Assembly: GCA_945872355.1 (NCBI GenBank)
Contig: CAMBZU010000027.1
Coordinates: forward strand, 1 to 39,127
DNA: 39,127 nt
Source: Chitinophaga pinensis
GTDB lineage: Bacteria > Bacteroidota > Bacteroidia > UBA4408
Direction: 5' to 3'
Below, in pieces: positions 1 to 39,127 of the stretch. The position numbers and the translations under genes are program-made. Position 1 is the first letter of the stretch, and each line of letters opens with the position of its first letter. Below the pieces are notes generated by a model, which was given only the letters and a program-made list of their open reading frames with translations, had not been told where the DNA came from and did not search any database.

Positions 1-2
1 TG

Positions 3-902
3 CCATTTTATATTGAAGCCTCTTTTACTAGAAATAGGTGGGATTATTTTAGAAGCAGCACCGCTTTTTTTGAAGAATCTAAACCCTCTTATTTGGTGCA
101 AAACGAAAATTATTTTGACATAAATGCTGGCTTGCCCGCAAAAAACAAAGCTAAAATATGTATTGGTGCTAATACCTCAAACCTTTTTGACAGGTATTAT
201 CAAACTAAATTTTTTACACAAGCTGATACAACCGACAGAACAGATTTTTTATTAATTACACCTTATATTTTTTACGAAAGAAATACGTTGAATAGAAAGC
301 AGTTTGCTAATGCCGGAACATTTTTATCGCTAAAGTTCAGATATGTTTTTGGCAATGAAATTACCAATCCTGGCACCACTTCATCTGAACAGTTATTTGA
401 AACAGCCTATCATGAATGGTTTCAGTTTAAGTTGAGCTATGAAAATTATTATAAAAGAAGAGGACGTTTAAGACTTGGTTTTGCGACCGAAACAGTTTTT
501 GCCTCACAAGATTTTTTTGCTAATTACACTGCCAGTATCTTGGCTGCCCCTCAGTTTAATCCTATACCAGAAGCTAAAACTATTTTCTTAGAGAAATATA
601 GAGCCCACAATTACACTAGTTTTGGACTAAAAAATGTAATTAATATTTATAGTTCTTTAGATTTACGCATTGAAGCTTATGTTTTTCAAGCCTACCAATC
701 GATACTCCAAGATCAAGATTTACGAGCTTATTATAGTGACCTTTTTAGTAAAAGAATTTTTATTGCAAGCACAGCACTGGTGTATCAAACCCCTATAGGA
801 CCGCTGAGTTTAAACATTAATTATTATAGCGCCAATGAAAAACCATACAGTATTTTATTTTCTTTTGGCTACATCATGTTTAATAAACGCGCACTTGAAT
901 AA
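3..902 (+). CDS. Patatin-like phospholipase family protein, C-terminal outer-membrane barrel (5' truncated)
   Basis: The frame is open from base 3, so the start and the catalytic domain lie outside the window. The 299 visible residues are rich in alternating aromatic and polar stretches typical of beta strands. The protein ends in an aromatic-rich last strand (SFGYIMFNKRALE), as in outer-membrane barrels. Segments such as ASFTRNRWDYFRSSTAFFEE and the SLNINYY ending resemble the surface-antigen/BamA-like barrel that follows the patatin domain in Bacteroidota RssA-type proteins of about 750 residues. In that family the N-terminal lipase domain is carried with, or moved through, the barrel. The patatin GXSXG and DG motifs cannot be checked here. 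Another barrel family such as a TamA-like protein is possible. Confidence 0.7.
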   Translation, partial: PFYIEASFTRNRWDYFRSSTAFFEESKPSYLVQNENYFDINAGLPAKNKAKICIGANTSNLFDRYYQTKFFTQADTTDRTDFLLITPYIFYERNTLNRKQFANAGTFLSLKFRYVFGNEITNPGTTSSEQLFETAYHEWFQFKLSYENYYKRRGRLRLGFATETVFASQDFFANYTASILAAPQFNPIPEAKTIFLEKYRAHNYTSFGLKNVINIYSSLDLRIEAYVFQAYQSILQDQDLRAYYSDLFSKRIFIASTALVYQTPIGPLSLNINYYSANEKPYSILFSFGYIMFNKRALE

Positions 903-1065
903 TTTTTATGTTTAAATTTAGGTCCATATGAGCAAAAACTGCTGAGCTCATTATTTATCACGTTTGCTATCAACACCAAAAGACAATATGCCAGTGGAGG
1001 GCATAGATGTGATTTGCATTGTGATCGTCATTTAGCGATGCTAATTTGGTGTAAAATAGTTTGAG

Positions 1066-1506
1066 TTAAATATTTACTTCTTTAATTGTTTTTCCTTTTT
1101 TATCAAAAAATTTCCAAAGTCCACTTCTTTTATCATTCAAGTAATTTCCTTCCATTTTCAACACGCCATTTTCATAATACACACTGCCCACACCATTTCT
1201 TTTGCCGTCTTGGTATTCGCCCCAGCTCCACAGTTTTCCATTTTCATAAAAATAGCTCCAGTCGCCATGTCTCTCTCCATTTTTAAATACCCCCTTCAGT
1301 TTTAGGTTGCCATTTTTGTAATATTCATGATAAACGCCACCAATGGTATCCTTTAAAACGCTTGGCTTAAATGTGGTATGAGTAGGCGTTTTTTTTGTAC
1401 TGCTGTTTTCTTCCTTTGTATTACTCTTGCAAGCAGCCACAGTGGTAATTGCTAGGGCATAAACAAACAGCTTGTAGTTTTTAAAATTATTTTTTAGCAG
1501 GTTCAT
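1066..1506 (-). CDS. MORN-repeat lipoprotein (YwqK-like)
   Basis: This 146-residue protein has a lipoprotein signal peptide with a lipobox ending TVAAC (Cys26), followed by a Ser/Thr/Lys linker and then MORN-variant repeats from about residue 57. The repeats read YYKNGNLKLKG, NGERHGDWSYFYENGK, DGKRNGVGSVYYENG and NDKRSGLWKFFDKKGK. Such repeats form a flat beta sheet and occur in proteins often labelled YwqK-type antitoxins, but no toxin gene is adjacent and no function can be assigned. The start codon overlaps the stop of the polyprenyl synthase gene by one base (TAATG), which indicates an operon and probable translational coupling. The mature protein is expected to be anchored in the envelope. 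Confidence 0.75.
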   Translation of the reverse strand: MNLLKNNFKNYKLFVYALAITTVAACKSNTKEENSSTKKTPTHTTFKPSVLKDTIGGVYHEYYKNGNLKLKGVFKNGERHGDWSYFYENGKLWSWGEYQDGKRNGVGSVYYENGVLKMEGNYLNDKRSGLWKFFDKKGKTIKEVNI

Positions 1507-2480
1507 TATTTCTTTCTTTCTGTAGTATATATCACTAATTCTTGCAGTGATGTATTGGCATCACATGCTTTAAATTGACGCAAAATATCTAATGCACGTT
1601 GTCTGTATTGAAGCATAATGTTTTGCGTATATTCAATACCACCGCTGGTAATCACGTAGTCAATAACATACTTAACTTTATCAGGATCGTTATTGTTGTT
1701 TTTAACAATGTGTATTAATTTTCTTTTAATTAAAAAACTTGCTTTGCTTAGGGCATAAATAAGAGGCAGCGTCATTTTTTGTTCCTTAATATCAATGCCT
1801 GTTGGCTTGCCAATATCTCCCGAACCGTAGTCAAATAAATCATCTTTAAGCTGAAAAGCGATGCCCGTTAACTCACCAAACAACCTCATTTTTTCTATGG
1901 TTTCATCATCAGCTTTTACGCTTACTGCACCAGCCGCACAGCAAGATGCAATAAGTGATGCTGTTTTTTGGCGAATAATATCAAAATACACTTCTTCACT
2001 AATATCTAACCTGCGTGCTTTTTCAATTTGTAACAATTCACCTTCACTCATTTCCTTCACAGCAGTTGAAACTATTTTTAATAATTGATGCTCATTGTTT
2101 TCAACAGAAAGTAATAAGCCTCTCGATAATAAATAATCACCAACCAACACCGCAATCTTGTTCTTCCATAAGGCATTCACAGAAAAGAAACCTCTTCTTA
2201 AATTACTATCATCTACTACATCGTCGTGCACTAAAGTGGCTGTGTGTAAAAGTTCAATCAATGAAGCAGCGCGGTATGATGATTCTGATATTTCTCCGCA
2301 AAGTTTGGCGCATAAAAACACAAACATAGGGCGCAATTGTTTGCCCTTTCGCTTTATAATGTAGTGTGTTATTTTATCTAATAATGGCACAGTACTTTTC
2401 ATAGATTGTTTGAACTTCTGCTCAAACAGCTCCATTTCAGTAGCCACAGGTTTTTTTATTTGCTCAACAATATTGCTCAA
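1506..2480 (-). CDS. Polyprenyl diphosphate synthase (long-chain trans-prenyltransferase)
   Basis: The 324 residues match the IspB/HepT type of E-isoprenyl diphosphate synthase, which condenses isopentenyl diphosphate onto an allylic primer to make the menaquinone side chain. Both aspartate-rich metal-binding motifs are present: HDDVVDD near residue 84 and DDLFD near residue 212. The KGKQLRP substrate motif lies at about 44-50. The start codon is TTG. I chose it over an ATG 15 codons downstream because family members begin with a similar IKKPVATEMELFEQKF stretch, and an in-frame stop lies seven codons upstream. A TACTTTTG box on the minus strand at 2507-2500 could be a -7 element, giving a very short leader. 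The MORN lipoprotein gene follows with a one-base overlap. Confidence 0.9.
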   Translation of the reverse strand: MSNIVEQIKKPVATEMELFEQKFKQSMKSTVPLLDKITHYIIKRKGKQLRPMFVFLCAKLCGEISESSYRAASLIELLHTATLVHDDVVDDSNLRRGFFSVNALWKNKIAVLVGDYLLSRGLLLSVENNEHQLLKIVSTAVKEMSEGELLQIEKARRLDISEEVYFDIIRQKTASLIASCCAAGAVSVKADDETIEKMRLFGELTGIAFQLKDDLFDYGSGDIGKPTGIDIKEQKMTLPLIYALSKASFLIKRKLIHIVKNNNNDPDKVKYVIDYVITSGGIEYTQNIMLQYRQRALDILRQFKACDANTSLQELVIYTTERKK

Positions 2481-2499
2481 ACTTAATTTATAAGGACCT

Positions 2500-2507
2500 C
2501 AAAAGTA
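2500..2507 (-). promoter_or_regulatory. Possible Bacteroidota -7 box for the polyprenyl synthase operon
   Basis: On the minus strand this reads TACTTTTG, matching TAnnTTTG, 20 bases before the TTG start. No convincing TTG -33 box is visible at the right distance, so this is a half-match only. Confidence 0.3.
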
Positions 2508-2544
2508 ATCAAAAAAAAAGGTGCTTTTGTTTAAAAAAGTTAAT

Positions 2545-2572
2545 AAAAAAAGCCGTAATTTTTATTACGGCT
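2545..2572 (-). terminator. Rho-independent terminator of the DUF2795 gene
   Basis: Read on the minus strand, a perfect 9-bp stem (AGCCGTAAT paired with ATTACGGCT, loop of four A) is followed at once by six T. It starts 20 bases after the stop codon of the gene at 2593-2814 and separates that gene from the polyprenyl synthase operon. Confidence 0.85.
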
Positions 2573-2592
2573 CCTAACATATTTTTTAATGA

Positions 2593-2814
2593 CTAATATT
2601 CATCTTCATTAAAGAAAAAATCTTCTTTAGATGGATAATCAGGCCATATATCTTCAATAGATTCATAAACTTCACCTTCATCTTCAATTTCTTGTAAATT
2701 TTCAATAACTTCCATAGGTGCACCCGAGCGAATGGCAAAGTCAATCAATTCATCTTTTGTTGCCGGCCAAGGCGCATCTTCTAGGTTTGATGCTAATTCT
2801 AGTGTCCAATACAT
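2593..2814 (-). CDS. DUF2795 domain-containing small acidic protein
   Basis: This 73-residue, strongly acidic protein begins MYWTLELASNLEDAPWPATK and ends in a run of acidic and aromatic residues (FFFNEDEY). I recognise it as the short DUF2795 protein that is highly conserved across Bacteroidota. The segment ATKDELIDFAIRSGAPMEV is the helical DUF2795 core. Its biochemical function is unknown. It has no signal peptide or membrane segment and is therefore cytoplasmic. It has its own terminator downstream, and the gene on its upstream side starts more than 500 bases away, so it is probably monocistronic. Confidence 0.85.
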   Translation of the reverse strand: MYWTLELASNLEDAPWPATKDELIDFAIRSGAPMEVIENLQEIEDEGEVYESIEDIWPDYPSKEDFFFNEDEY

Positions 2815-2936
2815 ATTATTTTCAAGTTTTAATTAATCGTTCTAAAAATCAAATTTTGCGCGAAATTAAAAAAAAATAGATACGAACGATGTTTTATTTT
2901 ATAACAATCACCATTTGTTAATTAATTTAACATGCT

Positions 2937-3314
2937 GAATTGTGAATTATGCTCTAGAAATTATGAATTAAGCTCTAGAAATTATGAATTGTGAATTATG
3001 CTCTAGAAATTATGAATTATGAATTGTGAATTAAGCACTAAAAATTATGAATTGTGAATTAAGCACTAAAAATTATGAATTGTGAATTATGAATTAAGCT
3101 CTAGAAATTATAAATTATGAATTGTGAATTAAGCTCTAGAAATTATGAATTGTGAATTAAGCTCTAGAAATTATGAGTTGTAAATTGTGAATTGTGAATT
3201 AAGCTATAGAAATCATGAATTATGAATTAAGCTCTAGAAATTATGAATTATGAATTCACAATTAAGAATTCACAATTAAGAATTAAAAATTAACCATTCA
3301 GCATTCACAATTAA
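2937..3314. repeat. Heptamer tandem array (54 units, unbroken 7-nt register)
   Basis: From base 2937 to 3314 the sequence can be cut into 54 consecutive heptamers with no insertion or deletion. The common units are GAATTAT, GAATTGT, GAATTAA, AAATTAT and GCTCTAG. Ten GCTCTAG-type units (seven exact, two GCACTAA, one GCTATAG) start at 2951, 2972, 3000, 3035, 3063, 3098, 3133, 3161, 3203 and 3231, always 21, 28, 35 or 42 bases apart. From 3252 the units read as the opposite strand (GAATTCA, CAATTAA). The array runs up to the stop codon of the gene at 3318-4364. Stops occur in every frame, so it is non-coding. It resembles the short heptameric repeats known in cyanobacteria and some Bacteroidota. 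Confidence 0.9.
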
Positions 3315-3317
3315 AAA

Positions 3318-4364
3318 TCAATCCACCCAATCAGCAATAAAAAGATTAGTATCTCTTGTGCCGTGGTTATTTCTATTTGAGGAAAAAATCAATTTTTTGC
3401 CATCATAACTAAACATGGGAAAAGCATTGAAAATACTTTTATTTGTAATGGCTTCAAGCCCTGTACCATCTATATTTATCATATACAATTGAAAATCATA
3501 TCCTCTTGTAGAATGATGGTTTGAAGAAAAAATAATTTTCTTACCAGCAGGGTGAAAGAATGGCGCCCAATTGGCTTTGCCAAGTTTTGTAATCTGTGTC
3601 AATTCAGAGCCATCAACATTGCAGGTATATATTTCCATATTGGTTGGTGCAACCAGTCCTTCAGCCAATAATGTTTTATACTCAATCACTTCTTCTGGTG
3701 CGGTTGGTCTTGAAGCTCTAAACACAAGTTTTTTACCATCTGGTGAGAAAAAAGCACCGCCATCATATCCTAAGCCATTGGTAATTTGCTTTAAATTTTT
3801 ACCGTCAATATCCATGGTCCACAATTCTAAATCACCTGAGCGGGTGGAGGTAAAGACTATTTTTTTTCCATCTGGCGATACCGTAGCTTCTGCATCATAA
3901 CCCGGATTATTTGTAAGTTGTGAAACTATTTTACCATTTAAATCAGCCACATAAATATCAAAACTTTCATACACTGCCCAAAGATATTTATTATCCTTTC
4001 TTGCTTCAGGTAAAGGCGGACAAGCCTTATCAGCAGCTTGAGTACCAGCATAAAGGATATGTTTTCCATCTTTTAAAAAGTAAGAACAAGTGGTTCTTCC
4101 TTCACCAGTACTAATCATTTTAGGCAGGTATGCCGAATCTTTTGCAGCTTTATTTATATCTAAGTTAAATATTTGATCGCAGTTTAAGCCCCATTTTTTG
4201 TTGTTCGATTGAAAAGATAAAGACTGGTTATCGAAACTAAAATAGGCTTCAGCATTGTCACCTCCATAGGTTAACTGTTGCAAATTTTTTAAATGTTTTT
4301 CATCAGTTGTTTGGGCAAAAGCAAAATTGCTTAACAAGATACACAAGGTCAATAATTTATACAT
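3318..4364 (-). CDS. Exported TolB-like PD40 beta-propeller protein
   Basis: The 348 residues start with a Sec signal peptide (MYKLLTLCILLSNFAFAQ). At least four WD40-like PD40 repeats follow, with the hallmark SPDGKKIVF: TVSPDGKKIVFTSTRSGDLE, FFSPDGKKLVFRASR, FFHPAGKKIIFSSN and MFSYDGKKLIFSSN. Each is followed by an LWTMDIDGKNLKQIT-type strand. This is the propeller fold of TolB, but there is no TolB N-terminal domain and no pal, tolA or tolR neighbour, so I do not call it tolB. It probably acts in the periplasm or at the surface as a binding platform. No T9SS sorting domain is present. Its stop codon touches the heptamer array. The T9SS gene at 4449 diverges from it with only 84 bases between them. 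Confidence 0.8.
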   Translation of the reverse strand: MYKLLTLCILLSNFAFAQTTDEKHLKNLQQLTYGGDNAEAYFSFDNQSLSFQSNNKKWGLNCDQIFNLDINKAAKDSAYLPKMISTGEGRTTCSYFLKDGKHILYAGTQAADKACPPLPEARKDNKYLWAVYESFDIYVADLNGKIVSQLTNNPGYDAEATVSPDGKKIVFTSTRSGDLELWTMDIDGKNLKQITNGLGYDGGAFFSPDGKKLVFRASRPTAPEEVIEYKTLLAEGLVAPTNMEIYTCNVDGSELTQITKLGKANWAPFFHPAGKKIIFSSNHHSTRGYDFQLYMINIDGTGLEAITNKSIFNAFPMFSYDGKKLIFSSNRNNHGTRDTNLFIADWVD

Positions 4365-4420
4365 ACTTCAATTTTAAGGGCTGCGAATTTCATAAATTTA
4401 TTTTGCTTCGCATAATTTTT

Positions 4421-4428
4421 TAACTTTG
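4421..4428 (+). promoter_or_regulatory. Possible -7 box for the T9SS gene at 4449
   Basis: TAACTTTG, a match to TAnnTTTG, lies 20 bases before the ATG. A TTTTG at 4401-4405 could be the -33 element, but the spacer (15 bases) is shorter than usual. Confidence 0.4.
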
Positions 4429-4448
4429 CTTATAATAATTTGAGAAAT

Positions 4449-5534
4449 ATGAAGAAAAACATACTACTTACTGTGCTCTTGTTACAAGCTGTTTTTATGC
4501 ATGCGCAAAGCATTGGTTATTTAGATTTGCCTGTTGCTGGCGAATTATGGATTGAATTTAAGGATACTGTTGGAGCCAATATTGCAATTACGCCAAGTGG
4601 AACTAGTCAAGTATGGAACTACCAAAGCAATTTTAATGTACACGATACAATTTTGTTTCAACCGCAAACTATATCATCTGTTCCAAACAATATTGATACC
4701 TTATATCCGCAATCAACCTTGGTTAATTTTGAAGAAACCCCTGGTGATTATACATTTCTTAAAATAGATTTTACAGGAATGTACATTAAAGGTTTTCATA
4801 GTGATTTGGGTTTTGATGTAGCTGGATTTACTTTAAATGACATGAATTACAGCAATGACTTGTTATATATTCCAATTCCTTTTCAGCTTGGAGATGTGGT
4901 GCAAAACACTGCTACCTATCATTATATTTTTCAAGATAATAACTTATATCCTGGCGCCAATGTGAGGGTTACCTATACTACTTTTCAAGATTTAGAATCG
5001 GAATCTCAAGGCGAGCTTACAACGCCCCTAGGCAACTATCCATCTGTATTAAGAGTGAGAGAAATGATTACTAAAAATGTACTTTACGAAGTGGATAGCT
5101 TTAATATTGGTAATTTTTACTACTTAACAGATTTAACTGCTGCCACCACCACCGCCTACAAATGGTTAAAAAATGGTCCAAACTGTGTAGTGATGTCTGC
5201 AGTATTAGATGAATTCAATAATGTATTGTCTGCCAGTTATTATTCATCTTCAGGTTTGGTAGGCAATGAATCAAATACAAATCAATCAGCAATTACAATA
5301 ATGCCAAATCCAGTGCACCAAGGTGAAAATATTAGCATTAATTTGAACAAGGTTGAGGCTCATTCAGTTGCTATATTTGATTTAAGTGGTCGTGCGTTGT
5401 TTCAAAAACAAATTGTTGCTGGAACCCAACAATTAAACATACAAACCGAAAAGCTAGCTGGCGGCCTGTATTATTTAAAAGTCTACAATAACAATCAAAC
5501 TGAAAGTATCAGCAAATTTGTTGTTACTGAATAA
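4449..5534 (+). CDS. Secreted protein with T9SS type A sorting domain
   Basis: I place the start at the ATG at 4449 rather than the TTG three codons earlier, because MKKNILLTVLLLQAVFMHAQ is a complete Sec signal peptide. The 361-residue product has an all-beta-looking central region with no family I recognise. It ends in a roughly 75-residue T9SS type A domain: IMPNPVHQGENISI, then AIFDLSGRALF, then GGLYYLKVYNNN and KFVVTE. The protein should cross the inner membrane by Sec and the outer membrane by the T9SS, where the C-terminal domain is normally removed. Its function is unknown. It is convergent with the phosphatase gene at 5542, with seven bases between them and no clear terminator. Confidence 0.85.
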   Translation: MKKNILLTVLLLQAVFMHAQSIGYLDLPVAGELWIEFKDTVGANIAITPSGTSQVWNYQSNFNVHDTILFQPQTISSVPNNIDTLYPQSTLVNFEETPGDYTFLKIDFTGMYIKGFHSDLGFDVAGFTLNDMNYSNDLLYIPIPFQLGDVVQNTATYHYIFQDNNLYPGANVRVTYTTFQDLESESQGELTTPLGNYPSVLRVREMITKNVLYEVDSFNIGNFYYLTDLTAATTTAYKWLKNGPNCVVMSAVLDEFNNVLSASYYSSSGLVGNESNTNQSAITIMPNPVHQGENISINLNKVEAHSVAIFDLSGRALFQKQIVAGTQQLNIQTEKLAGGLYYLKVYNNNQTESISKFVVTE

Positions 5535-5541
5535 AGCGGCT

Positions 5542-6294
5542 TTACTGAAGTGTGTGATTAAGTAGCTTGCCAGATTCAACGAGCTTATGCAATGCAGGTT
5601 CACAAAGCGCTTCTTCTAAAAACCTTAAATGATTTGCGTTGTGGCAATCGGTGCCAATAAAATTTACCATTCCTAAGTCAATCAATCTTTCTGCTGTTCT
5701 TTTGGCGCCTGGCGAGTAATGACCTGCTAAAGAGTTAATATTAACCTGAAACAAAACATCTTTATCTTTTAATGTTTCAAATCTTTTAAAGTTTTGTCCC
5801 CAAAAAGGGTACCTTTCGGGATGTGCAAGAATAACGTTGTAGCCAGTGGTTTGAAGTTCAAATATTGTCGCATCAATATTGTCGGGTTCGTTTAAATAAC
5901 TTACTTCAACAAGCAGGTATTTTTTACCAAAAGTGAGCAGCTCCTCTGTGCGAATTTTATCATTAAAGTCAAAGTCAAGGTAGTATTCAGCCGCAGCTTC
6001 AATGGGCATTTCTATTTTCTGTTTCGCGAGCTCTTCTCTTAAATTTTGCAGCCCATTATTAATAATTTCGGGTGTATTTCTGTAATAATCGCTCATCACA
6101 TGAGGCGTGGTTATAATTTTTTTATAGCCTACTTCTTTTAATGACCTTATTAATTGAATACTTTCTTCCATGTTTTGCGCACCATCGTCAATTCCTGGTA
6201 TAAGATGTGAATGCATATCTACCTTAATTAAATTGGCAATGTCAATGGTAGGAAGTTTTTTTTTTGCTCCAAATAGTCTATTAAAAAAACTCAT
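5542..6294 (-). CDS. PHP-type tyrosine-protein phosphatase (CpsB/CapC/YwqE family)
   Basis: This 250-residue cytoplasmic protein carries the PHP metal-binding motifs of the CpsB/YwqE family: DMHSHLIPGIDDGA near residue 27, TTPHVM near 62, a GTDCHN motif near 215, and ILAHPERYPFW, which is characteristic of these phosphatases. Family members are manganese-dependent tyrosine phosphatases that act on bacterial tyrosine kinases controlling capsule or exopolysaccharide export. It is the last gene of a four-gene sugar-nucleotide operon, six bases after the epimerase gene, which fits a regulatory role in polysaccharide synthesis. The partner tyrosine kinase and the Wza/Wzc export genes are not in this window. 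Confidence 0.85.
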   Translation of the reverse strand: MSFFNRLFGAKKKLPTIDIANLIKVDMHSHLIPGIDDGAQNMEESIQLIRSLKEVGYKKIITTPHVMSDYYRNTPEIINNGLQNLREELAKQKIEMPIEAAAEYYLDFDFNDKIRTEELLTFGKKYLLVEVSYLNEPDNIDATIFELQTTGYNVILAHPERYPFWGQNFKRFETLKDKDVLFQVNINSLAGHYSPGAKRTAERLIDLGMVNFIGTDCHNANHLRFLEEALCEPALHKLVESGKLLNHTLQ

Positions 6295-6300
6295 TTTTTA

Positions 6301-7299
6301 TTAGTTGTTGTAAAATGCCTGTTTAAACCAATCCATGGTAATTTTTAATCCATCCTCCATTTTAAATTGAGGATTGTAACCTAAGTATTTTTTTGCACTC
6401 GAAATATCTGCTAAAGAATCTCTAATATCACCTGGCCTTTCTTCTCTGTGTATGGCATCGTTATTTGAGCCTGCAACTGATTTTAAAACCAGGAATAATT
6501 CTTTAATTGAAATTCGATCAGAAACAGCAACATTAAAAACCATTGGATCTCCGTCATGCTTTGTTGCAAAAAGCGCCTTTATATTGGCTTCAACAGCATT
6601 TACTACAAAAGTAAAATCTCTGGTTTGGCCGCCATCGCCATTGATATAAGCTGGTTTATTGGCAAGGAGTGCATCCATAAATAATGGAATTGCAGCAGCA
6701 TAAGCACCTCCCGGATTTTGACGAGGACCAAAAATATTGAAATAGCGTAAACCTGTAATTTCCATCTTATAAGTTTTAGCAAAAACATCTGCATACAACT
6801 CATTTAACAGTTTGGTTACTGCGTAGGGTGATAAAGGATTTCCTATTTGAGTTTCTACTTTTGGTAATATTTTACTATCACCATAAACAGATGAAGAGCT
6901 TGCATAAACAAAACGCTTTACCTTGGCATCTCTAGCTGCTACAAGCATGTTTAAGTAGCCATCAACATTTACGCTATTGGTGGCAATTGGATTTTCAACA
7001 CTTCGGGGCACTGAGCCAAGAGCAGCTTGATGGAGCACATAATCAATGCCTTTGCATGCTTTGTTGCAATCTTCAATAACACGTATGTCACCTTCAATTA
7101 TTTCAAAATTAGGATGGACTTTAAAAGCTTCTAAATTGCTGGCAAAGCCTGTTGCGTAATTGTCGAGCACAACAACTTTACCGGCTTTGTGTAGCAGTAA
7201 ATATTCCACCAAATTAGACCCAATAAAACCGGCCCCACCTGTTACTAAAAAACTTAAATTGCTTATATCACCTGGATGATAGGCTTTTTGGTATATCAT
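6301..7299 (-). CDS. wbpP: UDP-N-acetylglucosamine 4-epimerase-like SDR enzyme (WbpP/TviC type)
   Basis: The 332 residues form an extended short-chain dehydrogenase. The NAD-binding motif is VTGGAGFIGSNL, the Ser of the triad is in ASSSSVYGD, and the catalytic Tyr and Lys are in SPYAVTK. Stretches such as VLHQAALGSVPRSV, NVDGYLNMLVAARDA, GLRYFNIFGPRQNPGGAYAA and INGDGGQTRDF are typical of WbpP/TviC-type enzymes, which interconvert UDP-GlcNAc and UDP-GalNAc or the corresponding uronic acids. Substrate preference cannot be decided by eye, and an epimerase for a related sugar is possible. It lies between rfbB (2-base gap) and the PHP phosphatase, within an operon supplying precursors for capsule, exopolysaccharide or O-antigen. 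Confidence 0.8.
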   Translation of the reverse strand: MIYQKAYHPGDISNLSFLVTGGAGFIGSNLVEYLLLHKAGKVVVLDNYATGFASNLEAFKVHPNFEIIEGDIRVIEDCNKACKGIDYVLHQAALGSVPRSVENPIATNSVNVDGYLNMLVAARDAKVKRFVYASSSSVYGDSKILPKVETQIGNPLSPYAVTKLLNELYADVFAKTYKMEITGLRYFNIFGPRQNPGGAYAAAIPLFMDALLANKPAYINGDGGQTRDFTFVVNAVEANIKALFATKHDGDPMVFNVAVSDRISIKELFLVLKSVAGSNNDAIHREERPGDIRDSLADISSAKKYLGYNPQFKMEDGLKITMDWFKQAFYNN

Positions 7300-7301
7300 A
7301 A

Positions 7302-8378
7302 TTATCTCTTTGCGTATTGTGCGGTGTAATATTCCTTATAAGCTCCTGAAGTTACATTGTCGAGCCAATTTTCATTGGCTAAGTACCAATCTACTGTTTT
7401 AAGCAAGCCTTCTTCAAATTGTAAACTAGGTTTCCAACTCAATTCATTTTGTAATTTACTTGAATCAATTGCATATCTAATATCGTGACCAGCGCGGTCC
7501 TTTACAAAAGTGATTAAACCTGCGCTAGTACCTGATGCTCTATTTAATTTTTGATCCATTATGTTGCAAAGTAAATGAATTAAATCAATATTGGTCCATT
7601 CGTTATTGCCCCCAATATTGTAGGTTTCACCTATTTTTCCTTCGTGAAAAATTAAATCAATAGCAGCTGCATGATCTTCAACAAATAACCAATCTCTAAT
7701 ATTTTCTCCTTTGCCATAAACAGGCACGGGTTTCATTTGCTTTATATTATTGATGGCCAAAGGAATTAACTTTTCAGGAAAATGAAAGGAGCCATAATTG
7801 TTGGAACAATTTGAGATAACTGTAGGTAATTTATACGTATCGAAATAAGCTCTTACAAAATGATCCGAAGACGCTTTACTGGCTGAATAAGGGCTGTGTG
7901 GATCGTAAGCCGTTTTCTCGGTAAACAAACCTTCAGCACCTAAGCTACCATAAACTTCATCAGTTGAAACATGATAGAACTTTTTATCACTTACGGTATT
8001 GTCTATTGTGGCATTCCATAGCTTTTTTGCTGCATTCAACAAATTAACCGTACCAATTACATTGGTAATAACAAATTCTAAAGGGTTGCTTATACTCCTG
8101 TCAACATGCGATTCGGCAGCAAGGTGAATAACGCCATCAAATTGATATTGATCAAATAAATGTTGAATAAAATTAGCATCTGTAATATCACCTTTTACAA
8201 AAGTATAGTTAGTTGCACTTTCTATATCCGTTAAGTTGGCAAGATTGCCAGCATAGGTAAGTTTATCTAAATTTATAATTTGATAGTTAGGGTATTTTTT
8301 TACCATTCTCCTCACCACATGTGAGCCAATAAATCCAGCTCCGCCAGTAATTAAAATATTTTTTTTAGTAGTACTCAT
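7302..8378 (-). CDS. rfbB: dTDP-glucose 4,6-dehydratase
   Basis: The 358 residues match RmlB/RfbB, which makes dTDP-4-keto-6-deoxyglucose, the entry point for rhamnose and related deoxysugars. The NAD motif is ITGGAGFIGSHV near the N-terminus. HVSTDEVYGSLG holds the Thr-Asp-Glu catalytic set, YSASK holds the catalytic Tyr and Lys, and LAAESHVDRSI and NCSNNYG are family signatures. The genes normally found with it (rfbA, rfbC, rfbD) are absent here and must be elsewhere if the full rhamnose route exists. It is packed between galE (1-base gap) and the WbpP-like gene (2-base gap), so it is clearly co-transcribed. Confidence 0.92.
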   Translation of the reverse strand: MSTTKKNILITGGAGFIGSHVVRRMVKKYPNYQIINLDKLTYAGNLANLTDIESATNYTFVKGDITDANFIQHLFDQYQFDGVIHLAAESHVDRSISNPLEFVITNVIGTVNLLNAAKKLWNATIDNTVSDKKFYHVSTDEVYGSLGAEGLFTEKTAYDPHSPYSASKASSDHFVRAYFDTYKLPTVISNCSNNYGSFHFPEKLIPLAINNIKQMKPVPVYGKGENIRDWLFVEDHAAAIDLIFHEGKIGETYNIGGNNEWTNIDLIHLLCNIMDQKLNRASGTSAGLITFVKDRAGHDIRYAIDSSKLQNELSWKPSLQFEEGLLKTVDWYLANENWLDNVTSGAYKEYYTAQYAKR

Positions 8379-8379
8379 A

Positions 8380-9414
8380 TTAATTTAATTTTAAATCTTT
8401 TAATTTAATTTGCCAGTTCCAAGCGGTTAGTAACATATTTTCAAGATCTCTTTCAGCTTTCCATCCAAGTTCTTTATTTGCCAAATTTGTATCAGCAAAA
8501 ACTTTTTCTACATCACCGTTTCTTCGGCTTGTAATTTCATAGTTCAATTTTGTGTTGCTTACTTTTTCAAAAGTTTTAATTGTTTCGAGCACTGTAAATC
8601 CATTTCCTGTGCCTAAATTAAACACCTCAAAAGGGCTTTTGTTGTTCTTTTTTAATAATCTTTCAATAGCAATTACATGTGCTTTTGCGATATCAACCAC
8701 ATGAATATAATCTCTAACGCAGCTCCCATCTTTTGTATTGTAATCATCTCCAAAAACCATTAGTTTTTCTCTAATACCCATTGCAGTTTGCGTAATCATA
8801 GGTACTAAATTATTTGGTGCGCCTATAGGAAATTCACCAATTAAGCTGCTATCGTGGGCGCCAATAGGATTAAAATAACGCAAGGCAATAACATTAATTC
8901 CTGCTGATTTTACTACATCTGATAAAATTTGCTCTGCCATTTGTTTGGTTTGTCCATAGGGCGATTCGGCCTTTTTCATAGGTGATTGCTCAGACACAGG
9001 CAAAACATCTGGTTGACCATAAACGGTGCACGACGAGGAGAACACAATATTTTTCAAATTGAATTTAATCATCGCATCTAATAGATTGATCAGCGATAGT
9101 ATGTTGTTCTTATAATATAATAATGGATTATCAACAGATTCACCCACAGCTTTTAAGGCAGCAAAATGAATAATTGCGTCAATATTGGGTTCACGATAAA
9201 AAAAATTGTCTAAAGCTGATTTATCACAAAGGTCAAATTCATAAAAGGTTGGTTTTATACCGCTTATTTTTTCAACCTGATTTAACACGCCTGCAAAGGA
9301 GTTTTTTAAGCTATCAATTACAATTACTTCAAAACCTAATGCCTGCAACTCAACAATTGTATGTGACCCAATATAGCCTGTGCCCCCTGTTACAAGTATT
9401 TTACTTTTATTCAT
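8380..9414 (-). CDS. galE: UDP-glucose 4-epimerase
   Basis: This 344-residue GalE interconverts UDP-glucose and UDP-galactose. It has the NAD-binding motif VTGGTGYIGSHT near residue 8, IHFAALKAVGESV, the catalytic Ser region FSSSCTVYGQPDVLP, the YGQTK Tyr-Lys pair, and LRYFNPIGAH with a later NLGTGNGFTVLE. All are GalE hallmarks. It is the first gene of the four-gene minus-strand operon and sits behind a good Bacteroidota promoter at 9444-9473. Its context indicates supply of UDP-galactose for surface polysaccharide more than catabolism of galactose, since no galK, galT or transporter is nearby. Confidence 0.93.
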   Translation of the reverse strand: MNKSKILVTGGTGYIGSHTIVELQALGFEVIVIDSLKNSFAGVLNQVEKISGIKPTFYEFDLCDKSALDNFFYREPNIDAIIHFAALKAVGESVDNPLLYYKNNILSLINLLDAMIKFNLKNIVFSSSCTVYGQPDVLPVSEQSPMKKAESPYGQTKQMAEQILSDVVKSAGINVIALRYFNPIGAHDSSLIGEFPIGAPNNLVPMITQTAMGIREKLMVFGDDYNTKDGSCVRDYIHVVDIAKAHVIAIERLLKKNNKSPFEVFNLGTGNGFTVLETIKTFEKVSNTKLNYEITSRRNGDVEKVFADTNLANKELGWKAERDLENMLLTAWNWQIKLKDLKLN

Positions 9415-9443
9415 CTAAGTTTATTCTTTAAGCTAATAACTTG

Positions 9444-9473
9444 CAAATATAACAATAGAATTGATGTTACAAA
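9444..9473 (-). promoter_or_regulatory. Bacteroidota-type promoter of the galE-rfbB-epimerase-phosphatase operon
   Basis: On the minus strand a TTTG (9473-9470) is followed by an 18-base spacer and TATATTTG (9451-9444). This matches the phylum consensus of TTTG near -33 and TAnnTTTG near -7. The start of transcription would be about 20-25 bases before the galE ATG. It is the best full promoter match I found in the window. Confidence 0.6.
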
Positions 9474-9615
9474 TGTTACCTTTTTTGAGGGTATAAATTT
9501 ATATAGTTTTTGTTTTTTACTTTTTGCAAAATGTAAAGCGCTAAATGAATAGAAATGTGTGTTTTAATGATTATTTAAGAATGGAAATGCAGCGCTATAA
9601 TTCCATTAAAAAAGT

Positions 9616-9623
9616 TACCTTTG
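9616..9623 (+). promoter_or_regulatory. Probable -7 box of prfC
   Basis: TACCTTTG followed by CAC, a typical Bacteroidota -7 element, lies 18 bases before the prfC ATG. A clear -33 TTG is not visible. Confidence 0.45.
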
Positions 9624-9641
9624 CACGCTTATTTTTAAAAT

Positions 9642-11222
9642 ATGACCACCCAACAAGAAATAGAAAGAAGAAGAACATTTGGTATTATTAGTCATCCCGA
9701 TGCCGGTAAAACTACGCTAACAGAAAAGTTGCTTTTGTTTGGAGGTGCTATACAAAGCGCGGGTGCTGTAAAAAGTAATAAAATAAAAAAGCATGCCACT
9801 TCCGATTTCATGGAAATTGAAAAGCAAAGAGGTATCTCAGTAGCTACTTCAGTAATGGGATTTGAATACAAAGGAAAGAAGGTGAATTTGTTGGATACAC
9901 CAGGCCATGAGGATTTTGCTGAAGATACTTACAGAACGTTAACTGCTGTGGATAGCGTAATTATGGTTATTGATTGTGTTAAAGGTGTTGAACCACAAAC
10001 CCGTAAATTACTTGAAGTGTGCCGCATGAGAAATACGCCTGTAATTGTTTTTATTAATAAGTTGGATAGAGAAGGAAGAGATCCATTTGATTTATTAGAT
10101 GAAATTGAAAAGGAATTAAAAATAAAGGTGCGCCCGCTATCATGGCCAATTGGAATGGGTAAGCAATTTAAAGGGGTGTATAGTTTGTTCGAAAAAAGTT
10201 TAATTTTATTTGATGCTGGGAATAAACAAAAGGTTGAATCTTCAGTAAAAATTGATGATGTAAATTCTCCAGAAGTGGCTAAAAATGTTGGTGAACGTTT
10301 TGCCGAAAAACTGCAAGAAGAGGTTGAAATTATAGAATCGGTTTACCCAACTTTTGATGCCAATGAGTATTTGAAAGGAAATATTTCACCCGTATTTTTT
10401 GGTAGTGCTGTAAACAACTTTGGTGTAAGAGAATTATTAGATTGTTTTGTTCAGATAGCGCCAGTGCCACAAGCAAGATTTACTGATTTGCAAGAAATTA
10501 AACCAGAGGATAAAAATTTCTCAGGTTTTGTGTTTAAAATTCATGCCAATATTGATCCTAAACACCGCGATAGAATTGCTTTTTTAAGGGTATGTTCTGG
10601 AGTTTTTGAAAGAAATAAAAACTATTTTCATGTGCGTGAAGGTCGTCAATTGCGCTTTAGCAATCCAACTGCTTTTATGGCCGCCGAAAAAAATGTAATT
10701 GATGAAGCCTTTCCTGGCGATATCATTGGTTTGTACGATACTGGTGTTTTTAAAATTGGTGATACTTTAACTGAAGGAACCAAAGAATCTTTTAAAGGCA
10801 TTCCAAGCTTTTCTCCCGAAATATTTAGGTATGTAAACAACACCGATCCAATGAAAACCAAGCAATTGAATAAAGGTTTGGAACAGTTAACGGATGAAGG
10901 TGTAGCACAATTGTTTACTAAAACATTAAACAATAGAAAAATTTTAGGAACCGTTGGTGCGCTGCAATTTGAGGTTATACAACATAGATTAAAAAGTGAG
11001 TACAGTGCAAGTTGTAATTTTGAGCCTATCAATTTATACAAAGCATGCTGGATAAGCGCTACCGATAAGAAAAAATTAGACGCTTTTATTCTTGAAAAAT
11101 CACATCACATGGCGGTTGACAAAGACCATAAACCTGTATTTTTAGCTGAATCAGCTTGGTCGCTGCAAATGGCCCAAGAAAAAAATACTGAAATAGAATT
11201 TCATTTTAAATCGGAATTCTAA
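9642..11222 (+). CDS. prfC: Peptide chain release factor 3 (RF3 GTPase)
   Basis: The 526 residues are the usual length for RF3, the translational GTPase that recycles RF1 and RF2 from the ribosome after peptide release. The G1 motif is [15 protein letters not shown] (about 17-31). The switch region [20 protein letters not shown] is RF3-specific. DTPGHEDF is G3 and NKLDRE is G4. The C-terminal half has the RF3 segments FQFEV-like [10 protein letters not shown] and FEPI. The start ATG follows a -7 box closely. An rlmI-like methyltransferase lies 66 bases downstream on the same strand, so the genes may be co-transcribed, though the gap is long enough for a separate promoter. Confidence 0.95.
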
Positions 11223-11288
11223 AATTGAATAAGCCATTCAAAATCAATTAAATTGAACACAATCTCATCAAATAAAAATAATATTTAA

Positions 11289-12470
11289 ATGATACCTAAA
11301 GTAATTTTAAGCTCAGGAAAAGACCAATCACCAAGAAGATTTCATCCTTGGATATTTTCAGGTGCTATTAAAAAAATAAAAGGAGAAGTAGCTGAAGGAA
11401 TGATTGTTGAAGTGGTGAGTAATCATGATGAACCACTAGGAATTGGACATTATTCAAATGGCAGTATAGCCGTTAGGATATTTAGTTTCGAATCGCAAGA
11501 AATTGATCAAGCCTTTTGGAATAAAAGAATTCTTAAAGCCTATCAATTTAGAAAAGATGCAGGCTTAATAAACAATGATGCAACAAATACCTATAGATTA
11601 ATTCATGCCGAAGGCGATGGTTTGCCAGGTTTAATTGTTGATATATATGCAGATACAGCTGTTGTTCAATCGCACAGCACGGGCATGCACCTTATAAAAA
11701 ACGAATTGGTTGCAGCTTTAAAAGAAGTGTATGGCGATAGCTTAAAAGCCATTTATGATAAAAGTGCCGATACCATGCCTTCGATACCTGGTGTTGAAAT
11801 TACCAATCAAATATTATGGGGGAAACCTGAAAGCGAATTTGTTTTAGAGCATGGTTTAAAATTTAAAATTGATTGGGAACAAGGCCAAAAGACTGGTTTT
11901 TTTATTGATCAACGCGAAAATAGGAAGTTATTACAAAAGTATTCGGAAGGGAAAAAAGTATTGAATACATTTTGTTATAGTGGTGGTTTTTCTGTTTATG
12001 CATTAGCAGCAGGAGCAACCTTGGTTCATTCTGTTGACAGTTCTAAAAAAGCGATTGTTTTAACCGATGAAAACATAGCCTTGAACTTTGGTGCTAACGA
12101 AAAACATCAATCATTTGCTGTTGATACCTTTAATTTTTTAGAACATGCCGAAGAAAAATATGATGTCATCATCCTTGATCCACCTGCCTTTGCCAAACAT
12201 CACAATGTAAAACATAATGCTGTGCAAGGTTATAAAAGATTAAATGCCGAAGCCATCAGAAGAATTAATCCGGGTGGAGTAATTTTTACTTTTTCATGCT
12301 CTCAAGCAGTAGATAAATATTTGTTTCATAACACCGTCATGTCGGCAGCTATTCAGGCTGGGAGGGAAGTTAGAATTCTCGAATACATGTCGCAACCAGT
12401 AGATCATGCACCTAGTATTTTTCATCCTGAAGGTGAATATTTAAAAGGCATTGTAATAAAAGTGTATTAG
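11289..12470 (+). CDS. rlmI: Class I SAM-dependent rRNA large-subunit methyltransferase (RlmI type, PUA + methyltransferase)
   Basis: The 393 residues have an N-terminal PUA RNA-binding domain (HPWIFSGAIKKIKG, residues about 18-32) followed by an EEHD-type linker domain and a Rossmann methyltransferase. The SAM motif is VLNTFCYSGGFSVYALAAGA. The catalytic motif IILDPPAFAKH is followed by FTFSCSQAVD, whose Cys is the expected m5C catalytic residue. RlmI methylates C1962 of 23S rRNA in Escherichia coli. The same site is likely here but is not proven by sequence alone. QGQKTGFFIDQRENR is the conserved motif that places it in this family. The MATE transporter follows 16 bases later. Confidence 0.88.
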   Translation: MIPKVILSSGKDQSPRRFHPWIFSGAIKKIKGEVAEGMIVEVVSNHDEPLGIGHYSNGSIAVRIFSFESQEIDQAFWNKRILKAYQFRKDAGLINNDATNTYRLIHAEGDGLPGLIVDIYADTAVVQSHSTGMHLIKNELVAALKEVYGDSLKAIYDKSADTMPSIPGVEITNQILWGKPESEFVLEHGLKFKIDWEQGQKTGFFIDQRENRKLLQKYSEGKKVLNTFCYSGGFSVYALAAGATLVHSVDSSKKAIVLTDENIALNFGANEKHQSFAVDTFNFLEHAEEKYDVIILDPPAFAKHHNVKHNAVQGYKRLNAEAIRRINPGGVIFTFSCSQAVDKYLFHNTVMSAAIQAGREVRILEYMSQPVDHAPSIFHPEGEYLKGIVIKVY

Positions 12471-12486
12471 ATTAAATATCAAGCGC

Positions 12487-13824
12487 TTGTTTAAAGATCC
12501 AGCCTACAAACACATTTGGAGCGTTTCTTACCCTATTATTTTGGGTGGAGTGGCGCAAACTATTATTAACATCACAGATTCCGCTTTCTTAGGTCGTATT
12601 AGTGAAGTAGCGCTTGGAGCCAGTGCAATAGCGGGTTTACTTTATGTAACTTTTATGATGTTGGGCTATGGTTTTGGCGTGGGTGTGCAAATCATTATCG
12701 CACGCTTAAATGGCGAAAAAAAATATCATGAAATGGGCAATGTGCTCGATCATTCGCTTTATTTTTTATTGAGTTTATCTGTAATTTTATTTGGATTTAT
12801 TTATTGGGGCGGTCCTTTCATATTAAGATATTTTGTAAAATCTCAAGCCATCTTAGCAGCCAGCGTAAGCTTTATTCAAATACGTAGTTTTGCTATCTTT
12901 TTTTCTTCTTTTGTATTTGTTATTAGAGGTTTTTTTACAGGCATTGCACAAACAAAAATTGTATTGTACACCACCGCTATTGTGGCCATATTAAATGTAA
13001 TTTTTAATTATTTGTTTGTGTTTGGCAATTTAGGTTTTCCGCGCATGGAAGTGGCAGGTTCAGCACTAGCAAGTACTTTGGCCGAATTTTTTGCTGCCAT
13101 TTTTGCATTAATATACACCTTTAAAACCGTTGATTTAAAAAAATACCAGCTCTTTACTTTTCATAAATTTAATTTTGCTTACCTTAAAGATGTATTGCTC
13201 ACAGCGGCTCCCGTGATGTTGCAAATGTTCATTTCATTAACATCCTGGTTCATATTTTTTATGATTGTGGAGCAAATGGGCGAACGCTCGCTAGCCATCA
13301 GTAACATCATCAGAAATGCCTATATGATTTTAATGATTCCTTTAATGGGATTTAGTTCGGCCACAAATACCTTAGTAAGCACACTTGTTGGCCAAGGCAG
13401 GCACAACGAAGTTTTTAAAATGATTAAAAAGATAGCTGTTTTTAGCTTCTGCATCACCTTATTGTTTATGTTTATTTTAAACATTGCCCCAAGCATTATG
13501 CTAGGTATTTTTACCAATGATAGCGTGCTTATCCAAGCTACAATTCCCTCCTTGCGCGTTATTGATGGTTCTCTGTTAATGTTTTCTGTTTCATCCATTT
13601 TATTGAGTGCAGTATCGGGCAGTGGCAATACAGCCATGAGTTTATTTATCGAAATTATTACAATAAGCTTTTATTTATTTGCCACTTACATTATTGCCAT
13701 CTATTTAAAGCTACAAATAGAGTGGGTGTGGAGCGTAGAGTATGTTTATTTCCTGTTTATGGGAGGCGTAGCATTCATTTATTTGAGGCACGCCAAAAGA
13801 ACCAATTTTGGGACTACTATTTAA
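12487..13824 (+). CDS. MATE family efflux transporter
   Basis: This 445-residue membrane protein has about twelve hydrophobic segments in two halves, as in MATE antiporters that export drugs or metabolites in exchange for Na+ or H+. The N-terminal segment SYPIILGGVAQTIINITDSA and the loop GVGVQIIIARLNGE are family hallmarks, and TNTLVSTLVGQGRHNEV is the matching motif in the second half. No ATG precedes the conserved region. The TTG at 12487 is the best start, with an in-frame stop ten codons upstream. The final 20 codons and downstream sequence are repeated at 14191-14271. The substrate cannot be deduced from the context. Confidence 0.88.
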   Translation: MFKDPAYKHIWSVSYPIILGGVAQTIINITDSAFLGRISEVALGASAIAGLLYVTFMMLGYGFGVGVQIIIARLNGEKKYHEMGNVLDHSLYFLLSLSVILFGFIYWGGPFILRYFVKSQAILAASVSFIQIRSFAIFFSSFVFVIRGFFTGIAQTKIVLYTTAIVAILNVIFNYLFVFGNLGFPRMEVAGSALASTLAEFFAAIFALIYTFKTVDLKKYQLFTFHKFNFAYLKDVLLTAAPVMLQMFISLTSWFIFFMIVEQMGERSLAISNIIRNAYMILMIPLMGFSSATNTLVSTLVGQGRHNEVFKMIKKIAVFSFCITLLFMFILNIAPSIMLGIFTNDSVLIQATIPSLRVIDGSLLMFSVSSILLSAVSGSGNTAMSLFIEIITISFYLFATYIIAIYLKLQIEWVWSVEYVYFLFMGGVAFIYLRHAKRTNFGTTI

Positions 13825-13833
13825 ATAATTTGG

Positions 13834-13906
13834 GCAAATCCAACACGTGAAAAACGTGTTGGTCGGGCTATGCGCGCTACGTGGTAGCTGCTTCTATCCC
13901 TTTTGC
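13834..13906 (+). ncRNA. Structured intergenic motif, copy 1
   Basis: The outer stem is GCAAA (13834-13838) with TTTGC (13902-13906). Inside it lies a 9-bp hairpin (CCAACACGT with ACGTGTTGG, loop 13849-13853), then the core TCGGGCTATGCGC (13863-13875), then a 5-bp hairpin (GCTAC with GTAGC, loop GTG), then the core TGCTTCTATCCC (13889-13900). The layout matches copies 2 and 3, but both hairpins have different sequences that still pair. It begins ten bases after the MATE stop codon on the same strand. It may be a 3' UTR structure, a small RNA, or a palindromic mobile unit. I cannot confirm a match to a catalogued family such as Flavo-1. Confidence 0.55.
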
Positions 13907-13967
13907 GGGTTTGGTATATAGATTAAACTTTCTTGTTCTTGTTCCAGCTCAATATTAATTGTTCATC

Positions 13968-14019
13968 ATTCCTTGTAACTTGTTCATAATTCAATTAAAC
14001 CAGCCTTAATGATTTCTAT
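13968..14019 (+). repeat. 52-bp direct repeat, copy 1
   Basis: This stretch matches 16765-16816 at 47 of 52 positions with no gaps and in the same orientation. It begins ATTCCTTGTAACTTGTTC and ends GATTTCTAT. The two copies bracket the propeller gene at 14488-16479. No coding capacity is evident. Confidence 0.8.
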
Positions 14020-14042
14020 TACTTTATATTAAAACCGATTCA

Positions 14043-14190
14043 TTTGCTGCCGCAAGCGTCCACGCTTGTGATGCAACACTTTCAAAGCAATAGTTTAATT
14101 TTTTACACTAATCTTGTAAAATTTTCAATTACAATTTAATTTTGTAACCCATAACGCTTAACCACAGGCGTGGACGCCTGCGGTAGCGAA
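14043..14190. mobile_element. MITE-like element with 29-bp imperfect terminal inverted repeats
   Basis: The left arm is 14043-14071 and the right arm 14162-14190. The right arm read on the other strand matches the left at 24 of 29 positions. Each arm is itself an inverted repeat around AAGCGT-CC-ACGCTT or AGGCGT-GG-ACGCCT, so the element is a pair of facing palindromes, as in REPIN units. The interior is A/T-rich and non-coding. A degenerate relative is at 16573-16700. The right end abuts exactly the second copy of the MATE gene tail at 14191. No transposase gene is in the window. Confidence 0.65.
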
Positions 14191-14254
14191 GGGAGGCGTT
14201 GCATGGCTCTATTTGAGGCACGCCAAAAGAACCAATTTCGGTACTACTATTTAA
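14191..14254 (+). pseudogene. Remnant of a second MATE gene (last 20 codons and stop)
   Basis: Positions 14191-14271 match 13761-13841 at 73 of 81 positions with no gap. Translated from 14192 the segment gives GGVAWLYLRHAKRTNFGTTI and a TAA stop, against GGVAFIYLRHAKRTNFGTTI in the intact MATE gene. Three of the seven base changes in the coding part are synonymous third-position changes, and the other four change two adjacent codons. That pattern suggests the tail derives from a functional paralogue or from another strain's copy, not from long-dead DNA. The remnant has no start of its own and is cut off by the inverted-repeat element upstream. Confidence 0.75.
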
Positions 14255-14263
14255 GTAATTTGG

Positions 14264-14330
14264 GCAAATCCCTCCTGCGGAGGGAGCAGGCTGTCCGCGG
14301 TACACGGTACCTTGCTTCCATCCTTTTTGC
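14264..14330 (+). ncRNA. Structured intergenic motif, copy 2
   Basis: The outer stem is GCAAA (14264-14268) with TTTGC (14326-14330). The first hairpin is 6 bp (CCCTCC with GGAGGG, loop TGC). The core AGCAGGCTGTCCGC spans 14285-14298. The second hairpin is 5 bp (GGTAC with GTACC, loop ACG). The core TTGCTTCCATCC spans 14312-14323. Compared with copy 1 the hairpin stems are entirely different in sequence yet complete, while the cores are similar. It follows the MATE tail remnant at the same distance (ten bases) at which copy 1 follows the intact gene. Confidence 0.55.
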
Positions 14331-14487
14331 GGGTTAAGTATTTCACTTAAAACTTTTCGTTTGTTATTTGTTGTATCACCCGATGGTTCAGATTTCCATC
14401 GTAATTAGGATTCAATTTTTTCTTTTTACTATTATAGTTTCAGTGAACTATCAATAAAAGAATTTCTTGTTCGTTATATTTGTCATC

Positions 14488-16479
14488 ATGATGAATCTCA
14501 AAAAAATTCTTACAGTCATCACATTTGTGTTGAGTTTTTATACTTGTTCAGCTCAACCTGAGAATAATAATTGGTATTTTGCCAAGCATATTGCATTAAA
14601 TTTTAGTACAGGTACTCCTGTAAATATGCTTACAAGTGCCATGTGGGCCTTTGAGGGAAGTGCAAGTATCTCAGACTCGCTAGGCAATTTATTATTTTAT
14701 TCTGATGGGATTAAAGTTTGGGATAAAAACAATAATTTAATGCCCAATGGATTTGAATTGAATGGAGCTTATTCATCTACACAATCAACAATTATTGTAA
14801 AGAAACCATTAAGTAATCATCTTTATTATATTTTTACAACAGATGATATTTATGATTCAATTGGATTTTGTTATTCAATTATTGATATGAATTTAAATAA
14901 TGGGCTGGGTGATATTGTGGTTAAGAATATACTAGTAAGAAATAATATTTCAGAAAAATTAACCGGCATCAGGCATTGCAACGGCATAGATTTTTGGATA
15001 CTGGTACATGACAAAATTACCAACTCATTTTATAATTATAAGTTAACTTCCGATGGACTAAGCGCATCACCAATCCAAACAGATTTAGGTTGTAAATATA
15101 AATACCATAATTATATTCCCTCGGGCATTTCTGGATATTTAAAAGCTTCGCCTGACGGTAAAATGATTGCTGCTACAGCTGGTGACACATTGCAATTATT
15201 TGATTTCAATAATGCAAATGGTATAATTTCAAATCTCATTAACATCCCATTTATTGCACCAGAACCAATAGAAAGCAGATTATATGGCGTGTCGTTTTCG
15301 CCAAATAGTAAATATCTTTACGTCACTTGTCCTGGAATGCCAGGAGTTTTTCAATTTGATGTTTCATCAAAAGTACAATCCACAATTATTGCCTCAAAAT
15401 ATATTACACCGTCACCTTCGGGAGGAGCTGCGATGGCATTGGCTCCCGACAATAAAATATATATTACCTACGATTTTGCATTTCTTTCCGTAATACATTT
15501 TCCAGATCAACCTGCTGCTGCGTGTGGATTCGAGCTTGAAGCATTTATTTATCCTTCTGGTAATAATTATGTTGGTTCTTATGGCTTGCCAAACTTTATT
15601 GACGCTATTCATACCGCACCTAATAACAATGTCGTAACCCCTAATTTACCTCAAATATCACAAGTATGTTCACTTCCGTTAACATTAGATGCAGGAAGTT
15701 TTAGAGATTCCTATTTATGGTCAACGGGTGATACATCTCAAACCATTACAATAAATTCACCAGGTTTGTATTGGGTAACCCAGACAGGTAATTACTGCAA
15801 CGAATACGATCATACTGATTCAACATTCGTAGAAATTTTTCCTAAGCTAAATTTTAGTTTAGGAAATGATACCACATTATGTTTTGGTAAACCTATAGAA
15901 CTAATCGGACCTAACGCCAATAGTTTTTTATGGAATACAGGAAATACAAATCAAAGGATAGAAGTAAGGCAAAGTGGCGTTTATAATTTACAAGTTAATG
16001 ACATTAATAATTGCATTGCTAATGATGAAATTGAAGTTACTTTTTTTAATGAAAGTGGAAAATTATTGCCCAATGATACCACAATTAGAGACGGAGAACT
16101 TCTGTTTATTTATGCAGAGAATGGATATGAAAATTACACTTGGAGTAACGGTTCCAAGGAACAGGGTATTTTAATATTTAAGGAAGGAAAATATTATTTA
16201 AGCGCATCCAATAAAGAAGGGTGTTTGATTAAAGATAGCATTTTTGTAAAAATGGTAAAACCTATATTTCCTGGTGTAATTAAAATAGGAGAGCATCTTG
16301 TAATCAATAATTTACCCGATGACAGTGCATTGGCAATTTACAATAGTATTGGGCAATTAGTTTTTTCAACTAATAGCTATAAAAATGATTACAGCCCTGT
16401 ATTAGCAAGGGAAATTTATTTAGCTCATTTAAAAACCAGAACCAACAACTATTTCAGCAAATTGCTGATAATGGATTGA
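14488..16479 (+). CDS. Large exported propeller protein with C-terminal T9SS-like sorting domain
   Basis: The start is taken as ATG 14488 (a second ATG follows at once), because MMNLKKILTVITFVLSFYTCSAQ is a full signal peptide. The upstream TTG would put a hydrophobic stretch in front of it. The mature part of about 640 residues starts with the ENNNWYFAKHIALNFSTGTP pattern of large Bacteroidota surface proteins. It has propeller-like strands (GYLKASPDGKMIAATAG, GVSFSPNSKYLYVTC), then two or three short repeats of the form YLWSTGDTSQTITINSPGLY, FLWNTGNTNQRI and YTWSNGSKEQGI. The C-terminus (AIYNSIGQLVFSTNSYKNDY, then IYLAHLKT) looks like a T9SS sorting domain between types A and B. Substrate or ligand is unknown. 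Repeats flank the gene on both sides. Confidence 0.8.
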   Translation: MMNLKKILTVITFVLSFYTCSAQPENNNWYFAKHIALNFSTGTPVNMLTSAMWAFEGSASISDSLGNLLFYSDGIKVWDKNNNLMPNGFELNGAYSSTQSTIIVKKPLSNHLYYIFTTDDIYDSIGFCYSIIDMNLNNGLGDIVVKNILVRNNISEKLTGIRHCNGIDFWILVHDKITNSFYNYKLTSDGLSASPIQTDLGCKYKYHNYIPSGISGYLKASPDGKMIAATAGDTLQLFDFNNANGIISNLINIPFIAPEPIESRLYGVSFSPNSKYLYVTCPGMPGVFQFDVSSKVQSTIIASKYITPSPSGGAAMALAPDNKIYITYDFAFLSVIHFPDQPAAACGFELEAFIYPSGNNYVGSYGLPNFIDAIHTAPNNNVVTPNLPQISQVCSLPLTLDAGSFRDSYLWSTGDTSQTITINSPGLYWVTQTGNYCNEYDHTDSTFVEIFPKLNFSLGNDTTLCFGKPIELIGPNANSFLWNTGNTNQRIEVRQSGVYNLQVNDINNCIANDEIEVTFFNESGKLLPNDTTIRDGELLFIYAENGYENYTWSNGSKEQGILIFKEGKYYLSASNKEGCLIKDSIFVKMVKPIFPGVIKIGEHLVINNLPDDSALAIYNSIGQLVFSTNSYKNDYSPVLAREIYLAHLKTRTNNYFSKLLIMD

Positions 16480-16572
16480 GTTTTCCTGTAAAATAATCAT
16501 CACGCTAAGCACAGTTTGCCTCTTTCCAGATTAACAGTTTTCTTTTCTTTTCTTTTTTATTCTAAAACTTAA

Positions 16573-16700
16573 TGGCTACCTGAAAGTCCACGCTTGTGAT
16601 TCAACACTTTACAAGCAATAGTTTAATTAAAATTGCAATTCCTAATTAGTTTTGTAGCTCATAACGCTTAACCACAGGCATGTACGCCTGCGGTAGCGAA
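16573..16700. repeat. Degenerate copy of the MITE-like element
   Basis: The right arm (16672-16700) is nearly identical to that at 14162-14190, ending GCCTGCGGTAGCGAA. The left arm keeps GTCCACGCTTGTGA but has lost the symmetry of its outer half. The interior shares segments such as CAACACTTT, AAGCAATAGTTTAATT and CATAACGCTTAACCACAGG with the first copy and is about 20 bases shorter. It lies 93 bases after the stop of the propeller gene. Confidence 0.65.
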
Positions 16701-16764
16701 TGCCTTTGTTACCCAATATATCGTTCAAACGATTAAATTTTCTCCTTCAAAATTCAAATTTATA

Positions 16765-16816
16765 ATTCCTTGTTTCTTGTTCATTATTCAATTAAACAAG
16801 CCTCAATGATTTCTAT
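16765..16816 (+). repeat. 52-bp direct repeat, copy 2
   Basis: Matches 13968-14019 at 47 of 52 positions. On this side of the propeller gene the order is element then 52-bp repeat; on the other side it is 52-bp repeat then element. It ends ten bases before the stop codon of the convergent phosphatase gene. Confidence 0.8.
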
Positions 16817-16825
16817 AAAGTTCAA

Positions 16826-19800
16826 CTAAAACCTAATCCCCACCACCAAAATATCATCTACCTGATCATAGCCTTCTTTCCAATCTTTCAAAAACTGATT
16901 CAGATGATTGTATTGCTCAAGCATATTTTTATCCTGCGCAGCACTTAATATTTCTTTAAATTTTTTCGACATTAATTTCTTTCCTTTCGGACCACCAAAT
17001 TGATCTGCAAAACCATCGGTAAATAAATAAATGGTATCGCCTTCATAATAATTTAAAGTATGATTAGTAAATTCTCTTTTTAATTCATTTTGCAAACCAC
17101 CAATAGGGTGTTTGTCTGCTTTAATTTCTTCTATAATAAGTCCTTGCTTATTTGCAGCAAATTTTTCTTTGTATTCGGCACCTCTGTATATTAACAATGA
17201 TCTAATAGCACCTGCATATTCTATTTGTTGCTTTTTTCTGTTGATGTGGCAAAGCGCAATATCCATTCCATCGCGCGTTTCGGTTTCTTGCTGCTTAAGC
17301 GCTTCTCTAATACCAATGTGTAATTTTTCAAGTGTATCAGAAGGCCTAAAATCAGCTGTTTCTTGTACAATTTGATTCAGCAAAGAACTTCCTATCATAC
17401 ACATAAAGGCACCTGGTACACCATGTCCTGTGCAATCAGCTACAGCAACAAAAATATCATTTTCATCCGATTGATTTTTTGATTTCGCTTTTGTATCGGC
17501 AAACCAGTAAAAATCACCACTTACAATGTCTTTTGGTTGATATAAAATAAATGCTTTCGGGAAAATTTTTCTGAACGATTGTGTGCTCGGTAAAATAGCT
17601 TCTTGTATTCTTTTGGCATAATTAATACTATCTGTTATTTCTTTGTTTTTTGCAAGAATTTCAGCGTTCTTGTCTGTCAATGATTGATTTTTTTGTGCAA
17701 TCTCAATGGTTCTATCTGTCACTTGTTTTTCAAGCATTAACTTTGCTGCACGCAAATAACGTGTTCTATATGCAATGTAACTTGAAACAATAATGATGGT
17801 TAAAACAAGCATTAATATTAGAAACCAAGTACGCTTATAAAATGGAGGAATAATTTCAAAAGCAAATGTGATATCTTTATCTATACAAATACCCTCGCTA
17901 CTGCAAGCCTTAAGTATAAATTTATATTCACCCGGCGGCAAATGTGTATAAGCTACTTTATTAATGCCATAGTCTATATGCCACGCTTCATCTAGTCCTT
18001 CTAACTTATAGGTATATTTTATTTTTGATGCATTTACAAAACTTAAACCTATAAAGTTAAAAGTAATATCGTTCTTGTTATAGCTAAAAGTTGGATTAGC
18101 ACTAAGAGGGTAAGGGGTTGAAAATATTTGATAATTGATTAAATACACTATAGGAGTGGCTGACTTTGTTTGCTCTTCGTTAAGTCTTAAAATAGTTGCA
18201 CCATTAATAGTTCCAAACCAAAGGGCTCCTTTATTATCATTAAAAACCGCATTGTTTTTTGTTTCAATAGCTGTAAATCCTTCTTGATTTCCGTAGTTTA
18301 TAAACTTGTTATTTTGAACATTTATTTTAACCAAGCCCATGTTGGTTGCTGCGTATACATTACCAATTGAATCGCTGATAAGCGAAGTGATATAATCAGA
18401 AATAAGTCCATTTTTTACATTGTATTGTGTAATAGTGTTACCTTTCTTTTTATACAAGCCTCCACCTTCGGTACCTATCCATAAATAATCATCTTTATCG
18501 CTACAAAAACTAGTAGCACTATTGTGATTAATTCCATTGGTATATCGTTTAAAACCAGTGGCATCTTTACACCAAAGTCCCGATTCTCGGGTGCCAAGCC
18601 ACACAATACCATCTTTTGTTTGATGCATTTTTATAATGTGCAGTTTATCCAATGCTGAAACATCCTTAAATTCAAAGGTGTTTAAATTATAGGTGGTTAA
18701 GCCTAAACTTGTTGCAATCCAAAGCTGATTATTAATGATGGCTAAATCGTTTACTAAAGATAGATTGATACTCAAGGTTTGAATTCTTTTTTTTGTTTTG
18801 GCATCAAAAACTCCAATATCTCCTTTAAAAGTTGATACAAATATTTTATCGCCTTGTTTGCAAAAAGAGGTAACCAAATTATTTCTTAAATCATTTTTTA
18901 AATCAAGGTGTTTAATTTTTTTAATGGTATAATTTTTATCTAAAGTAACAATATCAATCCCTTCATTTGTGCCTAACCAAAAATTTCCTTCAACATCTTG
19001 GGTAACACAATTAACAATTGAATTATTTATGCCTTCATTTTTTGCAAAGTGTATAAATTTAAAACCTTTGAACTGCGATACTCCTTCGTCTTGCATGCCA
19101 GCCCACAAAGTATTTTCGCGGTCAACAAAAAGGCTTCTTAATTTATTGTTTTTTAAACCATTGTTTTCAGTAATAGAAATAATTTCATCATTTTGAATGC
19201 AAGCAATACCACCCTGCCATGTTCCCACCCAAACAGTATTGTTTTCGGCTGGTGCAAGTGATATAATAAAATTAGATTTTAAACCTTGTTCCTCGTTTAA
19301 TTTAATACATGTGCTATCTTTTGCATTAAATTTTACTAAACCTTGTTCGAATGAACCAAACCAATAATTTCCAACTTTATCCTGCGTCATACAGGTATAA
19401 TTTAAAAAAGGAAAGCCAGTTGGTTTAAAAAATATAAAGCTATCCTTTAATGCATCGTAATATTTAATTCCTATTTGTGTAACAAACCAAATTTTACCAT
19501 TGGCATCAATAAAGGTACAGTAAACTTGATCATCTAATTTCTCCTTAATTCCATAGGCTTTATAGCTTTTAGTTTTCGGATTTAATTTTATAACGCCGCT
19601 ACCTATAGTACCTATCCAAATGTTACCCTTTTTATCTTTGATGATGTCGCATATTCTACTTGGTTTTTCTTTTACATTTAATGGAAAATTCACAAACTTA
19701 TTTCCGTTTTGGTAGGAAAGTTTACCATAAGAATGACCAATCCAAAGTTGGCCATCATCATCTTCACAAATACTATTCACAGCGGCTTCACTAAGGCCAT

Positions 19801-20038
19801 CCGCAGTGCTGTAATTATTAAAGGTTTGTCCGTTAAATTTAGAAAGTCCTCCATCTGTTGCAAACCAAATATATCCTCTTTTATCTTGTAGGATATCATT
19901 CACATTCGATTGTATTAAACCATCTTTTAATGAATAATGATTGAAGTTGTATGTTTGCGACTTAACTATAGGAGCTATACAAAAGAACAAAAACAAAAAA
20001 GACAGGCATAATTGAAATTTTTGACTTGTCTTATACAT
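16826..20038 (-). CDS. Reg_prop/Y_Y_Y sensor with cytoplasmic SpoIIE-type PP2C phosphatase
   Basis: The 1070 residues start with a signal peptide. They continue with about a dozen Reg_prop propeller repeats (GLIQSNVNDILQDKRGYIWF, GLSEAAVNSICEDDDGQLWI, NKLRSLFVDRENTLWAG and so on). A Y_Y_Y domain (LEGLDEAWHIDYG, LPPGEYKF) and one membrane helix at about 736-757 follow, then a coiled coil and a SpoIIE/PP2C domain at about 810-1070. The phosphatase metal sites are present: SGDFYW near 836, ADCTGHGVPGAFM near 865, DGMDIALC near 924, TDGFADQFGG near 1008 and DDILVVG near 1060. It should sense a signal outside the inner membrane and dephosphorylate a Ser/Thr partner, perhaps an anti-sigma antagonist. 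No such partner is adjacent. It starts two bases after the caspase-protein stop codon, so the two form an operon. Confidence 0.9.
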   Translation of the reverse strand: MYKTSQKFQLCLSFLFLFFCIAPIVKSQTYNFNHYSLKDGLIQSNVNDILQDKRGYIWFATDGGLSKFNGQTFNNYSTADGLSEAAVNSICEDDDGQLWIGHSYGKLSYQNGNKFVNFPLNVKEKPSRICDIIKDKKGNIWIGTIGSGVIKLNPKTKSYKAYGIKEKLDDQVYCTFIDANGKIWFVTQIGIKYYDALKDSFIFFKPTGFPFLNYTCMTQDKVGNYWFGSFEQGLVKFNAKDSTCIKLNEEQGLKSNFIISLAPAENNTVWVGTWQGGIACIQNDEIISITENNGLKNNKLRSLFVDRENTLWAGMQDEGVSQFKGFKFIHFAKNEGINNSIVNCVTQDVEGNFWLGTNEGIDIVTLDKNYTIKKIKHLDLKNDLRNNLVTSFCKQGDKIFVSTFKGDIGVFDAKTKKRIQTLSINLSLVNDLAIINNQLWIATSLGLTTYNLNTFEFKDVSALDKLHIIKMHQTKDGIVWLGTRESGLWCKDATGFKRYTNGINHNSATSFCSDKDDYLWIGTEGGGLYKKKGNTITQYNVKNGLISDYITSLISDSIGNVYAATNMGLVKINVQNNKFINYGNQEGFTAIETKNNAVFNDNKGALWFGTINGATILRLNEEQTKSATPIVYLINYQIFSTPYPLSANPTFSYNKNDITFNFIGLSFVNASKIKYTYKLEGLDEAWHIDYGINKVAYTHLPPGEYKFILKACSSEGICIDKDITFAFEIIPPFYKRTWFLILMLVLTIIIVSSYIAYRTRYLRAAKLMLEKQVTDRTIEIAQKNQSLTDKNAEILAKNKEITDSINYAKRIQEAILPSTQSFRKIFPKAFILYQPKDIVSGDFYWFADTKAKSKNQSDENDIFVAVADCTGHGVPGAFMCMIGSSLLNQIVQETADFRPSDTLEKLHIGIREALKQQETETRDGMDIALCHINRKKQQIEYAGAIRSLLIYRGAEYKEKFAANKQGLIIEEIKADKHPIGGLQNELKREFTNHTLNYYEGDTIYLFTDGFADQFGGPKGKKLMSKKFKEILSAAQDKNMLEQYNHLNQFLKDWKEGYDQVDDILVVGIRF

Positions 20039-20040
20039 AC

Positions 20041-22440
20041 TTATTTTTTTATAAAAAAGAAGGTGCCATTCTGATCTTCTAGTCCGGTAATATTACCAAA
20101 TTTAGGCTTTTGTTTTTGATTGAGTTCTACAGCACTCGTCACTTTTTCTTTTATTTTTTCAATAGAAATGCATCTATCTGGTGCATTATTTAATACGTTA
20201 GCAAATGTTTTAGTAAAGATAGAATTGTCAGAAGATTTTTCTTTATCGCTACTTGTAAATACTTGTGCCGATTTTAATTTTGTGGCTTCCCAATCATTGC
20301 AATCTTTTGGTATAGTTTCGCCACGCATAGCTAGGTAAAAGGCCGGCCCAGTTTCGCATGCATCGCTAATAACTAAGGTATGTCGTAATTTATATAATGA
20401 TAAATAACCTTTTAAACTTGTGATAGGAAAATAAGTAAACTCATCAGTTTTTGATGCATCTACAGGGAGCCAATAACCTGTTTCATTAATAAACTTGCCA
20501 TGACCAGCAAACCAAACCAATAATGATTGCACATTTCCTTTATTCACTTGATCTCTTAATTCAATAGAGAAAAATTTATCCATTTGTGCCTTGGTCATGT
20601 TTGGTTTGTATATAACTTTGCTAATGCTATAGTTTGCCAAAGCATTTTTCATGGTCATTACATCTTTTTTTGTTCCTTCTAAAGAAGGCAAATTTTGATA
20701 GTCACTATTTTCAATAAAGATCACCCAAGTGCGACCCATCGGGTTTTTAATTTCTTCTTCAGCTAAAGTTCTATTAATATAGAAAGCCAATCTCTTTCTG
20801 TTTTCATAAACATCTTCAACCTCAACAACCAAGGAATCTTTTCCTTCAATATTTACATTTAATGAAAAAACGGGGTTTGTATTTTCTGGCGCAAAACTAG
20901 CTTTTTCACCGTTAATTTTAATAGAACCAATTAAACTTTCATCATCTATTTTACCTTCTACATAAATATTTGCAATAGTGCTGTTCTCGGGTAATATTTC
21001 TTTATCAAAAGTAATAAAGGGACTATTAATAATCATCTTGGGTGCGTTGGCCTCTATTCTTACAATATCATAAGTTTCAGTGGTGGTGTTAAAATAAACA
21101 TCGGTTACTTGCACTGTAACTTTTTCTTTATTTTCTATGGGCACTGTAGCTATAAAGGAAGGGTTATTCGAATCAGTAGAAAAGCTAGCAGTTACACCAT
21201 CAATAACAATTGTTTTAATCATGCTTTGGTCTTTTACCATCCCTTTAATTGTTCCTGATAGCTTGTTTTTAGGAACCCTTAATGTTTTGCTTCCATCCTT
21301 ATCACTTATGTTTGCCAACTCAATTTGCGGGTTGTTGGTTTCTTTATTAAACTCATAAGCTTTTTCTTTGCAAGCAGCTAAAGCACCTTCAATATTTTTT
21401 TTGCTGAAGCCTTGATTTTTGGCCATAGCAAATTCTTTTTCTGCTTCCTCATATTTGTTTAATGCTTCATAACATAAAGCTCTGTTGTAATAGGCATTAG
21501 GATTTTTTTCTTGAAATAAAATGGCATTCGTAAAATCGCCTATGGCATCGGGATATTTTTCAAGCTTTTTATTCATTTGGCCGCGCTCAAAATAAGCTAC
21601 CGCATTTTTATCGTTCAATTGTAGCGCTTTTGTAAAATCAACATCGGCATTTAAATAATCTCCTTTGCTAACATAGGTTACAGCCCTTTGGGTAAAAATA
21701 TTAAAGTCGTTTGAATCGTATGATAAAGCGGTGTTTAGGTTCTTTAATGATTCTTCTAAATTACCCGTTTTTCTTTGTGCAACTGCCAGATTTATAAAAT
21801 AAGGTTTATAGGCCGATTTGTCTTTTGATTCTTTATATTCCTTTGTAACATACATGCATGAAATTGCTTTCAAATAACTTTGAATGGCTACTTGCAAATT
21901 ACCTGCACTGTCCATGGCAACTCCTTTTATAAAATGAGAGTAGTCGTTGGTGTTGTCAAAGTCTAACGCTGTATTTATTTCTTTTACTGATCCTTCATAA
22001 TCGCTTAATTTAATTTTATCTAAAGCCATTTTTTGATAGGCCGCTACTGTTTTATTTTTTATTTGCACCAAGGTACTAAACATTTCAGTGGCCTGATTGT
22101 AGTTTTCTATTTGAAGATAATCAATCAAGGCCTTCCGATATAAATCTATTTCGCCAGGTTTTAGGTTTAATGCAGTTTTATAATCGTTAATTGCTTCTTC
22201 ATAACGATTCATTTTTTCATTACAGAAAGCACGTTCAATATAACTTTCGTATTCTGTTGGATCTAATTCAATGAGTTTAGAGTAGGTTATATGTGCTTCC
22301 TCATATTTTTGCCCATCTTTTAATTGTCGTGCTTCTAATTTACTGGGCTTAATATCTTGAGCAATTGTGCATACAGCACTCGCCAATATTATCGACATGA
22401 TAATAATGTAGGAAAGATGTTGTATTTTATGCTTTATCAA
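20041..22440 (-). CDS. Exported TPR-Ig-caspase (peptidase C14) protein
   Basis: The 799 residues start at TTG, chosen because MIKHKIQHLSYIIIMSIILA gives a signal peptide with a basic N-region. The first ATG, 14 codons on, would lose it, and a stop lies ten codons upstream. Residues about 25-370 are TPR repeats (YEEAINDYKTALNLKPGEID, ALNKYEEAEKEF). Residues about 390-565 are two Ig-like beta domains (IKTIVIDGVTASF, IGSIKINGEKASF). Residues about 569-799 are a caspase fold with the dyad His647 (WFAGHG) and Cys695 (SDACETG). The basic cleavage specificity of metacaspases is not assured. The dyad looks intact, so it is probably an active cysteine protease in the periplasm or envelope. It is co-transcribed with the SpoIIE-phosphatase sensor. 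Confidence 0.88.
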   Translation of the reverse strand: MIKHKIQHLSYIIIMSIILASAVCTIAQDIKPSKLEARQLKDGQKYEEAHITYSKLIELDPTEYESYIERAFCNEKMNRYEEAINDYKTALNLKPGEIDLYRKALIDYLQIENYNQATEMFSTLVQIKNKTVAAYQKMALDKIKLSDYEGSVKEINTALDFDNTNDYSHFIKGVAMDSAGNLQVAIQSYLKAISCMYVTKEYKESKDKSAYKPYFINLAVAQRKTGNLEESLKNLNTALSYDSNDFNIFTQRAVTYVSKGDYLNADVDFTKALQLNDKNAVAYFERGQMNKKLEKYPDAIGDFTNAILFQEKNPNAYYNRALCYEALNKYEEAEKEFAMAKNQGFSKKNIEGALAACKEKAYEFNKETNNPQIELANISDKDGSKTLRVPKNKLSGTIKGMVKDQSMIKTIVIDGVTASFSTDSNNPSFIATVPIENKEKVTVQVTDVYFNTTTETYDIVRIEANAPKMIINSPFITFDKEILPENSTIANIYVEGKIDDESLIGSIKINGEKASFAPENTNPVFSLNVNIEGKDSLVVEVEDVYENRKRLAFYINRTLAEEEIKNPMGRTWVIFIENSDYQNLPSLEGTKKDVMTMKNALANYSISKVIYKPNMTKAQMDKFFSIELRDQVNKGNVQSLLVWFAGHGKFINETGYWLPVDASKTDEFTYFPITSLKGYLSLYKLRHTLVISDACETGPAFYLAMRGETIPKDCNDWEATKLKSAQVFTSSDKEKSSDNSIFTKTFANVLNNAPDRCISIEKIKEKVTSAVELNQKQKPKFGNITGLEDQNGTFFFIKK

Positions 22441-22480
22441 AACTTCTTCGATTTTAATATGGTTTAGCCACTATACAAAA

Positions 22481-22488
22481 CAAATGTA
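22481..22488 (-). promoter_or_regulatory. Possible -7 box of the caspase-phosphatase operon
   Basis: On the minus strand this reads TACATTTG, 41 bases before the TTG start. A TTG on the minus strand at 22506-22504 could be the -33 element, but with a short 15-base spacer. Confidence 0.4.
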
Positions 22489-22589
22489 ACGGCTTTTAAA
22501 TTCCAATTGCTTTGTAAAAGAATGAGTTTTCAACAAGAATAATTAACAACTTTGATAGACCAAATTAAGAAAAAACAACTTAAGAAATG

Positions 22590-23756
22590 TTACTCATCGA
22601 ACTTAAAAAAATCTAATTTCTCTAGATTGACAATACTTACATTTTGGTAATAAAAATGCAAAATTGATTTATAGTTGTAACCTAATTTCGACATTCTAAT
22701 AGCGCCATCCTGACATAAACCAACACCATGTCCAAAGCCTCTACCATGCAAAATAATTTGTCCGTTTCTATAAACAGCATTAAAATAAGTTGACTTTAAT
22801 TCCAACATTGTGCGCATATCTTTTAATGGGATCAAGCAATTAATGTTCACATCATAAAACTTTTTACGAGCATCTTGCAAAAAATAGAAATCTTGCACCA
22901 ATAAAATAGAATCATTTTCATGTTTATATGCTTTTGATACCTGATGCATTTTTTGAATCCAAGTATCATCAGAAAATTCTTTTGTCCAAAGTGCACTTTT
23001 TTCGTGCAAGCAAAATGTATCTTTTATGCTGCGCAGGTAATCTAATTTCTTATTCCATACATCTTCGCTGTTTACTGTTTGTCCGCCACAATTGGCATGA
23101 AATGCAGCTGTAATTAAAATAAAATCATTATCCACTAAAACAATATCTTTTGTTTTTTGCACCCCTTTTTGTATTTCAGTTCCTGATTTACTATAGCCCT
23201 TGTATGCCTGGCAATGTTCTTTATCACACAAATTAAAGTCCTCCATTTCGTGCCTGCGCAAATGACTTAAAGTGTATGTTCTGCAAATAATGGCTTGTAC
23301 CTTGTAATATTCTGGAGGTCTGTTTGCGCCAACTTCAGCTTCTAAAACGCCTGGCAAATAGTTTTCAATTTCAAGTATATTGAGAATAAATATAAATCCT
23401 CTATTGCTAGTGAAATGAAGCTCGCCACCATAAAATTTTTCATGTTTAAAATGAGCATGTTTTAACTGTGTTACAGCATCGGCATCACCAACAATTTTTA
23501 TGGTTTTACATCTAGCAATTTTACTTTCGCCATTAAATATGGTAAGACTATCAAGGTCGGCACTTATTTTTAAATTAAAGCTAGTGTCTGTGCTGAAATA
23601 AAGCAAACTATCAAAATAAATTTGAGCATGGCCTGCCGATTGAATAGCATTAATTTCATTCAATGTATTGCCATAAAGTACGCCAATTTTAACCGCTGTT
23701 GCAGCAGCATGAAATGTAAAGCTGAGAAAAAAAACGAGTATAAATAAATACTTCAT
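22590..23756 (-). CDS. SpoIID/LytB-domain protein
   Basis: The ATG at 23756 is preferred over a GTG two codons upstream, because MKYLFILVFFLSFTFHAAA is a full signal peptide. The 388-residue product has the SpoIID/LytB domain: YLPGVLEAEVGANRPPEYYK with the expected catalytic Glu, VQAIICRTYTL, then CDKEHCQAYKGY, HANCGGQTVNSEDVW and the C-terminal GRGFGHGVGLCQDGA. SpoIID in Bacillus is a peptidoglycan lytic transglycosylase acting on denuded glycan. Proteins like this occur in non-sporulating Gram-negatives, where they should act on the cell wall in the periplasm. It is the last gene of the surE-lpxB operon. Several cysteines (near CDKEHC and CGG) could form disulphides. Confidence 0.85.
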   Translation of the reverse strand: MKYLFILVFFLSFTFHAAATAVKIGVLYGNTLNEINAIQSAGHAQIYFDSLLYFSTDTSFNLKISADLDSLTIFNGESKIARCKTIKIVGDADAVTQLKHAHFKHEKFYGGELHFTSNRGFIFILNILEIENYLPGVLEAEVGANRPPEYYKVQAIICRTYTLSHLRRHEMEDFNLCDKEHCQAYKGYSKSGTEIQKGVQKTKDIVLVDNDFILITAAFHANCGGQTVNSEDVWNKKLDYLRSIKDTFCLHEKSALWTKEFSDDTWIQKMHQVSKAYKHENDSILLVQDFYFLQDARKKFYDVNINCLIPLKDMRTMLELKSTYFNAVYRNGQIILHGRGFGHGVGLCQDGAIRMSKLGYNYKSILHFYYQNVSIVNLEKLDFFKFDE

Positions 23757-23767
23757 GCGCACAGGGC

Positions 23768-24889
23768 TTATTTTTTTTCGAGAAAATTCACCATGTGTTT
23801 TGCAGCTCTTGCTGAAGCACCAATGCCGCCCAATTTGTTACTTAAATCTTGATAAGCTGCCTTTAATTGCTGCTGATATTCGGGATTAAGTAATTGCGTT
23901 AAATGAATTTTTAATTGATCAGCATTTAAATCATTTTGAATTAGCTCTTTCACAATTTCTTGATCCATTATTAAATTAACCAATGAAATATATTTTACTT
24001 TGATTAACTTTTTAGCGATGTGATAAGAGATGTTGCTGCCTTTATAGCAAACCACTTCGGGAACTTTAAACAAAGCAGTTTCGAGGGTTGCAGTACCTGA
24101 AGTTACTAAAGCTGCTTTGGCATGCTGCAATAATTGATAAGTTTGATCATACACCAATTGAACATCTGAATTGCCCATTACACCTTTGTAAAAATCAGCA
24201 CTGATAGAGGGAGCGCATGCTACGATAAATTGATAATCACTAAATTGATTTTTAACTTCAAGCATGATGGGTAACATCGCAGAAATTTCTTGTTTTCTGC
24301 TTCCTGGCAACAGCGCAATGATAGGTTTATTTGGCAATACATTTGTTTTAATGAATTCTTGCCAGGTATTACTATTATTTTTGATATCTTCAATAGCATC
24401 AAGCAAAGGATGTCCGGTATAAAAAACTTCGTAATCATGTTGTTTATAAAAGGCTTGTTCAAAAGGTAAGATAACAAGCAGGCGGTCAACAGTAGCTTTT
24501 ATTTTCTTCACGCGCGATTGTTTCCAAGCCCAAACTTGTGGAGAAATGTAATAAATAACTTTAATGTTATGCTTTTTTGCAAACGCTGCAATTCTTAGGT
24601 TAAAACCGGGATAATCAATTAATATAATTGCATCTGGTTTATATTGTAAAATATCCTCTTTACAAAAACTAATATTTTTTAAAATAGTAGGCAAATTTGA
24701 TACGACTTCAATGAAGCCCATAAATGCCAGGTCTTTGATGTGCTTTACAATTGTTACACCTTGTGCTAACATTTTATCCCCACCCCAACATCTGAAATGC
24801 GCAGCTTGATCTAATACCTTTAGTTGCTTAATTAAATTTGAACCATGTAAATCTCCCGATGCCTCCCCCGCAATTACATAATACTTCAT
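23768..24889 (-). CDS. lpxB: Lipid-A-disaccharide synthase
   Basis: This 373-residue LpxB is a membrane-associated GT19 glycosyltransferase that joins UDP-2,3-diacylglucosamine and lipid X in lipid A synthesis. The N-terminal motif is VIAGEASGDLHGSNLIKQL. IDYPGFNLRIAAFAKK and YYISPQVWAWKQSRVKKI are hallmark segments, and LLPGSRKQEI and TSGTATLETALFKVPEVVCY are the C-terminal nucleotide-sugar motifs. It lies 32 bases downstream of a small lipoprotein gene. The surE-lpxB neighbourhood is common in Bacteroidota. The presence of lpxB supports a Gram-negative envelope with lipid A. Confidence 0.93.
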   Translation of the reverse strand: MKYYVIAGEASGDLHGSNLIKQLKVLDQAAHFRCWGGDKMLAQGVTIVKHIKDLAFMGFIEVVSNLPTILKNISFCKEDILQYKPDAIILIDYPGFNLRIAAFAKKHNIKVIYYISPQVWAWKQSRVKKIKATVDRLLVILPFEQAFYKQHDYEVFYTGHPLLDAIEDIKNNSNTWQEFIKTNVLPNKPIIALLPGSRKQEISAMLPIMLEVKNQFSDYQFIVACAPSISADFYKGVMGNSDVQLVYDQTYQLLQHAKAALVTSGTATLETALFKVPEVVCYKGSNISYHIAKKLIKVKYISLVNLIMDQEIVKELIQNDLNADQLKIHLTQLLNPEYQQQLKAAYQDLSNKLGGIGASARAAKHMVNFLEKK

Positions 24890-24921
24890 AGTTTAAATTT
24901 AAAATTAACGGTCAAAAATAA

Positions 24922-25446
24922 TTATTGCTTAATAAATTTAGTTGTTCTTAAGCCTTTAAAAATGATAAAGCCTTGCGCAACTGTTAAGTCTGTTTGCCAT
25001 TCCATTGCATCATTTGAAATAGCAATTAATTTGTTGCCTTCATAATTTTTGTTCGATGCAATTAATTCGAGTGTTTCTTTTCCTTCAAATCGCCAGGTTC
25101 CGGTTTCAGTTGCATTGATTAATGAATCGGCATAAACGGCTAAGCACTGTATTCGAGAAGCGGCAGTATCAATATAAGTGATGGTAATATTATTTGTTCT
25201 TGTGTAATTGCCATTTTCTTCAAAAACGATTGAGCTTTTAAGTTGTTCCTGCCTTTCGAAGGCGATGGTATCGCAACCAATGGGCAATAGTTTTCCTTTT
25301 CTTTTTAATAATAGCAAATCACCTTCATCAGTATACATTGCCGCAACTTCCCAAGTGCCTGCAATCATTTTTTTTGTTTTAGATTTTTTGCAGGCAGTGG
25401 CACTTAAAATTATTAGCAGTAGGAGAAAGGCTAATTTAGGACGCAT
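24922..25446 (-). CDS. Small lipoprotein with lipocalin-like features
   Basis: The 174 residues begin with a lipoprotein signal peptide (MRPKLAFLLLLIILSATAC, Cys19) followed by a Lys/Ser linker. The body looks all-beta. It opens with MIAGTWEVAAMYTDEGDLL, continues with IVFEENGNYTRTN and GTWRFEGKETLELI, and resembles the lipocalin-like domain (GTW-x-x motifs) of many Bacteroidota lipoproteins. No ligand can be named. Its start codon overlaps the stop of the small membrane protein gene by one base (TAATG), so translation is coupled. The context is envelope biogenesis. Confidence 0.7.
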   Translation of the reverse strand: MRPKLAFLLLLIILSATACKKSKTKKMIAGTWEVAAMYTDEGDLLLLKRKGKLLPIGCDTIAFERQEQLKSSIVFEENGNYTRTNNITITYIDTAASRIQCLAVYADSLINATETGTWRFEGKETLELIASNKNYEGNKLIAISNDAMEWQTDLTVAQGFIIFKGLRTTKFIKQ

Positions 25447-25757
25447 TAAAAAAATATTTTAACGATAAATACAATGAATGCATATACAAAGGTAGCGCCT
25501 ATTACACCGCGCGCTGCATAATTTAAATATTTCCAATAAAACAAGTAAAAGATACCTAAGTTAATAATTACACACAAACTCAATAAAGGTGCAAAAATGC
25601 TTTTCATAAAAGCATCTGCAACAAAAGTATTAAATTGAATAAAATCGTAATTTAATTTGTAATAGCTTAAAAATACTAAAATTGGTGCAATAATTCCAAT
25701 GATCAATCCTACAGTAAAGCGATCAATTTTTTTAAGCTGTTGTGGCGTAATTTTCAT
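25446..25757 (-). CDS. Small integral membrane protein of unknown function
   Basis: The 103 residues contain three hydrophobic segments: about 16-32, 53-74 and 82-102. A charged N-terminus (MKITPQQLKKIDR) suggests it starts on the cytoplasmic side. I recognise no family. The gene starts one base before the surE stop-codon region ends its reading (1-base gap), and its own stop overlaps the lipoprotein start. It therefore belongs to the surE-lpxB operon, which is its only functional hint. Confidence 0.65.
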   Translation of the reverse strand: MKITPQQLKKIDRFTVGLIIGIIAPILVFLSYYKLNYDFIQFNTFVADAFMKSIFAPLLSLCVIINLGIFYLFYWKYLNYAARGVIGATFVYAFIVFIVKIFF

Positions 25758-25758
25758 T

Positions 25759-26529
25759 TTAAATATCCATTTTTGTTAGAAAAGGTATGGTATGATGTGC
25801 TGTAAAATCAGTATGCACAGGAACAATGCTTACCCATTGGTTTGCTAATGCCCATTCATCTGTATCAGTGCCACTATCATAATTTTTAAAAACACCAGTG
25901 AGCCAAAAATAGGAGTTACCCATGGGGTCTTTTCTTTCATCTAACTCCTCTTCCCAATTGGCTTTTGCCTGTCTGCAAATTTTAATACCATTCAATTTAT
26001 CAAATCCAACATTGGGAATGTTTACATTTAAACACACGCCTTCGGGCAAACCATTGCTTAATATTTTATCAACAACACGTTCTGCTATTTTTTTACAAGC
26101 ATCAAAATTGGCTTCAAGGGAATGATTGCACAGTGAAAAGCCAATTGAAGGAATAGACTCTATACAACCTTCCACTGCTGCCGACATGGTGCCGCTATAA
26201 ATTACATTAATAGCTGAATTAGAACCATGATTGATTCCAGAAACACACAAATCTGGCTTACGAGGAAGTAATTTATTCACAGCTATTTTTACACAGTCAA
26301 CAGGTGTTCCACTGCAGCTGTATTCAATATAACCTTTCTCTTCTTTAAGTTTATTAATCCTAAGTGTAGCATTAATTGTAATGGCGTGTCCCATGCCCGA
26401 TTGCGGTTTGTCTGGCGCAATTACTAAAACATCGCCTTTGGTTTTCATTACTTCTATCAAGGCTCTGATGCCTGGCGCGTGTACACCATCATCATTGGTA
26501 ATTAATATTAACGGTCTTTCAGATTTCAT
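25759..26529 (-). CDS. surE: 5'/3'-nucleotidase SurE
   Basis: This 256-residue SurE is a metal-dependent phosphatase that removes phosphate from nucleoside 5'- and 3'-monophosphates. The N-terminal metal site is ILITNDDGVHAPGI (Asp-Asp pair). The Ser ligand is in APDKPQSGMGHAIT, and the Asn ligand is in VSGINHGSNSAINV. The signature YSGTMSAAVEG also appears, as does GTPVDCVKIA. It is the first gene of a five-gene minus-strand operon with a small membrane protein, a lipoprotein, lpxB and a SpoIID-like gene. A possible -7 box (TATTTTTG on the minus strand, 26560-26553) lies 24 bases upstream, without a clear -33 element. Confidence 0.94.
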   Translation of the reverse strand: MKSERPLILITNDDGVHAPGIRALIEVMKTKGDVLVIAPDKPQSGMGHAITINATLRINKLKEEKGYIEYSCSGTPVDCVKIAVNKLLPRKPDLCVSGINHGSNSAINVIYSGTMSAAVEGCIESIPSIGFSLCNHSLEANFDACKKIAERVVDKILSNGLPEGVCLNVNIPNVGFDKLNGIKICRQAKANWEEELDERKDPMGNSYFWLTGVFKNYDSGTDTDEWALANQWVSIVPVHTDFTAHHTIPFLTKMDI

Positions 26530-27223
26530 ATCATTTAAATAGTAATAACAATCAAAAATACTTATTCATAGGTTTGTATTTCAGATTGATTTATGGTTTT
26601 GCAACCAATTTAATGTTTAAAAGTTTTAATCCTTATTCTTTATCTTTCTGGTAATAATTTTATTCTTTAAATTTACCTTGTAAGTAAATTCCACAAATTT
26701 ATAGGCAGAAGTGTTTGGTTTTTCATGGAGTTCATGGGCTTCGCTTTGTTCGGCTGCTTCACTTTTTTCGTAAAATTAGGTTTTATAGCAAAAAGAACTC
26801 TGAACTTCCTCCTTTAACAGCAAATTGAGCTTGATACGATTATCAAATAGCATGTATGCGATATTTATGACATAATTAAAATATTAATTTACTGCTATAA
26901 AAACGGATTAGCACTCAATTAAAACTTATTTGGTAAGAAAATATTTAATTATTTTCCAAGCCTAAAAAGCTCAATAAGGCGCGTCAAAGTGGCGCGACGC
27001 TTGGTTTTTTGGTGACATATTGGCGCGGCATTACTAGGCCTTAAGCAGATGTTCACATTTTAAAAACTGCATCTCATCTATTTAATTCGCTATAATTTAG
27101 TTAATTAAAGAGGCCATGTTTTTTTTGAAATTAATAGTAAAATAATAATTATAAACATTCTAAGATAAGGCCTTTTTCATTCGTAAATTTACCACAAATA
27201 AATCGCAAACATTATAACGCAAA
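26530..27223. other. Intergenic region between surE and dnaE
   Basis: Nearly 700 bases with no credible gene. It probably holds the divergent promoters of surE and dnaE. The left part has a TAGGTTTG box on the plus strand (26569-26576). The right part has an unusually GC-rich island for this genome (26978-27030), including three GGCGCG sequences and a terminator-like fold. Otherwise it is A/T-rich. Confidence 0.6.
26956..27010 (+). terminator. Terminator-like fold with no gene upstream on its strand
   Basis: CCAAGC (26956-26961) can pair with GCTTGG (26999-27004) and is directly followed by six T (27005-27010). Inside, CGCG pairs with CGCG across TCAAAGTGG, and an alternative stem is GCGTC (26981-26985) with GACGC (26996-27000). 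A T-run follows on the plus strand only. It could end an unannotated short RNA or attenuate the dnaE leader. Confidence 0.35.
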
Positions 27224-30200
27224 ATGGAGTTCAATCACTTACACGTGCATACACAGTTCAGTCTATTAGACGGAGCTGCCGACATTAAAAAAATGCTTAA
27301 TAAAGCCAGCAGCGATAAAATGCGTGCTATGGCAATCACCGATCATGGCAATATGTTTGGTGTTTTTAAATTTGTAGCTGAAGCTGTTAAACAAAATATA
27401 AAGCCAATTATAGGTTGTGAGTTTTACATGGTTGATGATCGTTTTAAAAAGCAATTCACCAAAGAATTTAAAGATAAAAGATATCATCAACTCTTGCTTG
27501 CCAAAAATGCTGAAGGCTACCAAAACCTAATCAAGCTTTGCTCTCTTGGTTTTATTGAAGGGCTTTATAGCAAATGGCCAAGGATAGATAAAGAACTCAT
27601 TTTAAAGTATCATAAAGGATTAATTGCCACAACCTGCTGCCTTGGTGCCGAAGTGCCGCAAGCAATTCTTAATAAATCTGAACAAGAGGCAGAAGAAATT
27701 TTTAAATGGTGGTTAGATCTTTTTGGCGAAGATTATTATATCGAAATTCAACGTCATGGTTTACCCGACCAAGAAAAAGTGAACCAGGTATTATTGCGTT
27801 TTGCGAAAAAATATAATGTAAAAATTATTGCTTCAAACGATTCGCATTATGTTGATCAACAAGATTCAAACGCGCATGATATCTTACTTTGCGTGAATAC
27901 AGGTGATAAACAATCAACACCAATTGCTACTGATGAAGAAGGTGGAAAAGGATATCGCTTTGGTTTCCCCAATGATCAATTTTATTTTAAAACAAAAAAT
28001 GAAATGCTCAGTATTTTTAGCGATATCCCCGAAGCACTCGATAACACTGGCGAAATTGTAGATAAAGTAGAAACAATAAAGTTAAACAGAGATATTTTAG
28101 TGCCGCATTTTCCTTTACCAGCACCTTTTACCGACGCTGATGAATATTTGCGTCATCTTACCTTTGAAGGGGCGCATAAACGATATACTGAAGTTACAAG
28201 CGAAATTGAAGAGCGTTTAAACTTCGAATTATTTACCATTAAAAGTATGGGCTTTCCTGGTTACTTTCTAATTGTAGCCGATTTTATAAAAGCTGGTCGC
28301 GATATGGGCGTGCTTATTGGACCGGGTAGAGGTTCAGCTGCAGGTTCCGCAGTGGCTTATTGCATTGGAATTACAAACATTGATCCTATAAAGTATAATC
28401 TGCTCTTTGAGCGTTTCTTAAATCCTGAACGTAAGAGCATGCCCGATATTGATACGGACTTTGATGATGTAGGGCGCGAAAAAGTAATGAACTATGTGAT
28501 TGATAAATATGGCAAAAATCAGGTAGCGCAAATTATCAATTATGGTACTATGGCTGCAAAATCGGCTATAAAAGATGTGGCGCGTGCTTTAGATTTGCCA
28601 TTAAATGAGAGCAATGAATTGGCTAAATTGGTACCAGATAAACCAGGTACCAAATTAAAAGATGCTATTGATGAAGTGAAAGAATTAAAGGCCATTTTTA
28701 ATGGCGAAGGTTTAAAATCAACCGTTTTAAAAGAAGCTTTAAATTTAGAAGGCTCTGTAAGAAATACCGGTATTCATGCTTCTGCAGTAATTATTGCTCC
28801 CAGCGATTTACTAGAGCACTTGCCTTTAAGCGTTGCTAAAGATTCGGATTTATGGGTAACGCAGTGGGATGGAAATGTAATTGAATCAGCAGGCTTATTA
28901 AAAATGGACTTTTTAGGTTTAAAAACCTTAAGTATCATTAATGATGCTGTAAGTTTGATCGCTGAAAATCATGGTGTCACTATTATTCCTGATGAAATTC
29001 CTCTCGATGATTTACTAAGTTATAAAATCTTTCAAAATGGCGAAACTGTAAGTGTGTTTCAGTTTGAAAGTGATGGTATGCAAAAACATTTAAAGGATCT
29101 TAAACCCGATAAATTTGAAGATATCATTGCCATGGTTGCACTTTATCGTCCAGGACCAATGGCCTATATTCCTGATTTCGTAAAACGTAAACATGGTTTG
29201 CAAGAAATTAAATATGACTTTGCTGTAACTGAAGATTTATTGGCCGATACTTATGGAATTACAATTTATCAGGAGCAGGTAATGTTGCTTTCGCAGCGTT
29301 TAGCAAGCTTCAGCAAAGGTGATGCCGATGTATTGCGAAAGGCAATGGGTAAAAAACAAATGGAAGTGTTGCAGCAAATGAAAGGTAAATTCATGGAGGG
29401 CTGCGCCAAAAATGGGCACGACTTAAAAGTGGCCGAAAAAGTTTGGGTCGATTGGGAGGCCTTTGCTTCCTATGCTTTTAATAAATCTCATGCTACTTGT
29501 TACGCCTATGTTGCGTTTCATACAGCTTATTTAAAAGCACATTACCCTGCCGAGTTTATGGCTGCGGTTTTAAATGCCCAAATAAATACCGAGCAAATTG
29601 CTTTCTTCATGGAAGAGTGTAAAAGAATGGGGATGAATGTACTTGGCCCTGATATCAACGAAAGTGCAAGTAAATTTACAGTAAATAAAAAAGGACAAAT
29701 TCGTTTTGGCTTGGGTGCATTAAAAGGTGTTGGAGAGGCCGCAGTGGATAACATTGTACATGAAAGAAAGGAAAATGGTCATTTTACTTCTATTTTCGAG
29801 TTGTGCAGAAGAATTAGCTTGAGGGCGGCCAATAAGCGTGTGTTCGAAGGCTTGGCATTTGGTGGTGCTTTCGATTCTTTTGCCAATGTGCACCGTGCTC
29901 AATATTTCTTTGCAGATAAAAATGATAACATTCAATTTCTTGAAAAAGTAATTCGCTATGGTCAAAATTTTCAAGACCAAAAAGACAGTTCCCAAGCCTC
30001 TCTATTTGGCGAAGAATCAGAGGTAAACTTGCCAGAACCTGCTGTTCCTTATTGCGAACCTTGGAGTAATTTAGAACAATTAAGTCGCGAAAAAGAAGTA
30101 ATTGGTATGTATATCAGCGGGCATCCTTTAGAAGATTATGCCTTCGAAATAAAAAATTATTGTAGGGCTAAGGTAAAAGACTTACATGATTTTTCTTTAA

Positions 30201-30715
30201 TAAGAGGAAAGGAGTTAACAATTGGCGCTGTTGTTTCAAGTGTGACTCATTTAGTAAATAAAATAGGAAAACCTTATGGCCGTTTTAACATTGAGGATCA
30301 AACCGGTAACTTTGAAATTAGTTTATTTGGTGATGATTATTTGAAATGGAAATTCTACTTTGCTCAAGCTGGCCTGTTTGTTTTTCTAAAGGTGAGAGTT
30401 GATGAATGGCGCAATGAGCCGGGCAATTACAAATTAAATATTTTAAGCATGATGTTGTTGGGTGATGTGCGTGATAAAATGACTAAAAAAATAGAACTCA
30501 GCATCAATCTTAACGACTTATCAGAGGATTTTATTAAAAAATTAAGTGAATTGATTAAAAGTCATCCAGGCAATTGTGTCCTGCAGTTCAATATCAGAGA
30601 TGCTGCAGAGGAGTTAAATATCGAACTTTCTTCACCCAGAGCCAGAGTTAATTTAGATGAACAATTAATTCAATTTATTGAAAAGGAGCCTAAAATAAAA
30701 TACAGTTTAAATTAG
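27224..30715 (+). CDS. dnaE: DNA polymerase III subunit alpha
   Basis: This is the 1163-residue replicative polymerase of the DnaE1 class. The PHP domain comes first and keeps metal ligands His7 and His9 (HLHVHTQFS), Asp40-His41 (ITDHG) and Glu66. The polymerase core has the catalytic aspartates in PDIDTDFDD (Asp408, Asp410) and KMDFLGLKT (Asp562). GPGRGSAAGS is the conserved nucleotide-binding loop. A clamp-binding-like motif QASLFG begins at residue 924, followed by an OB-fold region (GRFNIEDQTGNFEISLFG). The length is standard. A GNAT gene starts five bases after its stop. No dnaQ or dnaN lies in the window. Confidence 0.96.
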   Translation: MEFNHLHVHTQFSLLDGAADIKKMLNKASSDKMRAMAITDHGNMFGVFKFVAEAVKQNIKPIIGCEFYMVDDRFKKQFTKEFKDKRYHQLLLAKNAEGYQNLIKLCSLGFIEGLYSKWPRIDKELILKYHKGLIATTCCLGAEVPQAILNKSEQEAEEIFKWWLDLFGEDYYIEIQRHGLPDQEKVNQVLLRFAKKYNVKIIASNDSHYVDQQDSNAHDILLCVNTGDKQSTPIATDEEGGKGYRFGFPNDQFYFKTKNEMLSIFSDIPEALDNTGEIVDKVETIKLNRDILVPHFPLPAPFTDADEYLRHLTFEGAHKRYTEVTSEIEERLNFELFTIKSMGFPGYFLIVADFIKAGRDMGVLIGPGRGSAAGSAVAYCIGITNIDPIKYNLLFERFLNPERKSMPDIDTDFDDVGREKVMNYVIDKYGKNQVAQIINYGTMAAKSAIKDVARALDLPLNESNELAKLVPDKPGTKLKDAIDEVKELKAIFNGEGLKSTVLKEALNLEGSVRNTGIHASAVIIAPSDLLEHLPLSVAKDSDLWVTQWDGNVIESAGLLKMDFLGLKTLSIINDAVSLIAENHGVTIIPDEIPLDDLLSYKIFQNGETVSVFQFESDGMQKHLKDLKPDKFEDIIAMVALYRPGPMAYIPDFVKRKHGLQEIKYDFAVTEDLLADTYGITIYQEQVMLLSQRLASFSKGDADVLRKAMGKKQMEVLQQMKGKFMEGCAKNGHDLKVAEKVWVDWEAFASYAFNKSHATCYAYVAFHTAYLKAHYPAEFMAAVLNAQINTEQIAFFMEECKRMGMNVLGPDINESASKFTVNKKGQIRFGLGALKGVGEAAVDNIVHERKENGHFTSIFELCRRISLRAANKRVFEGLAFGGAFDSFANVHRAQYFFADKNDNIQFLEKVIRYGQNFQDQKDSSQASLFGEESEVNLPEPAVPYCEPWSNLEQLSREKEVIGMYISGHPLEDYAFEIKNYCRAKVKDLHDFSLIRGKELTIGAVVSSVTHLVNKIGKPYGRFNIEDQTGNFEISLFGDDYLKWKFYFAQAGLFVFLKVRVDEWRNEPGNYKLNILSMMLLGDVRDKMTKKIELSINLNDLSEDFIKKLSELIKSHPGNCVLQFNIRDAAEELNIELSSPRARVNLDEQLIQFIEKEPKIKYSLN

Positions 30716-30720
30716 CTAAC

Positions 30721-31242
30721 ATGCATTTAAAAGGACACTTAATAGCACTAAGAGCCATAGAGCCACATGATTTAGAAATGCTTTATCAATGGGAAAATAA
30801 CCCTGCTGTATGGCATTTATCAAACACCTTAGCGCCTTTCTCAAAACATATTTTAAAAGAATATATCGAAAATGCAAAGCATGATATTTATGTAACAAAG
30901 CAGTTGCGTTTAATCATCAACACTACCAAGTATGGATCAATAGGTTGTATTGACTTGTTCGATTTTGATCCCACCAACCAAAGAGCTGGTATTGGCATTT
31001 TAATTGCCGATGAGCAGCACCGAGGAAAAGGATATGCCTCAGAAGCGCTAGAAATTTTATGTAACTATTGCTTTTCAATTTTACATCTCCATCAATTGTA
31101 TTGCAATATCAATGCAGATAATATAAAGAGTATACATTTATTCACCAAGTTAGGATTTGTTCAAACAGGTAACAAAAACCAATGGAATAGAAGCCATGGG
31201 GGCTATGTGGATGAATTGTTTTTTCAATTGATTTCGAATTAG
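30721..31242 (+). CDS. GNAT family N-acetyltransferase (RimJ/SpeG-like)
   Basis: The 173 residues begin LKGHLIALRAIEPHDLEMLY, the usual N-terminus of RimJ/RimL/SpeG-type acetyltransferases. The acetyl-CoA loop is in EQHRGKGYASEALEIL (R-G-K-G-Y-A), followed by LHLHQLYCNINADNIKSIHL and FTKLGFVQTG. A final aromatic stretch is also typical. The acceptor may be a ribosomal protein N-terminus, a polyamine or an amino sugar, and sequence does not decide. It follows dnaE by five bases and is probably co-transcribed with it. Confidence 0.85.
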   Translation: MHLKGHLIALRAIEPHDLEMLYQWENNPAVWHLSNTLAPFSKHILKEYIENAKHDIYVTKQLRLIINTTKYGSIGCIDLFDFDPTNQRAGIGILIADEQHRGKGYASEALEILCNYCFSILHLHQLYCNINADNIKSIHLFTKLGFVQTGNKNQWNRSHGGYVDELFFQLISN

Positions 31243-31309
31243 CAAAGTGCTTCTTGTGTAGTTTTGATTAACATAAATATTTTTAGCAAAAGCCTTACTC
31301 AATAAATAG

Positions 31310-32026
31310 ATGAATAATAAAGAAATAATCACAATTGATAATTATTTAGATAGCCACTTTATTCACAGAAGTAATTGGCTAAGAGCTGCTGTGCTTGGTG
31401 CTAATGATGGAATTATTTCTGTTTCTAGTCTTGCTATAGGTGTTGCCACTGCAAGTTCAGAAAGGGCACCCATTGTTTTAGCTACATTGGCTGGGCTTGT
31501 TGCGGGTGCTTTGTCCATGGCGGCAGGCGAATATGTTTCTGTAAGTTCACAAACCGACACTGAAACTGCTGATATCGAAAGGGAAAAAAAAGAACTGTTA
31601 GAGATGCCCGAAGAAGAGCTAAACATATTGGCTCAAATTTATGAAAGGAGAGGATTAAAGAAAGAAACTGCAATGCAAGTGGCCCTCGAACTAACTGAAA
31701 AAGATGCACTAGCAGCGCATGTAAGAGATGAACTTGGAATCACAGAAATTAGTCAAGCTAATCCTATTCAAGCAGCTATAGCTTCTGGCGCTGCATTTAC
31801 AGTTGGTGGTATTTTACCTTTAGTTACCGTTTTATTTGCACCAATAGTAGGAATGCCCTATTGGCTCTATGCCTTTACCCTTATATTTTTGATTTTACTT
31901 GGCATAGTTGCGGCTAAAACAGGCGGTTCAAATATTAAAAAAGCTGTTGTTAGGATTGCCATTTGGGGCACAATAGCCATGGGCCTATCGGCATTGGTGG
32001 GGTATATTTTTGGGGTTAAAGTTTAA
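31310..32026 (+). CDS. VIT1/CCC1 family iron/manganese transporter
   Basis: This 238-residue membrane protein has the VIT1/CCC1 organisation. The first helix region is NWLRAAVLGANDGIISVSSL, the second is GLVAGALSMAAGEYVSVSSQ, and a charged cytoplasmic metal-binding domain rich in Glu (ERE KKE LLEMPEEEL) follows at about 85-140. Three C-terminal helices complete it. Family members move Fe2+ or Mn2+ out of the cytosol and protect against metal overload. It lies 67 bases downstream of the acetyltransferase gene and may have its own promoter. No Fur or MntR site was recognised. Confidence 0.9.
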   Translation: MNNKEIITIDNYLDSHFIHRSNWLRAAVLGANDGIISVSSLAIGVATASSERAPIVLATLAGLVAGALSMAAGEYVSVSSQTDTETADIEREKKELLEMPEEELNILAQIYERRGLKKETAMQVALELTEKDALAAHVRDELGITEISQANPIQAAIASGAAFTVGGILPLVTVLFAPIVGMPYWLYAFTLIFLILLGIVAAKTGGSNIKKAVVRIAIWGTIAMGLSALVGYIFGVKV

Positions 32027-32201
32027 AGCTATAAAAAGGCTGCGTTTGTGAGGCCAATGTTGAATTCAACTTATAAACAATTGTATCTTTAATATTTCCT
32101 TTCGCCTTTCCCATTTTGTAAATTATTATTCCTAAATTCGCTTCTCATGCTCAGCAATGATGTCTTTTGTATGTCATTGTTTTGTTTTCAAATACTTCTA
32201 T

Positions 32202-33851
32202 ATGTCAAAAAATATTAGCGAATTATCAGGACGAAAAGGCTTAGAAAACAATTTGTTTGAAGCTTTAGGAAAAGCTGCTGCACTAAATGGAACACCTGAT
32301 ACCGAATCACTAGAAAGTATACGTAACGAATTTTTGGTAGGCAAATCAACTGTATTTGGCACAACCTCTTTTTATGATTTTTTGCGTCCCGAAAATCAAG
32401 GGAAAAAAGCATACGTTTGTAATGGCTCGGCATGCCTTGCTGCTGGCACGCAAGATAAAGTTAAAGACCAATTGCTAAATCATTTTAATGCCAAAGAAAT
32501 CGGCGAAATGTGCTGTCTTGGTCGCTGTCACGAAAATAGCGCCTTCTTTTATGATGGCAATAATTACTCTGGAAAGGATATTGAAAACCTTACAAACATT
32601 AAAGATAAAAAAGCAAAATCTGCTGAAAATTATTTTGTGGGTTGTCATGGAAAATCAATTTTAACAGCGCCAGCAGTTCCTGTAGAAACTTATTTCAATA
32701 TTTTAAAAGAAGCATTAATAAAAGGCAAAGATGCCATTTTAAATGAAATTAAAATCGCTGCAATTCGCGGTAGAGGTGGAGCTGGCTTTTCTATGGGATA
32801 TAAATTAGAATCTTGTAAAAATGTAAACGATCCCACAAAATTCATTGTTTGCAATGCAGATGAAGGCGACCCAGGAGCTTATTCAGATAAGTACATTATG
32901 GAACAAAGGCCTTTATCTTTGTTATTGGGTATGATGATTGCAGGCTTTGTGGTTGGTGCTAACAAAGGCGTAGTCTACATCAGAGGTGAATATCCTGAGT
33001 CTATTAAAATTATAGAGGATGCAATTGCGCAGTTAAAATCACTCAACTATTTAGGTGATAATATTTTTAATTCGGGATTTAATTTCGATTTTAAAGTAAT
33101 TCATGCACAGGGTGCTTATATCTGTGGCGAAGAAACTGCGTTACTTTCATCTATCGAAGGCCAGCGCCCCGAAGTACGCGTGCGTCCGCCATACCCAACG
33201 CAACAAGGTTTATTCAATAAACCAACTGTTGTAAATAATGTTGAAACATTAGCCAATTTGCCTTTCATTGTGCAAAACGGTGGAAAGGCATACGCAGCTG
33301 TTGGAACGGCTAAATCTGCTGGTACAAAACTTGTTTCGCTAGATTCATTTTTTAACCGACCTGGCATTTATGAAGTTGATATGGGTACGCCGCTATCAGT
33401 GGTTATAAACGAATTAGGTAAAGGTTTTAAAACCGAAATTAAAGCCATGCATATTGGTGGACCTCTTGGCGGTTTAGTGCCTGTTGAAAAAATAAATGAG
33501 TTAAATGTTGATTTCGATTCTTTCGCAGCAAATGGATTTTTATTAGGCCATGCTTCCTTTGTTTGCATTCCAAAAACTTTTCCAATCATTGATTATTTGC
33601 GTCACTTATTTCAATTTACAGCGCACGAAAGTTGTGGCAAATGCTTTCCTTGCCGTCTTGGTTCAACCAGAGGAGCTGAAATGCTAACTAAGGCTATCGA
33701 CGAACAATATAAAATTGACAAAAAACTATTCAACGATTTGTTGCAAACCATGGAAATTGGTTCGCTTTGCGCTTTGGGCGGCGGTTTACCATTGCCTGTT
33801 AAAAACGCATTGCAATATTTTAATGACGAACTGCAAACTTATTTCAAATAA
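32202..33851 (+). CDS. NADH-binding beta subunit of formate dehydrogenase (NuoE-NuoF fusion, FdsB-like)
   Basis: I choose ATG 32202. The frame extends 15 codons upstream to 32157, but that stretch (MSFVCHCFVFKYFY) is unlike family N-termini. The 549 residues begin with a complete NuoE-like thioredoxin domain: VFGTTSFYDFL followed by 2Fe-2S ligands Cys73, Cys78, Cys105 (or 104) and Cys109. A NuoF module follows, with NADH site IRGRGGAGFS, FMN site NADEGDPGAYSDKYI and ICGEETALLSSIEGQRPEVR. The 4Fe-4S ligands are Cys478, Cys481, Cys484 and Cys523 (SCGKCFPCR ... GSLCALGG). It passes electrons between the alpha subunit's clusters and NAD+. The alpha subunit gene starts 27 bases downstream. No separate gamma (NuoE-type) gene is present. 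Confidence 0.88.
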   Translation: MSKNISELSGRKGLENNLFEALGKAAALNGTPDTESLESIRNEFLVGKSTVFGTTSFYDFLRPENQGKKAYVCNGSACLAAGTQDKVKDQLLNHFNAKEIGEMCCLGRCHENSAFFYDGNNYSGKDIENLTNIKDKKAKSAENYFVGCHGKSILTAPAVPVETYFNILKEALIKGKDAILNEIKIAAIRGRGGAGFSMGYKLESCKNVNDPTKFIVCNADEGDPGAYSDKYIMEQRPLSLLLGMMIAGFVVGANKGVVYIRGEYPESIKIIEDAIAQLKSLNYLGDNIFNSGFNFDFKVIHAQGAYICGEETALLSSIEGQRPEVRVRPPYPTQQGLFNKPTVVNNVETLANLPFIVQNGGKAYAAVGTAKSAGTKLVSLDSFFNRPGIYEVDMGTPLSVVINELGKGFKTEIKAMHIGGPLGGLVPVEKINELNVDFDSFAANGFLLGHASFVCIPKTFPIIDYLRHLFQFTAHESCGKCFPCRLGSTRGAEMLTKAIDEQYKIDKKLFNDLLQTMEIGSLCALGGGLPLPVKNALQYFNDELQTYFK

Positions 33852-33878
33852 TAAAAACATACGCTAACACACTATAAA

Positions 33879-36665
33879 ATGGAAAATAAACCATTACAAG
33901 GAGTGAAAAAAGAAGATACAGCTGTTCAACATTTGAATGGTTCAACTTCCATTGCCTATATTAACGATAAGGCCTATGAAATTATTCCAGGCGAAACCAT
34001 CATCACATTTATTAGGCGAAATTTTGGAAAAAAAGCAGTGCCAACTTTGTGCGATGCGCCTAATTTAGATCCATTTGGTTCTTGTAGGGTGTGCAGTGTA
34101 GATGTGGCTTTAAGTGCGGGTGGAACTGTAAAAGCGCAAGCTTCATGCCACACACCTGTGATTGCCAACTCATATATTTATCCCGATTCGCAACGCATTC
34201 AAGATCTTAGAAAAAATATCATTGAATTAGTGCTCACTGATCATCCGCTTGATTGTTTAACTTGCGAAGTAAATAACAATTGCGAATTACAAGAAGTAGC
34301 AGCGCGCGTTGGCATTAGAGATGTTCGTTATCCAAAAGGAAAAGATCATCTCGACAGAGAAAAAGATTTATCTCACGCTTACATGACCTCTGATTTTTCT
34401 AAGTGTATCAACTGTTTTCGTTGTGTGCGTGCCTGCGATGAAGTGCAAGGAGAGTTTGTGTTGAACATGGCGGGTCGTGGTTTTGATAGTCACATCATTA
34501 AAAGTTATAACGAAAATTTCAAGGAATCAGATTGTGTGAGCTGTGGTGCTTGTGCGCAAGCTTGCCCAACATCTGCTATTTCAGATATTTTTGAATCTAA
34601 ATCAATTGCTGTAGATAAAAAAACAAGAACCATTTGCACCTATTGTGGCGTGGGTTGTAACCTTGAGGTAGCAACTGTTGGGGGTAAAATTAAATCTATT
34701 CAAGCCCCTTATGAAGCTGCAGCCAATGGCGGTCATACTTGCTTAAAAGGGCGCTTTGCCTTTTCTTTTTATAACCATCCCGACAGGTTAAAAACACCAT
34801 TAATTAAAAAGAATGGCGAGTTTGTGCCTGCCACTTGGGACGAGGCCTACAGCTTTATTGCAAATGAATTAAGCCGCATTAAAAAAGATTTTGGTCCCGA
34901 TTATATTGCCGGAATTTCATCAGCACGCTGCACCAACGAAGAAAATTATTTAATGCAAAAATTTATGCGTGCTGTAATTGGTACCAATAACATTGATAGT
35001 TGTGCACGTGTGTGTCATTCGCCAACTGCATTGGGCATGCAACGTACCTTTGGAACAGGTGCTGCAACTAACTCTATCATCGATTTAAAATACACTGATT
35101 GTGTGATGGTGATAGGTGCCAATCCTACTGATGCGCACCCTGTTACAGGTGCCAAGATCAAGCAATTGATGATGAAAAAAACAGGCATCGTGATTGATCC
35201 ACGCAAAACTGAATTAGCAAAATATGCCAGATATCATTTACAGTTAAAGCCTGGAACTAATGTGGCCATCTTGAATATGATGTTGTATTACATCATGACC
35301 GAAGGCCTCGAAGACAAACAATTTATTGAAGAAAGAACCGAAGGATACGAAGCAATTAAAGAACATGTGTTATCCTTAAATATGGATGAACATGCAGCTA
35401 TCACTGGTGTTGATAAAGACTTAGTAAAGGCGGCAGCCATTGCTTATGCTTCTGCACCCAATGCCATGTCGTTTCATGGATTAGGTGTAACTGAACATTC
35501 ACAAGGTACATACACAGTAATGTTGATTGCCGATTTAGCCATGATTACCGGAAACATTGGTAGGAGAGGAGTGGGAGTAAATCCATTAAGAGGACAAAAT
35601 AATGTGCAAGGTGCGGCAGATATGGGTTGTCAGCCACATCAAGGCGCAGGTTATTTTGATGTTACCAATGTGGAATATAATACTGCCTATGAAAAACTTT
35701 ATAATGCAAAAATTCCATTAAACATTGGCTACAAAATTCCACAAATGTACGATGCCGCTATTGGAGGAAAACTAAAAGCACTATGGTTGATGGGTGAAGA
35801 CAATGCACAAACAGATCCTAATACAAATCATGTAAAGCAAGCCTTAAATAGTTTGGATTTATTGGTGGTGCAAGAAATATTTATGACGGAAACAGCTAAG
35901 CTCGCCCATGTAATTTTACCAGCCTCTTCTTTCTTAGAAAAGTCAGGAACCTTTACCAATGGCGAACGCAGAATACAACGTGTAAATGCAGTAGTAGCTC
36001 CAATTGAAGGCACCAAGCCCGACGGCCAAATTGTAACAGAGCTTATGCAGCACATGGGCTATTCGCAACCAAATTATAGTGCCGAAGGCGTACTACAAGA
36101 AATTGCACAAATAGTACCTTTTTTTGCAGGCGTAAAGTGGGATGAGTTAGGAGAGAATGGTAAGCAATGGCCAGTTTTGCCTGATGGTTCAGATACAGAA
36201 ATTTTACATATCGATACATTCAAACGCGGAAGAGGTAAATTCGAAAAAGCCACTTGGAAGGAGTCGAAAGAGCTAGAGGAAAATAAAAATGAGTTTCCAT
36301 ATATTCTCACCACCAACAGAGAGTTGGAGCATTACAATTGCGGCACCATGACACGCAGAACCAACAATGCACTCATCATTACAGAAGATGTGTTGTTAAT
36401 TAATCCACATGATGCCAGCAACCATAACATTGCTGATGGTGATATGGTTTGCATTTCTTCTGCACGTGGCAAAATTGATGTAAAAGCGCGCATCACAGCC
36501 GAAGTAAAAGCAGGTATTTTGTCATCAACTTTTCATTTTCCTGAAATTAAAATGAATGATATCACTTCTAGCGTTTCAGACAGTGATGCGCTATGCCCAG
36601 AGTACAAAGTAGTTGCAGTAAACATTAGGAAAACCAAAGGCAAGTATAAGGCGGCAGAGGTGTAA
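33879..36665 (+). CDS. fdhF: Formate dehydrogenase alpha subunit (molybdopterin, NAD-linked, FdsA-like)
   Basis: The 928 residues have a NuoG-like N-terminus. A 2Fe-2S site (Cys58, 69, 72, 90) is followed by a His-Cys3 4Fe-4S site (His122, Cys126, 129, 135) and two ferredoxin-type clusters (CINCFRCVRAC, CVSCGACAQAC). The molybdopterin domain then starts with its own 4Fe-4S motif CTYCGVGCNLEV. The active-site segment is SCARVCHSPT, with Cys379 (a TGT codon) where selenocysteine occurs in other enzymes, followed by the conserved His. Later segments (VNPLRGQNNVQGAADMG, CGTMTRRTNNAL) are typical. It oxidises formate to CO2 with Mo- or W-bis-MGD. Maturation genes such as fdhD are not in the window. 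A structured RNA motif follows the stop after 19 bases. Confidence 0.92.
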   Translation: MENKPLQGVKKEDTAVQHLNGSTSIAYINDKAYEIIPGETIITFIRRNFGKKAVPTLCDAPNLDPFGSCRVCSVDVALSAGGTVKAQASCHTPVIANSYIYPDSQRIQDLRKNIIELVLTDHPLDCLTCEVNNNCELQEVAARVGIRDVRYPKGKDHLDREKDLSHAYMTSDFSKCINCFRCVRACDEVQGEFVLNMAGRGFDSHIIKSYNENFKESDCVSCGACAQACPTSAISDIFESKSIAVDKKTRTICTYCGVGCNLEVATVGGKIKSIQAPYEAAANGGHTCLKGRFAFSFYNHPDRLKTPLIKKNGEFVPATWDEAYSFIANELSRIKKDFGPDYIAGISSARCTNEENYLMQKFMRAVIGTNNIDSCARVCHSPTALGMQRTFGTGAATNSIIDLKYTDCVMVIGANPTDAHPVTGAKIKQLMMKKTGIVIDPRKTELAKYARYHLQLKPGTNVAILNMMLYYIMTEGLEDKQFIEERTEGYEAIKEHVLSLNMDEHAAITGVDKDLVKAAAIAYASAPNAMSFHGLGVTEHSQGTYTVMLIADLAMITGNIGRRGVGVNPLRGQNNVQGAADMGCQPHQGAGYFDVTNVEYNTAYEKLYNAKIPLNIGYKIPQMYDAAIGGKLKALWLMGEDNAQTDPNTNHVKQALNSLDLLVVQEIFMTETAKLAHVILPASSFLEKSGTFTNGERRIQRVNAVVAPIEGTKPDGQIVTELMQHMGYSQPNYSAEGVLQEIAQIVPFFAGVKWDELGENGKQWPVLPDGSDTEILHIDTFKRGRGKFEKATWKESKELEENKNEFPYILTTNRELEHYNCGTMTRRTNNALIITEDVLLINPHDASNHNIADGDMVCISSARGKIDVKARITAEVKAGILSSTFHFPEIKMNDITSSVSDSDALCPEYKVVAVNIRKTKGKYKAAEV

Positions 36666-36684
36666 ATTAATTGTAGTGATTAGG

Positions 36685-36797
36685 GCGCAACCCCACCTTC
36701 CCGATTGTTCGGGAGGTGCGGTCAGGCCATCCGCTATATCCTTAATGCAGCGCAAATTCAACGCCTTATTAAAGGTTGCCGCTCCTGTCCTTTGCGC
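36685..36797 (+). ncRNA. Structured intergenic motif, copy 3
   Basis: The outer stem is GCGCAA (36685-36690) with TTGCGC (36792-36797). The first hairpin is 10 bp with one bulge (CACCT-T-CCCGA with TCGGG-AGGTG, loop TTGT, 36694-36718). The core GGTCAGGCCATCCGC spans 36720-36734. The second arm is longer than in copies 1 and 2 and can close with CCTTAAT (36740-36746) against ATTAAAGG (36768-36775). The core TTGCCGCTCCTGTCC spans 36776-36790. It lies directly after the formate dehydrogenase alpha gene. The first hairpin could also help terminate transcription, but there is no T-run. Confidence 0.55.
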
Positions 36798-36821
36798 AAC
36801 TCATTTCCTATTTTATAAATT

Positions 36822-36837
36822 CCCCTCTCGAGAGGGG
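36822..36837. repeat. Perfect 16-bp palindrome
   Basis: CCCCTCTCGAGAGGGG is fully self-complementary and is followed by CAAGGGGTGTG. I recall similar sequences as frequent intergenic repeats in Bacteroidota, but cannot verify that here. There is no T-run, so it is not a classical terminator. Confidence 0.6.
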
Positions 36838-37050
36838 CAAGGGGTGTGTTCTGAATGCTATTTTTAAATATAAAATTCAATTTGAATCTAATAGTCATAA
36901 ACTTTATCGCAAACCAATTAATTATTTTAGATTTAACTTAAACATTCATTATTTATAATTTCTTGTTTAATATTTTTTTTAATTTACACTTTATAGTCCG
37001 CCTACTACTATCTTTTATATGTTAATACCTTCATTAAAATTGAAACAAAT

Positions 37051-37770
37051 ATGCTCAACAAATTAGCTGAAAAAATTATTTATACACTCTTATTAATACT
37101 TAATAATCACATTCCAAATGCAAAGGCACAGCTTAATAAAACAGCTCCGAGCATAGGCAATTGGACCATGTTCTTTGGTCAAGTTAGATTCAATGATAAA
37201 TTAGGAATTCATTTAGAAGCGCAATTCCGTGACTATAAATTATTAAACCAGCCAGAACAAATTTTACTAAGAACAGGAATAGTTTATCATATTAATTCCA
37301 CTTCAAACCTTACACTCGGTTATGCTTCCATCACTAATTTTGCATTTAATGATGAGCGTTTTGAAAATCCAACAGTCAATGAAAATCGAATTTGGCAACA
37401 GTTGTTAATGAAAAATAACATAGGTAGATTTTTCTTTGAACATCGCTACAGAGCAGAACAACGTTGGTTAAAATCACAAAACAATAACTTATACCGCGAT
37501 AGAATTAGATATCTTATAAGAATGAATATCCCGCTCAACAAAAAGACAATTGAAAGCAACACTTTGTTCTTAAGTTTTTATGATGAGTTATTTATAAATA
37601 TTACTTCAAACCCATTTGATAGAAATCGTTTGTATGGTGCCTTAGGTTTTCAATTTACTAATGGCCTTAACTTACAATTAGGCTATATGGCACAAACAGT
37701 GAATGTATCAACCAAACATTACTTTCAAACTGCAATAAATTATACTTTTGATTTAAGAAAGAAAAATTAG
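37051..37770 (+). CDS. DUF2490 family predicted outer-membrane protein
   Basis: The 239 residues have an N-terminal signal segment (about 1-27, ending NAKAQ) and then a beta-rich body that starts IGNWTMFFGQVRFNDKLGIH. Segments such as LEAQFRDYKLLNQPEQILLR, GYASITNF, HRYRAEQRW and RIRYLIRMNIPL match DUF2490, a Bacteroidota family of about 230 residues thought to form a small outer-membrane barrel. The alternating pattern and final aromatic strand (YTFDLRKKN) agree with that. Function is unknown. It stands alone, with about 385 bases to the formate dehydrogenase gene upstream and 393 to the next gene. Confidence 0.8.
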   Translation: MLNKLAEKIIYTLLLILNNHIPNAKAQLNKTAPSIGNWTMFFGQVRFNDKLGIHLEAQFRDYKLLNQPEQILLRTGIVYHINSTSNLTLGYASITNFAFNDERFENPTVNENRIWQQLLMKNNIGRFFFEHRYRAEQRWLKSQNNNLYRDRIRYLIRMNIPLNKKTIESNTLFLSFYDELFINITSNPFDRNRLYGALGFQFTNGLNLQLGYMAQTVNVSTKHYFQTAINYTFDLRKKN

Positions 37771-38163
37771 TTTTACCATTTTCAAAGTACAACATTTTGC
37801 TTGTTTTAATTTCCTAAAATATTAACTAGAAATCTATTTTTTAGCAGCGCTAATTGACTTGTACTTTAAAAGATTTCCTTGGATGATATTATTCAACACA
37901 CTGACGGCCAAATTTTATTGATAAGAATTATTAGCTAATGCTAGCAAAGGTTTTGCTTCGCACTTAATTGGTAGAGGCAAAATTCATTGTTAAATGAAGC
38001 GCAAAAGCTTTTTTTTGTATTTTTGAAGAGTATTTCTACTTGTTTAGTTTTGTTCTTTAGAGAGTGACTTTTAAATAGCACGAAATATAAAACCTTCTTA
38101 AAAAAATAGAAAGTAATATATTAAACAAGGACCTTAACGGAGTTAAACTAATTAAATATCGAT
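37771..38163. other. Intergenic region before the serine hydrolase gene
   Basis: I see no gene here. A weak fold (AAGC, loop GCAAAA, GCTT at 37997-38010) is followed by six T, and a TATTTTTG box at 38018-38025 lies beyond it without a matching -33 TTG. Either could be functional, but both are within what chance gives in A/T-rich DNA. Confidence 0.4.
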
Positions 38164-39127
38164 ATGATTAAAAGGTTATTATTAGGTGGCATTAGTATTA
38201 TCTACTTCAGCGCTCAATCATCTGCTCAGCCCTTAGCAGGCCAATTTAATACCATTTCAACAAACAACCAAATGATGGGTGGGTCTTTAGTTGTTTTTTG
38301 TGAAAATGGAATCATAGAAAACCTGTCCATTGGAAAATCTGATTTCACGAGAAATATAAACACCACTGCAAATACAAAGTATCGAATTGCTTCTATTTCA
38401 AAAACAATCACAGCCATTGCCATTATGCAACTCGTTGAACAAAATCTTTTGGATTTAGATACCGATATTAGTTCAATTTTGGGCTATCCTGTTCAAAATC
38501 CTAATCATCCTAATGTCTCTATTACAACAAGAATGCTTCTTTCACATACTTCAACGATTGTTGATGGCTCAACCTATAATAGCTTCATGGGAGCAACTGT
38601 AAACAACAATCCTATTCCTAATTTAAATCAAATTCTAACACCAAGTGGATCCTATTATAGCGCAGGACAATTTAATAATACTATCCCGGGTACTTATTTT
38701 AATTATTCAAACATCAGCTTTGTTATTCTTGGAACCATCGTTGAAAAGATTTCAAATTTACGTTTCGATTTATATTGTAAACAGAACATAAGTATTCCCT
38801 TAGGAATTGACGCTTCTTTTAACGTAAATGATTTAACTGATATTGATCAATTGGCTGTATTGTATCGAAAATTAAGTGGTGTTTGGACTGCGCAAGCTGA
38901 TGATTATATAGGTGTACAGCCAGTTTTTAATAATTTGAACGGTTATATTACTGGCACCAATGGCGGTAGGTTTGGTCCTCAGGGTGGCTTTCGTTGTTCG
39001 GGTCAAGACCTTGCTAAAATATTTCTGACGATGATGAATCATGGCACATTCAACGGTGTTACAATTCTTTCGGGAACAAGTTGTAACGCTATGTTTGCCA
39101 ATGAATGGACCTATAACGGTAATAACG
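38164..39127 (+). CDS. Serine hydrolase of the beta-lactamase/class C family (3' truncated)
   Basis: The frame is open from ATG 38164 to the window end, 321 residues, with no stop. A signal peptide (MIKRLLLGGISIIYFSAQSS, ending AQ) leads to a DD-peptidase/beta-lactamase-like domain. The SxxK nucleophile motif is Ser77-Ile-Ser-Lys80 in RIASISKTITAIAIMQLVE. The second motif is Tyr181-Ser-Asn183 in FNYSNISFVILGTIVEKIS. TTRMLLSHTSTI is the usual helix before the substrate loop. The third motif (H/K-x-G) lies beyond the window. It should act in the periplasm or outside the cell as an esterase, peptidase or penicillin-binding protein. A T9SS tail cannot be checked. Confidence 0.88.
   Translation, partial: MIKRLLLGGISIIYFSAQSSAQPLAGQFNTISTNNQMMGGSLVVFCENGIIENLSIGKSDFTRNINTTANTKYRIASISKTITAIAIMQLVEQNLLDLDTDISSILGYPVQNPNHPNVSITTRMLLSHTSTIVDGSTYNSFMGATVNNNPIPNLNQILTPSGSYYSAGQFNNTIPGTYFNYSNISFVILGTIVEKISNLRFDLYCKQNISIPLGIDASFNVNDLTDIDQLAVLYRKLSGVWTAQADDYIGVQPVFNNLNGYITGTNGGRFGPQGGFRCSGQDLAKIFLTMMNHGTFNGVTILSGTSCNAMFANEWTYNGNN

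Follow-up and report, generated by a model that had tools for sequence, protein, structure and literature searches.

Repeats of Bacteroidota related to Flavo-1 are probably mobile folded-DNA elements with exchangeable hairpins

Introduction

The Flavo-1 family (RF01705) was described by Weinberg et al. 2010 (PMC2864571) and has been counted among the most abundant bacterial sRNA families (PMC9029176). For the F. psychrophilum transcriptome, the passages of PMC9723704 that deal with the family report its matches as sense or antisense indistinctly, many of them beyond transcribed regions. Another described group is that of REP elements and the TnpA_REP (RAYT) proteins. Beside genes of TnpA_REP subclass 2.6, Corneloup et al. 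(PMC6006769) mention atypical structures in Bacteroidetes, and in that part of their account the subclass itself is said to go without the tetranucleotide GT[AG]G.

A proposal of Flavo-1 as a DNA element was not found in those parts of the open-licence literature that treat the family, and priority is therefore not certain. Lastly, integron attC sites are used as the bottom strand, are recognised by their structure and have a hypervariable terminal structure.

Here we describe repeats found in a window of 39,127 nucleotides, contig CAMBZU010000027.1 of Chitinophaga pinensis (GCA_945872355.1), and their relatives in the host genome (G000) and other genomes. A first-pass annotation had pointed to two copies of a structured motif at 13834-14330, read as a selected RNA structure that possibly belongs to Flavo-1. 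The observation is confirmed as real and not an artefact, and it is larger than first stated.

Results

Copies in the window

The family consists of repeats of ~60-150 bp with the form of a three-way junction, made of a closing stem P1, a variable hairpin P2 and a stem P3 whose core is conserved and whose tip varies. Two covariance models were used, R1, built from seven short-P3 copies, and R2, a joint model that finds both subtypes. The two announced copies are present with a common order of parts, and the span 13834-14330 is exactly that of the outer stems of both (Table 1). On the + strand they share one plan: TTTGGGC, the P1 5' arm GCAAA, hairpin P2, a GGG core, two covarying pairs between mismatches, GC, hairpin P3, GC-TTCnAT-CCC and the P1 3' arm TTTGC. 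Copy 1 starts 4 nt past the stop codon of a MatE gene. The third copy matches RF01705 with its minus strand, at 36716-36805, with 37.1 bits (gathering score 42).

Table 1. Features of the three copies and of the MatE tail duplication in the window. Copies 1 and 2 are inside the training sets of both R1 and R2, whose scores for them are given.
Feature	Position	Strand	Basis
Copy 1, short-P3 subtype	13829..13910	+	R1 78.3 bits, R2 74.9 bits
Copy 1, P1 5' arm GCAAA (partner 13902-13906)	13834..13838	+	sequence, DNA fold
Copy 1, P2 hairpin CCAACACGT-GAAAA-ACGTGTTGG	13840..13862	+	sequence
Copy 1, P3 GGG-CTATGC-GC-GCTAC-GTG-GTAGC-T-GC-TTCTAT-CCC	13865..13900	+	sequence, pair counts
Copy 1, P1 3' arm TTTGC	13902..13906	+	sequence
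Copy 2, short-P3 subtype	14259..14334	+	R1 88.0 bits, R2 75.2 bits
Copy 2, P1 5' arm GCAAA (partner 14326-14330)	14264..14268	+	sequence
Copy 2, P2 hairpin CCCTCC-TGC-GGAGGG	14270..14284	+	sequence
Copy 2, P3 AGG-CTGTCC-GC-GGTAC-ACG-GTACC-TT-GC-TTCCAT-CCT	14288..14324	+	sequence
Copy 2, P1 3' arm TTTGC	14326..14330	+	sequence
Third copy, long-P3, Flavo-1 type	36680..36799	+	R2 38.4 bits (locus L020)
Segmental duplication source, MatE tail and element start	13761..13841	+	90% identical to 14191-14271
Duplicated MatE tail running into copy 2	14191..14271	+	90% identical to 13761-13841

The unguided fold of copy 1 (ViennaRNA, DNA parameters) is exactly the three-way junction, with z = -5.0 on the bottom strand, where 0 of 200 shuffles were as good, and z = -4.0 on the top strand. 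Copy 2 gives the same junction, more weakly (z = -1.7).

The hairpin stems had been called unrelated between the copies. This stands for P2 (CCAACACGT/ACGTGTTGG against CCCTCC/GGAGGG) but not for the P3 tips, where GCTAC/GTAGC and GGTAC/GTACC differ by one swapped pair out of five. At the P3 base the copies co-vary, GGG/CCC against AGG/CCT. The P2 hairpin of copy 1 has no second occurrence among the collected loci.

Copy 2 lies inside a segmental duplication, since the source segment, in which the MatE gene upstream has its final ~64 coding bases, recurs as the lead into it. The first-pass annotation had overlooked this duplication. The start of copy 2 is thus duplicated, yet its P2 is new: the P2 core CCTCCTGCGGAGG has one further site in the host genome, in the P2 slot of another element (G000:C18:28805), and the nearest relative of its P3 is the element copy at G000:C14:40846. 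To judge by these matches, copy 2 looks like a mosaic. It probably arose with the duplication of the MatE tail, its hairpins having later diverged or been exchanged.

The window holds other repeats as well. A ~148-bp element at 14043-14190, with 28-bp inverted ends (TTTGCTGCCGCAAGCGTCCACGCTTGTG / CACAGGCGTGGACGCCTGCGGTAGCGAA, 86% complementary), adjoins the duplicated MatE tail exactly, and pieces of its relatives are found 2.5 kb downstream, at 16586-16700. The segment 13962-14041 is repeated at 16759-16838, with the order changed. At 2882-3336, degenerate units of 7 bp and 14 bp (AATTATG/AATTGTG-like) form a long array whose repeat copies are spaced by multiples of 7.

Family and relation to Flavo-1

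Searching the host genome with R1 returned about 20 copies at E < 1e-8. Within the same class, at least one match was present in 110 of 247 sampled genomes and in 64 of 141 genera (E <= 1e-4), in a search that limited the number of matches counted for each genome. The expected recurrence in Bacteroidota is borne out. Together, the alignments A6 and A7 comprise 127 different copies, taken from the host and from other genomes. The short-P3 subtype, assigned by P3 length, makes up ~70 of the 127 and falls mostly outside the Rfam Flavo-1 family.

As for the suspected link to Flavo-1, it is upheld by the third copy and by 13 sibling copies in the host genome that pass the RF01705 gathering score. 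The match to Rfam is uneven: the siblings do match Flavo-1, but the RF01705 search of copies 1 and 2 themselves gave no match at E<=0.5, and the third copy stays below the cut-off. R1, which was trained on short-P3 copies only, recovers the Rfam-passing Flavo-1 copies C9 (43.4 bits, E 9e-8) and C121. A homologous core, GGG..TCC-GC / GC-TTC..CCC, is common to our copies and Flavo-1. Weak Rfam matches to SprX, MIR4416 and snoR100, far under their cut-offs, were taken as chance.

A search for carriage by plasmids gave no plasmid record. In phages there were two weak partial matches, both in Microcystis phages, and the core pattern was seen in 28 of 2.9 million viral contigs.

Pairing under selection

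Paired cells reach 95.2% in A7 and 94.2% in A6; the corresponding shuffles give 70% and 76%, and slid controls 37-48%. Pairs changed on both sides number 17 of 20 in A7 and 19 of 20 in A6. P1, the P3 base and the P3 stem are 96-100% paired. For P2 the value in A6 is lower (80%), in part an effect of forcing hairpins of unequal length into one register. The seven host-genome copies show the same picture, with 96.4% paired cells against 83% when shuffled and 9 pairs changed on both sides. Intrastrand pairing is therefore selected, and the covariation first noticed in two copies is genuine across the 127.

Exchange of hairpins

Among copies of the same alignment, a stretch of P2 of 11 nt or more is common to 41 pairs, where shuffles give 0.2, and in many of these pairs P3 is different. 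Such stretches can also recur in the P3 of another copy, with 16 cases of P2-P3 sharing against 0.8 in shuffles. In genome G043 the palindrome CCCAACA..TGTTGGG has at least 100 copies. Of 15 that were sampled, 10 belong to elements, where four occupy P2 and six occupy P3. Whole hairpins thus pass from copy to copy and from one slot (P2 or P3) to the other. Conversion, template switching and insertion are candidate routes. The covariation of the hairpins is real, but much of it is whole-hairpin replacement and not base-by-base compensation. It follows that cassette swapping can inflate covariation statistics beyond compensatory mutation.

The G043 palindrome was also seen outside recognisable elements (e.g. 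L371, L376 and L378) and may therefore be a separate repeat.

Mobility and occupancy

Several duplicate copies lie in unrelated flanks. Two copies on different contigs of G055 (L246/L247) are identical over 62 bp, two in G016 (L080/L095) are 98.6% identical and two in G009 (L082/L097) are 94% identical. Other pairs, L061/L062 and L065/L066, have one flank in common. The identity of duplicates runs from TTTGGGC to a few bases past the P1 3' arm, with the border consensus TnwTTT-GGGC...GC-RR. What is copied is a unit with precise ends, TTTGGGC and GC(RR).

Occupancy is specific to lineages. At the MatE locus the element is absent in all three congeners tested. In G002 the orthologous sites behind MatE and at L067, L010, L013, L011 and L063 are without it, and in G001 and G003 it is absent wherever checked; these empty sites are too diverged for a base-by-base reading of the insertion point. 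The L056 and L059 sites are occupied in G002, with different hairpins. At the L059 site the start TTAGGGC, the core CCATCC and the 5' arm of P1 (GCAAA) persist, P2 is changed and a long P3 stands instead of a short one; replacement thus occurs in place.

At the L056 site, 7-8 nt past the same Fe-S protein gene, the two species have elements of different subfamilies (L056 in G000:C90, L077 in G002:C234), which suggests repeated insertion or conversion at this spot. A further repeat of ~130 bp, AATACCAATTGCATTTATTTTTTAG...AGTGTAATCGGTATAA, has at least 25 copies in G002 at 75-96% identity and often adjoins the three-way-junction element; in G000 it is found beside L052, L055, L061 and L063.

Folded strand and position relative to genes

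In the P1 and P3 cells we counted 1611 Watson-Crick pairs, 7 G.T (0.4%) and 10 A.C, a low wobble reached although R2, as an RNA model, rewards G.U on the strand it describes. In tRNA stems of the same loci, a small control of 8 predictions of which one is probably false, G.U makes up 20 of 170 pairs (12%). The difference has a Fisher p = 1.7e-16, which is indicative, as copies are related and rows are not independent.

Three mismatches of the lower P3 are conserved, as pyrimidine pairs on the top strand. There m1 is C.T in 109 of 125 copies or T.C in 12 of 125, n4 is T.C in 121 of 125 and n6 is C.T in 109 of 125. The two pairs between them co-vary and are Watson-Crick in 125 of 125 (b2) and 121 of 125 (b3). 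Read on the bottom strand, all three mismatches are G.A or A.G, and m1 even switches side. G.A pairs are stable in DNA and RNA alike. Because the conserved C.T mismatches become G.A there, the bottom strand is probably the one that folds. Near-zero wobble together with purine mismatches on the bottom strand is the pattern expected of a folded single DNA strand, and it favours folded DNA over RNA.

With a co-oriented upstream gene, 39 of 76 copies start <=40 nt past its stop codon, against 10 of 56 in the antisense arrangement (p = 1e-4), and in stop-adjacent copies the TTTGGGC end faces the gene. The space just past stop codons is preferred, and the promoter side is avoided (3 of 112 copies within 40 nt); either target choice or selection may lie behind this. 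No bias for a replication strand was seen (12 against 19, p = 0.28) in two genomes, closed or nearly so, whose skew could be read; a third genome, with no readable skew, was left out of this count.

The TnwTTTG border was also considered as a promoter. The Bacteroidota promoter consensus is TAnnTTTG, and the position where it has A is mostly T in the element, so this reading was rejected.

The stop-codon bias is the best argument for a structured RNA. Such an RNA might be a 3' UTR element read in sense along with the upstream gene and serving as terminator, stabiliser or processing site, which the bias would fit also, or it might be a bottom-strand sRNA as in Rfam. Upstream genes are oftener co-oriented (76 against 49, p = 0.02), covariation is strong, Rfam lists RF01705 as an sRNA, and site and structure can outlast a change of hairpins (L056/L077 and L059/L200). 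We nevertheless consider such an RNA unlikely. G.U is nearly absent where tRNAs have 12%. Furthermore, the mismatches point to the bottom strand, whereas the transcript of a stop-adjacent copy would come from the top one. The orientation to genes is mixed (++38, +-32, --23, -+23), and the relevant passages on F. psychrophilum give Flavo-1 no consistent sense or antisense placement (PMC9723704).

The initial proposal of a selected RNA structure is not supported, given the near absence of wobble, the marking of the bottom strand by the mismatches and the mobility of copies in both orientations. A 3' UTR element, an sRNA and a mobile palindromic unit had all been left as options; the mobile unit is the best supported of these and the RNA forms are less so.

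Candidate movers

No recurrent neighbour gene was found around the elements, with the exception of one RAYT group in the host genome, where all 4 loci of one paralogue group are near an element. The host has about nine RAYT-like genes, and one of the proteins reaches 101 bits with NF047646, whose cut-off is 80. This association, together with the atypical structures beside subclass 2.6 genes in the account of Corneloup et al. (PMC6006769), would agree with a cognate REP-like element of Bacteroidota TnpA_REP subclass 2.6. This seems very improbable, since the host RAYTs bear a palindrome of their own, CCTGAGCGTAGTTTCCGAACTACGCTC, and the conserved RAYT unit does not include the element. Elsewhere, only 1 of 80 named Bacteroidota RAYT loci has an element nearby, and PF01797 does not co-occur with the element (25 of 30 against 31 of 44, p = 0.27); G016 has recent copies and no PF01797 match. 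The tetranucleotide GT[AG]G at the hairpin foot is absent from the element consensus (border TnwTTTGGGC ... GC(RR)). RAYT is not supported as cognate transposase, as the host RAYTs own a separate REP and the element is near a single one of the named loci.

The host RAYT group itself (G000 contigs C117, C8, C2 and C3; L043-L046) consists of related genes for REP-associated tyrosine transposases, some broken by stops, with the palindrome CCTGAGCGTAGTTTCCGAACTACGCTC flanking them.

We also weighed an attC-like site, at which a tyrosine recombinase would act on the folded single strand of DNA and recognise its structure, with the terminal hairpin free to vary. The bottom-strand fold, hypervariable hairpins beside conserved unpaired features and the exchange of modules at conserved cores agree with it. 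However, no integrase is a recurrent neighbour, copies are single and dispersed by ordinary genes with no cassette arrays, and attC core sites were not seen by eye. We would give this reading little weight.

Discussion

In our reading each of these repeats is probably a mobile element of folded DNA whose hairpins can be exchanged, and Flavo-1 would be one arm of it. Such an element would be non-coding DNA of 60-150 bp whose bottom strand, when single-stranded, folds into the P1/P2/P3 three-way junction. A trans-acting protein may recognise the folded strand through core and junction, not through hairpin sequence, and the same protein would move or copy that strand, in the manner of TnpA on IS200/IS605 ends, TnpA_REP on REPs or IntI on attC. 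Hairpin tips would need only to be hairpins, and any palindrome might substitute, which would explain a complete change of stem with the pairing kept.

A broader proposal is more tentative, and we find it somewhat doubtful as it stands. Flavo-1 and its relatives could form a single superfamily of mobile elements that are recognised by their structure as single-stranded DNA and are moved by some further enzyme. Each would have two sockets for hairpins, into which unrelated palindromes are exchanged as cassettes. If true, what is catalogued as an RNA family would be a DNA element, and the capture of hairpins to replace stems would be a new mode of nucleic-acid structure evolution.

Flavo-1, a family without a function in Rfam, gains from this analysis a full anatomy, a missing subtype and evidence for DNA over RNA. 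Near-zero wobble with strand-specific purine mismatches is also a simple, reusable test to tell folded-DNA elements from RNAs in covariation data.

Compared with known systems, the element resembles integron attC sites in its probably folded bottom strand, its proposed recognition by structure and its hypervariable terminal part. Unlike them, it has no integrase or cassettes, its core is another one and it is dispersed beside unrelated genes. With IS200/IS605 and their non-autonomous derivatives it shares precise ends, a T-rich 5' border, subterminal hairpins and no obvious target duplication, but it shows no association with a Y1 transposase and the whole element is only 60-150 bp.

REPs and REPINs with TnpA_REP are likewise short, extragenic, palindromic, geneless, dispersed and probably recognised as folded single-stranded DNA. 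The element differs from them in being a three-way junction and not one hairpin, in its missing GT[AG]G foot, in being unlinked to RAYT genes and in stems that are swapped wholesale.

Finally, Flavo-1 RNA (RF01705, PMC2864571) has the same core, and the third copy aligns with it end to end on the minus strand. The strand modelled for Flavo-1 is the one whose mismatches become G.A. The Rfam model covers the P3 arm and its cores in 76 nt; P1 and P2 are the new parts. That family is filed in Rfam as an sRNA, whereas the evidence here favours a mobile DNA element.
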